Source: Fibrobacter succinogenes
GTDB lineage: Bacteria > Fibrobacterota > Fibrobacteria > Fibrobacterales > Fibrobacteraceae
Length of the DNA: 45,992 nucleotides
Direction: 5' to 3'
NCBI RefSeq assembly: GCF_902779965.1
Contig: NZ_CACZDK010000027.1
Coordinates: forward strand, 1 to 45,992
Shown here: piece after piece, positions 1-45,992 of the stretch
Numbering within the stretch: position 1 is the stretch's first letter
Layout: each line of letters opens with the position of its first letter
Notes under the pieces: model-generated
Told to the model about the DNA's origin: nothing
The model's input: the letters and a program-made list of their open reading frames with translations, nothing else
Database searches by the model: none
Position numbers and translations under genes: made by a program

Positions 1-57
1 CTCTTGGAACATTTCCAAGGCTTTTGCCCACTCTTCTTCTGTGTGTTTCTTATACAT
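1..57 (-). CDS. Partial CDS, N-terminus of a possible IS3-family OrfA transposase
   Basis: The gene is cut by the left window edge. Read on the minus strand from the ATG at 57, it gives 19 residues, MYKKHTEEEWAKALEMFQE, a charged amphipathic start that would suit the helix-turn-helix OrfA of IS3/IS150-group elements. The ATG lies just inside a perfect 14-bp inverted repeat whose sequence resembles IS150-group ends. Too little is visible to confirm a transposase; it could be any small gene reading leftward. Confidence 0.4.
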   Translation of the reverse strand, partial: MYKKHTEEEWAKALEMFQE

Positions 58-60
58 GAA

Positions 61-103
61 AACCCCGAAAGTTGTGTCCAACTTTCGGGGTTCACATCAT
101 TAG
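61..103 (-). mobile_element. Probable terminal inverted repeat of an IS150-like element
   Basis: A perfect 14-bp inverted repeat (61-74 and 79-92, spacer TGTC) lies here. Read leftward from about 97 it gives TGTGAACCCCGAAAGTTGG and then ACA. The core AAAGTTGGACA is typical of the terminal repeats of IS150-group IS3 elements, which begin with TG. Immediately inside is the start of a short coding sequence (57 to 1), as expected for the left end of such an element. The hairpin could instead be a plain terminator, but it has no clean T-tract on either strand. The other end of the element is outside the window. Confidence 0.4.
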
Positions 104-138
104 GCGGGGATTACTTTTTTATATCTACTCGTGTTTTG

Positions 139-144
139 TATATT
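139..144 (+). promoter_or_regulatory. -10 element of the SUMF1-like lipoprotein gene
   Basis: TATATT occurs 7 nt before ATG 152. The same hexamer precedes several other genes in this window. No good -35 hexamer is visible at the expected distance. Confidence 0.4.
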
Positions 145-151
145 CCGTCAT

Positions 152-1558
152 ATGAATTATCATGTTGGAATGAAAATAGCTTCTCTTGCGGCGATATTCC
201 TCTGTATGGCTTGCACACTATTTTGTACAGCCTGCTCAGATAGGGAAAAATATATCGCTTTAAATCGAGGTTCTTTAAAAGCCGAAAGTTGGCTTGAAGT
301 TGAAAAGAATGATTCTCTCAAGGTTTGTATTGACACAAAAGTCCGCACGTGGGAAACCTCGCTGGATACTGAAGTTCTAAACGATTCTTGCTTAAAAGTT
401 CAAGTTCCAACGCTTATTGGTGTCTACCCAATTAACGTGCTGTTTTCCGACTTAGACATATCCTATAAAATCAATCTGGTCGTCGGCATGAAGTATTTGA
501 ACTTCAAAAATGAAGAAACTTTATACGGAAATGATCAGTTTCAAATGCCTGCGTCTGACACAAAGATAGTGTCTGTTACAGGAACTTATCTAGTAGATGA
601 ATACCCAGTTACCAATTGCGAAATTACACAGTTGATGTGGGATGAAATTCCCTTAAATCCAAAGAATCATCAGATTGAAAAAGAATGGTCTGAAAGAAAA
701 AAGTCTAGCATGCGTAACGAAAAAAAATGCGATGCTCATGATTCTGCAGCAAATATGATTTCTTTGTATATGGCAATGATGTATGCCAATGCGCGCAGCA
801 TTCGAGAAGGACTAAAACCGTATTATAAATTTTCTGCGACAAAGTATAGAAATATAAAAATAATTGAACCTGAATCAGGTGAATATGACGATTCAATAAT
901 CAATCCGCGATATCAATATGTTGCAATTCACTATCGTGACTATACTAAACAACGCAAAGGACCAAGGCATCAATATGTCATTATGTCTTATGATTTTTCT
1001 AATCATAAAGAAAAAGCAATTCTTGTTAGCATAGATTCAACTTCTGATGGTTATCGGCTTCCATATTATGACGAATGGATGATGCTTGCTCGTGGTGGAG
1101 AAAAAAAGGCCATGACGCCTTGGTGCAATAATTCCACTAAAATTAAAGACGTTACAAAATATGCAAGATTTGCCAAATATAAGGAACATGTAAAAACAGA
1201 ACCTGTAGGTCAGTTGCTGCCTAATGGTTATGGTCTATATGATGTTTTGGGCTTGGTGGAAGAACACGTTCTTTTAGAAGATCACAATTGGTTAAGACCT
1301 AATTCCTATATAATGATTAATCCAGGTGGACCTGAGAGAGCGGAAATATGCCGTCCAGGAGATTGTCCATATTGTTTAAAAGAAGGCGAAAATTGTCCGT
1401 CTTGTTTGAAGGGTGGAGGCCTTTTTCACGATTGGAAAAGGATAAACTATAGTTATCGTTCTGAGGATCGATATACAGGTTATTCCGGCGGTTTCCGCCT
1501 AATCCGCAACATCGGCAATAACGCCAAATGGAGCGAAGTCAAGTCAGAAAAAGAATAA
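152..1558 (+). CDS. Lipoprotein with SUMF1/FGE-like (formylglycine-generating enzyme-type) domain
   Basis: The N-terminus is a lipoprotein signal with the hydrophobic stretch ASLAAIFLCMACTLFCTAC, so the mature protein is probably anchored to a membrane. An N-terminal beta-rich region follows. The C-terminal half carries landmarks of the sulfatase-modifying-factor fold: TYLVDEYPVTNCEITQ, YRLPYYDEWMMLARGG, LPNGYGLYDVLGLVEEH and a final GGFRLIRN. Family members include formylglycine-generating enzymes and many non-catalytic binding proteins; the substrate is unknown. A cysteine-rich insert with CPYC and CPSC motifs lies near 1356-1410. Start choice: ATG 152 is 7 nt after a TATATT box (139-144), suggesting a leaderless message; ATG 170 is an alternative. 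The gene is AT-rich compared with the nuo genes. It reads toward nuoN, with a shared terminator region between. Confidence 0.7.
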   Translation: MNYHVGMKIASLAAIFLCMACTLFCTACSDREKYIALNRGSLKAESWLEVEKNDSLKVCIDTKVRTWETSLDTEVLNDSCLKVQVPTLIGVYPINVLFSDLDISYKINLVVGMKYLNFKNEETLYGNDQFQMPASDTKIVSVTGTYLVDEYPVTNCEITQLMWDEIPLNPKNHQIEKEWSERKKSSMRNEKKCDAHDSAANMISLYMAMMYANARSIREGLKPYYKFSATKYRNIKIIEPESGEYDDSIINPRYQYVAIHYRDYTKQRKGPRHQYVIMSYDFSNHKEKAILVSIDSTSDGYRLPYYDEWMMLARGGEKKAMTPWCNNSTKIKDVTKYARFAKYKEHVKTEPVGQLLPNGYGLYDVLGLVEEHVLLEDHNWLRPNSYIMINPGGPERAEICRPGDCPYCLKEGENCPSCLKGGGLFHDWKRINYSYRSEDRYTGYSGGFRLIRNIGNNAKWSEVKSEKE

Positions 1559-1570
1559 CTTTTAAACGAA

Positions 1571-1596
1571 AAAAATGCCCCCGACCAAATCGGGGA
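1571..1596 (-). terminator. Rho-independent terminator after nuoN
   Basis: The stem CCCCGA/TCGGGG (79-84 and 90-95 of the 1500s) has loop CCAAA. On the minus strand it is followed by a run of seven T, so it terminates the nuo operon. It may also slow plus-strand transcription from the lipoprotein gene. Confidence 0.75.
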
Positions 1597-1609
1597 CAAA
1601 AATGTTATT

Positions 1610-1632
1610 GTCATTCTCCGTTAGGAGAATCC
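1610..1632. repeat. Short palindromic dispersed repeat (TCATTCTCC...GGAGAATC type)
   Basis: A perfect 7-bp stem ATTCTCC/GGAGAAT with loop GTTA sits between the nuo terminator and the nuoN stop. A close relative lies at 18241-18260. Both share the outer TCATTCT...AGAATC ends of the longer repeats inside coding genes in this window. Confidence 0.55.
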
Positions 1633-1648
1633 ATACCTTTCAGCTTGC

Positions 1649-3091
1649 TTAATTCATAAATCCGGCAAAGATGTTATTGCTCAGGAACGGCAGGAATCCG
1701 AGAACGATCACGGCGGCGCTCAAGAGAATGATCACTTCGCGCTGGCGCTTGGTGAGGCGGAGCGGAGTGAGGTGTCCATCCGGTTCATCGACCCAAGCGG
1801 CCTTGATGAGCTGCAAGTAGTAGAAGAGCGCAATGACGTTGTTTAAAACAGCAAATGCGACGAGCGCGTAATGGCCCGTTGAGGCTCCGCTGAAGAACAG
1901 GTGGAACTTGCCGAAGAATCCGGCGAGAGGCGGAATGCCTGCCAAGCTGAACATCGAAATCGCAAGGGCAATGCCAAGGCTCGGGTTCTGCTTAGAAAGT
2001 CCACGGAGCGACTGGAATGTTTCTTCGCGGTGATGCCCGATAATGCCGAACACGAAGAAGGCGAGGTAGTTCGAAACGGCATAGACAAAGAGGTAATAGA
2101 TGATGGCTGTTTTTGCGGTTGTTGCAGGGCCAAGCAAGGCGACCATGATGTAACCGGCCTGAGCGATTGAGCTGTAAGCCATGAAGCGGCGGAGGCGGCT
2201 CTGCTTTAAAGCACCGAGGTTTCCGACAAAGAGCGTGACACCTGCGAGGAGCGCAATGAGCGGTGCCATCTTGTCTTGAATCGGGGAGAGCGGGCCATAG
2301 ACGAGCACGACGAGGAATGCAATGGCGGTTGCCTTCGATGTCACAGAAAGCACGGCGGTTACCGGCGTCGGGGCGCCTTCATAAACGTCCGGAGCCCAGG
2401 TGTAGAACGGGAACAGCGTGAGCTTGAAACCGATTCCGCAGAAGAGGAACAGAACGGCAATCCACAAGAGCGGGCTAGAACCGCTTGCGACAGCGGCCTG
2501 GATTTCGTTGAAGTGGAGGCTCCCGGAGAAACCGTAGAGGTAGCTGAAGCCGAACAGTTCAAATGCCGTTGCTACAGAGCCCATCAAGATGTACTTGGTG
2601 GCGGCTTCGGAACCGTACTGGTCACGTTTGTTCCAGGCGGCAAGAGCGTACATTGGGATGGTTGCGATTTCGAGGCCGAGGAAGAATGTGAGCAAGTCGC
2701 AAGCACTCACGACCGTGAATCCGCCGAATGTCGCAAATGCGATGGCTCCGATGAATTCGGCAATCTGGTGCATAGGCGGCTTTTTGTCGGCTCCGTGTTC
2801 AAAGTAATCCTTGGAAAGCCACATGCCAAGCAGAGCGCTCACCATGAGCACTTCGCGCATGAGCACACCAAAGTCGTCCACTTTCCAGTTGCAGATAAAG
2901 AACTTGCCGTTGCCACTGGCGAGCGGGATGAAGTTCAGTAAGAGGAAAATGGCGATAAAGCCGATGTTTGCCATACGCCAAGGGACCTTGGATTGTGTAG
3001 TCACGAAAAGGCGTATCCCAATCACGACGAACGGGAAAATCAGCAGCAAGACGTCAGGTAGAATGAAGTTTGGAATTGCAAAATTTGTCAT
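1649..3091 (-). CDS. nuoN: NADH-quinone oxidoreductase subunit N
   Basis: A 480-residue polytopic membrane protein of the Mrp-antiporter-like family and one of the three large proton-translocating subunits of complex I. About 13-14 hydrophobic helices can be seen. Landmarks are the charged segment before KYILMGSVATAFELFGFSYLYG, the central FKLTLFPFYTWAPDVYEGAPTPV (a Lys/Pro-rich motif of NuoN) and RRFMAYSSIAQAGYIM. Length matches the family. It is the last gene of the nuo cluster, 11 bp after nuoM, and is followed by a strong minus-strand terminator. Confidence 0.95.
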   Translation of the reverse strand: MTNFAIPNFILPDVLLLIFPFVVIGIRLFVTTQSKVPWRMANIGFIAIFLLLNFIPLASGNGKFFICNWKVDDFGVLMREVLMVSALLGMWLSKDYFEHGADKKPPMHQIAEFIGAIAFATFGGFTVVSACDLLTFFLGLEIATIPMYALAAWNKRDQYGSEAATKYILMGSVATAFELFGFSYLYGFSGSLHFNEIQAAVASGSSPLLWIAVLFLFCGIGFKLTLFPFYTWAPDVYEGAPTPVTAVLSVTSKATAIAFLVVLVYGPLSPIQDKMAPLIALLAGVTLFVGNLGALKQSRLRRFMAYSSIAQAGYIMVALLGPATTAKTAIIYYLFVYAVSNYLAFFVFGIIGHHREETFQSLRGLSKQNPSLGIALAISMFSLAGIPPLAGFFGKFHLFFSGASTGHYALVAFAVLNNVIALFYYLQLIKAAWVDEPDGHLTPLRLTKRQREVIILLSAAVIVLGFLPFLSNNIFAGFMN

Positions 3092-3102
3092 AATTAAACC
3101 TA

Positions 3103-4617
3103 CTATAAACCTGCCGATGAAATCTTTTCAAAAATCGGAGCTATGCTCTGGTCCAGGAGTTCCGAAATCCAGCCGGGGCAAACACCGATGAACAACAAGC
3201 AGGCAACGAGAACGACGATGACCAACTTTTCGCGGAAGCATCCATCGGTGAGGCCTTCGTACTTCTGCGGGAGCGGGCCGTGAAGCATACGGTTCGCGGT
3301 TTGCAGAATGTAGACGGCGGTCGTCGTGATGGAGAGAATGGCGAGAATCGTCACGATGCGCGTGAGCGTGGAATCTTGCTGGAATGCGCCAATGAAGATG
3401 GTGCTTTCGGCGATGAATCCGCTAAAGCCCGGGAGGCCGAGCCCTGCGAAACCGGCAAGCACAAAGCCAACGCCAAGGAACGGCATCTTGCGCATGATAC
3501 CGCCCATTTCCGTGATATCGCGGGTGTGGGTGCGTTCGTAAATCATGCCGATGGTGGCAAAGAAGAGGCCTGTCAAGAAGCCGTGAGAAATCATCTGGAG
3601 GCTAGCGCCGCGAAGTCCAATGGGCGTCATGGCGGCAAGGCCTAAGAAGATGAGACCCAAGTGGCTGATGGAACTGTAAGCGGTGATGTACTTGAGATCT
3701 TTGTGGCGAATGGCGATGAACGGGCCGAGAACCACGTTAAAGATAAGGAGCGCTACAACGTACGGGAGCCAAATCTTGGCGGCTTCGGGCATGAGGAACA
3801 TGGCAACGCGGAGGCATCCGTAGGCTCCCATTTTCATCATGACGCCGGCAGCGAGCATCGAAACGGCGGTCGGTGCGGCGGAGTGACCGTCCGGGCTCCA
3901 GAAGTGGAACGGGAAGAGCGAACTTGAAACGGCGAATCCCATGAACATGAGCGGGAAGGCCCACATCTGGAAATCCATCGGGAGAGTCGTCTTTGCAATT
4001 TCAATGAGGTTCCAGCTGGTAGCGTCGCTTTCGAAGAAAAGCCCGAAAAGCGTCGCAAGAATCATCGAAGAGCCAAACGCGAGTGTCAAGGTGAGCTTTT
4101 TACCACCGTAATCGCGCTTGCCGCTGCCGTAGCAGGCGATCATCAAGTACATGCAAAGTGCTTCCATTTCGTAGAACACAAAGAAAAGCACCAAGTCAAA
4201 GCTCATATAGACGCCGTAAACGCTTGTTGCTAAAAGCTGGATAAGTGCAAAGAAAATCTTTTGATTCCCTTTGATTTTGAGGCTTACAAGCACGCCAGCC
4301 CAGACGATGAACGCCGTGAGCGCAAGCAACAGCATGTTGAGACCGTCAGCGCCGACAATGTAATGGGCATTGAACATCGAAAGCCACGGAATATCCGTGA
4401 AGAAGCGGAGCGCAAGCGGTGCGGCTGCCGGATCGGTCGGTGTTCCCGAGAGGGCATAGACGGCATAAGTCAAGTAGCAGACAATTGCAAGAACAATCGT
4501 TGCCGACGTGACGTGGATGGTTCGGAGCGTTTTTTCGTACGTGACGGGAATCAGTACGCAGGCGAGAACCGTTAAGAGGGGGAGGACCCAAATGGAGTTA
4601 AAAAGTATTGTATTCAT
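3103..4617 (-). CDS. nuoM: NADH-quinone oxidoreductase subunit M
   Basis: A 504-residue antiporter-like proton-channel subunit in the membrane arm of complex I. Diagnostic segments are FYEMEALCMYLMIACYG with the conserved membrane Glu, SSSLFPFHFWSPDGHSAAPTAVSMLAAGVMMKMGAYG, and the discontinuous-helix region KYITAYSSISHLGLIFLGLAAM. Length and order (L-M-N) are as in canonical nuo operons. It lies 9 bp after nuoL and 11 bp before nuoN. Confidence 0.95.
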   Translation of the reverse strand: MNTILFNSIWVLPLLTVLACVLIPVTYEKTLRTIHVTSATIVLAIVCYLTYAVYALSGTPTDPAAAPLALRFFTDIPWLSMFNAHYIVGADGLNMLLLALTAFIVWAGVLVSLKIKGNQKIFFALIQLLATSVYGVYMSFDLVLFFVFYEMEALCMYLMIACYGSGKRDYGGKKLTLTLAFGSSMILATLFGLFFESDATSWNLIEIAKTTLPMDFQMWAFPLMFMGFAVSSSLFPFHFWSPDGHSAAPTAVSMLAAGVMMKMGAYGCLRVAMFLMPEAAKIWLPYVVALLIFNVVLGPFIAIRHKDLKYITAYSSISHLGLIFLGLAAMTPIGLRGASLQMISHGFLTGLFFATIGMIYERTHTRDITEMGGIMRKMPFLGVGFVLAGFAGLGLPGFSGFIAESTIFIGAFQQDSTLTRIVTILAILSITTTAVYILQTANRMLHGPLPQKYEGLTDGCFREKLVIVVLVACLLFIGVCPGWISELLDQSIAPIFEKISSAGL

Positions 4618-4626
4618 GGGTGCGCC

Positions 4627-6582
4627 TTACAGGGGAAGCTGGCCGAAGAATCGCCAAAGGAGAACGCCAACAATCAATGTGCCCAAATAGAACGGCAAGT
4701 ATCCGGCCTGGGCAAAACGGACCAAGTCACCGAGCTTGTGGACAAACCAGACCGTAAAGGCGAGGAGTCCTTCAATCACGTAATCGTTGAATGCGCGGGC
4801 AACGCGGGCGATACCGCCAAAGATGAACTGGCGGACAACGGCGTAGTACATTTCATCGAAGTAGAACTTGTGGTAAATAACTTTGTAAATGCCGCTGCGG
4901 TTCGTTTCGTCGAGAGCGCGCTGGACTTTTGCCCATGGGCTTGCGTAAAGTAACCAAGCGATGACGAGCGCTACGACTGCAATGCCGACGGCTACATACG
5001 GAATCCATTCGGCATGTTCAAGCCTCATGAGTTGCGGCACATGCAATTGGCCCGGCACAAAGAACTTTTCGAAAAGGGGCTGGGCGGCAAATCCGCTTGC
5101 AAGTGCGGGTATCGCAAGAATGGCAATCGGGAGTGTCATGGCGAAATCTTCGTGCACATGGCCAGCCTTGACGCCTTCGTGACGCGGAGCGCCGTGGAAG
5201 GCGAGGAAGAACAAGCGGAACATGTAGAATGTCGTGAGCCCGCTCGTGAGGAGCGCAAGCCCGAAGACAACGTAATGGTGCCCTTGGAATGCGGCGAGAA
5301 TGATTTCGTCCTTGGAGAAGAATCCGGAGAACGGCGGAATGCCCGAAATCGCGAGAATCGAAATAAGCGTGCAAGCGTAAGTGAGCTTCATCTTCTTGCC
5401 GAGACCGCCCATGGCATCGAGGTCGTTCGTGCCGACTTGATGGATCAAGCTACCGGCGATGAGGAACAAGCTGCACTTGAAGAAAGCGTGCGTAAAGATG
5501 TGGAACGTCGAAGCAGTCCAACCGGTAACGGCAACGACTTGCCCAATCTTGCAAGCGCCAAGCGCAAACATCATGTAACCGAGCTGCGAAAGCGTGGAGT
5601 AGGCGAGAATGCGCTTGATGTCCTTTTGCGTACAGGCGATAACCGCTGCAAAGACCATAGTGAATGCGCCCACCCACATGATAAGCGTGAGGGCGTTATC
5701 GCAAATGGCAAAGAACGGGAACAGACGAGCGACCAAATAAACGCCTGCGACCACCATCGTTGCACTGTGAATGATCGAGCTGACCGGAGTCGGACCTTCC
5801 ATCGCATTCGGGAGCCAAATATGCATCGGGAACATGGCGGACTTGCCCCAGCCACCGGTGAAAATCAAGATGGAACCGAGAACGAGTGCTTCGGACTTGG
5901 GGACTGTCACAAGGCCAAGGTTGATGAATTCATTTTGGAAATTGATGAGGCTAAGCGAATTGAGCGTTGAAAAGTCGAAGCTCCCGACGACATAGCTTAC
6001 AAGCACAATGCCGAGCAAGAAAAAGCTATCGGCAAAGCGGGTGAGGATGAATGCCTGCTTGGAGGCGCTCACGGCGCTTGGCTTGTGGTACCAGAAACCG
6101 ATGAGCAAGTAACTCGAAACGCCCACCAGTTCCCAAAAGATGAACATCTGGAAAAGGTTTGTTGCAATGACGAGTCCGAGCATGCTGAAGCTGAACAGCG
6201 AGAGCAATGCAAAGAATCGCCCGGCGGCGCGGTCTTCGCGCATGTAGCCGATGCTGTAGATGTTCACCATGAAGCTGATGAACGTCACCACCACGAGCAT
6301 CATCACGGAGAGCGGGTCGATGAGCATGCCGATTCTTGCGACAAGGTCACCCACGAACGGAATGAACGTATGGTCGAACAGAATTGCTTTTTGTGGAGCG
6401 AAGTCCGAACTGAAGTAATGGAAGGCGAGTGTGCCTGCGGCGGCAAAGGCAAGGCCGTTGCAGAGGACTGCGAAAATCGCGGCGGCTTTGGCGCACTTGT
6501 TTCCGAGGAAAAGCCCGTTCACGACGAACGTGATGAGCGGGAACAATAGAATCAAATAGCCGAGAGTGATATCATCAATCAT
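4627..6582 (-). CDS. nuoL: NADH-quinone oxidoreductase subunit L
   Basis: A 651-residue subunit, the most distal antiporter-like part of the membrane arm. Seen are FWELVGVSSYLLIGFWYHKPSA, GKSAMFPMHIWLPNAMEGPTPVSSIIHSATMVVAGVYL and KRILAYSTLSQLGYMMFALG, all typical of NuoL. The C-terminal extension with YKVIYHKFYFDEMYYAVV fits the lateral helix and its anchor. The gene overlaps nuoK by 8 bp, implying translational coupling. Confidence 0.95.
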   Translation of the reverse strand: MIDDITLGYLILLFPLITFVVNGLFLGNKCAKAAAIFAVLCNGLAFAAAGTLAFHYFSSDFAPQKAILFDHTFIPFVGDLVARIGMLIDPLSVMMLVVVTFISFMVNIYSIGYMREDRAAGRFFALLSLFSFSMLGLVIATNLFQMFIFWELVGVSSYLLIGFWYHKPSAVSASKQAFILTRFADSFFLLGIVLVSYVVGSFDFSTLNSLSLINFQNEFINLGLVTVPKSEALVLGSILIFTGGWGKSAMFPMHIWLPNAMEGPTPVSSIIHSATMVVAGVYLVARLFPFFAICDNALTLIMWVGAFTMVFAAVIACTQKDIKRILAYSTLSQLGYMMFALGACKIGQVVAVTGWTASTFHIFTHAFFKCSLFLIAGSLIHQVGTNDLDAMGGLGKKMKLTYACTLISILAISGIPPFSGFFSKDEIILAAFQGHHYVVFGLALLTSGLTTFYMFRLFFLAFHGAPRHEGVKAGHVHEDFAMTLPIAILAIPALASGFAAQPLFEKFFVPGQLHVPQLMRLEHAEWIPYVAVGIAVVALVIAWLLYASPWAKVQRALDETNRSGIYKVIYHKFYFDEMYYAVVRQFIFGGIARVARAFNDYVIEGLLAFTVWFVHKLGDLVRFAQAGYLPFYLGTLIVGVLLWRFFGQLPL

Positions 6583-6880
6583 GGAGGTCCCTCAACTGGT
6601 CAACGTCAAGACTCTTGTGGCGGCGGTACATGGTCACGATAATCGCAAGGGCGATGGCCATTTCGCAAGCCGTCACGGCAATGACAAAGATACTGAACAG
6701 AGCGCCTGCAGTCGCATCGTGTGCGGTGAAGTAGGCAAAACTGATAAAGTTGATGTTTGCTGCATTCAGCATGAGCTCAATGGAAATGAGCATGCCGATG
6801 AGATGGCGGCGGCGCATGAGGCCCCAAACGCCAATCCCGAACAGCAAAAAGGCGAGAATCAAACAATTCAAAAGGTTCAT
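6575..6880 (-). CDS. nuoK: NADH-quinone oxidoreductase subunit K
   Basis: A 101-residue protein with three membrane helices. It contains the conserved LIGMLISIELMLNAANINF with a buried Glu and a second Glu in VTACEMAIALAIIV; both belong to the proton path in the family. It overlaps nuoJ by 4 bp and nuoL by 8 bp. Length is standard. Confidence 0.95.
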   Translation of the reverse strand: MNLLNCLILAFLLFGIGVWGLMRRRHLIGMLISIELMLNAANINFISFAYFTAHDATAGALFSIFVIAVTACEMAIALAIIVTMYRRHKSLDVDQLRDLHD

Positions 6881-7449
6881 TTAGAAACCTCCTCTTCGGC
6901 ATCTTCCTTGGTGCGGCGGGCGATTGTGATAGCGCAAATGAGCGTCATCAGGAGGAGCACGCTCACGATTTCAAACGGGATGATGAATCCGTTGGGATCG
7001 TTACCAAGCAAGCGCAAGGCGAAGTTCTGGAGTGAAGAATAGTCGGCGGGGGAGTTCACGATGCCGCTTGCCAAATCCGGAGTCGGTAAAACGCACTTGA
7101 CCATCACGAATACAAACGCGATGGAGAGTACGAACGCCGTGAAAATTCGCGGCATCTTTGTCGAGAAGGCGTCTTCTCCCAAATGGCTTGTGAGAAGAAT
7201 CGTAAACACCACGAAAATCACGACGCCGCCCACGTAAACCATCACCTGGGCAAGCGCAATGAATTCTGCGTGCATGAGCATGTAGAGAATAGCCGTCGTG
7301 ACAAAGCTAAAGATGAGGAACACGGCACTCTGCAAGATGTTCTTCACGGCAACGCAACAAACCGCGGTCAACAATATCACGAGTGCGACGACATAGAACG
7401 CAATGTCCATGCCTCCCATCGGGAATGATAAAGGTAAATCCGGGAACAT
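6877..7449 (-). CDS. nuoJ: NADH-quinone oxidoreductase subunit J
   Basis: A 190-residue membrane subunit with five predicted helices. The conserved AEFIALAQVMVYVGGVVIFVVFTILLT contains the pi-bulge helix involved in coupling. The charged tail RRTKEDAEEEVSK is cytoplasmic. It overlaps nuoI by one base and nuoK by four. Confidence 0.95.
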   Translation of the reverse strand: MFPDLPLSFPMGGMDIAFYVVALVILLTAVCCVAVKNILQSAVFLIFSFVTTAILYMLMHAEFIALAQVMVYVGGVVIFVVFTILLTSHLGEDAFSTKMPRIFTAFVLSIAFVFVMVKCVLPTPDLASGIVNSPADYSSLQNFALRLLGNDPNGFIIPFEIVSVLLLMTLICAITIARRTKEDAEEEVSK

Positions 7450-7922
7450 TAACCTTGTCCCTCCTTCTTATTTAAAATCATTTCGAGATCGTTGGGGTCG
7501 GTTGTCGCCACTTCGAAAGCGGGGCTCATCTGGATGGCTCCAAACGGGCAGGCTTCTACGCAGAGGCCGCACTGGGTGCAGCTTGCAAAGTGATAGACAT
7601 AGCGCCCGAGAACCTTCTTGCCGGCAATGTTCTTTGTGGCAAGCACGTTGATGGAGGCGTTCGGGCAGGCGCGTTCGCACATGCCGCAAGCGGTGCAGTG
7701 GTTGTTGCCGTCTGCATCTTCAATCATTTCGAGGCGGCCGCGGTAGCGGTCGTGCATTTTGAGCGTCTTTCTGTTTTCGGGATATTGTTCCGTAACGATG
7801 CGCTTCGGGTTGAAAAAGTACTTGAGCGTCACGGACAATCCGCAAATAAGGCTCCACGGACCCGTGATGCAACGCTTCAAGTAGCGCTTGATATATTGTA
7901 ATGTTGAAATCTTTTCTTGCAT
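7449..7922 (-). CDS. nuoI: NADH-quinone oxidoreductase subunit I (2x[4Fe-4S] ferredoxin)
   Basis: A 157-residue peripheral-arm subunit carrying clusters N6a and N6b. Two classical CxxCxxCxxxCP motifs are present: CTACGMCERACPN and CTQCGLCVEACPF. An N-terminal amphipathic stretch anchors it at the membrane. In a complex without NuoEFG, NuoI is near the likely electron entry point for a ferredoxin-type donor. It lies 3 bp downstream of nuoH. Confidence 0.95.
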   Translation of the reverse strand: MQEKISTLQYIKRYLKRCITGPWSLICGLSVTLKYFFNPKRIVTEQYPENRKTLKMHDRYRGRLEMIEDADGNNHCTACGMCERACPNASINVLATKNIAGKKVLGRYVYHFASCTQCGLCVEACPFGAIQMSPAFEVATTDPNDLEMILNKKEGQG

Positions 7923-7925
7923 AAA

Positions 7926-9047
7926 CTAACCACCAATTGCGATAAAGGCTGCGCCAGCGACGAGCAACACTAGGTTTACCGGCAAAAGGAATTTCCATTC
8001 GAAGTCCATGAGCTGATCGACTCGCGGGCGCACAAACGTCCAGCGGACCATCATGTAGCACCAGACCATAAAGTAAATCTTTGCGAAGAACCACACGACG
8101 CCAGGCACCATCTTCAAAACGTTGTCGATAGCGTCAATGCCCACGCACGGCGGGAAAAATCCACCGAGGAAGCATGTGGTCGCAAGGGCGGAGTTCGTGA
8201 TGAGGGCGATGTATTCGGCGAGGTAGAACATGGCAAACGGGGTGCCATTGTATTCCGTGTGGTAACCACCGGTGAGTTCCTGTTCTGCTTCGGCAATGTC
8301 GAAGGGAGCGCGGTTCATTTCGGCGGTGCTCGAAATAAAGAACAAAATAAAGGCAATGAAACCGAGGACTGGAATCTTGAAAATCCACCAGTCAAAAATC
8401 GTTCCTTCCTGGCCCATCGTGATGCTCATGAGGTTCGTGGAACCCGAAATCATGACGACGAACAAAAGGATCATCGCAAACGAAATTTCGTAGCTGATCA
8501 TCTGGGCGCCACTGCGGAGGGCTCCGAGCAAGGAATACTTGTTGTTACTGCTCCAGCCGCCAAGCAAAATGCCGAGCACGCCAAAGCCGTTCACCGCGAT
8601 AATGAGCGGAATGCCCATGGAAACGTCGGCCACGACAAGGTTCTTGTCGAATGGAATCAAGGCGCAAACGATAAACGGTGCAATCAAGACGATGAGCGGA
8701 GCCAAGTAGAACATGAGCTTGTCTGCACCGCTGGGAGCGTACACTTCCTTGAAGAGCATCTTGATCACGTCTGCGATGGTTTGGATCGTTCCGTGCCAAC
8801 CGAGTCGCATCGGGCCCAAACGGCATTGCACGTGGGCGCAAACCTTGCGTTCCATGTAAATAAGAATTGGGGCAGAACCGATGTTCACGATGCAAACCGC
8901 GATAATGCAAATCACGGCGTTAATGAGGAACGCGATAACGCTGTTGAGCGTGTCGGACTGGATGCTTGCCGGCAGATATTCTGCAATGCGCGGTACCAAG
9001 TCGCGGACAAAATCGCCAATAGGATGTGTTACTGAAGGTACAAACAT
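7926..9047 (-). CDS. nuoH: NADH-quinone oxidoreductase subunit H
   Basis: A 373-residue membrane subunit forming part of the quinone channel at the junction of the two arms. Diagnostic stretches are YMERKVCAHVQCRLGPMRLG, the Glu-rich loop region AEMNRAPFDIAEAEQELTGGYHTEYNG, and the final RWTFVRPRVDQLMDFEWKFLLP. An N-terminal helix precedes the conserved core. It follows nuoD with a 3-bp gap. Confidence 0.95.
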   Translation of the reverse strand: MFVPSVTHPIGDFVRDLVPRIAEYLPASIQSDTLNSVIAFLINAVICIIAVCIVNIGSAPILIYMERKVCAHVQCRLGPMRLGWHGTIQTIADVIKMLFKEVYAPSGADKLMFYLAPLIVLIAPFIVCALIPFDKNLVVADVSMGIPLIIAVNGFGVLGILLGGWSSNNKYSLLGALRSGAQMISYEISFAMILLFVVMISGSTNLMSITMGQEGTIFDWWIFKIPVLGFIAFILFFISSTAEMNRAPFDIAEAEQELTGGYHTEYNGTPFAMFYLAEYIALITNSALATTCFLGGFFPPCVGIDAIDNVLKMVPGVVWFFAKIYFMVWCYMMVRWTFVRPRVDQLMDFEWKFLLPVNLVLLVAGAAFIAIGG

Positions 9048-9050
9048 AAA

Positions 9051-10187
9051 CTACCTGTCAATTTCTGGAATCACGGGGTCAAGAGTTGCCATGATGGTCA
9101 CGAGGTCCGAAATTTTGTGGCCCTGAGCCATCTTGTTAATCGCTGCAATATGCGGGAAGCTTGGGCCGCGTGTATGGATGCGGTACGGCTTTTCACCGGT
9201 TGTTGCGGCGACAACGTAAGTAGCGTAAAGGCCCTTTGCGGTTTCGATTTCGCTGTAGTAGCGGCCCACGGGGAGTCGCACCGGCTTTTCCTTGGAACGC
9301 CACGGACCTTCTGGGAACTTTTCAACGCACTGGCGCAGAATCTTCATAGATTCGTGAATCTCTGCAATGCGGATTTTGTAGCGGTCGTAGCAGTCGCCGT
9401 TTTGGAATACGGGAACTTCAAAGTCGAACTGGTCGTAAATGCTGTACGGGTTTGCACGGCGCACGTCAAAGTTCACGCCGCTCGCGCGGAGCACAGGGCC
9501 AGAGCAACCGTAGGCAATGGCATCTTCTTTGGAAAGAACGCCAATGCCGATACTGCGTTCCAATACAATGATGTTTTTCGAAAGGAACCTCTCGTAATCC
9601 TTCATCGTATCTTCCATGTGGTCGAGGAACGCTTTCACGCGCGGAATAAACGTATCGGGAACGTCATAGCGGCTTCCGCCCGGTCTAAAGAAGTTCGTCG
9701 TAAGGCGAGAACCAGTCACTTCTTCGAGGATGTCGTGAATCATTTCACGTTCCTTGAAGCCGAAGAGCAAGCATGTTTGTCCGCCAAGGTCACCGCCAAA
9801 GCAACCGTAGAACACCAAGTGCGATGCAATACGTCCAAGTTCTTGGAGCATCACGCGGATGTATTCGCCGCGGAGCGGAACGCCTACGTTCATGCCTTTT
9901 TCAAGAGCGATGACAACGCCCAAGTTGTTCTGGATAGCGGTCAAATAGTCTTGACGGTCCGACATGGCGATGTACTGCAAATAGCTCATCGATTCCGCTT
10001 GCTTTTCCATACCGCGGTGGATATAGCCAAAGTGCGGGACAAGTTCTACGATGGTTTCACCATCCATGCGGAGCGTGAGACGCAATGCACCGTGAGTACT
10101 TGGGTGCTGCGGACCCATGTTGATAAAAAATTCTTCAGTATTCGATTTGCGTTCGAGGCGAAATCCCGGAGGTAACTGATGACTCAT
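9051..10187 (-). CDS. nuoD: NADH-quinone oxidoreductase subunit D (49 kDa type)
   Basis: A 378-residue subunit holding most of the quinone site. It has [30 protein letters not shown], the [17 protein letters not shown] segment and [20 protein letters not shown], and ends with [13 protein letters not shown] as in the family. Here NuoD is a free protein, unlike the NuoCD fusion of enterobacteria. Its start overlaps the stop of nuoBC (ATGA, 10184-10187), and GGAGG-like sequence lies upstream. Confidence 0.95.
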
Positions 10188-11443
10188 ATAGGCCTCCTGA
10201 TCATTTCCGGGTGGGTAAAGTCTTTACGGAGCGGATAACCCACGAAGTCCTTGTCGAGGAATATGCGGCGAAGGTCGGGGTGATTTTCAAACTTGATGCC
10301 GAACATGTCGTAAACTTCGCGTTCCTTGACTTCGGCACCGGGGTAAAGGTGCGTGATGGATGGAACACTTGCAAGGAGCGATGTCGGGCGCTTTTCTTCT
10401 TCAATGGAGAAGTCTTTCTTGAGTTGCACACAAAGGAAAATCTTGTGGCCGATTTCAAGGCTACGGAGCATCGTGACCATGTCGAAGTGATCGTCGTAGT
10501 CAATGGCGGTCACGTCAATCAAGTAGTTCATCTTGAATTCGGGATCGTTCTTGACAAATTCAACAACGTTCAAGTAGTCTTCTTTTTCGAGCATGACTTC
10601 CAGCGGGCAGTCCGCAGGCATCTTGGCGACGACATCTTCTGGAGTGTCTTCACCGCGCGTATGCACTGTCACGTTCGGGAACTTGGCGCGGAGCTTTGCA
10701 AAAAGCTCTTGCTGCGTAAGACCCATGCGCTTGAACGGCACGCGTTCTACTTCTGGGAAATCCGGTTTCTTGACGCGAATCGGCTTGAAGGCGCTCTTGT
10801 AGTCCGGATTTTCTTCCTTGAACTTGGCGCGGGCTTCGGCCATCTGTTCGTCTTTCATTTCTTCGAGAGCGGCCCAAGTTTTTGCTGCTTCGCGGTAACG
10901 GTCCATCGTCGAAACATCTTTCGGTTCGCCGACCTGCCACGGATTACGGCATGTCTCGTGCAAAATCTTATCGCGAAGTGTCAAGAGCCCGTGGAACAGA
11001 GCTTCGGGGCGTGGCGGGCAACCAGGAACGAACACATCGACCGGAATCAAGTTCTGTGCACCACGGACAACGGAATAGTTGTCGTAGATGAACGGGCCAC
11101 CGCTAATGGTGCAGGCGCCCATAGCAATCACGTATTTGGGGCCAGGAATTTGTTCCCAAAGCATCTGGATGGCAGGTGCCATGCGGCGGGTAATTGTACC
11201 GGCCAAAATAAACAAGTCTGCCTGTCTCGGGGACGAGCGGAACACTTCAGAGCCAAAACGGGCAATGTCATAACGGGCCATAGAACTCGACATCATTTCG
11301 ATGGCGCAGCAGCTTGTGCCGTACGTCAGAGGCCAAATAGAATTTGCACGAGCCCAGTTGACTACGTAGTCAATTGCGTTGACTACATATTTTCCACCGG
11401 GAATCGGGTCTAAAATTTTTGGAGCGAAATTAATTATTCCCAT
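10184..11443 (-). CDS. nuoBC: Fused NADH-quinone oxidoreductase subunits B and C
   Basis: A single 419-residue frame with two complex I subunits. Residues 1 to about 170 are NuoB, the carrier of cluster N2: C45 and C46 in [10 protein letters not shown]111 in GACTISGG, and C142 in [13 protein letters not shown]. Residues about 175-255 are a charged linker ([18 protein letters not shown]). Residues about 255-419 are NuoC (30 kDa type), with [16 protein letters not shown] and [23 protein letters not shown] and a final [11 protein letters not shown]. The frame is open throughout, so this is a true fusion. NuoB and NuoC touch in the peripheral arm, so it is sterically plausible. It overlaps nuoA by 10 bp and nuoD by 4 bp. 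Confidence 0.93.
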
Positions 11444-11814
11444 TTGAGAATTCCTTTCTTCCAGGCGTAAGCGAGACCGGAAACGAGAATAGCAATAAAG
11501 ATGACGAGGTCAATAATGACGACGGATGGCGGGAGCGCCGTGTGGCCTGCCATGATTTCCCTGAAGTTCATCATGACGGGGAAGAGGAACAGCGCTTCGA
11601 TGTCAAACACGAGGAAGAGCAAGGCGAACAGGTAGTAGCCCACCTTGAACTGAATTCTTGCGTTGCCGATGGTTTCCATACCGCATTCGTACGGTGCCAT
11701 CTTGTTCTTTGTATTCTTGGTGCGGTAGCCTAGCAATAGGCCTGTGACGGTTGCCGCCGCCGCGATAAACGCGCCCAGAAAAAGGAAAATGGATAGTATT
11801 ATATATTCTGACAT
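11434..11814 (-). CDS. nuoA: NADH-quinone oxidoreductase subunit A
   Basis: A 126-residue protein with three membrane helices. Between helices one and two it has the conserved [38 protein letters not shown], whose cysteine loop and acidic residues belong to the quinone and E-channel region. Length is standard. It lies 41 bp downstream of an unknown gene; that gap holds a dispersed TAGACGA-type repeat and a small GGGC/GCCC hairpin. It overlaps nuoBC by 10 bp. Confidence 0.95.
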
Positions 11815-11860
11815 TCTTTCGTCTCTCGTCTATAGGGCAAAGCCCGTTCTTTCGTCTAAT
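11815..11860. repeat. Dispersed TAGACGA(A/G)AGA repeat between unknown gene and nuoA
   Basis: Read on the minus strand, TAGACGAAAGAACGGGC, TTTGCCC and TATAGACGAGAG follow in series: two copies of TAGACGA(A/G)AG around a GGGC-TTT-GCCC hairpin. The first copy supplies the TAG stop of the upstream gene. Related copies lie at the hslO 3' end, inside topB and inside the aminotransferase gene. Confidence 0.5.
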
Positions 11861-12449
11861 AAAAGTTCTGCAAATCCTGGACGGTTCCGAAGAGCGTGTT
11901 TGCAATTTGGAAACGGTCCAAAACGTGTTTCAACAAGTCCTTAAATTCATCAATTGTTCCGGCATTCATGGTGTTCAATTTCCCCTGAATGTCGCTCACG
12001 AAACCGTAAACCACCGGGCTCGATTTCATGCCTTGCATTTCCCCACTCCATTGCTGTAATACTTTATCTGTGTCAATCCTCGCAATCACATAGCGCGTTG
12101 TCGAAAGCAGCTCTTGCAAAAAGTGCACGAGGAAAATTTCTTCTTGCAAAATACCCCAGCGTTTGTCCTTAGAGTAAAGCGAAGAATTTTCCGCCTTGCC
12201 GTAAAAGATTGCAGCCTGCGCATATTCGAGACAAGTCATCAAGAGTCGTTCGTAACGCTTGATATCCTTGCTCAAATGCTGGTACCAGGCACTGTTGTCT
12301 TCGGGCGAGGAGTCTTTCGCATCTGCGATTTCGTTTGGGAACAGCGCACGGAAAGCATAATAAACTTCTTCGTAATAGCGGTTCCTCATACGGCAGTTGA
12401 AGGCGCGATTTTTTTGTGTGTAGTCGCAATGGTGTAGGGACGATATCAT
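11856..12449 (-). CDS. Conserved-looking hypothetical protein between relA and nuoA
   Basis: A 197-residue soluble, mostly helical protein without a signal peptide or membrane segment. I do not recognise the family. Its ATG overlaps the stop of the relA/spoT gene (ATGA, 12446-12449), so it is probably translated with it. An inner ATG at 12389 (MRNRYYEEVYYAF) is an alternative start. It contains many aromatic and acidic residues and a Leu-rich helical C-terminal half. Its position joins the stringent-response enzyme to complex I in one transcription unit. It ends in a dispersed repeat. Confidence 0.65.
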   Translation of the reverse strand: MISSLHHCDYTQKNRAFNCRMRNRYYEEVYYAFRALFPNEIADAKDSSPEDNSAWYQHLSKDIKRYERLLMTCLEYAQAAIFYGKAENSSLYSKDKRWGILQEEIFLVHFLQELLSTTRYVIARIDTDKVLQQWSGEMQGMKSSPVVYGFVSDIQGKLNTMNAGTIDEFKDLLKHVLDRFQIANTLFGTVQDLQNFY

Positions 12450-14590
12450 GCTTTTTCAACCCCTCTGACGCCTTCGACTTGCCTTATCTTGGTCACAATG
12501 GCATCGACCTGGTCCTTGCGGAACGCCTTGAATTCCATGCGGATACGGCCTGAGTATTGGGCACTTGCAATGCTTAGGCGGTCAAGCGCCAAGTTCTCGT
12601 CTTTCAAGACCATCAAAATGCTGAGAGGCAAGTTCTTTCGGTTGTCTGTTTCAATCGTGAGGTGCGTTGTAAATGGCTTTGTAACGTCTGCGCTCCAATC
12701 GACCGGAATGTGTTGACTTTCCGGAAAATCCTTGAGGCACGGGCAGTCGCTTTTGTGCACTTCGATACCGATTTGCGGACGCATGACGCCGACAATTCGA
12801 TCGCCTGGAACAGGGCCGCAGCAACTGGAGAAATGGATGAGGAGACTGGTTTCTTGGCCAATCATCAACGGCATTTCGTCGGTAAGAGTATTTCCTTTGT
12901 CTTTGCCGAATATCGGGTAAAAGCGCAGTGCCGCCGTTTCTTTTGTAATGTCGTTGCCGCCATTCAAGAAGCGGTGGATGTCCTGAAGTGGTAGTTCGCC
13001 TTGACCGATGCGTTCGAAAAATTCGTTGATGCTTACTATGCCAAAGTGCTTGAGGATGTCCTCGTCTTTGGGGCGTTTGTCTTTTTCGATTTTGAGAAGG
13101 CGAAGTTCGCGTGTCCAGATTTCTTTACCGAGGCTGCGGGATTGGATGATGATGCTTGTCTTCATCCACTTGCGGAGTTCTTGCTTGGCCTTGATGGTCT
13201 TTACCATTTTTAGCCATTCCGGGCTCGGTTCCTGGTTCGGGCTCTTTAGAACTTGAATTGTGGCGCCATGAGGCACCGGTTCATCAAGGCTCACAACTTT
13301 ATCGTTGATGCGAGCTCCGATGCAGTGCAGGCCAAGCTCCGTGTGCACGGCGAATGCAAAGTCCAAAACGATAGCGCCTTCGGGGAGTTCAATCGAAGCT
13401 CCTTTCGGGGTAAACACCGTCATGCCTTCGGGTTTCAAATCGACTTTCAAGAAGTCGAGGTATTCCTTGGAGTCCGAAATTTCGGATTGCAACTTTACCA
13501 TGTGGTCGAGCCAGGCGAGCTCTTCGCCTTCGTGCTGCGTTTCCATCTTGTAGGCCCAGTGCGCGGCGAATCCCTTTTCGGCTGTTAAGTCCATGTCCTT
13601 TGTGCGGATCTGGACTTCGACCATCTTGTTTTCTGGACCGATGACTGTGGTGTGGATGCTCTGGTAAAGGTTCGGCTTCGGGGTCGCGATGTAGTCCTTG
13701 AAGCGGCTTTGGAGCGGCGTCCAAAGGTTGTGCACGTAACCGAGGGCGAGGTAGCATTCGGGAATTGTTTCGACGATAATGCGGATGGCAAAAATATCGA
13801 AGATGTCTTCGAATCCGCAACCGCGCGCAAGCATCTTGTTATAAATGCTGTAGATGTTCTTGGTGCGGCCCTGGATGGTGCAGTCAAAATCTTCGAGCGC
13901 CATCTTGATTTGTAGCGGGCCAATCACGGATTGCACGTATTTTTCGCGCTTTTCCTTGTTCTCGATAAGCGCATCGACAAGCTTTTGGTATTCGTCCGGA
14001 TTGACGTACTTGAAGCTCAAGTCTTCAAGTTCTGTTTTAAGTTTATATAGACCGAACCTATGGGTAAGCGGAACGTAAATGTCTAGCGTTTCTTGTGCAA
14101 TAATCTTTCGCTTTTCGGGCTTCATGTATCGCATGGTGCGCATGTTGTGGATGCGGTCTGCGATTTTAATCATGATGACGCGCGGATCTTTAGCCATGGC
14201 CGTAATGAGCTTACGGTAGGTGCTTGCCTTTTGCGCTGTCTTGCTCGCTTCTTGAACGGCGGTAATTTTCGTTACCGCATCGACCATGAAAGCCGTGTCT
14301 TCGCCAAAAAGTTCAGAAATTTCGTTGAGGGTATGTGGGGTGTCTTCCACCACGTCGTGCAATAAGCCTGCTAGTACCGTTGCCTGGTCTTGCTTTAAGT
14401 CGGCAAGAATCTTGGCCACTTCATAAGGGTGTTCTGTGTAGGGCATGCCGCTTTTGCGGTATTGACCATCATGGGCATCGGCGATAAAGGCTATAGCTTT
14501 TCTAAGAATCCCTTCGTCTAACTTCGGATTCTTTTTAAGGAGCACACTGACAATGTGCTCTTGGTTTGTTGTAAAATTAGCCTGATCCAT
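12446..14590 (-). CDS. rel: RelA/SpoT-family bifunctional (p)ppGpp synthetase/hydrolase
   Basis: About 714 residues with the full long-RSH order. The N-terminal HD hydrolase has HPYEVAKIL and LLHDVVEDTPHTL. The synthetase has FEDIFDIFAIRIIVE, YQSIHTTVIGP and EVQIRTKDMDLTAEKGFAAHW. The TGS domain has VFTPKGASIELPEGA. A C-terminal zinc-finger/ACT part contains HFSSCCGPVPGDRIVGV and the final HLTIETDNRKNLPLSIL. Both catalytic halves keep their key motifs, so it probably makes and degrades (p)ppGpp. ATG 14590 is preferred over the TTG at 14599. It is the first gene of a run that continues through the nuo cluster, with 4-bp coupling to the next gene. Confidence 0.9.
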   Translation of the reverse strand: MDQANFTTNQEHIVSVLLKKNPKLDEGILRKAIAFIADAHDGQYRKSGMPYTEHPYEVAKILADLKQDQATVLAGLLHDVVEDTPHTLNEISELFGEDTAFMVDAVTKITAVQEASKTAQKASTYRKLITAMAKDPRVIMIKIADRIHNMRTMRYMKPEKRKIIAQETLDIYVPLTHRFGLYKLKTELEDLSFKYVNPDEYQKLVDALIENKEKREKYVQSVIGPLQIKMALEDFDCTIQGRTKNIYSIYNKMLARGCGFEDIFDIFAIRIIVETIPECYLALGYVHNLWTPLQSRFKDYIATPKPNLYQSIHTTVIGPENKMVEVQIRTKDMDLTAEKGFAAHWAYKMETQHEGEELAWLDHMVKLQSEISDSKEYLDFLKVDLKPEGMTVFTPKGASIELPEGAIVLDFAFAVHTELGLHCIGARINDKVVSLDEPVPHGATIQVLKSPNQEPSPEWLKMVKTIKAKQELRKWMKTSIIIQSRSLGKEIWTRELRLLKIEKDKRPKDEDILKHFGIVSINEFFERIGQGELPLQDIHRFLNGGNDITKETAALRFYPIFGKDKGNTLTDEMPLMIGQETSLLIHFSSCCGPVPGDRIVGVMRPQIGIEVHKSDCPCLKDFPESQHIPVDWSADVTKPFTTHLTIETDNRKNLPLSILMVLKDENLALDRLSIASAQYSGRIRMEFKAFRKDQVDAIVTKIRQVEGVRGVEKA

Positions 14591-14839
14591 CAATCTCAAT
14601 TTATCTAATATTTTAACACTTATGCGGCTTTTTTTCGTAAATATGCCAAAAATATGATGGAAAAATAGTTCTTTAGTTTAAAAGTCGTGGAAATTGAAAA
14701 AAGGATTTACATTGTATCTTGGCTGTTGTATTCGTTACAACAAAAATGTTATTACACTATGCTCTTTTTTTTAAAAATAGATTAATTTACATAACAACAA
14801 TTTTGCCGAATCCACGGCTGTTGTTGGGGTTGGTATATA

Positions 14840-16438
14840 ATGATCAAATACACTCATCTAGTGCCAATGGCAGTAGTTGCCTTTGGTTTATGGGCGTGCG
14901 GTGATGACAATGTGTCTTCTGCCGCGCAATGTACAACACAAGAATGCTTTGAAAAGTACTGGTCTTCTTCTTCTGGAAATGTTCTGGAAGGGGAATTGAG
15001 CTCTAGTGCAGTCGATGGCCTTGATGCTAGTTCGAGTTCGAATGGTTCTTTGGAATCGTCGAGTCAAGGCGACATTGGTCCAATTTCTGCCGGAAATGAA
15101 AGCTCTTCGAGCGGTGCAGTTATTGGTTCATCGGATTCCACTCCTATTAGCGCAGGGGCGGAATCTTCGAGCTCTAGAAGCCACCGTTCTAGCAGTTCTG
15201 TTGTAACACCTCCGAAGGTCTCGTCTTCCAGCGCGGAAAAGCCTGTTGTATCGAGCAGCAGTGAAACGGCTCCGCAGCCTGCAAACGACTTCGTCGAAGA
15301 CCACCGCAGTGAATGCCAGATTGGCAATATTCCGTCGAGCGTGAACAACGCTAAGCTTCCGGACCCGTTCATGGGTCTCGACGGCAAGCGCATTTCTTCG
15401 AAGGCCGATTGGAAGTGCCGTCGTGAAGAAATTGGTGCCATGTACGAAAAGCTCATGTTCGGTACAAAGCCGCGTAACCCGGAAAAGGTCGAAGGCAGCT
15501 ATTCCGGCGGAAAGCTCACCATCAAGGTGACTGACAAGGGCAAATCCGGTTCGTTCTCCGTGAAGATCAGCAACGCGGGTACGAAGGATAAGCCGAAGCC
15601 GGCCATGATCGGTTTTGGCGGTGGCATGATGGGCGGTTGCGGAAGCCTCGGCAACGCGACGAACGGTCTTGATATCGCTCAGATTACGTTTAACCCGGAT
15701 GACGTCGCTCCCGAAAGCGGTGGCGGTATGTTCTTCCAGCTTTATAACCAGGGTCAGGGCACCATCATTGCATGGGCTTGGGGCGTGAGCCGCATTATCG
15801 ACGCTCTCGAAAAGACTCCGGAAGCGGGTATTGACGTAAAGCACCTCGCCATGACAGGTTGCTCTCGCTGGGGCAAGGGTACTCTTGCCGTGGGTGCATT
15901 CGATGAACGTATCGCACTTACGATTCCGCAGGAATCCGGTTCCGGTGGCGCATCGCTCTGGCGTGTTGGCGCTCAGGTCAACAAGCAGAAGGGCAAGCAG
16001 TTTGTGCAGGGCCTTGCTAGTGCCGGTACCGAAGGCAAGTGGATGATTTCTAGCTTCAAGAGCTACGATGGCAAGGAAAATACGCTCCCGTTCGACCAGC
16101 ACATGTTGGTGGCCATGGTTGCACCGCGTGCGCTCCTCATTCTAGACAATGCCGGCCAGGAATGGTTGGGTGAAGTTCCGTCGAACTATTGCGGACAAGC
16201 TTCTAAGGAAGTTTATGACGCTCTAGGTGCAACGGAAAATTACACCTACAGCCAGGAAGGCGGTCACGGTCACTGCCAGCTTCCGAACGGACAGTTCGAC
16301 GAAGTCAAGGACTTTATGAACAAGTTCTTGCTCGGCAAGGATGCTAAGACGGGTAAGATTGATTACTCCAAGAATACGCAGACCATCAGCTTCAAGAAGT
16401 CTGAATGGATTGATTGGGAAACACCTAACTTGAAGTAA
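14840..16438 (+). CDS. Lipoprotein glucuronoyl esterase, CE15 family
   Basis: A 532-residue secreted enzyme predicted to cleave the ester between glucuronoxylan methylglucuronate and lignin alcohols. The N-terminus has a lipobox-like GLWAC (Cys about 20), then a Ser-rich linker of about 110 residues, then the CE15 alpha/beta-hydrolase. Catalytic candidates are Ser342 in MTGCSRWGKGTL, Glu365 in IPQESGSGG, and His476 or His478 in GGHGHCQLP. The tail lacks the C-terminal sorting module of the other enzymes here, consistent with lipid anchoring. A TATAAT overlaps the annotated ATG at 14840; ATG 14870 would leave a poor signal peptide, so 14840 is kept. It is divergent from rel. Confidence 0.88.
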   Translation: MIKYTHLVPMAVVAFGLWACGDDNVSSAAQCTTQECFEKYWSSSSGNVLEGELSSSAVDGLDASSSSNGSLESSSQGDIGPISAGNESSSSGAVIGSSDSTPISAGAESSSSRSHRSSSSVVTPPKVSSSSAEKPVVSSSSETAPQPANDFVEDHRSECQIGNIPSSVNNAKLPDPFMGLDGKRISSKADWKCRREEIGAMYEKLMFGTKPRNPEKVEGSYSGGKLTIKVTDKGKSGSFSVKISNAGTKDKPKPAMIGFGGGMMGGCGSLGNATNGLDIAQITFNPDDVAPESGGGMFFQLYNQGQGTIIAWAWGVSRIIDALEKTPEAGIDVKHLAMTGCSRWGKGTLAVGAFDERIALTIPQESGSGGASLWRVGAQVNKQKGKQFVQGLASAGTEGKWMISSFKSYDGKENTLPFDQHMLVAMVAPRALLILDNAGQEWLGEVPSNYCGQASKEVYDALGATENYTYSQEGGHGHCQLPNGQFDEVKDFMNKFLLGKDAKTGKIDYSKNTQTISFKKSEWIDWETPNLK

Positions 16439-16450
16439 TTGTTAGTCATT

Positions 16451-16487
16451 AACAGAAAGGCCTCGCAATCGCGAGGCTTTTTCTGTA
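16451..16487. terminator. Bidirectional terminator between the CE15 gene and thrH
   Basis: Stem GCCTCGC/GCGAGGC (16460-16466, 16471-16477) has loop AATC and is followed by TTTTT; the outer ACAGAAA/TTTCTGT arms extend it. It ends the CE15 transcript and, with A-rich sequence on the other side, may also act on the minus strand. The 16-mer core CCTCGCAATCGCGAGG is repeated in the terminator at 38755-38770. Confidence 0.8.
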
Positions 16488-16600
16488 TAAACAGTAATCT
16501 GTCTACTTCCGACTTGTAAATTCGCTACGCTCATTTACCAAATGCTAACCTCGGTCATGCCAAAATAAGTTTTTGCGCGACTCTCGGTTTACGCATTTGT

Positions 16601-16616
16601 CCTACTGTCTACTAAT
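16601..16616 (+). repeat. CCTACTGTCTACTAA repeat downstream of thrH
   Basis: This 15-16-nt sequence touches the thrH stop codon. A near copy in inverted orientation (CCTACTGTTTACTAA on the minus strand) lies upstream of thrH at 17254-17268. The pair thus brackets thrH. Confidence 0.4.
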
Positions 16617-17234
16617 TTACAGCGAATCTTGGAACTTGTGGAATTTGTCCAAAAGTTCTGCGTAAGTCTTCGTGGCTTCGAGCTGCGGGAACTGGGCTAC
16701 GATGGAATCCGGTGCGCAGAAGAAGCTGCCCTTGTCGGCTTGCTTGAGCATACCCGTATCGTTGAAGGAATCGCCCGAGGCGAACACCTTGAAGTTGAGT
16801 TCCTGCAAGTGCTTTACGACCTTCGTCTTCTGGTCGCTCATGCGCAAGTGGTAGCCCTTGATCATGTCGTTTTCGACCACTAGGTTGTGGCAGAAAATCG
16901 TCGGGAATCCGAGGTTCTTCATGATGGGGTAGGCAAATTCTTGGAACGTATCCGAGAGAATAATTACCTGGGCTTCGTCGCGGAGCGTGTCCATGAAGTC
17001 GCGGGCGCCTTCGAGGAGTCCGAGATTTGCAATAACGTTCTGGATGTCAGAGAGCTTGATATTTTCGCGTTCGAGAATCTTGATGCGGCCCTTCATGAGC
17101 ACATCGTAGTCGGGAATGTCGCGAGTGGTGAGGCGGAGGTCCTTGATGCCCGTCTTTTCGGCGACGGCAATCCAGATTTCTGGCGCAAGGACGCCTTCCA
17201 GGTCAAGAGTGACAACACATTGCTTAGTAAACAT
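16617..17234 (-). CDS. thrH: ThrH-type phosphoserine phosphatase / homoserine phosphotransferase
   Basis: A 205-residue HAD-superfamily phosphatase. Motif I is LDLEGVLAPEIW, where the usual DxD of the HAD family is DLE, as in Pseudomonas ThrH. Motif II is ILSDTFQEF, and motif III/IV is ASGDSFNDTGMLKQAD. Segments such as TTRDIPDYDVLMKGRI match ThrH closely. ThrH enzymes dephosphorylate phosphoserine and can transfer phosphate to homoserine, so the role is in serine/threonine biosynthesis. The N-terminal MFTKQCVV extends a few residues beyond the Pseudomonas form; part of it comes from a TGTTTACTAA sequence that is also repeated just upstream. Confidence 0.9.
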   Translation of the reverse strand: MFTKQCVVTLDLEGVLAPEIWIAVAEKTGIKDLRLTTRDIPDYDVLMKGRIKILERENIKLSDIQNVIANLGLLEGARDFMDTLRDEAQVIILSDTFQEFAYPIMKNLGFPTIFCHNLVVENDMIKGYHLRMSDQKTKVVKHLQELNFKVFASGDSFNDTGMLKQADKGSFFCAPDSIVAQFPQLEATKTYAELLDKFHKFQDSL

Positions 17235-17296
17235 AGTGATTAGTGGTTAGTGGTTAGTAAACAGTAGGAAGTAGGCGGTAGGAAGTGGCTTGCGTA
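17235..17296 (-). repeat. Low-complexity direct repeats upstream of thrH
   Basis: Read on the minus strand, the spacer has CTTCCTACCGCCTACTTCC, then TACTGTTTACTAA, then CCACTAACCACTAAT. These are iterated CTAC and CACTAA units. They end at the thrH start, where TGTTTACTAA recurs. The spacer between hslO and thrH holds nothing else recognisable. Confidence 0.5.
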
Positions 17297-17313
17297 GCAA
17301 GCGTCCCCATAGC

Positions 17314-18198
17314 TCAAAGCCCATTTCTCTCGTCTATAATTTCTTGCAAATCCGCAGGCGTTATCGTGTAGTTTGTACGGCAGAAGTCGCAGACTACATT
17401 CAAATCTTTGTTTTCGCTGCTGAGCTCTTGCAGGTCCTGGAGCGGGAGCGTTGCAAGCGTTGCGAGCATGCGGTCCTTGCTGCACGGGCAGTAGGGCTTC
17501 GGGTCGATTTCGCGCACCACTTCGATATCGTAGGGGCCGCGGAGCTGGTCCAAAAGCTCGTCGAGGTCAAATCCCTTGTCTGCTTTATACATGTCGCAGA
17601 ACTTCGGGAGATTCTGCACGATGACTTCGATCAGGTTGATGTCCTTGTCTTCGAGGTCTGGGAAAGCTTCGATATAGAATCCGGCGGCGTAGTCGAGCCT
17701 GCTTGGGTCTTGCTTGTTGAACTGCGCTTCGATACCCACGGCGGAACGGATCTGTTCGGACTGGAGCAGGTACGTGGCGAGGTTTTGACCCATCGAAACG
17801 GAGGGCGCTTCGATAATACTTTCGTGAACTCGCTTGCCCAGTTCGTTCAACTTGACAACGCTTACATGTTGTGGCACAAGCGCGGGTTCGTTGGCGCCGA
17901 TTGCTTGGAGTTCTGCCTGCGGAATCATGGCGCGGACAAGGCCCATCGGCGTAGAATCGGTTTGGATCTTTGTGATTTCGCCGCCGAAAGAGGTCACGTA
18001 GGAAACGGTTCCTGCAAACTTGAGGCCTGCGCTAAGGAAAATACTTGCAATAGAGTTTTCGGCAAGCAGTTTGAGTGCAAAACCCTTGGCGTCGTGATGG
18101 CGACCGATATCATTCATGGTCTCTGTTAAATCGACCACAATAAGGCGGAAAGGCGTCTTTTTGCCTGTCGCGCGGATGATTCTATCTTTAAAATTCAT
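17314..18198 (-). CDS. hslO: Hsp33 redox-regulated chaperone
   Basis: A 294-residue cytosolic holdase activated by oxidation. The C-terminal zinc site is clear: CPCS near residue 237, then about 31 residues, then CDFC, the CxC...CxxC pattern of Hsp33. The N-terminal domain has FRLIVVDLTETMNDIGRHH and GGEITKIQTDSTPMG. The start ATG is only 6 nt after TATATT (18203-18208 on the minus strand), so the message may be leaderless. The last codons (IIDERNGL and stop) coincide with a dispersed TATAGACGAGAGA repeat, so the tail has probably been rewritten by repeat insertion. Confidence 0.9.
   Translation of the reverse strand: MNFKDRIIRATGKKTPFRLIVVDLTETMNDIGRHHDAKGFALKLLAENSIASIFLSAGLKFAGTVSYVTSFGGEITKIQTDSTPMGLVRAMIPQAELQAIGANEPALVPQHVSVVKLNELGKRVHESIIEAPSVSMGQNLATYLLQSEQIRSAVGIEAQFNKQDPSRLDYAAGFYIEAFPDLEDKDINLIEVIVQNLPKFCDMYKADKGFDLDELLDQLRGPYDIEVVREIDPKPYCPCSKDRMLATLATLPLQDLQELSSENKDLNVVCDFCRTNYTITPADLQEIIDERNGL
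17318..17340 (-). repeat. TATAGACGAGAGA dispersed repeat forming the hslO 3' end
   Basis: On the minus strand TATAGACGAGAGAAATGGGC, followed by TTTGAGC, parallels the repeat near nuoA (GACGAAAGAACGGGCTTTGC). Here it encodes the final residues IIDERNGL and supplies the TGA stop. Confidence 0.45.
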
Positions 18199-18240
18199 GC
18201 TGCAAATATAGAATTTTCTTATGAAACTGCGGACGGTTCA

Positions 18241-18260
18241 TCATTCTCCGTAAGAGAATC
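18241..18260. repeat. Short palindromic dispersed repeat (TCATTCTC...GAGAATC)
   Basis: TCATTCTCCGTAAGAGAATC has a 6-bp stem (ATTCTC/GAGAAT) and is the near twin of 1610-1632. It lies between the divergent hslO and DJ-1 genes. Confidence 0.55.
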
Positions 18261-18407
18261 TATTGTTTCTTTTATTATTCATCGTGGCAGAACGTTGTGA
18301 CCGACGTTTTTTTATACAATACCGCCTTTATGATAATTTTTTTATGAAAATTTGTAGATGAAAACGAAAAAAAAGCTATAATAATTAAGTAACTTATCGG
18401 AGGTTTT

Positions 18408-18953
18408 ATGCAGATTCTTGTTTTGCTCGCAGATGGTTTTGAAGAAACGGAATTCGTGGTTCCTGTAGATTTATGGCGTCGTGCCGGTTTTAAGGTGACT
18501 GTCGCTTCTGTTTCGGGAGCAGATATTGTCGATGGCCTTCATGGGCTCAAAATCCAGTCCGATGTTGCTTTGAATAAACTTGAACCGACCGATTTCGATG
18601 CTGTTTTCTTGCCGGGTGGCGGTGTTGGCGTGCAGAACCTCAAGGCAAGTGCCGCTGTTGAAAATACCGTTTGCTGCTTGAATGATGATAACAAGTGGGT
18701 CCTTGCCATTTGTGCTGCTCCGACAGTCCTCAGCAAGGCTAGAATCCTCGTAGACCGCAAGGCTACTTGCTATCCTGGATGCGAAACAGAACTTGTATGT
18801 CGTGAATTTACTGAAGAGCGCGTCGTTGTCGATGGAAACATCATCACGAGCCGTGGCCCGGGTACGGCAGAAGAATTTGCTTTAAAGTGCATTGCCACAA
18901 TGGGCAGTGCAGAGCTTTCTGAAAAAATCCAAAAACAAATTGTTGCGCGCTAA
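18408..18953 (+). CDS. DJ-1/PfpI family protein (YajL-like)
   Basis: A 181-residue single-domain protein. The nucleophile elbow AICAAPTVL carries the conserved Cys (about residue 104), the N-terminal Glu lies in DGFEETEFVVP, and ITSRGPGTAEEFAL closes the fold, as in YajL/DJ-1. Family members act in oxidative or glyoxal stress defence; the precise activity cannot be read from sequence. SD GGAGG (18399-18403) and TATAAT (18377-18382) precede the ATG. It is monocistronic, with a strong terminator. The neighbouring hslO is also a redox-stress gene. Confidence 0.88.
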   Translation: MQILVLLADGFEETEFVVPVDLWRRAGFKVTVASVSGADIVDGLHGLKIQSDVALNKLEPTDFDAVFLPGGGVGVQNLKASAAVENTVCCLNDDNKWVLAICAAPTVLSKARILVDRKATCYPGCETELVCREFTEERVVVDGNIITSRGPGTAEEFALKCIATMGSAELSEKIQKQIVAR

Positions 18954-19004
18954 GTTATTTGAATCATGACTGATTCTTAAAGATTAAATTTTATCATTGT
19001 TTCG

Positions 19005-19035
19005 AAAACCCCTACACTTTTGTAGGGGTTTTATA
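19005..19035 (+). terminator. Terminator of the DJ-1 gene
   Basis: The perfect stem AAAACCCCTACA/TGTAGGGGTTTT (19005-19016, 19021-19032) has loop CTTT. Confidence 0.8.
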
Positions 19036-19139
19036 TATGGTTGATATTTTGTTTATTTGCTGTGAATTTCGTAAGAATGTAAGAGCAGTGTTTGTATGTG
19101 ACAATATTTTTTTGTTAAAAAAAGAGATTACCTGACACG

Positions 19140-19221
19140 TTGTTATGTAAAAAATGCTATATATAAAGTACTCCATATACACCAATAAGGGTCGGAAACT
19201 AAAATTTCCGGCCCTTTCCTT
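19140..19221 (+). ncRNA. Candidate short RNA: promoter plus orphan terminator
   Basis: Between the DJ-1 and sufB terminators, TTGTTA (19140-19145), a 16-nt spacer and TATAAA (19162-19167) form a plausible plus-strand promoter. A strong hairpin (19189-19198 with 19205-19214, one G-T pair) followed by a T-rich run ends at about 19221. No ORF is present. The predicted transcript is only about 45-50 nt. It may be a small RNA or an unrelated relic. Confidence 0.3.
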
Positions 19222-19338
19222 TTTTCGAAAAAAAAGTCAACAGTTTTGATGACGCTAGGAACGGCTGAATTTCGGTTATGGAGTCCGGACTGGAACTTTG
19301 AGTTCCGTCTGAAAGTGCTGAAAATCATCAAAAAATGC

Positions 19339-19377
19339 AAAAAAAAAACGTGTTGTTTGCGATGAAACAACATGTTT
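19339..19377 (-). terminator. Terminator of sufB
   Basis: Stem ACGTGTTGTTT/AAACAACATGT (19348-19358, 19365-19375) has one G-T pair. On the minus strand it is followed by ten T. Confidence 0.8.
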
Positions 19378-19428
19378 CTTTGAAATTTAACCGATCTAGG
19401 ACCTTTAGTCTGTGGTGGTTGATTCTTG

Positions 19429-20844
19429 CTAGCCGACGCTGTGTTCGAGTTTTAAAGTCAACAGTTGGCGGGCTTCGGTAGCGAACTCACCGGGCAGTTC
19501 TTTGAACACATCTTTACAAAAACCGCCGACCATCGCTTGGATGGCATCTTCGCGTTTGATGCCTCGGCTCTCGAAGTAGAACAGCTGGTCCTCGCTAATG
19601 CGACTGGTTGTTGCTTCGTGCTCGGTCTGGGCGCTTGCGTTCGCGACGGTGATGTACGGGAACGTGTGGGCGGCGCTCTTGGTGCCAACGAGCATGCTAT
19701 CGCACTGGGTGTAGTTGCGGGCGCCTGTAGCCGACTTGCGGATGCTCACCTCGCCGCGATAGGCGTTGCTGGAGCAGTCGGCGCTGATGCCTTTGGAAAT
19801 GATAGTGCTCTTGGTATTCTTGCCGATGTGGATCATCTTTGTGCCGGTGTCGGCCTGCATGTGGCCGTTCGTGAGCGCCACGCTGTAGAATTCGCCCACA
19901 GAATTGTCGCCCTGCAAAATGCAGCTTGGGTACTTCCACGTGATGGCGGAACCCGTTTCGACTTGAGTCCAGCTGATGCGGCTGTTCTTGCCGGCACACT
20001 TGCCGCGCTTTGTAACAAAGTTATAGACACCGCCGGCTCCCGTCTCGCGGTCGCCTGCGTACCAGTTCTGCACGGTAGAATACTTGATGCTTGCGTTTTC
20101 CTTGGCCACGAGTTCCACGATGGCGCTGTGCAACTGCTTGCTGCTGAATTCCGGCGCGGTGCAGCCTTCGAGGTAGCTTACGCTGGCATCGTCGTCGGCG
20201 ATAATCAATGTGCGTTCGAACTGGCCTGCTTCCTTGTTGTTGATGCGGAAGTAGGTGGAAAGGTCCATGGGGCACTTGACTCCAGGCGGAATATAGACGA
20301 AGCTTCCGTCACCGAAGACGGCGCTGTTGAGGGCCGCAAAGTAGTTGTCGCCAGCCGGGACCACGCTACCGAGATATTCTTCGATGAGTTCCGGGTATTC
20401 CTTGATGGCATCGCTGATGGAGCAGAAGATGATGCCCATTTCCATGAGCTTCTTCTTGTGGCTCGTGTAGATGCTGACGGAATCGAACACGGCATCGACA
20501 GCCACGTTTGCGAGTCGTTTCTGTTCGTCCAGCGGGATGCCGAGTTTTTCAAAAGTTGCCAAGAGTTCCGGGTCCACGTCTTCGATCTTTTCGTGGCTCT
20601 TCTTGGTCTTCGGTGCGGAGTAGTAGACGATGTCCTGCAAGTCAACAGGATTGAAGTGGAGCTCGCCCCAGTTGGGCTGTTCCATCGTCTTGAGCTTTTC
20701 GTAGGCTCTCAAGCGGAAGTCGAGCATGAATTGCGGTTCGCCACGGAGCGCTGACGCCCTGCGGATGATATCCTCGTTAAGACCTTTTTCGAAGGCTTCG
20801 TTTTCAATATCAGTGACAAATCCGTATTTGTAATTTTCGCTCAT
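19429..20844 (-). CDS. sufB: Fe-S cluster assembly scaffold SufB
   Basis: A 471-residue scaffold of the SUF system, which forms a SufBC2D complex and builds [Fe-S] clusters. Conserved segments include [48 protein letters not shown], and the C-terminal [12 protein letters not shown] holding the conserved functional Cys. Length matches family members. It stands alone here: no sufC, sufD, sufS or sufU is adjacent, so those must be elsewhere. The upstream region reads TTTTACTATCTTTGC on the minus strand, a possible -10. Confidence 0.93.
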
Positions 20845-21143
20845 CTTTAACCCGCTTTAAACGAGTGCAAAGATAGTAAAATGTGGGAGCGATTCAAAAT
20901 GTGATAACGCTATTTCCATATTAACCTATAAATAATGTAGACTAGTCGTAGCGATTATATGTTGATTGAATCAATAGAATAAAAAACGGTATATAGCGAG
21001 AAGGTTTGTTATTATAAAAGGTTGATATTCAGTGTTGGAAGAATGGAAGCGTCGGCCAAGGATGGGGAGGGGGCAGGGAGGGGCCCGTGCGGCCTTCGCA
21101 ACTCTGAGCTGGGGCCCCGCCCGCATAATGCGGGTCTAAGGGT
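20845..21143. other. 299-bp spacer between topB and sufB
   Basis: The sufB side is AT-rich promoter sequence. The topB side (21055-21143) is strongly G+C-rich, with G-runs, a GGGGCCC...GGGGCCCC dyad (about 21079-21118) and a perfect CCCGCAT-A-ATGCGGG hairpin (21119-21133) next to the topB stop. No credible ORF is present. Confidence 0.5.
21119..21133. repeat. CCCGCAT/ATGCGGG hairpin next to the topB stop
   Basis: A perfect 7-bp inverted repeat with a one-base loop, 10 bp past the topB stop codon on the minus strand. It has no T-tract, so it is not a standard intrinsic terminator; it could be an mRNA 3' stabiliser. Confidence 0.4.
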
Positions 21144-24100
21144 TTACCCCTTCTTTATCACTTCCACAGTCAACTTATTGAAAGCTAGCTTTCCGCCTTC
21201 GCGCAGCTCTAGCGCTGCCCTGAATGTTGTGTCGTTCTTTTTGAACGGTTCAAGGATCGGCGTGGATTTGTTCTTTAAAAGCGTTTCGACTTCTTCGTCT
21301 TTAAATTCTCGCTGGAAAAACGCCTTGGGAATCCCGTAATTGCAGGCGGGGTTCATGCACACGTATGCCGCAAGCGTTTGCACTTCGCCGTTTGGCGTTT
21401 GCGTGGTCGTGCCGCTACGGAATCGCAGCTGGTCGCCGCAACAAGGGCAGGGGAGGTCTCTGTGGACAAATTCAAAATTCGTGCGACCGTCTTCGCCAAG
21501 CTTTAAGTAGGCATCGAAATCCGTTCCTTTCTTGCTTTTGAATCCGGTCAACAGTTCAGTTTTGCCGCCGGTGAGGAGCGCTTTGATATCTGCCACGCGG
21601 AGCTTTTTGCCTGCAACGGACTTGAACAGGGTAAAGTTACAAGCTGGGCAGAAAATGGCGTTTTTGTTTTCTTCGAGTTTCTTTTTGCAGAGCGGGCAGT
21701 TGAACTTGGTTTCGGTGCCGTGGAAATGCCCGTCGTTCTCGAAAGCGAATGTCGCTTTGAAATCCTTGTCCCAGACGATTTTTGCGTTGAAAGTCGTACC
21801 TTTCTTGGTCAAGAAGCCGCTGATGATTTCTGTTGTGCCGTTGCTGAAGAGTTCTGCGATTTCCGTGTCGCTCATGACATGCCCGGCAATCGTCTTGTAG
21901 AAAACGAAGTCGCAAGTTGGGGCGGTATCTGGCGTGAGCGTCGGGTCGCCGTTTTCGTTGTTCGAAGTCGTGACGTCGCTCCCTTCGCAAATCAGGCGGT
22001 TGCCGGAATCCAGCAATGTTTTGCCGCACTTGGGGCATTTATAATTGGTTGGCGTTTTGGCGCGGGCGTCATCGGAAAATTCAAAGCCGATGTTGCCGTC
22101 ATCGCCTAACGTGAGCGTGGCGCTGAATGTCGTTCCTTTTTTGCTCTTGAAACCGCTGAGCAAATCGGACTTGCCTGTTTTGAGGAGTGTCGCCATTTCG
22201 GCGTGGCTCAGTGTGCGGCCGGCAATCGTGTGGCCCGCCTTGAAGCCGCATTCTTCGTTTTTGCAGACATAGCCCCACGGCGCAATTTCGAGCGGACTGG
22301 AACATTTCGGGCAAGGAATCGCATCGGTGACGGTTTCGCGTTCGAACTGGCTTGCATATTTTTGGTGCAAATGTTCGAAAAGTTCTTTGACGTAATTCAC
22401 GATGCCGTCGCGGAATTCAATCGGCGTGAGTTTGCCTTTTTCGACTTGCGAAAGCTTGAATTCCCATTCGCCGGTCATTTCGGGCGATTTGACTTTCTCG
22501 TCCATGAGCGCGATGACTTCGCGTCCGCGCTGGGTGCTGACAAGGTAATTCTTTTGCGCTTCGATGAATCCGCGTTTTTTGAGCGTCTCGATGATGCCTG
22601 CTTGTGTGGCTGGCGTGCCGAGACCGCGTTCTTTCATGGCTTCGGCAAGTTCTTCGTTTTCGATTTGCTTGCCCGCCGTTTTCATTGCGGCAAGGAGCGT
22701 GGCTTCGGTAAAATACTTGGGCTTGCTCTTCTTTTTCTTTTGCAGTTCTAGGCTGTCGAAAGGAGCGTGGTCACCAACATTCCATTCCGGGAAAGTCTCA
22801 ACGATGTTCGTGATATCGTCGCTATCACCCTTGCCTTCGGCTGCCACGTCGTTATCGCTTTTTTTTCCTTTCGTCTTTCGTCTTTCGTCTTTCGTCTCTT
22901 TTGCGAGTGCACGGAAACCTAAATCTTCATTCCTCTTGAGTTTTAGCCTAAAGATTTCGGCGTTGGCGGCATCCAGCAGAACTTCCATTTCGCTCCAGAC
23001 ATACGGCTTAAGCCATGCCTGCACAAAGCGTTCCTTTGCGAGCTTGTAGATGTTCTCTTCCATCTCAGGGAGGTTTTGCGGATCTTCTCCCGTAGGGATG
23101 ATGGCAAAGTGGTCCGTGACTTTGCTGGAGTTGATGAAGACAAAGTTTTCGTTGCCGCCACGCATGACGGATTTTTCTTGCGGTGAGGCAAGTCTTTGGG
23201 CAAGCGCGTATGCTTCTTGCTGCATCGTGTCCGGCAAATATTGCGAGTCCGTACGCGGGTAGGTGAGCAACTTCTTTTCGTACAAGTTTTGTGCACAGTC
23301 GAGAACTTGCTGAGCACTGTATTTAAAACGCTTGTTGCCCTCTTTTTGCAGTTCCGTCAAGTCAAACGGTTTTTGCGGAAACTGCTTTTTCTGCTGAATG
23401 TCGATTTTTGCAATCGTCGCTTCTTCCGGCGGTGAGCATTTGTCTATAACAGCTTGCGCCGGCTCTTCTTTCTCGAAAATCGCAACTTTTAAATTGCTGC
23501 CGAGATCCTTCGACTTCGCTTGCGCTTCGCTCAGGATGACACCATTTGCTTCTGCCACACCGCTCGCTTCACTTGAAACGTTCTTAGGCACTTCGGCAAG
23601 CTCAGTGGCCTTATCCGGCTGCGGTTTCTCTCCTCTTTCGTCTTTCGTCAAGGTTGGTGAGCCTGCCGAACCACGTCTATCGTCTAATAACTGTGCCTGA
23701 AATCCTTTCCACGTTCCGACTACACTGTAATAAAACAGTTCCTTGAACTGCTCGACAATTGCATCGCGTTCCACGACCAGATTCAGCGTCGGCGTTTGCA
23801 CTCGTCCCACAGAAATCATCTTTCCGCGCCCGGCGGTGAGCGTGTAAGCGCGCGTCGCATTCAGCCCGACCATCCAGTCGGCACGCTGGCGGAGCCTTGC
23901 CGCATAGCTCAAGTTCAAACGCTCTGTAGCATCTTCCAGATTCTTCCAAGCCTTGTCCAAATCCTTCGCCACATAGCTGTTCACCCACAAACGCTTGATC
24001 TGCTTTTTGCGGAAGTCCGGCGTGTAGTCGAGAATCAAGTCGAAAATCAAATTACCTTCACGGCCCGCGTCCGCGCCGTTCACAAGAACATCCGCCCTTG

Positions 24101-24389
24101 CCATCATATCGCGCACAACCGCGAGCTGCTTTCGTGTGCTCTCAATTTCCATCAACTTGAATTTTTCGGGCAAAAGTGGCAAGTTCGAAAGCCGCCAACC
24201 GCCCTCGAAACCGGGATAGGCGTCCAGCGGAGCAAGCGTAATCAAGTGACCCACGCACCACGTGATGCAATGGTTCTTGCCGATCAGGCACCCGTCGCCT
24301 TGCGTAAACTTTTCACCCTCAATACGCTCCAGCATTGGCTTGTAATGTTGGTTTGCAACGGAAGGTTTTTCGGCGACGAGTAAAATCAT
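21144..24389 (-). CDS. topB: DNA topoisomerase III with extended zinc-ribbon tail and repeat-derived inserts
   Basis: A 1081-residue type IA topoisomerase. The TOPRIM domain has LLVAEKPSVA and VLVNGADAGREGNLIFDL; the active-site Tyr is in LLTYPRTDSQYL; RLRQRADWMVGLNATRAYT is typical of TopB. After the core come at least four zinc-ribbon modules (for example CPKCSSPLEIAPWGYVC, CPKCGKTL, CPLCKKKLEENKNAIFCPAC, CPCCGDQL), making it longer than the E. coli form (about 650 residues). Two low-complexity inserts are unusual: about residues 235-300 (RRGSAGSPTLTKDERGE, and later NGVILSEAQAKSKDLGS) and about 490-525 (KETKDERRKTKGKK). Both come from dispersed DNA repeats. A second copy of its first 80 codons lies at 28173-28428. 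Confidence 0.93.
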   Translation of the reverse strand: MILLVAEKPSVANQHYKPMLERIEGEKFTQGDGCLIGKNHCITWCVGHLITLAPLDAYPGFEGGWRLSNLPLLPEKFKLMEIESTRKQLAVVRDMMARADVLVNGADAGREGNLIFDLILDYTPDFRKKQIKRLWVNSYVAKDLDKAWKNLEDATERLNLSYAARLRQRADWMVGLNATRAYTLTAGRGKMISVGRVQTPTLNLVVERDAIVEQFKELFYYSVVGTWKGFQAQLLDDRRGSAGSPTLTKDERGEKPQPDKATELAEVPKNVSSEASGVAEANGVILSEAQAKSKDLGSNLKVAIFEKEEPAQAVIDKCSPPEEATIAKIDIQQKKQFPQKPFDLTELQKEGNKRFKYSAQQVLDCAQNLYEKKLLTYPRTDSQYLPDTMQQEAYALAQRLASPQEKSVMRGGNENFVFINSSKVTDHFAIIPTGEDPQNLPEMEENIYKLAKERFVQAWLKPYVWSEMEVLLDAANAEIFRLKLKRNEDLGFRALAKETKDERRKTKGKKSDNDVAAEGKGDSDDITNIVETFPEWNVGDHAPFDSLELQKKKKSKPKYFTEATLLAAMKTAGKQIENEELAEAMKERGLGTPATQAGIIETLKKRGFIEAQKNYLVSTQRGREVIALMDEKVKSPEMTGEWEFKLSQVEKGKLTPIEFRDGIVNYVKELFEHLHQKYASQFERETVTDAIPCPKCSSPLEIAPWGYVCKNEECGFKAGHTIAGRTLSHAEMATLLKTGKSDLLSGFKSKKGTTFSATLTLGDDGNIGFEFSDDARAKTPTNYKCPKCGKTLLDSGNRLICEGSDVTTSNNENGDPTLTPDTAPTCDFVFYKTIAGHVMSDTEIAELFSNGTTEIISGFLTKKGTTFNAKIVWDKDFKATFAFENDGHFHGTETKFNCPLCKKKLEENKNAIFCPACNFTLFKSVAGKKLRVADIKALLTGGKTELLTGFKSKKGTDFDAYLKLGEDGRTNFEFVHRDLPCPCCGDQLRFRSGTTTQTPNGEVQTLAAYVCMNPACNYGIPKAFFQREFKDEEVETLLKNKSTPILEPFKKNDTTFRAALELREGGKLAFNKLTVEVIKKG
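22864..22902 (-). repeat. Tandem CGTCTTT heptamer array inside topB
   Basis: About four copies of CGTCTTT in a row (plus strand) encode the KETKDERRKTKGKK stretch. A 7-bp period shifts codon phase, so gain or loss of single units would break the frame. The unit resembles the GACGAAAGA repeats seen elsewhere in the window. Confidence 0.6.
23504..23540 (-). repeat. In-frame GTCATCCTGAGC...GGATC repeat inside topB
   Basis: On the minus strand GTCATCCTGAGCGAAGCG continues to a closing GAAGGATC and encodes VILSEAQAKSKDL (about residues 284-296). The same repeat lies between genes at 38788-38829 and, in the same reading frame, in the aminotransferase (37791-37815) and pectate lyase (42578-42606). 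Confidence 0.7.
23636..23692 (-). repeat. In-frame dispersed repeat inside topB (GACGAAAGA + 24-bp GGTTGG element)
   Basis: It contains 24 bp (23650-23673) identical to 35563-35586, flanked by GACGAAAGA and TTAGACGATAGACG units. It encodes LLDDRRG and SAGSPTLTKDERGE in a low-complexity segment of topoisomerase III that is absent from the family core. Confidence 0.65.
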
Positions 24390-24538
24390 AATTGCCGAAA
24401 AGATATAAAAATTTTGGATGGAACTATGTGAATATGGTTCCTTGTAATTTGAATGTTTGTTTTGTTTTGATTGTGAAGAATTGTAAAAAAATTATTTGTG
24501 AAATAAACTATATTAGAATAAACTGAATAGAGTGAAAA

Positions 24539-27169
24539 ATGCGCTATTGTTATGAATTTGTTTTTTTGTTAGCTTTCTTTGGCTTTGTGTATGCTCAATC
24601 ACCGATTTCTGTAGAAGCTTATGATGAGCAAGGGAATAATCAAAGTCAAATAACGCTTCGATTAAAACTGATAAACAATACTTCAGATACGCTATATAAT
24701 ATCCATGCAAGATATTTTTTGAATAACGAAAAAAATAGGACTTTGAAAATCGCTCCGTACTATATGGAGGGCGTTTCGGTGTCGTTAGATACAATTGAAG
24801 ATTATCTTGCTGTAAAGATAAGCTTTCCTGTAATTGCTCCGGGGGTATTTCCAAATTCTAGTGGGATAAGCCTCGGTATGAGGTATAGTGATGACAGTTC
24901 ATTTCATAAACAGGGAAATTATAGCTATCCTATAGGAAGTAGTTTCACTGAAACAGATCGAATTCCGGTTTATTATGGCGATGTTATTTTAGTTGGCTTT
25001 GCTCCAGGTATACTACCCGATGCGAATCCTATATCAATGGTTTCTGGCTCTGAGCTTTTGCTTGATTCTACTAAGCGAGTACGCTTTGCGTGGCGTGAGG
25101 TTGAAGGTGCGAATAGTTACAAATTGACTGTTCTTTCGGCAACGGATTCCAGCATGTTAATACAAAAGGAAACGGAAAAGACTCGTGTAGATACTGCATT
25201 AAATGAAGGTGATTATTTTTGGCGAGTAGAGTCATCTGAATTTGTCGTTGGCAATGGATTTTGGGATAAAGTTGTTGATTTTACAAAACAGGCTTGGAAT
25301 AGTGTTCATACTTTTTTGGATAAAATAATTGTTGATGGTGTAAATCCTTTAATAAGAACTCCACTTGCTGCACGAAAGGATACTTATCTTTTAGATGTAA
25401 AATGGGGGGAAATGTCTATCGTTCGTGAATGGGATAGACCGCATTTACATCATGAGCTTTATGACGAAGAAGAAAGTTACCGTTGTTGGGCTGTTGGTGC
25501 ACAAATGCTTAATCATTATTACAAAGGCAATGTAACTCAAGATGAAATAAAACTAAAATTTAAAAGTAATCGTAATTTGTTAGTCTTTAAAGATTCCGTT
25601 TCTTCAGTGATTCTCGGAGCTTTTTTACATAGTTATCAAGGCGCTATGAGTACAGATAGTTTTGAAACTGTATTGTATTGGACTTTAAATTCCAATGTAA
25701 CTTTAAATAAAAATAATCGCTCTCCAACAGAATCGGAAGTGAAATTATTTCTTAAAGACTCTGTTCCATTATATATATGGACTCATACGCATGTCGAAAT
25801 TCTTGATGCTTATAAAAAAACTCTAGATGGAAATTTTTTTGTACGAGTTGTTAATACGGATAACAATGGTGATACCGCATGGGTGTCTTTGGATTCTGCT
25901 AAAATTGAAGGTTTTATGGCTCCTCAAGTTGTAGGGCCTGTTCGAATGAGTGACTCTTTAATACATAAGGACTCTGACGGAGACGGTCTTATGGATTATG
26001 ATGAATTATACCGTTTTGGTACAGATTCTACAAAGTATGATTCTGATGGAGATAGTATTAGCGATAAAATTGAAATAATGTCTTATACGATTTTGGAATC
26101 TTTATATGGTGATTCTTCTAAAGTAAGCAAAGGAGTAGATGCTTTACAATTTGCTGATGTTGATAAAGACAACTATAGAGCGGAACATGATTTAGATTCT
26201 GATGGCGGCGGTGTTAGCGATGGCAAAGAGGATTTGAATTTTAATGGAATGCAGGATAATGCGGAATCTAGTCCCTATAATGCCGATGATGATTTCTTTA
26301 TTGCAGAGCCAATTTTAGATATTCCCGATACATTTACCATATATGCGTTAAATGAGTTGCGCATAAACGATGGTGTTAAATGTAGCAAGGCTGATAGAGA
26401 AGTTCTTGGTTCTTTACGTAATGTAGCTTGTTCCGTAGCTTCAGAATCACAAAAAATTGAGTATGCTGTGAATATTGGTAGAAGTGTTATTGTAAACCAT
26501 ATTGCTTCTAAAGGAGGTGTTTTTTTAAGAGATCGTTCTATTGCAGTCGCTCCCATAAAGATATATTCATTACCTGATCTGTCTTTAAATCCGTTTGCTC
26601 AAGGACGAGCTCGAATTAGATCTGTATCTATGTGCTTGTTGCAGTCTTTGTGGCCATATAAAGTTGAAAATATTTCCTCTCTGCTAAATGTTGGAAATTC
26701 TTTCAAAGAAATATTCTACAAAGAAATCTATACATTAAAGAATGGCGATACCTTTAAAAGTTTGAAGGTTCATCCTGGTGGAAAGTTGCTAATTGAGCCT
26801 GGTGAGATGTTTGTTGGCGATATTCAACTTGAATCTGGAAGTAGAATCCAGTTTACAGAACCTGGAAGAAAAACAGTAATTCATGCAAATGGTTCAGTTA
26901 TATGGAGGTCTTGGACTTTAAATGATGATAAAATACAAGTTGCTAAGGGCTTTAAGCTTATTCAACATAGTTCAGAGACCATGTTTGTTGAAGGACAATG
27001 GGCTGGAACTATACTTGCTCCGAATGCAGATTTAGTGCTTGGACAATCAAATAAGACTCTTTACGGTCGATTTTTAGGACGAAATGTTGATGTTCACCAA
27101 TATTCTTCAGTTTACAATGTCTATTTTGATCCTGAAACAATAATGAACTTAGTTTTTAAAATGGAGTAG
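24539..27169 (+). CDS. Large secreted multidomain protein with predicted cysteine-peptidase domain and TSP3 repeats
   Basis: 876 residues with signal peptide CYEFVFLLAFFGFVYAQ. Region 1 (about 20-145) is a beta-sandwich-like domain. A fibronectin-like segment follows (FAWREVEGANSYKLTVLSA). Region 3 (about 310-450) resembles C39/papain-like peptidases: Cys316 in SYRCWAVGAQMLNHYY, His416/418 in THTHVEILDAY, and Asn/Asp in VNTDNNGDTAW. Two thrombospondin type-3-like Ca2+ loops follow (DSDGDGLMDYDEL, DSDGDSISDK; about 478-512) and a third is probable near DSDGGGVSDG. The C-terminal 250 residues form a beta-repeat region (GTILAPNADLVLGQ, YGRFLGRNVDV) reminiscent of choice-of-anchor-A domains. It is much more AT-rich than its neighbours and lies in a probable acquired island. 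It is coupled to the next gene. Substrate is unknown. Confidence 0.6.
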   Translation: MRYCYEFVFLLAFFGFVYAQSPISVEAYDEQGNNQSQITLRLKLINNTSDTLYNIHARYFLNNEKNRTLKIAPYYMEGVSVSLDTIEDYLAVKISFPVIAPGVFPNSSGISLGMRYSDDSSFHKQGNYSYPIGSSFTETDRIPVYYGDVILVGFAPGILPDANPISMVSGSELLLDSTKRVRFAWREVEGANSYKLTVLSATDSSMLIQKETEKTRVDTALNEGDYFWRVESSEFVVGNGFWDKVVDFTKQAWNSVHTFLDKIIVDGVNPLIRTPLAARKDTYLLDVKWGEMSIVREWDRPHLHHELYDEEESYRCWAVGAQMLNHYYKGNVTQDEIKLKFKSNRNLLVFKDSVSSVILGAFLHSYQGAMSTDSFETVLYWTLNSNVTLNKNNRSPTESEVKLFLKDSVPLYIWTHTHVEILDAYKKTLDGNFFVRVVNTDNNGDTAWVSLDSAKIEGFMAPQVVGPVRMSDSLIHKDSDGDGLMDYDELYRFGTDSTKYDSDGDSISDKIEIMSYTILESLYGDSSKVSKGVDALQFADVDKDNYRAEHDLDSDGGGVSDGKEDLNFNGMQDNAESSPYNADDDFFIAEPILDIPDTFTIYALNELRINDGVKCSKADREVLGSLRNVACSVASESQKIEYAVNIGRSVIVNHIASKGGVFLRDRSIAVAPIKIYSLPDLSLNPFAQGRARIRSVSMCLLQSLWPYKVENISSLLNVGNSFKEIFYKEIYTLKNGDTFKSLKVHPGGKLLIEPGEMFVGDIQLESGSRIQFTEPGRKTVIHANGSVIWRSWTLNDDKIQVAKGFKLIQHSSETMFVEGQWAGTILAPNADLVLGQSNKTLYGRFLGRNVDVHQYSSVYNVYFDPETIMNLVFKME

Positions 27170-27171
27170 TT

Positions 27172-27951
27172 ATGAAAAAATTATTGCTTGTTATTGCCGT
27201 TCTCTCAGAGGCTTTGTTTGCCATCTCTCCCAAAACAATGGAGATTGTTTTTAAATCCCTGAAAATAGATGACTCGAAAATAAAAGAAGACTTATGTGAT
27301 TCAATTTATTCGGGATTGCCAAAAGCGGAAACTTCAAGATACCGTGCTTTATGTGTGTCAGTTTACGATATTATTGAATACAATTCCCCTATAGATTATT
27401 CTGTTCTTTTCACTTATGAATCAGGTGGTTTTACCCTGAGAAGGCAAAATCAAACATGTAAGAATCCAATTTTGAGTGATGACGCTGAGGGAACTCCAGG
27501 GACTGCTCAATTTAGCGAAGTTTTGTTTGCCGAATTGATGCGATTGCAGAAATATGGCGTTATACAAAATGATCGGGATTCTCTGGAAACTTTTTTATTT
27601 GGTGAAATAGCAAAAATGAAAGAAGCTTCATTTTGTGAGGATATTGATTTAGTTGTTTATGATGAAGAATTCGGTGCTAAAAGACCTGATATGGGTGAAC
27701 AAGGTTGCTGTTCTTTAGTGAAGTCGCCTAGTGCCTTGCCTGTGCAAGTCCGGTTTCCTTCATATATTCGCGTTTCTAAAATTATTGAAAACAGATTTTT
27801 TCTGTCGAATGCAAAAATTGGCTCTAATTTTGCTTTATTCGATATGAATGGCAAAGTGCTAAAACAAGGGGTTGTGCTGTCAAAAATTATTCAAGCGCCT
27901 ATGCTTCCTGCTGTTTTAAAAATTCAGAACCAAATTATGATGTTGAAGTAA
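27172..27951 (+). CDS. Secreted hypothetical protein, partner of the preceding gene
   Basis: 259 residues with a clear signal peptide (MKKLLLVIAVLSEALFA). The mature part has several Cys and a helical N-terminal half; the last 60 residues (FFLSNAKIGSNFALFDMNGK, then VLKQGVV) look like a C-terminal sorting module similar to type IX secretion tails. No family is recognised. The start lies 2 bp after the stop of the large secreted protein, with GGAG at the junction, so the two are translationally coupled and probably act together. AT-rich. Confidence 0.6.
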   Translation: MKKLLLVIAVLSEALFAISPKTMEIVFKSLKIDDSKIKEDLCDSIYSGLPKAETSRYRALCVSVYDIIEYNSPIDYSVLFTYESGGFTLRRQNQTCKNPILSDDAEGTPGTAQFSEVLFAELMRLQKYGVIQNDRDSLETFLFGEIAKMKEASFCEDIDLVVYDEEFGAKRPDMGEQGCCSLVKSPSALPVQVRFPSYIRVSKIIENRFFLSNAKIGSNFALFDMNGKVLKQGVVLSKIIQAPMLPAVLKIQNQIMMLK

Positions 27952-28172
27952 ATTTAATAGATGAGGGCGCGTAAAAGCTTTTTGCCTGCTGTTATATCAT
28001 TTTTTTAGAATTTATGGGGAGTAATCAAAAGTAATATATGTTTATACACATATTCAATGTGAGGTTACTTATGCTGGCAGTCGTGGATGCGCTCCTTATG
28101 CAGAGCTCACTGACAAGCCGGTCTCCTTTAGAATCGAGGGTTATAATATCCCGAAGCCGGTTATTGCGTTCT
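27952..28172. other. Spacer with a coding-like plus-strand remnant
   Basis: From about 28009 a plus-strand frame without any start codon reads CEVTYAGSRGCAPYAELT, then DKPVSFRIEGYNIPKPV, and runs into the topB fragment, where it stops (about 28245). Its composition looks like real protein, so it may be the tail of a gene broken when the island formed. No family is recognised. Confidence 0.25.
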
Positions 28173-28428
28173 TTTCCATCAACTTGAATTTTTCGGGCAA
28201 AAGCGGCAAGTTCGAAAGTCGCCAACCGCCCTCGAAACCGGGGTAGGCGTCCAACGGCGCTAGCGTAATCAAATGACCCACGCACCACGTGATGCAATGG
28301 TTCTTGCCGATCAGGCATCCGTCGCCTTGCGTAAACTTTTCACCCTCAATGCGCTCCAACATTGGCTTGTAATGCTGATTGGCAACAGAAGGTTTTTCGG
28401 CGACGAGTAAAATCATAATTGCCGAAAA
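28173..28428 (-). pseudogene. Truncated second copy of the topB 5' end
   Basis: 256 bp align without gaps to 24146-24401 with about 14 substitutions. The copy keeps the ATG (28416) and encodes the first 80 residues of topoisomerase III with no amino-acid change, then leaves homology (LMEKNAITGFGIL and stop), giving a 91-codon frame. It lacks most of TOPRIM and the active-site Tyr, so it cannot be a topoisomerase. The homology includes 12 bp upstream of the ATG (AATTGCCGAAAA) and ends abruptly at both sides. It lies in the same orientation as topB, so the two copies form direct repeats around the AT-rich island. Confidence 0.85.
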
Positions 28429-28470
28429 ATATAATTTAATTCTTGAGAGGCTAGTAGGAGGATTAAGTTC

Positions 28471-29076
28471 TTATTGTAGAATCGCTTTAGCCCATTCCGG
28501 GATGTTTTCTATGTATTTTTTGATAAGCTTCCCATCTGATAATCGAAAAAGCAAACTAGCATCAGATCCGTCAATGGAGTTGTCATAAACATATAAGCGG
28601 TCGATTGTAGATGCTATACGTTTGCAATTCAAAATTGACTTTTGATATCTTGAGATGATTTTTGAAATGGGAACATCGTGACCACCGCATATAACTCTAT
28701 TTGCTATTCTTGAAGCATTGATAGATGGATGGTTTGTAGCGACAAAGAAAATACGAATGAAATATCCTTGTTGCTTTGCTTTTTGAACAAAATTTATTTT
28801 TTGTTCCGAAGAAAAAACGCTTTCAAAAATTATGTTCTGTCGTTCTTTTAAACAGTGTTCTCGCCATTCGTCGCAAAATTGAGCTGCTTTAAGCACCGCT
28901 TCAGGTGAGTTCCAGTTTCCAAATTTTTCTTGGGCTACATTATCGGGATTGATGTAAACTGCATTCTCCAGCCATTCGTGCCGAAGAATTTTAGAAGTTA
29001 TGGTTGTTTTGCCCGAACCATTAGGCCCTGCAACAATTATGAGTACGGGGCGATGTTGTGTTGTTTCCGTAGTCAT
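28471..29076 (-). CDS. Zeta-toxin-like P-loop kinase
   Basis: 201 residues. The Walker A motif is VAGPNGSGKTTITSKIL near the N-terminus, followed by NPDNVAQEKFG, FESVFSSEQKINFV and FIRIFFVATNHPSINASRIANRV, an arrangement typical of zeta/PezT-like kinases. Zeta toxins phosphorylate UDP-N-acetylglucosamine and block wall synthesis; related stand-alone kinases have other substrates. It lies one base after a 57-codon gene with its own SD and an operator-like dyad, which fits a toxin-antitoxin pair. Adjacent to the topB fragment, in the AT-rich island. Confidence 0.75.
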   Translation of the reverse strand: MTTETTQHRPVLIIVAGPNGSGKTTITSKILRHEWLENAVYINPDNVAQEKFGNWNSPEAVLKAAQFCDEWREHCLKERQNIIFESVFSSEQKINFVQKAKQQGYFIRIFFVATNHPSINASRIANRVICGGHDVPISKIISRYQKSILNCKRIASTIDRLYVYDNSIDGSDASLLFRLSDGKLIKKYIENIPEWAKAILQ

Positions 29077-29077
29077 T

Positions 29078-29251
29078 TTAGTGGATTGCGAGTGCTGCTT
29101 TTTTTAATTCATCGAAAAATTGCTTTGTTGCCTTGGCGTTTGCTTTGCGAGCGTCCTCGGCGGCTTCACTCATTATTTGAGCAAGCATTTCATCGGAAGG
29201 TTCGTCTAGATCAGTCAATCTGTACGAATTGATGTCTTTTTTTGTTGTCAT
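29078..29251 (-). CDS. Small antitoxin-like protein (57 aa) upstream of the zeta-like toxin
   Basis: The frame from ATG 29251 encodes 57 residues beginning MTTKKDINSYRLTDLDEPSD and ending KKAALAIH. It is acidic in the middle and helical, and a good SD (GGAGG at about 29257-29261, 5 nt spacing) precedes it. The stop TAA is separated from the toxin ATG by one base, so the pair is translationally coupled. Size, order and promoter dyad are those of an antitoxin. It has no similarity I can name to epsilon or PezA. Confidence 0.7.
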   Translation of the reverse strand: MTTKKDINSYRLTDLDEPSDEMLAQIMSEAAEDARKANAKATKQFFDELKKAALAIH

Positions 29252-29265
29252 GGACGCCTCCGAAT

Positions 29266-29289
29266 GGTGAAATACTTTTCACCAATATA
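29266..29289 (-). promoter_or_regulatory. Operator-like dyad and -10 of the toxin-antitoxin operon
   Basis: Perfect inverted repeat GGTGAAA-TACT-TTTCACC (29266-29283) lies between the antitoxin SD and a TATATT box (29284-29289 on the minus strand). The dyad overlaps the predicted transcription start, the usual place for autorepression by an antitoxin or toxin-antitoxin complex. Confidence 0.5.
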
Positions 29290-29369
29290 TGTTTTTCTGA
29301 AATTTTAGTCAATAAGATAGTGTTTGTGATAAAAAAAAACGGATATGTAATGTGTTGTGAAATATCTAG

Positions 29370-29395
29370 CCCGATTTAGTCGGGTTTTCTTTTTT
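29370..29395 (+). terminator. Orphan plus-strand terminator
   Basis: Stem CCCGA/TCGGG (29370-29374, 29380-29384) is followed by TTTTCTTTTTT. All flanking genes are on the minus strand, so no obvious plus-strand transcript needs it. It may end an unannotated RNA. Confidence 0.5.
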
Positions 29396-29452
29396 GCATT
29401 TTGCAAACCACTTTTAAAATCGATTTCTTTTAATTCCCTAAAATTCCATGCG

Positions 29453-31642
29453 CTACAAATCATCTTCTAATTCTCCGAGATTTAAATTGGGCGTACTGTT
29501 ATTAGGAAAAGGAAATCGAGGACGGGGCATGGGTTTTGGAAAGCCTGCATCATCCAAGATACGTTTACGGTTGGATTCGAAGCGGTCACTTTGGATAGCT
29601 CTCTGCATGAACGAAGCGTAATCTTCTATAGCCTGACTGGCCTTGTCTAACGTCGGACGTAATGCGTTACGCTTGCTTTCCACACGTGGCGTCGGTAACT
29701 GGCTTGCAAAATCCAAGGCAAGAACCTGAACGGAGTCGAACAGGCTCTGCATTGCATCGTAAGCCTGACGAGCACTGTCGCGAGAAGCGACGGACACAAT
29801 TGGCTGTTCCGTGCGATTTTCTGCTTGATTCAAAGCTTCAAGGGCGTCCTGATAATTCTTCTTTATGTAGTTGCAGTAACCCATAACGAGGTATGCTTCA
29901 GATACGAGGAAAGATTCAGGAAGGTTGTTTATAATCCATTTGGCGTACTTTATAGCTTCATCCGGCTTGTTGGCCTTGATAAAGGCCCATGCGATACCGA
30001 GCATCGCTTCGTCGAACACCGGAGAATCCTTCTGCACCAGGCCATACATCCGAGCGGCGGCTGCAATGTCCGGCTTTTCACCAGAGAAGAATAGGTGACC
30101 GAGCTTCACCTTAGCTGCATTCTGTATGTCACGTTCGGACTTGTTGGAAACCGGCTGTTCCGTAATAGAGCGGAAACAGTTCTCGGCTTCGTCAAACTTG
30201 CTCATTCGACTGTTAGCGATGCCCATGGTGTAACGGGCGTAGAGATAGTTTGCGTTACCCGGAGGGATGGATGCGTGCAGGTCAATGGATTCTTGATAGA
30301 GGCCCTGTTCGAACTTGATCTGGCCGGCAACGTAGTCAGCGTCAGCCTTCGCATCGCTTTTGCCGAACTTCTGAGCGATGGTCTGGTATATGGCCATCGC
30401 TTCTTTGTACTTGCCTTCCTTATAGTTGATGTTCATCAACTGGAAGTGATACTTGGCGATTTGGTCACTTTGCGGATAGCGCTTGATGGCGTCGCGGTAA
30501 ATTTCCCTAGCCGCTTTGTGCATACGGAGGTTTTCAAAGGACTTTGCCTCGTAGAAAGCGGCCTGGTCCACAAGGCGAAATGTTGGGTACTTCGTTTGGA
30601 TTTCACCAAAGGCGTATGCAGCGTCCAAAAACTGACGGTTCAAGTAAAGGCTCTTTGCTGCATAATAGTCGTTTTCAGGTTGGATTATCAAACGGCGATA
30701 ACGTTCTTCGCCGACCTTCTCTTCGCGAGTATCACCGAATCGGGTCGTGAACTTGACTGCCCACACAAAGCCGCGGTTCTTTTTAGCCCAAAGATCGTCG
30801 TGAGACATTTCGAGATCAAGAGCGAGGTAACGGAAGATGCTCAAGTCCTTGAAATTAATTGTCGCTCCGAGGACCGGATTGCCATCCTTCGTGTAGCGAG
30901 CGCGAACGCCGAGGTGAGGAAAAAGATAATAGGTCAAGGAAAAGCTCATTTCGAGGTCGCAACCCTTGCCATCTTTAGAATCGTGGATGAGGTCCAAAAT
31001 GGAGAATTCGGCTTTGAATTCGAGGAGACGGTTGAATCCGCGATAGAACAAAGAGAGGTTCAAGTTCGTCGGAATTTTGTAAGCGTCATCAGCTTCGTCA
31101 ACAATCGGAGCGAGGAGGTTCTGGATGCTCGCGCCAATGAGCAAGTAACCGTACTTTGATGATGCAAGCGGGTTCCAGCTTAAACCCGCATCAGCATTAA
31201 CCTTGAGCTGATAGTTTTTATCAAACTGGTTGATGTAAAGCACATCGAAGTTGACGCCAAGAGATAGCAAGTGGAAAAGTCTGTACGCGTAACCGAATTG
31301 AGCGGCTATTTCGCCATAAGATTCGCCATCTTCAAATGGAGCGCCTTTTTCAAAAAGGGATATGCCCAAAGTGTGCTTGTAGTCAATCGGGTACGTCAAG
31401 CTGACGTATTCCTGGCTAGCTTCGCCACCAGTGGAGCTAAAGAATGCAACACTGAATTCGAGCTGATCGGCTTCAGAAATACCAGCTGGGTTCACATACA
31501 TCGCGGTGTTACCGCCAAATTCTGCAAACCAATCGTTCTGCTGATACTGATTCGGCGTGTCGGTGGCCTTTGCAAACAAAGAAGTGCAGGCTACGGCAAG
31601 TCCGATAGCGGCCGCCTTGATGAAATTAGTACGCAACACCAT
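29453..31642 (-). CDS. PorV/PorQ-like outer membrane barrel fused to TPR repeats
   Basis: 729 residues. A signal peptide (AAAIGLAVACTSLFAKA) leads into about 300 residues of amphipathic beta-strands with the PorV-family marker GGNTAMYVNPAGISEADQLE and repeated aromatic strand ends. From about residue 325 to 600 it is helical TPR sequence (for example YYAAKSLYLNRQFLDAAYAF, YNEGKYKEAM-like repeats, YIKKNYQDALEALNQAE). A Pro-rich tail ends the protein. PorV proteins shuttle type IX cargo or sit in the outer membrane; the TPR part would face the periplasm. It fits the T9SS-like tails on the enzymes in this window. A -35/-10 pair lies upstream (31706-31711, 31683-31688). Confidence 0.7.
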   Translation of the reverse strand: MVLRTNFIKAAAIGLAVACTSLFAKATDTPNQYQQNDWFAEFGGNTAMYVNPAGISEADQLEFSVAFFSSTGGEASQEYVSLTYPIDYKHTLGISLFEKGAPFEDGESYGEIAAQFGYAYRLFHLLSLGVNFDVLYINQFDKNYQLKVNADAGLSWNPLASSKYGYLLIGASIQNLLAPIVDEADDAYKIPTNLNLSLFYRGFNRLLEFKAEFSILDLIHDSKDGKGCDLEMSFSLTYYLFPHLGVRARYTKDGNPVLGATINFKDLSIFRYLALDLEMSHDDLWAKKNRGFVWAVKFTTRFGDTREEKVGEERYRRLIIQPENDYYAAKSLYLNRQFLDAAYAFGEIQTKYPTFRLVDQAAFYEAKSFENLRMHKAAREIYRDAIKRYPQSDQIAKYHFQLMNINYKEGKYKEAMAIYQTIAQKFGKSDAKADADYVAGQIKFEQGLYQESIDLHASIPPGNANYLYARYTMGIANSRMSKFDEAENCFRSITEQPVSNKSERDIQNAAKVKLGHLFFSGEKPDIAAAARMYGLVQKDSPVFDEAMLGIAWAFIKANKPDEAIKYAKWIINNLPESFLVSEAYLVMGYCNYIKKNYQDALEALNQAENRTEQPIVSVASRDSARQAYDAMQSLFDSVQVLALDFASQLPTPRVESKRNALRPTLDKASQAIEDYASFMQRAIQSDRFESNRKRILDDAGFPKPMPRPRFPFPNNSTPNLNLGELEDDL

Positions 31643-31682
31643 TTTATTTATGATTGAAAAACTCTTCTATAAAACCCACCTC

Positions 31683-31711
31683 AATATACTTTATTTTGTT
31701 TGGGTGAACAA
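31683..31711 (-). promoter_or_regulatory. Promoter of the PorV-TPR gene
   Basis: On the minus strand TTGTTC (31706-31711), a 17-bp spacer and TATATT (31683-31688) lie about 40 bp before the start codon. Confidence 0.55.
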
Positions 31712-31857
31712 GCGATTGGGCTTAGAAAAGTTTTGTACAGTCGATTTAAAACCGGGACCGATAAAAAGACAAAATTGCGTTTTATGAGAGGGCGTGACAG
31801 AAATTTTTTTGAAATAGTATATATTTGTGCATGAGCATAAAAAGGAGTAGATTGCTC

Positions 31858-32061
31858 ATGAGCAAGTTCAACAATTTGTGGATTTGGATATCGAAGAATG
31901 GCGAAGAACGTTTCAAACTGACGTTCAAGCAAATAGAAAACATCGCGGGTATTCCAATAGATCACTCCTTTTTGACGTATAAAAAAGAATTGCCGGAATA
32001 CGGCTATAAAGTTGGCAAAATATCACTGAAAGAACAAACTGTATCGTTCAAAAAAATATAA
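31858..32061 (+). CDS. Small DUF7662-like protein
   Basis: 67 residues from ATG 31858 (MSKFNNLWIWISKNGEERFK), with recognisable LTFKQIENIAGIPIDHSF and a C-terminal GKISLKEQTVSFKK strand, as in the small DUF7662 family of unknown function. ATG 31831 is an upstream in-frame alternative, 5 nt after a TATATT box (31820-31825), and would give a leaderless message. The SD GGAG (31844-31847) favours 31858. The SD lies between arms CATGAGCA (31830-31837) and TGCTCATG (31853-31860), so it could be masked in an RNA hairpin. Confidence 0.65.
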   Translation: MSKFNNLWIWISKNGEERFKLTFKQIENIAGIPIDHSFLTYKKELPEYGYKVGKISLKEQTVSFKKI

Positions 32062-32067
32062 ACCCCC

Positions 32068-32098
32068 TTGACTCGTCCCTTGGGGCAGGCCTTATATT
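32068..32098 (+). promoter_or_regulatory. MerR-type promoter with 19-bp spacer
   Basis: TTGACT (32068-32073), a 19-bp spacer and TATATT (32093-32098) lie upstream of the MerR-family gene. The long spacer with GTCCCTTGGGGC in its middle is the hallmark of MerR-family operators, where the regulator untwists DNA to align the elements. From memory it resembles the BmrR target, which also begins TTGACTC and has a C-run/G-run centre. Confidence 0.65.
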
Positions 32099-32132
32099 TC
32101 TAGCAGATTCGAATCCTAACCAAAATCGTACG

Positions 32133-32960
32133 ATGACAAACTACAAAACAAAACTCAAAATCGGAGAGTTCTCGCAGCTGATGCAGGTGACCGTAAAGAC
32201 CTTGCGTCACTACGAACAGAAAGGTCTGCTATTGCCCCAAGACGTGGACAACCTGACGGGTTACCGTTACTACAGTATCGATCAGATGCAAAAGTTGAAA
32301 AGCATCCGCGAATTGCAAAATCTCGGATTCTCGCTGGACGAAATCAAGGAACTGTACGAAGACGATTCGCACACGCCGAGCATCCACCAGATGGAAGAGA
32401 AAATCAAGGAAACGGAAACACAACTGAAACGTTTGATTGCCCGCCGCGACCAACTGCTCAATTGGAAGAATTCTCTAAAGGAAATGAATTCAATGGATAA
32501 ATTTAGCATCCAGTCTCTGCCGGAAATCATCGTGGCAAGTCATCGGGAAATCATTCCCAATTTCGAAGCGCTGGGCCCCATGTGCTATGAAAAAATAGGC
32601 CCTGAAATGAAACGTCTCGGTTGCAAGTGTCCCAAGCCCGAATACTGCTTTACTGTCGAACACAACAAGGAATATACCCCGACAGATATCGATATCGAAT
32701 ACTGCGAGCAAGTTGTGGAAATGGGAACTGATAGCGACATCATCAAGTTCAAGCGCATTCCGGCAGTCCCCAAGGCCCTCTGCATGAAGCATGTTGGCCC
32801 TTACGAACGTTTCTATGAGTCGTTCATCGAAGCGTTCCGCTACATCGAAGAAAAGGGCTACAAAATCGCAGGGAAGCCCCGCACCAGTTACATCGACGGG
32901 CCCTGGAACCAAGAAGACCCTGAAAAATGGCTCTCGGTTATCCAGTTCCCCGTAGAATAA
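32133..32960 (+). CDS. MerR-family transcriptional regulator with GyrI-like effector domain
   Basis: 275 residues. The N-terminal winged HTH has KIGEFSQLMQVTVKTLRHYEQKGLL and LTGYRYYSIDQMQKLKSI. A coiled-coil dimer helix runs about residues 75-120. The C-terminal half is a GyrI/BmrR-type ligand-binding barrel (ALCMKHVGPYERFYESFIEA, ending WLSVIQFPVE). Such proteins activate multidrug or self promoters on binding lipophilic cations. No transporter is adjacent; the next gene is a free-standing GyrI-like protein. The gene has no clear SD, and its own promoter has the 19-bp spacer expected for autoregulation. Confidence 0.88.
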   Translation: MTNYKTKLKIGEFSQLMQVTVKTLRHYEQKGLLLPQDVDNLTGYRYYSIDQMQKLKSIRELQNLGFSLDEIKELYEDDSHTPSIHQMEEKIKETETQLKRLIARRDQLLNWKNSLKEMNSMDKFSIQSLPEIIVASHREIIPNFEALGPMCYEKIGPEMKRLGCKCPKPEYCFTVEHNKEYTPTDIDIEYCEQVVEMGTDSDIIKFKRIPAVPKALCMKHVGPYERFYESFIEAFRYIEEKGYKIAGKPRTSYIDGPWNQEDPEKWLSVIQFPVE

Positions 32961-32971
32961 ACTATATCTAT

Positions 32972-33008
32972 AGTCTGCCCCGTTTGGGGGCGGACTGTGA
33001 ACTATTTT
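32972..33008 (+). terminator. Terminator of the merR-type gene
   Basis: Stem AGTCTGCCCC/GGGGCGGACT (32972-32981, 32987-32996, one G-T pair) is followed by a T-rich stretch at 33003-33007. Confidence 0.7.
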
Positions 33009-33052
33009 TGTACAGCGCAACTTGATAGAAAAAAATGCTGGATGGAGTTGTT

Positions 33053-33688
33053 ATGCCTTTTGACTTTAAAAAAGAATACAAGGAATTCTATATGCCGAAA
33101 GGCAAGCCCGAAATCGTCACCGTTCCGAAGATGAACTACATTGCGGTGCGGGGCAAGGGCAACCCGAACGAAGAAGATGGCGAATACAAAAAGTCCATCG
33201 AACTTTTGTACGGAATCGCTTATACGATTAAGATGAGCAAGAAAGGCGACCATAAAATCGAGGGTTACTTTGATTACGTGGTGCCGCCGTTAGAAGGTTT
33301 CTGGTGGCAAGAAAATATTGACGGGATTGATTACGGCCACAAGGAAAATTTCCTGTGGATTTCTGTTATCAGGCTGCCTGACTTTGTAACCAAAGCCGAT
33401 TTTGATTGGGCGATTGAAGAAGCGACTCGCAAAAAGAAAATGGATTTCTCGAAAGTCGAATTTCTAGAAATCGAAGAAGGGCTTTGCGTGCAGTGCATGC
33501 ATTCTGGCTCATACGATGACGAGCCTGCAACTGTCGCGACAATGGACAAGTTCATCGCCGACAACGGTTACGAAAATGACATATCGGAAACGAGGCGTCA
33601 CCACGAGATTTACCTTTCTGATGCGCGCAAGGTTGCTCCGGACAAGTTAAAGACCGTCATTCGCCACCCGATTCGGAAAAAGCTGTAA
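33053..33688 (+). CDS. GyrI-like small-molecule-binding protein
   Basis: About 211 residues from ATG 33053 (MPFDFKKEYKEFYMPKGKPE), chosen over ATG 33035 because GGATGGAG lies just upstream. The sequence is that of free-standing GyrI-like proteins: VPKMNYIAVRGKGNPNEEDG, the aromatic VPPLEGFWWQEN and a final HHEIYLSDARKVAPDKLKTV. Some relatives bind or hydrolyse hydrophobic toxins. No DNA-binding domain is present. It follows a MerR regulator with the same fold, suggesting a shared ligand. Confidence 0.82.
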   Translation: MPFDFKKEYKEFYMPKGKPEIVTVPKMNYIAVRGKGNPNEEDGEYKKSIELLYGIAYTIKMSKKGDHKIEGYFDYVVPPLEGFWWQENIDGIDYGHKENFLWISVIRLPDFVTKADFDWAIEEATRKKKMDFSKVEFLEIEEGLCVQCMHSGSYDDEPATVATMDKFIADNGYENDISETRRHHEIYLSDARKVAPDKLKTVIRHPIRKKL

Positions 33689-33704
33689 CCCCCACCTTCC
33701 ACCC

Positions 33705-33733
33705 TTGCCATTTCTCTCGAATCTTTGTATATT
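33705..33733 (+). promoter_or_regulatory. Promoter of the leu leader-leuA unit
   Basis: TTGCCA (33705-33710), a 17-bp spacer and TATATT (33728-33733). The predicted start of transcription is at or next to the leader-peptide ATG (33741), so the leader would be translated from a leaderless RNA end. Confidence 0.65.
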
Positions 33734-33740
33734 CATGCAC

Positions 33741-33800
33741 ATGAGAAAAATCTTGAACCTTCTACTTCTACTTAGCATCGCTACCGAAGCGAGGTTTTAG
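33741..33800 (+). CDS. leuL: leu operon leader peptide (attenuator)
   Basis: The frame ATG to TAG encodes MRKILNLLLLLSIATEARF. Six of 19 residues are Leu and five are consecutive (CTT CTA CTT CTA CTT, 33759-33773). This is the classical design of a leucine attenuator: a ribosome starved for Leu-tRNA stalls there. The stop codon (33798-33800) lies inside the antiterminator strand, so a ribosome that finishes translation covers it. The leuA gene follows. The peptide itself needs no function. Confidence 0.85.
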   Translation: MRKILNLLLLLSIATEARF

Positions 33801-33872
33801 GGATTTTTCAAAGATTTTCAAAGAATTTAAACCTAAAAGCGCCCGCTTCAAGAACGAAGCGGGTTCTTTTTT
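33786..33872 (+). promoter_or_regulatory. Transcription attenuator of leuA: antiterminator and terminator
   Basis: Terminator: CCCGCTTC/GAAGCGGG (33842-33849, 33856-33863), loop AAGAAC, then TTCTTTTTT (33864-33872). Competing antiterminator: GAAGCG (33786-33791) pairs with CGCTTC (33844-33849), and TTTTAGG (33795-33801) pairs with CCTAAAA (33832-33838). The two structures share 33844-33849 and exclude each other. With Leu scarce the ribosome stalls on the Leu codons and leaves 33786-33801 free, so the antiterminator forms and leuA is read. With Leu plentiful the ribosome reaches the stop codon, covers that strand, and the terminator forms. Confidence 0.85.
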
Positions 33873-33943
33873 AGTTTGAAATTCTATTTTTGGTTTGAAA
33901 ACTAAAGGAACTTTGCGGTCTTGAAGCCGGCAAGGAGATAAAA

Positions 33944-35497
33944 ATGACTGAAACGAGAAAACCATTCTTCTATGACGTAACACTGCGTGATGGTAACCAG
34001 GCTCTTCCGAAGCCCTGGAACAACGCCCAGAAAAAAGATGTTTATCTGTTGCTCTTGAAGCTCGGTGTGCAGGGGGCCGAAGTCGGTTTCCCGGCCTCTA
34101 GCGAAATGGATTTTGAATCGGTCATGGAACTTGCAAAGCTCACCGCGCAGATGGCGGAAGAAGGCGATGAAACCGCAAAGAATGTCGTGGTTTCCGGCCT
34201 TGCTCGCTGCATCGAAAGCGATATCCAGCGCTGCTGGGAAGCGGTCCAGTACGCACCGCACCCGCGCATCCACACGTTCCTCGCTACAAGCCCCCTCTCC
34301 ATGGAAAACGTCCTGCACATGACGCCCGAACAGGTCAAGGAAAAGGCTGTGAAGTGCGTGAAGTTTGCAAAGTCCTTGGTAGGCGACAAGGGTGATGTGG
34401 AATTCAGTGCCGAACATTTTGGCGACTGCCTCGAAAACATGGATTTTGTGATTGACGTTCTGAAGGCTGTTGTCGAAGCCGGTGCTACGACGATTAACCT
34501 GCCGAATACGGTGGAACGCTACCGCCCGAAGCTCTATGTGGATCAGGTCAAGCAGGTTTACGAAGCTCTGCCCAAGAACATCACGATTTCTGTCCACTGC
34601 CATAACGACCTCGGCATGGCGACTGCAGCAACCGTCGAAAGTTTCTTTGTCGGTGCAACTCAGCTGGAAGTCGCTTTGAACGGCCTCGGCGAACGTTGCG
34701 GCAACACGAACTTCTACGAAGTGGCGATTGGCCTGCACAATTCCGGTGTCGAAACGGGCCTGCATCTCGAACGCATTTACGAAACTGCAATTCTCGTGAG
34801 CCATTGGAGCGGTGTGCCTATATACATTCGCGCTCCGTTGATCGGAACCGAAGCTATTGTTCACCGTAGCGGCATCCATCAGGATGGTGCATCCAAGACG
34901 AAGGACATGAAGAAGGGCGCTTATCGTCCGATTGATTACTCTATCATCGGTCGTAACCAGAACGATACGCTCAGCTTTACAAGCCAGAGTGGTCGCACCG
35001 CTGTGTATGAAATCATCACGAAGTTTGGCTACAAGATGACTTTGCAGGAAGCCTCCAGGTTGCAGCCGGTGCTGAAGCGCTTGAGCGAAGCCGAAGGCGA
35101 ACTCAGTGCTGAACGCGTGCTCGATGTGTTCCGCGAACAGTTCGTCAATGTGAATGGTCGCCTGGTGTTCAACAACATCGAAGTTATCCCGGACGAAAAC
35201 CGCTTCATTTTCCATTTCAAGAAGGATGGCGAAGCGCTTGTGAAGTCCGTGACGGCAGAAGGCCCCATCGAGGCAGCCCTAATGCTCATGCGTGAAATCG
35301 GCATGCCGGTGGAACTCGTGAAGTACCGCCAGCTGGTCGTGCCTGAAAAGGACAAGTTGTGGGCCGGCCGTGGCTTAAGCCGCATTGTGCTCAAGGCTAA
35401 CAACGAAGAAGTCGAAGGTCGCGGCGTTTCGAGCGATACGCTCAAGGCGAACATGCGTGCCCTCTTTGGCGGCGTGAACTTGCTGTATAAGAAGTAA
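33944..35497 (+). CDS. leuA: 2-isopropylmalate synthase
   Basis: 517 residues; condenses acetyl-CoA with 2-oxoisovalerate in the first step of leucine biosynthesis. The TIM barrel opens with YDVTLRDGNQALPKPW and EVGFPASSEMDFESV; metal-binding HCHNDLGMATAATVESF and the ALNGLGERCGNTNFYEVAIG segment are present, and GSGIHQDG-type RSGIHQDGASK follows. The C-terminal part (about 400-517) is a regulatory domain suggesting Leu feedback. The RDGNQAL form is closer to LeuA of actinobacteria than to the E. coli type. SD AAGGAGA lies upstream. It is controlled by the attenuator at 33741-33872. A homocitrate- or citramalate-synthase role is less likely given the leader. Confidence 0.92.
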   Translation: MTETRKPFFYDVTLRDGNQALPKPWNNAQKKDVYLLLLKLGVQGAEVGFPASSEMDFESVMELAKLTAQMAEEGDETAKNVVVSGLARCIESDIQRCWEAVQYAPHPRIHTFLATSPLSMENVLHMTPEQVKEKAVKCVKFAKSLVGDKGDVEFSAEHFGDCLENMDFVIDVLKAVVEAGATTINLPNTVERYRPKLYVDQVKQVYEALPKNITISVHCHNDLGMATAATVESFFVGATQLEVALNGLGERCGNTNFYEVAIGLHNSGVETGLHLERIYETAILVSHWSGVPIYIRAPLIGTEAIVHRSGIHQDGASKTKDMKKGAYRPIDYSIIGRNQNDTLSFTSQSGRTAVYEIITKFGYKMTLQEASRLQPVLKRLSEAEGELSAERVLDVFREQFVNVNGRLVFNNIEVIPDENRFIFHFKKDGEALVKSVTAEGPIEAALMLMREIGMPVELVKYRQLVVPEKDKLWAGRGLSRIVLKANNEEVEGRGVSSDTLKANMRALFGGVNLLYKK

Positions 35498-35508
35498 ATA
35501 AAGAATGT

Positions 35509-35545
35509 GATTCCGGCTAGGTTCCGGCTCAAGGGCCGGAATGAT
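35509..35545. repeat. GATTCCGGC...GCCGGAATGA palindromic repeat
   Basis: It contains a perfect TTCCGGC-TCAAGG-GCCGGAA hairpin (35522-35541), and its outer ends (GATTCC, GGAATGA) are those of the window's TCATTC...GAATC repeat family. It lies just after leuA; no T-tract follows. Confidence 0.5.
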
Positions 35546-35562
35546 GTGCGTCATGGCGGACT

Positions 35563-35586
35563 AAGGTTGGTGAGCCTGCCGAACCA
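35563..35586 (+). repeat. 24-bp repeat identical to a segment inside topB
   Basis: It starts AAGGTTGGTGAGCCTGCC and is identical over 24 bp to 23650-23673, where it is translated as part of topB. The sequence is a near-palindrome with GGTT/AACC ends. Here it is intergenic. Confidence 0.65.
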
Positions 35587-35616
35587 TCCGCCATCTCGTC
35601 ATCAAAGGAGAAAATG

Positions 35617-35994
35617 ATGTTAGAACAACTTAAGACGCCGTTCAAAAAAGTCTATGGTAAGGTTCGTTCGCGTGCGGACGGATTTGTGGGACCTGTTAAG
35701 GATTCGGTGTCCAAGTTGTTGGCGCTTTTCCCGAACATCAAGGCTTTTGCCGGTTCCGAAGATTTGGCGAATGCGAATGATGCTGACAGTGTTCTCGTGG
35801 ATGGCGAAAATGCCGAGGGCAAAGCAGCAAAGCCGGGCTTGCGTGCTCGCTTCAAAAACTTCAAACAATCGCTCAAGGGATTAAGCGACCTTCAAAAACT
35901 GATCCTCTTGACTATCGCCGTCGTGCTCCCTGCGGGCATTCTTATTGCGGTCGGGCTTGCGAGTTTCTTGAAAAAGCGCAAGAATAAAGAGTAA
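35617..35994 (+). CDS. Small membrane-anchored hypothetical protein
   Basis: 125 residues from ATG 35617; AAAGGAG gives 6-nt spacing there and only 3 nt to ATG 35614. The first 95 residues are soluble, with basic ends and an acidic middle; one membrane helix follows (LILLTIAVVLPAGILIAVGL) and a KKRKNKE tail. This is a tail-anchored layout with a cytoplasmic N-terminus, or the reverse. No family is recognised. It follows leuA after repeat-rich spacer and is probably separate from it. Confidence 0.65.
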   Translation: MLEQLKTPFKKVYGKVRSRADGFVGPVKDSVSKLLALFPNIKAFAGSEDLANANDADSVLVDGENAEGKAAKPGLRARFKNFKQSLKGLSDLQKLILLTIAVVLPAGILIAVGLASFLKKRKNKE

Positions 35995-35996
35995 TT

Positions 35997-36056
35997 GGTA
36001 CACTGCTTGGTGGACCACCGTTTGGTGTACTATTTAGTACACTACTTGGTGAACCA
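35997..36056 (+). repeat. Tandem degenerate TTGGTG(G/T)ACYA array upstream of the ATPase gene
   Basis: Five units of 12-14 bp in a row: TTGGTACACTGC, TTGGTGGACCACCG, TTTGGTGTACTAT, TTAGTACACTAC, TTGGTGAACCAATG. Individual units are palindromic (GGTGGACCACC; TTGGTGAACCAA), and GTGTACT-ATTT-AGTACAC is a perfect 7-bp inverted repeat. The last unit overlaps the likely -35 (TTGGTG, 36046-36051) of the next gene, so the array is probably a multi-site operator. Confidence 0.55.
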
Positions 36057-36075
36057 ATGAAAAATAATGTATATT
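36046..36075 (+). promoter_or_regulatory. Promoter of the ATPase gene
   Basis: TTGGTG (36046-36051), an 18-bp spacer and TATATT (36070-36075). The -35 is part of the last unit of the upstream repeat array. Confidence 0.5.
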
Positions 36076-36093
36076 TATGCATGGAGGTCTATT

Positions 36094-37218
36094 ATGGCTG
36101 ATGCATTTATATATGGTTCTTCTGTTGAAGGCGAAAATTTCACAGATCGTGAAACCGAAACCAAAAGATTAAAGGCGAATTTTGAGCATGGTGTGAACAC
36201 TTTGCTTATTTCCAATCGCCGAATTGGCAAGACCTCTCTTGTTCGTCATGTAAAGAATCTAGTCAATGCAAAGAAAGTTTCTGTTGTTTATTTGGACATT
36301 TTTGATTGCCGTAGCGAATACGATTTTTACAACAAACTTGCGACGGCGGTGCTTCGACAGACTGCTTCAAAGATGGATGTACTCTTGCAGAATATCAAGA
36401 CATTTCTTGGGCGCGTGTCGCCTAAGATAATCATGAGTCCCGATCCATCAATGGATTTTTCGTTGTCATTAGGAATTACTCCTAAAGAATACGCGCCAGA
36501 GCAAATTTTAAATCTTGCAGAAAACATTGCTCAGAAACAGGGAAAGCGTATAGTTGTTTGCATTGATGAATTTCAGCAAATTGGTGAATTTCCTGATTCA
36601 CTAACTGTGCAAAAACGCCTTCGAGGGGCTTGGCAGTTGCAGCAGAATGTTTCTTATTGTTTGTTTGGTAGTAAAAAGCATCTGATGACAAACATGTTCC
36701 AAAATAAAAGTATGCCTTTTTTTCAATTTGGAGATGCCATATTTTTAGGTGTTATACCTGTAAAAAAATGGGTGTCGTTTATTTGTGAAAAATTCAAGAA
36801 GCATGGACTTTCTATTCATGAAGATTTTGCTGCTCGAATTAGTGATGAAGTCGAAGGTTATTCATCTTATGTGCAGCAATTAGCGTGGCTGGTCATGCTG
36901 AAAACTGAAAGTGTTGTGACCAAGGAAATTGTAGATGCTGCCGTTAACGAACTTATCGCCCAAAATGCGGCTTTGTTTATGCAACAGACTGAGGGGCTGA
37001 CGAGCTATCAGATGAACATGTTACGAGCACTTGCTAGTGGCGTTCATGATGGATTCTTGTCTAAAGAAGTAATGGACGAGTTTAGGTTAGGAACGAAATC
37101 GAATATTTCAAAGGTGAAAAAAATTTTGATAGATCGCGATTTGGTTGAAGTTCGTGAAAATGGATTGTATATTAGCGATCCCGTATTCCAAATGTGGTTC
37201 AGAAAATATTGCTTGTAG
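36094..37218 (+). CDS. AAA ATPase of the archaeal-ATPase/STAND type with C-terminal wHTH
   Basis: 374 residues from ATG 36094 (SD GGAGG). Walker A is the unusual SNRRIGKTSLVRHV (about residues 41-54); Walker B is RIVVCIDEFQQIGEF; a sensor-like SYCLFGSKKHLM follows. The last 80 residues are a winged-helix-like domain (SKEVMDEFRLGTKSNISKVKKIL), ending DPVFQMWFRKY, typical of the PF01637-type ATPases. These proteins are often orphan switches, sometimes linked to DNA or toxin functions; the role is unknown. The gene is AT-rich, is preceded by an operator-like array, and ends 11 bp before the aminotransferase gene. Confidence 0.75.
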   Translation: MADAFIYGSSVEGENFTDRETETKRLKANFEHGVNTLLISNRRIGKTSLVRHVKNLVNAKKVSVVYLDIFDCRSEYDFYNKLATAVLRQTASKMDVLLQNIKTFLGRVSPKIIMSPDPSMDFSLSLGITPKEYAPEQILNLAENIAQKQGKRIVVCIDEFQQIGEFPDSLTVQKRLRGAWQLQQNVSYCLFGSKKHLMTNMFQNKSMPFFQFGDAIFLGVIPVKKWVSFICEKFKKHGLSIHEDFAARISDEVEGYSSYVQQLAWLVMLKTESVVTKEIVDAAVNELIAQNAALFMQQTEGLTSYQMNMLRALASGVHDGFLSKEVMDEFRLGTKSNISKVKKILIDRDLVEVRENGLYISDPVFQMWFRKYCL

Positions 37219-37229
37219 GAGTTTAATTT

Positions 37230-38687
37230 ATGCTTTCTTCCCGCTTGCCTAAAGATCTTACTCCGTCGCCGTTCTTTGCTGAACTGGAACGCGCAAAAGC
37301 CGATGTTCTTGCAGAGTGCGCCGATGTGGATGGTCGTGCAGGGAATGCCGCCGCACTCCCGTTTATCGATATGACGGTGAGTAGCCCGCTTCGTGTGGGG
37401 TTGTCTTTTGATTTGCAACCTGCCGTTGAACAGGCGAAGGGTGAATTTGGAACTTGGGTGGCCGATGCCGCGGGGCGTCGTGATGCCCGTGAAACTGTTG
37501 TGGATTATTACCGCGAACGCGGTGGTGCTTTTACTGCGGGGCAGATAATCCTTACGGCGAGTACGAGCGAAGCATATTCAGTTTTGTTCAAAACATTCTG
37601 CGATCCGGGCGATGTGATTTTGACGCCGATGCCCGGCTATCCGCTTTTGGATACGCTTGCGCAGTTGGAACATTTAGAATGTGCGCCGTACTTTTTGAAG
37701 ATTAGACGAGAGAACGCTCGCAGGCTCGCTACTGACGAGAGTGTAGAGGGCGCGGGGGGTCGTAATGACAAGACTGCTGCAAAAAACAACGTCATTCTGA
37801 GCGGAGCGAAGAATCCAGTAAAATCTGGTTTCCGTTTTGTTCTGGATTCCGACAGCCTCTTGGCGGCGCCGGAGCGTGCAAAAATCTTGTTGCTCGTCTC
37901 TCCGCATAATCCGACTGGTCATTGTGTTTCGCGCGAAGAATGGAACGAGGCTGTACGCTTCTGCGAAGAAAACAACATGATTCTCGTTGTCGATGAAGTC
38001 TTTGCGGACTATGTTTTTTCGGATAAAGTCTCGCGCACTTGGCAGTATGTATTAGACGAGAGTGCGGATGTCATCCTCGACCCTGGAGTGCGTAGCACGA
38101 TAGGGGAGGGGATCCATACAAGTTCCGATTGCGATAACTCTGCGTCGAAAGATCTTTGGGATGCGGGTGGGGGAGACTTTATTAACCTTCCCGAAAATGG
38201 TCCGAAGTGCCCGATTTTCTGGTTGAACGGCCTCAGCAAAGCAGTGGGCTCGCCACAGTTAAAGCTCGGCTGGATGGCGTTCTATGCTCCGCGTGAAAAG
38301 TTTGAAGAAATCCGTGCGGCCCTTGAATTTGTGGAAGACGCATATTTGAGCGTGTCTTCGCCTGCGCAGTCTTTAGCGCGTCCAATGCTTGCCGCTTCCG
38401 CTGCTTACGAATCGCGCATTCGCGAACGCCTTTTGCAGAACTGGAAAACGCTTTGTGAAGCGTTCCCGAGCAAGTATTGCCCCGAAGTTCTTGGCGGCTG
38501 GTATGCGGTTGTGCGCCTCGGCGAAGACGATGAAGAGCTCACGCTCCGCTTACTTCGTGAAAAGCATGTGCTTGTGCAACCGGGCTTCTTCTTCGATTTT
38601 GACGAGGACGGCTGGGTGGTTATTTCGTTATTGCAAGAGCCTGCGTTGTTTAAAGAAGCGATAGAACGCATTCGTAATTTTGTGTAA
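37230..38687 (+). CDS. PLP-dependent class I/II aminotransferase with two repeat-derived inserts
   Basis: 485 residues, about 90 longer than most class I/II aminotransferases. Core motifs: GRRDARETVVDYYRERGG, LTASTSEAYSVLFK, LLVSPHNPTGHCVS, VVDEVFADYVF and the PLP-lysine region LNGLSKAVGSPQLKLGWM. The surplus is in two inserts. Insert 1 (about 158-199) has NARRLATDESVE and NNVILSGAKNPVKS. Insert 2 (about 271-315) has LDESADVILDPGVRSTIGEG. Both are translated dispersed repeats, lie in loops between core elements and keep frame. The substrate cannot be told. SD AGGAG precedes the ATG. Confidence 0.85.
   Translation: MLSSRLPKDLTPSPFFAELERAKADVLAECADVDGRAGNAAALPFIDMTVSSPLRVGLSFDLQPAVEQAKGEFGTWVADAAGRRDARETVVDYYRERGGAFTAGQIILTASTSEAYSVLFKTFCDPGDVILTPMPGYPLLDTLAQLEHLECAPYFLKIRRENARRLATDESVEGAGGRNDKTAAKNNVILSGAKNPVKSGFRFVLDSDSLLAAPERAKILLLVSPHNPTGHCVSREEWNEAVRFCEENNMILVVDEVFADYVFSDKVSRTWQYVLDESADVILDPGVRSTIGEGIHTSSDCDNSASKDLWDAGGGDFINLPENGPKCPIFWLNGLSKAVGSPQLKLGWMAFYAPREKFEEIRAALEFVEDAYLSVSSPAQSLARPMLAASAAYESRIRERLLQNWKTLCEAFPSKYCPEVLGGWYAVVRLGEDDEELTLRLLREKHVLVQPGFFFDFDEDGWVVISLLQEPALFKEAIERIRNFV
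37704..37735 (+). repeat. In-frame TTAGACGAGAG repeat inside the aminotransferase gene
   Basis: TTAGACGAGAGAACGCTCGC continues to a second GACGAGAG at about 37734. It belongs to the TAGACGA family seen near nuoA, at the hslO end and in topB, and encodes RRENARRLATDES. Confidence 0.5.
37791..37815 (+). repeat. In-frame GTCATTCTGAGC...GAATC repeat inside the aminotransferase gene
   Basis: It encodes VILSGAKNP in the same frame in which the related topB copy encodes VILSEAQAK. The ends ATTCT/AGAAT are inverted. Confidence 0.7.
38052..38116 (+). repeat. Second in-frame repeat inside the aminotransferase gene
   Basis: A TTAGACGAGAG unit (38052-38062) is followed by GTCATCCTCGACC...GGGGATCC (38070-38115), a longer member of the TCAT...GATC palindromic class. 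It encodes LDESADVILDPGVRSTIGEG. Confidence 0.6.
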
Positions 38688-38746
38688 GGAGATGCCCGCA
38701 TCCGCAGGCACGACAATGTGCGGAATGCTAGCATTATTATTGCATG

Positions 38747-38770
38747 AAAAAAGCCCTCGCGATTGCGAGG
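38747..38770 (-). terminator. Terminator of the GH9 gene
   Basis: Stem CCTCGC/GCGAGG with a 4-nt loop (38755-38770) is followed on the minus strand by GGCTTTTTT. The 16-mer is the same as in the terminator at 16461-16476. It lies beyond an intervening dispersed repeat. Confidence 0.7.
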
Positions 38771-38787
38771 ACTTGATAATTTCTTGA

Positions 38788-38829
38788 GATCCTTCGACTT
38801 CGGCTTTTCTAGCCTTCGCTCAGGATGAC
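38788..38829 (-). repeat. Intergenic copy of the GTCATCCTGAGCGAAGG...GGATC repeat
   Basis: On the minus strand GTCATCCTGAGCGAAGGC runs to GAAGGATC. It lies between the GH9 stop and its terminator and is the non-coding counterpart of the copies inside topB, the aminotransferase and the pectate lyase. Confidence 0.7.
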
Positions 38830-38835
38830 AACGCT

Positions 38836-40653
38836 TTAAATCCCGTTCACCTTGAACGTCTTGGTTGCATTCTTGGAAGAGATCTTGATAATCTTCAAAC
38901 CTTTGTTTTGAATGCCTATGTTCAAGCTGTGTCCATCGCTAATCAGTTCCTGTTCAAGCTTGCCAGAAACACCGAAAACCTGAACTGCGAACGGAGTGTT
39001 GTTAGCATTGCTAATCGTGATAGAAGATGTGCTGCGGAGCAGGTTGAATGCGTTCGTATTTGCGATACGGCCAGCAACAATTCCTTCCTTTTTCTTTCTT
39101 TCTTCCTCTTCTTTTTTCTTGCGTTCTTCTTCCTCTAGACGTTTCTTTTCTTCTTCGTCTTCAACGTCACTTCCGACCTTTTCGACCGGGGCTCTCTTGC
39201 TCAAGATGTAACCGAGTGCACCAACAAGAGGAGCGTTCAAGTCAACGCAGACTTCGTTTACTCGCCAGTTGGCGGTAGACCCATCATGACTCCCGCTATT
39301 GAAGTTTCCTGCAATCATACCACCCAAGAGCTTGTTTTTTTCAGGAGGATTTCCTGCACCGTTGACATCGCGTCCCGGATCTTCGTTGCCGTAGTAGCCG
39401 CGGTGGTGTGGTCTCGTGGGAGCCTTGGCGCCGTTGCGGGTGAAACCGACGACGTAGGATTTCTTGTCATTGTTGTCGCCAAGGAGGTAGGCTATGTTCT
39501 TTTCGATAGCCTTGTCGTATGTTGTATCCTTGGAAAATTTGGCATAGAGAGCGTAAAGGAATGCGCCACCCGATGGGGTACGGACATGAAAATAATCTTT
39601 GGAGGAGGTTTCTTTGTTGTAAATGCCCTTGCTGTCGGCTTGATCCGCGTACATTTCGTCGAGGTAGCCTATCGCACCAGCGAAGTCGCCAAGCGGATTA
39701 AAACCGAAGGTGAATTCACCGAGGATGTAAGAGAGCGGGCTTGCGTCAGAATAGCTAAAGCGAGTGTAGCTGTTTTTGTCGAAGTTAATCAAGTCCCAGT
39801 ATTTTTTCGCTTCGGATTTGTAAGATTCGTCCTTAGTTGTACGGTAGAGTTCTGTAGCGGCAAGGAACGGACCATCTTCCCAAATGCCATTCCACCAGCT
39901 GCTTTCATAGAATCCTTGAGAGTTTGTGACGCCTTTGTGCTTCTTGGCGTATGCGAATGCGGTCTTTGCGGCCTTCAAATACTTTTCGCGAGCGCTTTCG
40001 TCGGGGTCGACACGGGCCATCACGGCAAGCATTGCCGCTGCCATACCTGGTGTGTAAGCGTCGTCTGCGTTTCCTTTGATTTCGCGCGGTTCACCACCGT
40101 CGCCTGTTCCGAGCTTGGTCATGGCTCCTGCAGTAACCCACTTGTTGTGGTCCTGGTTGCCGTTGCCCTTCACGGTCACAAAGTTGTTTTCGTCGATGGC
40201 TGCCTTGACCCAGAAATCGGCTTCGTAGCGGAGTTCTTCCAGGAGGTCGCGCACGTCGTTCGGCTTACCGCCTTTGCGGGTATAATCCTTGCTTGCTTTG
40301 TAGTCGGTGTAGTCGCCGGTATAAAGGTCGTAGAAACCCTTCGTAAATTCGGCAAAGCTCACTGCCAAAACGTAAGAAGCGTAGCCTTGAGTCTGACCGA
40401 ACATCACGTGGTCACCGCAGTCGAACCAACCGCCGCTGACGTCTTTTCCGTTGTATTTTTCGTTTGTAAAACTGGTGGGATTGTTTGTTCCGTCGAGGAT
40501 CCAGTTTGGCCCCTGACCAGAACGTTGGGCCCCGTAAAAACGCGTCGTCATCCAGGCGGCTTCGATGTAATCGTCATCGCTTAGGCCTGCATAGCTTTCT
40601 GTAAAAGCGAGCCCAAATACTGCAAGTCCTGCTAAAAAAGTCTTTTTTAACAT
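38836..40653 (-). CDS. Secreted GH9 endoglucanase with charged helical linker and T9SS-like tail
   Basis: 605 residues. Signal peptide FLAGLAVFGLAFTESYA; GH9 (alpha/alpha)6 barrel with catalytic Asp candidates D78 and D81 in GGWFDCGDHVMFGQ, the PHHRGYYGN motif and general acid Glu467 in WRVNEVCVDLNAPLVG. It should cut internal beta-1,4 bonds in cellulose. The linker (about 495-525) is not Ser-rich but alternates blocks of Glu and Lys/Arg (KKRLEEEERKKKEEEERKKK), the signature of a rigid ER/K single alpha-helix. The last 70 residues form a beta-sandwich tail like type IX sorting domains. Expressed divergently from the PL1 gene. Confidence 0.93.
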   Translation of the reverse strand: MLKKTFLAGLAVFGLAFTESYAGLSDDDYIEAAWMTTRFYGAQRSGQGPNWILDGTNNPTSFTNEKYNGKDVSGGWFDCGDHVMFGQTQGYASYVLAVSFAEFTKGFYDLYTGDYTDYKASKDYTRKGGKPNDVRDLLEELRYEADFWVKAAIDENNFVTVKGNGNQDHNKWVTAGAMTKLGTGDGGEPREIKGNADDAYTPGMAAAMLAVMARVDPDESAREKYLKAAKTAFAYAKKHKGVTNSQGFYESSWWNGIWEDGPFLAATELYRTTKDESYKSEAKKYWDLINFDKNSYTRFSYSDASPLSYILGEFTFGFNPLGDFAGAIGYLDEMYADQADSKGIYNKETSSKDYFHVRTPSGGAFLYALYAKFSKDTTYDKAIEKNIAYLLGDNNDKKSYVVGFTRNGAKAPTRPHHRGYYGNEDPGRDVNGAGNPPEKNKLLGGMIAGNFNSGSHDGSTANWRVNEVCVDLNAPLVGALGYILSKRAPVEKVGSDVEDEEEKKRLEEEERKKKEEEERKKKEGIVAGRIANTNAFNLLRSTSSITISNANNTPFAVQVFGVSGKLEQELISDGHSLNIGIQNKGLKIIKISSKNATKTFKVNGI

Positions 40654-40800
40654 AATTATCCTCTAAGGTATCCCATCCACACCTAGCGACCACAATATAA
40701 AATTTTATAGAAAAAATTCACGCAAAATAAAATTCACCTTTGCGAAACGGGGTCAAATTACGTCAATTATGTAATTTTTTTGATGCTTTTGAAAAACATG

Positions 40801-40829
40801 TTGATAAAAATTGACAATAACTGTATATT
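40801..40829 (+). promoter_or_regulatory. Promoter of the pectate lyase gene
   Basis: TTGATA (40801-40806), a 17-bp spacer and TATATT (40824-40829). On the other strand, TATATT near 40693-40698 is a candidate -10 for the GH9 gene. Confidence 0.55.
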
Positions 40830-40876
40830 CTCCAGTGGTGCAGGGCAACCTTTGTTGCCTAAAAAAGGGATGTATT

Positions 40877-42895
40877 ATGAAACGAATCGTTTCTGTTTTT
40901 GCCTGTGTTGGCTTTTTTACGGTCGCCAATGCTCAGGTTTCTCTTGAAAATGCTTCTGGTGCGCTGGAGTCTGCGTACGTCGAATGGGCTTCGGACGGTT
41001 CCGATAGCTATAACGTCTATTATTCGGGCGCTGGCGTCAATAATGTCAAGGTCGATGCTCCGCTCATCCGCAAGTACGGTTCCAAGTTCCGCGTCGATGC
41101 CGTGGGCCTCAAGGCGGGTGATTACACGCTCAAGGTGGTTTCGGTCAAGGGCGGCAAGGAAGGTGCTTCGTCCACATCCAAGTCGATTACGGTGAAGGCT
41201 CACGACCGCAGCGGTTTTGCTTTTAGCGACGGGCATGTTCCGGGCGCTTACAAGGCTGATGGTACGCTCAAGAGCGGAGCCGTTGTTTTATACGTTACGG
41301 AATCGACTAAGAATACGGTCAAGTTCGATGTGGTGACGAGTAACAAAGGCGCTACGACGGAATGTATTGGTTTGCAGAACATTTTGACGGCGTTAAAGAA
41401 AGGTTTTGAAACGCGTCCGCTTGCAATTCGTTTGGTTGGCAATGTGACGGATCCGACCGATACGGATCATGGTGATATTGTCATTGATATGGGTAAAAAA
41501 GAGGGGATGGCGGTAACGCTCGAAGGTGTTGGCAACGATGCGACTGCAAACGGTTGGGGTATTCGAATAAAGAATGCGCAGGATGTCGAAGTGCGAAATA
41601 TAGGGATCATGAACGTTGATTCCGATGAAGGCGACAACATTGGCCTCCAGCAAGACAACAAATACATTTGGGTGCATAACTGCGATTTTTTCTATGGCCA
41701 TGCGGGGAGCGATAAGGACCAGGTCAAAGGCGATGGCGCTTTGGACTGCAAAAAGTCAACGTACATCACGTTCAGCTACAACCACTTTTGGGACAATGGC
41801 AAGTCGAATTTGCTAGGCCTTTCCGAAGGTTCGACCGACGGGCTCTACATCACGTATCATCACAACTGGTATGACCATTCCGATAGCCGCCATCCGCGTG
41901 TGCGTTACTACAGCGCTCACGTTTACAATAACTACTACGATGGCAACGCCAAGTATGGCGCGGGTTCTACGCTAGGTTCCTCCGTTTTCATGGAAGCGAA
42001 CTATTTCCGCAACTGCAAGTATCCGATGATGACATCAATGCAAGGGAGTGACGTTTATGCGGGCGGCACCAAGCGCGATCCGAAGAACTTGGGGACGTTC
42101 AGCAGCGAAGCTGGTGGCGCTATCAAGGCCTACAATAACTTTATGGAAGGTTCCTATACATTTATTCCGTATGGCGCAAGCAAGTATGTTTTGAAGGGCA
42201 AGGAAACGGCGGTGGGTTCTATCGATTCCAAGGCTGACTTTGATGCTTATGTTGTTAGCAGTCGCGAAGCCCAAGTGCCCTCTAGCGTAAAGTCTTACGA
42301 GGGTGCAAATTCCTACAATAATTTCGATACGGACAAGTCCATTATGTACAGCTACACGGCTGATTCGCCGGAACAGGCGGTGACGAATGTGCGGGCCTAC
42401 GCGGGCCGCGTGCAAGGCGGCGATTTCAAGTGGACGTTTGATAATTCTGTTGATGACGCTTCATCGGACGTGAATCAAAAACTCAAGGATGCTCTTATGG
42501 CATACAAAGGAAGCAATGGGGAAGTGATGGAATACCCGAGTTCATCGAGCAAAGTTCCCGGCAGTTCTTCTAGCAACGTCATTCTGAGCTCATCGAGCGA
42601 AGAATCCAGTAACAATTCCAGCAGCAGTTCGGAGGGAAGCGTGGGTCTTGCCAAGATGGTTTCACCTTCGAGAAATCTCTTCTACGATTCTCGTTCTTCC
42701 CAGCTAGTGATTGGTTCTTTGAACATTGTTAGCTTAGATATCGTGAGCGTTGATGGTCGTCGAATTGACGTTTCGAACCTCAAAAAAGTGGGTGATGTTC
42801 GAGTACTCGATATGAGTTCACTCCGTGCCGGGATTTACATTGTGCATCTTACGACGTGGCTTGGTACGCAAACGATGAAGTTTGTGAAAAACTAG
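40877..42895 (+). CDS. Secreted pectate lyase, PL1 family, with Ser-rich linker and T9SS-like tail
   Basis: 672 residues from ATG 40877 (signal peptide MKRIVSVFACVGFFTVANA); the longer frame begins with TTG before the promoter and is rejected. A fibronectin-like domain (about 20-110) precedes a right-handed beta-helix lyase: VRNIGIMNVDSDEGDNIGLQ, Ca2+-site Asp in KDQVKGDGALDCKKSTYIT, WYDHSDSRHPRVRYY with catalytic Arg341 or Arg343. It should cleave polygalacturonate by beta-elimination, opening pectin for the cellulases. A Ser-rich linker (about 553-590) contains a dispersed repeat (SNVILSSSSEES). The final 70 residues are a T9SS-like module (IVSVDGRRID...GIYIVHL...MKFVKN). Confidence 0.92.
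   Translation: MKRIVSVFACVGFFTVANAQVSLENASGALESAYVEWASDGSDSYNVYYSGAGVNNVKVDAPLIRKYGSKFRVDAVGLKAGDYTLKVVSVKGGKEGASSTSKSITVKAHDRSGFAFSDGHVPGAYKADGTLKSGAVVLYVTESTKNTVKFDVVTSNKGATTECIGLQNILTALKKGFETRPLAIRLVGNVTDPTDTDHGDIVIDMGKKEGMAVTLEGVGNDATANGWGIRIKNAQDVEVRNIGIMNVDSDEGDNIGLQQDNKYIWVHNCDFFYGHAGSDKDQVKGDGALDCKKSTYITFSYNHFWDNGKSNLLGLSEGSTDGLYITYHHNWYDHSDSRHPRVRYYSAHVYNNYYDGNAKYGAGSTLGSSVFMEANYFRNCKYPMMTSMQGSDVYAGGTKRDPKNLGTFSSEAGGAIKAYNNFMEGSYTFIPYGASKYVLKGKETAVGSIDSKADFDAYVVSSREAQVPSSVKSYEGANSYNNFDTDKSIMYSYTADSPEQAVTNVRAYAGRVQGGDFKWTFDNSVDDASSDVNQKLKDALMAYKGSNGEVMEYPSSSSKVPGSSSSNVILSSSSEESSNNSSSSSEGSVGLAKMVSPSRNLFYDSRSSQLVIGSLNIVSLDIVSVDGRRIDVSNLKKVGDVRVLDMSSLRAGIYIVHLTTWLGTQTMKFVKN
42578..42606 (+). 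repeat. In-frame GTCATTCTGAGC...AGAATC repeat inside the pectate lyase linker
   Basis: GTCATTCTGAGCTCATCGAG ends in CGAAGAATC and encodes VILSSSSEES in the Ser-rich linker. It is the third gene in the window with this repeat in the VILS frame. Confidence 0.65.
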
Positions 42896-43058
42896 AGATG
42901 GGTCAAAGGGCTATTTCTGTAAATTTTTATATCCCAAATTGCGTTTTTTTTGCGAAAAACCATGTTTCTAAATAAGTTACATCTATTGCCCCATATAATA
43001 GTTATCTTTCATTCGGGATAAATGGTTGCGGAGATTGGGTGAACACAAAAGGATGTTT

Positions 43059-45770
43059 ATGAAAAAAGTCTTCGCATTTTTGATGTGCGCTGCCGTAACT
43101 TCTGCTATGGCAGTTTCTGCTAGCCGTCTTGGCCCGGTGAGCACATACGGTGAACTTAAGGCTAATGGTGGCAAGCTTTCTGGCTCTTGCCCGGATTACG
43201 CCAACAAGCCGGTTCAGGTCAAAGGCATGAGCCTCTTCTGGAGCTCGGGTGCAGATAGCTCTACGGTTTTCTATTCTGAAAAGGCCGTGAACGCCATGGT
43301 GAAGCAAATGAACATCGAAGTCATTCGCTTTGCAATGGGTGTGACTCAGGAAAAGTTTCAGGATCAGGGCCGTGGCTACTTGAGTAGCCCGCAGGGCGAA
43401 ACCCTCCAGAAGGGTTACCTCAAGAACGTGGTCAATGCCGCTATTGAAAACGACATTTACGTGATTATTGACTGGCACATCGAAAGTGCTAACGGCAATA
43501 CTTCTGAAGCTGTCAAGTTCTTCGAATATGCCGCTAAGGAATATGGCGAATACAACAACGTGATTTTCGAAGTCTGGAACGAACCTGTCGGTGCCGATAT
43601 GGGGACGGTCGCTTCTCATGCCAACTCCGTGATTGCCGCCATCCGTAAGTATTCCGACAACCTCGTGCTCGTGGGCAGCCCGGAATGGTCCAGCCATCCG
43701 GAACAGTGCGCCCAGGCTGGCATTCAGGACAGCAAGAAAAACTTCGGTTGCACGCTCCACTTCTATGCTGCAACGCACCAGACGGGTAACGGCGGTTACA
43801 ATGAACGAGCCGCTCAGGCTATGTCTGCCGGCGTTCCTGTGTTTGCTACGGAATGGGGAACGGTCAGCGCCGACGGTAACGGCTCTCCGAACCAGAGTGC
43901 GAGCCAGGCATGGATTAACTGGATGAACCAGAACAATGTTTCTTGGGCGAACTGGTCTGCTTCTGCTATCAAGGAACAGTCCGCTGCATTCCAGAACCTC
44001 GCTATCGACAATGGCCTTACCTTTACGACTTCTGGTAACATGGTCAAGGGTTGGATGAACGGAACGAGCGGCTATAAGAACTGCGGTCTCCAGAACGGCA
44101 ATGGCAGCAGCAACAGCGGTTTCTCGACGGGTGTTGCTAATGGTGAAAAGACCGACCTTATCGACGACCTCGAAGACGGTGACCGTTTTGCCTACACGGG
44201 CGGATGGTGGTCTGCATTTGCGGACTCCGACGACGATACGGATGGCAAGGGCGAAACCTCTATTTCTAACAGCAAGTGGGAAAACGATTTCGGCAAGAAA
44301 GTCTATGACGTGCTCATGCCGAAGAAGGGCGACAAGAACACCTCCAAGTACATGGCCGGTATTGAAAAAATCAAGCTTGCCAAGGGTGCTTACAAGTACG
44401 CTCCGTATGTAGCAATCGGCCTCAACCTCAAGCGCGATACGACTATTATCGACCTCTCTGCTTGCAAGTCCATCAGCTACAAGTTCAAGGGCGCAAGCCA
44501 CAACTTCCGCGTTGAAACCTCTCTCGTCACGAACTGGAACTTCCATCACGTGAACAAGGACGGTTCTGATGAATGGAAGGAAGTGGAACTCACTTGGGAC
44601 CAGTTCACTCAGGAAAGCTGGGGCGATGATGACAAGCACTTTAGTCTCGGTGACAAGGGTATGAACAAGGTGCAGCGTTTTGCTTGGGAAGTCAAGGGTG
44701 CTCTCGATGTTCCGGATAGCAAGAACCAGCCCAAGTACGATTACCTCTATGTGGATGACGTTCGTTGCAATGGTGCTTCTATCACTGCTATTAGCGGCGG
44801 TAACGGCCCGGCTCCGACTTCCTCCTCTTCTGCAAAGGCTAAGTCCAGCTCTAGCGCTGTTCGTTCTAGCTCTTCTGCAACTCCGGTTTCTTCTTCTTCT
44901 GTGGTTCCGGTTAAGGATCTCCTTGTTATTGACGATGTTGAAGACGGTGACGAAGTTCTCAAGACGGGCGGTACGTGGTATGCTTATACCGATAGTGCTT
45001 CGGGCGGAAAGTCCAGCATTTCTAACGTCTATGATCCGAAGCTTCCGGGCTATGTTGTCGTGTTCCCGGGTGCAAACGATGCAACCAATGGTACTCAGGG
45101 CTTTGTCGGCCTCACGGATATTGTTTGGAATCAAGCTGAATATGCTTATGCTCCGTTTGTGGCCCTCGGCCTCAATATGAATGCCGATACCTCCAAGGGC
45201 ATTGACTTGAGTGCTTGCACTGCTCTCAGCTACCGCTACAAGGGTGCCTCTCACAAGTTCAAGGTTCAGGATGGTCAGGTGACGGACTTTGCTTTCCACG
45301 AATTCCTCGCTACGGATGCTGCGGAATGGAATACTGTTGTGATTCCTTGGGAAAAGCTTGAACAGCCGGCCTGGACGCAGGATCCGAAGGACTTGAACCA
45401 TGCCGCCATCAAGAAAATGGCTTGGGAAGTTGTTGGCTATGCAAACTTTGACGAACAGCCTGAAATTAAGCACCTCTATGTGGATGACCTCAAGTGCCTC
45501 AGCGGATCCGTTGCTATCAAGACTGTTGCTCGCGCTGCAAGTGGCATCAAGCTTGGCTTGAAGGGTAACGTATTGAGCGTGAACTTCAGCAAGGCTGGTA
45601 AGGCAAGTGTCCAGGTGTTCGACATGATGGGCCACGTTGTTGAAAGCTTCAATGAAAATGTGGCTGCCGGTGCACACCAGTTCTCTCTCAAGAACATGAG
45701 CACAGGTAACTATGTCGTGCGTGTGATGATGAACGGTGCAAGCAAGAGCGCTCGCATCTCCATCAAGTAA
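43059..45770 (+). CDS. Secreted GH5 endoglucanase with two CBM11/30-like modules and T9SS-like tail
   Basis: 903 residues from ATG 43059 (signal peptide MKKVFAFLMCAAVTSAMA, SD AAAGGA). The GH5 catalytic domain (about 30-335) has the acid/base Glu175 in EVWNEPVG, nucleophile Glu265 in FATEWGT, and VIIDWHIE. Two homologous carbohydrate-binding-like modules follow (about 364-570 and 620-813), both with IDLSAC...SY(K/R)(F/Y)KGASH and a closing YVDD(V/L)(R/K)C. A Ser-rich linker separates them (about 583-615). The last 75 residues (SVQVFDMMGHVVESF, GNYVVRVMMNG) form a T9SS-like sorting domain. The role is endo-attack on cellulose. A TATAAT box lies at 42994-42999. Confidence 0.93.
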   Translation: MKKVFAFLMCAAVTSAMAVSASRLGPVSTYGELKANGGKLSGSCPDYANKPVQVKGMSLFWSSGADSSTVFYSEKAVNAMVKQMNIEVIRFAMGVTQEKFQDQGRGYLSSPQGETLQKGYLKNVVNAAIENDIYVIIDWHIESANGNTSEAVKFFEYAAKEYGEYNNVIFEVWNEPVGADMGTVASHANSVIAAIRKYSDNLVLVGSPEWSSHPEQCAQAGIQDSKKNFGCTLHFYAATHQTGNGGYNERAAQAMSAGVPVFATEWGTVSADGNGSPNQSASQAWINWMNQNNVSWANWSASAIKEQSAAFQNLAIDNGLTFTTSGNMVKGWMNGTSGYKNCGLQNGNGSSNSGFSTGVANGEKTDLIDDLEDGDRFAYTGGWWSAFADSDDDTDGKGETSISNSKWENDFGKKVYDVLMPKKGDKNTSKYMAGIEKIKLAKGAYKYAPYVAIGLNLKRDTTIIDLSACKSISYKFKGASHNFRVETSLVTNWNFHHVNKDGSDEWKEVELTWDQFTQESWGDDDKHFSLGDKGMNKVQRFAWEVKGALDVPDSKNQPKYDYLYVDDVRCNGASITAISGGNGPAPTSSSSAKAKSSSSAVRSSSSATPVSSSSVVPVKDLLVIDDVEDGDEVLKTGGTWYAYTDSASGGKSSISNVYDPKLPGYVVVFPGANDATNGTQGFVGLTDIVWNQAEYAYAPFVALGLNMNADTSKGIDLSACTALSYRYKGASHKFKVQDGQVTDFAFHEFLATDAAEWNTVVIPWEKLEQPAWTQDPKDLNHAAIKKMAWEVVGYANFDEQPEIKHLYVDDLKCLSGSVAIKTVARAASGIKLGLKGNVLSVNFSKAGKASVQVFDMMGHVVESFNENVAAGAHQFSLKNMSTGNYVVRVMMNGASKSARISIK

Positions 45771-45815
45771 AGACTGATGCGCTCACAGTAATGAGGGCGC
45801 TAAAGTAACCATCAA

Positions 45816-45847
45816 AAAACGTCTCGGGCGAATGCTCGGGACGTTTT
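45816..45847 (+). terminator. Terminator of the GH5 gene
   Basis: A 14-bp stem with two G-T pairs (AAAACGTC...GACGTTTT, 45816-45846) with loop GAAT. The T-run is short (TTTT). Confidence 0.6.
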
Positions 45848-45928
45848 GGCTTAAAAAAAATGAAATTTGGCCTATATGACATTTGGGTACCTGAATTTCT
45901 TGTAACCCTTTGATTTATAAGGCGTTGT

Positions 45929-45966
45929 AGCAAATTTTTCTTTTATGGGAAAAATTTGCTTTTTTT
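45929..45966 (+). terminator. Orphan terminator near the right window edge
   Basis: A perfect 12-bp stem AGCAAATTTTTC/GAAAAATTTGCT (45929-45940, 45949-45960) is followed by six T. The GH5 transcript already ends at 45847, so this may close an unrecognised short transcript or be a second stop. Confidence 0.55.
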
Positions 45967-45992
45967 GTGGGTCAAACAAGGTCATCAAGAAG

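What the first reader, a model, noticed from the sequence alone, without database searches (positions are those of the whole stretch)
24539..27951. Secreted protein combining a predicted C39/papain-like peptidase, TSP3 calcium loops and a beta-repeat tail, coupled to a small secreted partner
Cys316, His416/418 and an Asn/Asp segment are placed as in papain-fold peptidases, but inside a large exported protein. Calcium loops and a choice-of-anchor-like tail follow. The next gene starts 2 bp later and encodes a secreted protein of no recognised family. The pair is AT-rich and island-borne, suggesting an effector, adhesin-processing or interbacterial role.
Basis: inference. Interest (0 to 1): 0.5.

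Follow-up and report, generated by a model that had tools for sequence, protein, structure and literature searches.

The report
Papain-fold protease with export-tagged partner
A fibre-digesting gut bacterium of the Fibrobacter group carries two neighbouring genes, a large exported protein with a papain-type cutting domain and a small partner that bears the outer-membrane export tag the large one lacks; the pairing recurs across the genus and may be a new way to export, or to restrain, a surface protease.

Summary
ORF1 (P1, 876 aa) has a predicted papain-like domain (pLDDT 82, pTM 0.81; best structural match staphopain, Z 14.1). Cys316 and His418 are invariant in 28 of 28 domain-bearing rows; His416 is not conserved. 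Calcium loops and an anchor-like tail follow. Of 23 named loci found, 22 are titled Fibrobacter and one Fibrobacteraceae.

The main addition is ORF2 (P2): its last 60 residues fold like a type IX secretion (T9SS) sorting domain, end in Lys and hold the FDMNG segment found essential in RgpB. P1 has no such domain. Of 41 usable P1 genes, 30 have a co-directional gene within 40 bp (27 with a sorting-type domain), 6 carry their own and have no close partner, 5 have neither (one has its partner 383 bp away). P2 genes also form arrays, usually with a variable core and near-constant sorting domain, often without P1, as inhibitor or immunity genes do.

Best reading: an exported papain-fold peptidase whose partner binds it, brings the T9SS signal in trans and probably restrains it. 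The fold is firm; P2's T9SS assignment is likely but misses the curated model; binding, inhibition and co-export are inference. No activity was tested.

The parts
24539..27169 (+). ORF1 / P1, 876 aa secreted multidomain protein
   Evidence: the ORF listing; matches in 31 of the 60 genomes
24611..24781 (+). P1 N-terminal domain, weakly CBM_3-like (aa 25-81)
   Evidence: Pfam below cut-off in the window protein; CBM_3 in 6 of 12 members at E<=0.1, best 5.5e-4
25031..25273 (+). P1 FN3-like domain (aa 165-245)
   Evidence: model strands and FN3 rows in Foldseek
25352..25948 (+). P1 papain-like peptidase domain (aa 272-470)
   Evidence: model and VIA-align to staphopain Z 14.1; Peptidase_C39_2 in 4 of 12 members, best 3.3e-6
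25484..25486 (+). codon of Cys316, presumed catalytic
   Evidence: 28 of 28 and 21 of 21 rows
25790..25792 (+). codon of His418, presumed catalytic
   Evidence: 28 of 28 and 21 of 21 rows
25853..25864 (+). Asn439-Asn442 segment, presumed third catalytic position
   Evidence: N439 23 of 28 and 18 of 21, N442 27 of 28 and 21 of 21
25970..26224 (+). P1 TSP3-like calcium loops (aa 478-562)
   Evidence: direct repeats, TSP3_bac weak, invariant Asp columns
26306..27142 (+). P1 tail, choice-of-anchor A / ice-binding-like (aa 590-868); its 3' end recurs as fragments in front of some orphan partners
   Evidence: sub-cut-off hits; fragments
27172..27951 (+). ORF2 / P2, 259 aa secreted partner
   Evidence: the ORF listing; matches in 65 of 167 genomes of the phylum, all in one family
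27763..27948 (+). P2 C-terminal T9SS type A-like sorting domain (aa 198-259)
   Evidence: seven strands, pLDDT 92-97; first three VIA rows and Foldseek ranks 2-5 are T9SS sorting domains
27838..27855 (+). FDMNGK (aa 223-228), same place and letters as the essential Lb3b4 segment of RgpB
   Evidence: sequence; PMC11285876 section 7; F, D, N, G invariant in the 21-row alignment A5, not in every partner elsewhere
24146..24401 (.). direct repeat copy 1: 5' end of the complete topoisomerase gene
   Evidence: the repeat finder
28173..28428 (.). direct repeat copy 2: truncated 5' end of the topoisomerase gene
   Evidence: the repeat finder; empty site in G001
28020..28172 (+). decayed toxin-antitoxin-like remnant at the end of the insert
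   Evidence: alignment to longer two-gene copies elsewhere; family names recalled

Best explanation
P1 is a Sec-exported surface protein with an apparently intact papain-fold (staphopain/C39-like) cysteine peptidase domain, flanked by adhesion-type modules, TSP3 calcium loops and an anchor-like tail. It lacks a T9SS sorting domain. P2 is a T9SS cargo: leader, a fast-diverging alpha/beta core, and a type A-like sorting domain. In the periplasm the P2 core binds P1, probably keeping the peptidase inactive, and the P2 sorting domain takes the complex through the SprA translocon and holds it at the surface; the sorting signal thus acts in trans. Shown here: predicted fold, conserved catalytic residues, sorting-type fold and motif in P2, T9SS genes in the genome, recurrent pairing, mutual exclusion of partner and own sorting domain. 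Inferred: physical binding, inhibition, co-export, proteolytic activity and substrate.
For: Papain fold and invariant Cys/His. P2 C-terminal domain: first VIA rows are T9SS chains 8glk (Z 7.9), 8gl8 (7.5), 8gl6 (6.8), with RgpB 5ag8 at 6.6; Foldseek ranks 2-5 are T9SS sorting domains. FDMNGK and the terminal Lys match the two motifs tested in RgpB/PorU. The genome has SprA_N over cut-off (0 of 14 controls), PorV_fam over cut-off twice and 41 TIGR04183 domains over cut-off, two of them only with their neighbours in the frame (1 of 14 controls over cut-off). Of 43 non-identical P1 genes holding peptidase and tail, window included, 36 have no C-terminal extension (30 with a co-directional gene within 40 bp) and 7 have one (0 with a close gene); Fisher p 5e-5. 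Without one row whose extension is a run of N and one at a contig end: 30 and 5 against 0 and 6, p 1e-4. 27 of the 30 close partners hit my sorting-domain profiles, which were partly built from the same proteins. Partner cores are of at least three sorts (22 P2 core, 4 PDZ, 2 other); the sorting-type domain is what 27 share. Two P1s with a fused sorting domain (L064, L111) are sisters of L058, whose partner is a PDZ protein.
Against: The rows are related, so the Fisher values are too small: the own-sorting-domain state needs only two changes on the tree. Four P1s have neither partner nor own domain (L008, L077, L081, L108), and two close neighbours (L088, L103) have no sorting domain. P2 does not reach TIGR04183 (no hit at E<=5; 2 of 21 members of A5, best 0.062), and profile-profile comparison with other sorting domains was modest (71% probability over 26 columns). 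P2's Z values are under 8 and tie in part with unrelated Ig-like rows at 6.0-6.8; Foldseek's first row is a DUF3244 protein and no row reaches E 0.001. The fused domain of L064/L111 is 33-34% identical to that of L058's PDZ partner, less than to L082's own domain (41-42%) or to the PDZ-type proteins of L063 and L056 (45-51%). P2 is in more genomes than P1 (65 against 40 of 167), so it has a role without P1. I recall no T9SS cargo exported in trans, and the listings showed none.
Confidence: 0.42

Rival explanations
1. P2 is first of all a cognate inhibitor or immunity protein of the P1 peptidase, as staphostatin is for staphopain or Spi for SpeB. P1 acts on neighbouring cells or on the cell's own surface; P2, shown on the surface by T9SS, protects. 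P1 leaves the cell by another route.
For: Best structural match is staphopain, whose inhibitor gene lies beside it; B. fragilis C10 proteases are co-transcribed with staphostatin-like inhibitors on mobile elements (PMC2873492, passages). P2 persists where P1 is absent: at one chromosomal slot 6 loci have P1 plus P2 (L066, L067, L071, L074, L105, L107) and 5 have P2 directly after the same flanking gene without P1 (L145, L149, L150, L151, L157); G158 has eight P2 matches and no peptidase match at 1e-6. P2 core identity follows P1 peptidase identity best over 21 pairs (Mantel rho 0.51; partial 0.41, 0 of 999 permutations), the P2 sorting domain does not (0.09).
Against: The core-peptidase link weakens without clade B (partial 0.21, 21 of 499) and fades with one row per clade (11 rows: rho 0.12, 102 of 499), where a tail region is slightly better (0.22, 43 of 499); inside clade A it is -0.19. 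Four of the five P2-only slots lie in genomes that hold P1 elsewhere (G019, G034, G029, G143). The core is replaced by PDZ or other modules in 6 of 30 pairs, and P1s with their own sorting domain have no close partner although an inhibitor would still be needed.
Confidence: 0.3
2. The P2 proteins are the working surface proteins (variable binders), and P1 is a peptidase-adhesin that processes or assembles them; the operon is a surface-coat module.
For: P2 cores vary while the sorting domain is nearly constant in most arrays (L144 0.46 against 0.94, L093 0.24 against 0.89), as in cassette variation; P2 also occurs alone.
Against: A shared cleavage site in P2 was not looked for; P1s with their own sorting domain exist without a close P2.
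Confidence: 0.13
3. P1 and P2 are two separately exported proteins that merely share an operon; no physical link.
For: P2 stands alone at a conserved place in two species (L049, L050); four P1s have no partner or own domain.
Against: A close co-directional gene in 30 of 41 usable P1 loci, spacing -44 to +18 bp, in several chromosomal contexts, and exclusion with own sorting domains.
Confidence: 0.15

Closest known systems
Staphopain (C47) - staphostatin and SpeB (C10) - Spi protease/inhibitor operons
   Same: papain fold, secreted, small gene directly beside it; staphopain is the best structural match
   Different: P1's domain sits inside a large adhesin-like protein; the partner is itself exported and has a T9SS-type sorting domain; no inhibitor homology found by sequence
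Peptidase_C39_2 / C70 (AvrRpt2-like) / C10 Pfam families
   Same: 4, 2 and 2 of 12 members hit these (best 3.3e-6, 9.6e-4, 2.7e-3)
   Different: the window protein itself hits none at E<=1
T9SS type A cargo (RgpB, NucA, RemA)
   Same: P2 C-terminal fold, FDMNG loop, terminal Lys
   Different: no curated model hit for P2; the presumed main cargo, P1, has no sorting domain in cis
T9SS type B substrate with cognate SprF-like shuttle (F. johnsoniae)
   Same: large surface protein often with a specific gene beside it that is needed for its export (PMC12618676, passages)
   Different: there the large protein has the signal and the neighbour is a PorP/SprF-like shuttle; here the neighbour has the signal
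Polymorphic toxin-immunity loci
   Same: orphan downstream genes, some with a piece of the large gene's 3' end in front; variable and constant parts
   Different: the variable gene is itself T9SS-tagged; the peptidase is internal and followed by a conserved tail; no toxicity known

Membership tests
Papain-like (clan CA) cysteine peptidase | papain-like fold | tested here: met
   AlphaFold pLDDT 82.2, pTM 0.81; staphopain Z 14.1, 151 aligned, rmsd 2.6; papain Z 9.2
Papain-like (clan CA) cysteine peptidase | Cys at helix start and His at strand start, conserved | tested here: met
   C316 = model residue 152, helix 152-163; H418 = 254, strand 255-264; 28 of 28 and 21 of 21
Papain-like (clan CA) cysteine peptidase | third residue Asn/Asp | tested here: inconclusive
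   N439 Asn in 23 of 28, N442 in 27 of 28; which one is catalytic cannot be told without coordinates
Papain-like (clan CA) cysteine peptidase | proteolytic activity | not testable with these tools
   needs purified protein
Peptidase_C39_2 (PF13529) | Pfam match of the window protein | tested here: not met
   no hit at E<=1; 4 of 12 members at E<=0.1
Staphopain C47 with staphostatin | partner is a staphostatin-like inhibitor | tested here: inconclusive
   no sequence hit; the partner core was not folded and searched alone
T9SS type A cargo (P2) | C-terminal compact seven-strand Ig-like domain | tested here: met
   strands 200-258; T9SS sorting domains head the VIA rows at Z 7.9-6.8, tied in part with other Ig-like rows
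T9SS type A cargo (P2) | Lb3b4 motif and C-terminal Lys motif | tested here: met
   FDMNGK 223-228 and ...MMLK against RgpB FDMNGRR and a conserved Lys; other partners vary, e.g. FSTNG or LDLNG, and end in K, R, N, H, E or F
T9SS type A cargo (P2) | TIGR04183 / PF18962 curated match | tested here: not met
   no hit for P2 at E<=5; TIGR04183 in 2 of 21 members, best 0.062; PF18962 in none
T9SS type A cargo (P2) | secretion depends on T9SS | not testable with these tools
   needs mutants
T9SS-bearing genome | SprA and PorV genes | tested here: met
   SprA_N and PorV_fam over cut-off
T9SS-bearing genome | PorU sortase gene | tested here: inconclusive
   PorU-like match 348 bits, E 4e-104, below the 420-bit cut-off
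Polymorphic toxin-immunity system | exchangeable toxin domain at the C-terminus | tested here: not met
   the peptidase is internal and followed by TSP3 loops and a conserved tail
Polymorphic toxin-immunity system | orphan immunity-like arrays | tested here: met
   arrays with tail fragments and without P1

The most novel reading that the evidence does not exclude
A T9SS route in which the sorting signal works in trans: the large peptidase has none, and a separately encoded, cassette-like, fast-varying partner binds it, silences it and carries it to the surface; orphan partner arrays then give immunity to siblings' peptidases, making this a T9SS-borne polymorphic protease system of Fibrobacter and its close kin.
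Probability: 0.25. Interest if true: 0.85.

Novelty: new variant of a known kind. Interest (0 to 1): 0.55.

Why it matters
T9SS cargo is recognised by a sorting domain on the same chain. If a partner can lend it, the known list of T9SS-exported proteins is too short and surface proteases of gut fibre degraders have been missed. The constant-signal, variable-core partner arrays also offer a testable case of how bacteria vary or restrain surface proteases.

Tried and rejected
Rejected: His416 as catalytic (not conserved). Rejected: the 150-bp block before the right-hand repeat as an RNA; no Rfam match at E<=1, and it aligns to a longer two-gene, toxin-antitoxin-like operon elsewhere. No sign of phage or plasmid carriage: no tblastn match to P1 at 1e-5 in 50,697 phage or 72,556 plasmid records. 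Weak: the profile search of the peptidase against PDB sequences gave only doubtful rows, with interpain A at E 0.44. Inconclusive: core-peptidase co-variation, clear over 21 related pairs, weaker without clade B, and not significant with 12 or 11 representatives, where the tail region 590-715 did better; absent inside clade A, and inside clade B the N-terminal domain did better. Regional divergence: the stretch between Cys and His and the FN3 domain are among the least conserved in two clades, but long loops may explain it. In 12 partner arrays the sorting domain was more alike than the core in 10 (L105 barely), not in L150 and L148. The first genome-contig scan, with P1 alone, found no relative. 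The second used a single pattern, GN[LV]TQDEI, so its taxonomic result holds for that pattern. L155 was not counted among P2-only slots because its contig ends there. No staphostatin or Spi appeared among P2's structure rows, which means little, as the core was not folded alone. The two AlphaFold jobs went to P1 165-475 and P2; the P1 N-terminus and tail were not folded.
Full report
What is there. Two + strand genes 2 bp apart: P1, 24539-27169, 876 aa, and P2, 27172-27951, 259 aa. Their GC is 35.5 and 35.8% against 49.2% for the rest of the window; P1 relatives are also GC-poorer than their surroundings in 19 of 20 titled loci. They lie in an insert, 24402-28172, between the complete topoisomerase gene (21144-24389, -; Topoisom_bac 1.1e-94) and a 256-bp copy of its 5' end, 95% identical. 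In G001 the topoisomerase gene runs straight into the zeta-toxin-like gene, so that is the empty site. The right end of the insert, 28020-28172, is a decayed toxin-antitoxin-like remnant.

P1. Pfam sees little in the window protein: TSP3_bac, CBM_3 and pAdhesive_15, all under cut-off; NCBIfam adds choice_anch_A under cut-off. Scanning 12 members (window and 11 relatives) gives Peptidase_C39_2 in 4 (best 3.3e-6), Peptidase_C70 in 2, Peptidase_C10 in 2, Lamin Tail Domain in 7 and CBM_3 in 6. AlphaFold of residues 165-475 with 20 relatives gave pLDDT 82.2 and pTM 0.81; Cys316 starts a helix and His418 stands just before a strand. VIA-align places staphopain first (Z 14.1, rmsd 2.6, 151 residues), then among others phytochelatin synthase (12.0), C39 peptidases of PCAT1 and ComA (11.9, 11.8), a papain-like toxin of a toxin/immunity pair (11.7), SpeB zymogen (9.8) and papain (9.2); Foldseek lists ZUFSP-type deubiquitinases and then staphopain. 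Cys and His are invariant in 28 of 28 and 21 of 21 domain-bearing rows. The domain is therefore papain-like and looks catalytically competent; activity and substrate are unknown.

P2. No family hit. Its model (pLDDT 72, pTM 0.51) has a confident C-terminal domain of seven strands, residues 200-258 (pLDDT 92-97), and a less sure core. The first VIA rows for that domain are T9SS substrate-complex chains (Z 7.9, 7.5, 6.8), with RgpB at 6.6; unrelated Ig-like rows stand at 6.0-6.8, and a Z under 8 can mean only a common arrangement. Foldseek puts a DUF3244 protein first and T9SS sorting domains at ranks 2-5, none at E<=0.001. What adds weight is the motif: FDMNGK lies between the third and fourth strand. 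In RgpB, replacing F-D-M-N-G-R-R there stopped secretion, and the C-terminal residues with a conserved Lys are needed too (PMC11285876, sections 6 and 7 read). F, D, N and G are invariant in the 21-row alignment A5; some other partners differ (FSTNG, LDLNG). The genome has SprA_N, PorV_fam and 41 TIGR04183 domains over the curated cut-offs; a PorU-like gene falls below its cut-off. F. succinogenes enzymes were already proposed to be T9SS cargo (PMC6851124, passages).

Recurrence. P1 matches: 31 of 60 genomes, a few of them N-terminal domain only; for the peptidase profile 40 of 167 genomes of the phylum, all in the same family but for one weak partial match. Of the 23 loci, 22 are titled Fibrobacter and one Fibrobacteraceae bacterium; the closest (49% over the domain) is F. 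intestinalis ATCC 43854. P2: 65 of 167 genomes, all in that family. Among 43 non-identical P1 genes with peptidase and tail, window included, 30 have a co-directional gene within 40 bp: 22 with a P2 core, 4 PDZ proteins, 2 other proteins with a sorting-type domain and 2 without one. 27 of 30 hit my sorting-domain profiles (partly built from them); L065 has the core but no recognisable sorting domain. FD[MLVI]NG occurs in the last 75 residues of 17 of 30 close partners against 16 of 460 other ORFs, which include orphan partners. Seven P1s have a C-terminal extension and none of these a close partner. One of the seven is a run of N and one other P1 ends at a contig edge; without both it is 30 and 5 against 0 and 6 (p 1e-4). 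One of the 5, L095, has its partner 383 bp away behind a repeated P1 tail fragment. On the tree the own-domain state needs two changes and all partner states ten, so these are few independent events. L064 and L111, with a fused sorting domain, are sisters of L058, whose partner is a PDZ protein. Their fused domain is 45-51% identical to that of the PDZ-type proteins of L063 and L056 but only 33-34% to that of L058's partner, and 41-42% to L082's own domain; in three whole genomes two of the six best non-self matches are PDZ partners. So a fusion from a PDZ-type partner is possible, not proven.

Arrays. P2 genes occur in tandem, some with a short piece of the P1 3' end in front, often without P1: six in L144 with three tail fragments, four in L145, three in L149. 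In most arrays the sorting domain is nearly constant while the core differs: L144 0.94 against 0.46, L149 1.00 against 0.56, L099 0.99 against 0.56, L093 0.89 against 0.24; L150 and L148 do not show this and L105 barely. At one slot six loci have P1 plus P2 (L066, L067, L071, L074, L105, L107) and five have P2 directly after the same flanking gene (L145, L149, L150, L151, L157); four of those five genomes hold P1 elsewhere. This resembles immunity arrays and is the strongest argument against P2 being only a carrier.

Which mechanism. The P2 core follows the P1 peptidase best over 21 pairs (rho 0.51; partial 0.41, 0 of 999), the sorting domain does not (0.09). Dropping clade A keeps it (partial 0.43, 8 of 499), dropping clade B weakens it (0.21, 21 of 499), and with one row per clade it fades (rho 0.12, 102 of 499); it is absent inside clade A. 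It is a hint, not a demonstration. I commit to a combined model: the core binds and restrains the peptidase, the sorting domain exports the pair. For the carrier part stand the exclusion between partner and own sorting domain, and exchange of partner cores with the sorting domain kept; for the inhibitor part, staphopain likeness and orphan arrays. Known parallels are staphopain-staphostatin, SpeB-Spi and B. fragilis C10-Bfi operons on mobile elements (PMC2873492, passages) and type B cargo with cognate shuttles (PMC12618676, passages).

Print. The rows listed (20 of 41 papers; 10 of 121; 12 of 24; 7 of 7) showed no paper on this pair or on a T9SS signal in trans; the library holds open-licence papers only, and I did not open the rest. 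PMC10202324 gave no passage on partners for the terms tried. PMC3482391 (passages) lists papain-like toxin families with Fibrobacteres among their hosts; whether one covers this domain was not tested. PMC9251779 (passages) describes piggyback transport for Tat and peroxisomes; its T9SS passages did not mention it.

Noticed in passing
24146-24401 and 28173-28428: 256-bp direct repeat of the topoisomerase 5' end around the insert; the copy next to the zeta gene is probably the native flank, so the 5' end was duplicated when the insert came in (inferred from G001).
   Followed up: partly
28020-28172: Remnant of a toxin-antitoxin-like gene pair whose longer copies lie in L129, L130, L131 and L132.
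   Followed up: yes
28471-29076 (-): Zeta-toxin-like P-loop gene beside the insert (Pfam 4.5e-18).
   Followed up: no
29453-31642 (-): TPR protein whose N-terminal part matches the PorV family weakly (E 1.5e-9, below cut-off).
   Followed up: no
L144 7698-14061: Six orphan P2 genes and three P1 tail fragments in a genome without a P1 peptidase match: near-constant sorting domain, variable core.
   Followed up: partly
L049 7365-8159, L050 9425-10132: Stand-alone P2 relatives (59-60% identical) at the same chromosomal place in two genomes, with no P1 relic found just upstream.
   Followed up: partly
L056 7124-9428: A P1 tail fragment, a P2-core partner and a protein resembling the PDZ-type partners in a row.
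   Followed up: partly
G040, G042, G057: Outside the genus the longer matches were to the P1 N-terminal domain (about aa 7-188), in large open frames.
   Followed up: no
L052, L058, L066 and others: Many P1 relatives have a Lamin Tail Domain before the FN3-like domain (LTD in 7 of 12 members at E<=0.1); the window protein has not.
   Followed up: no
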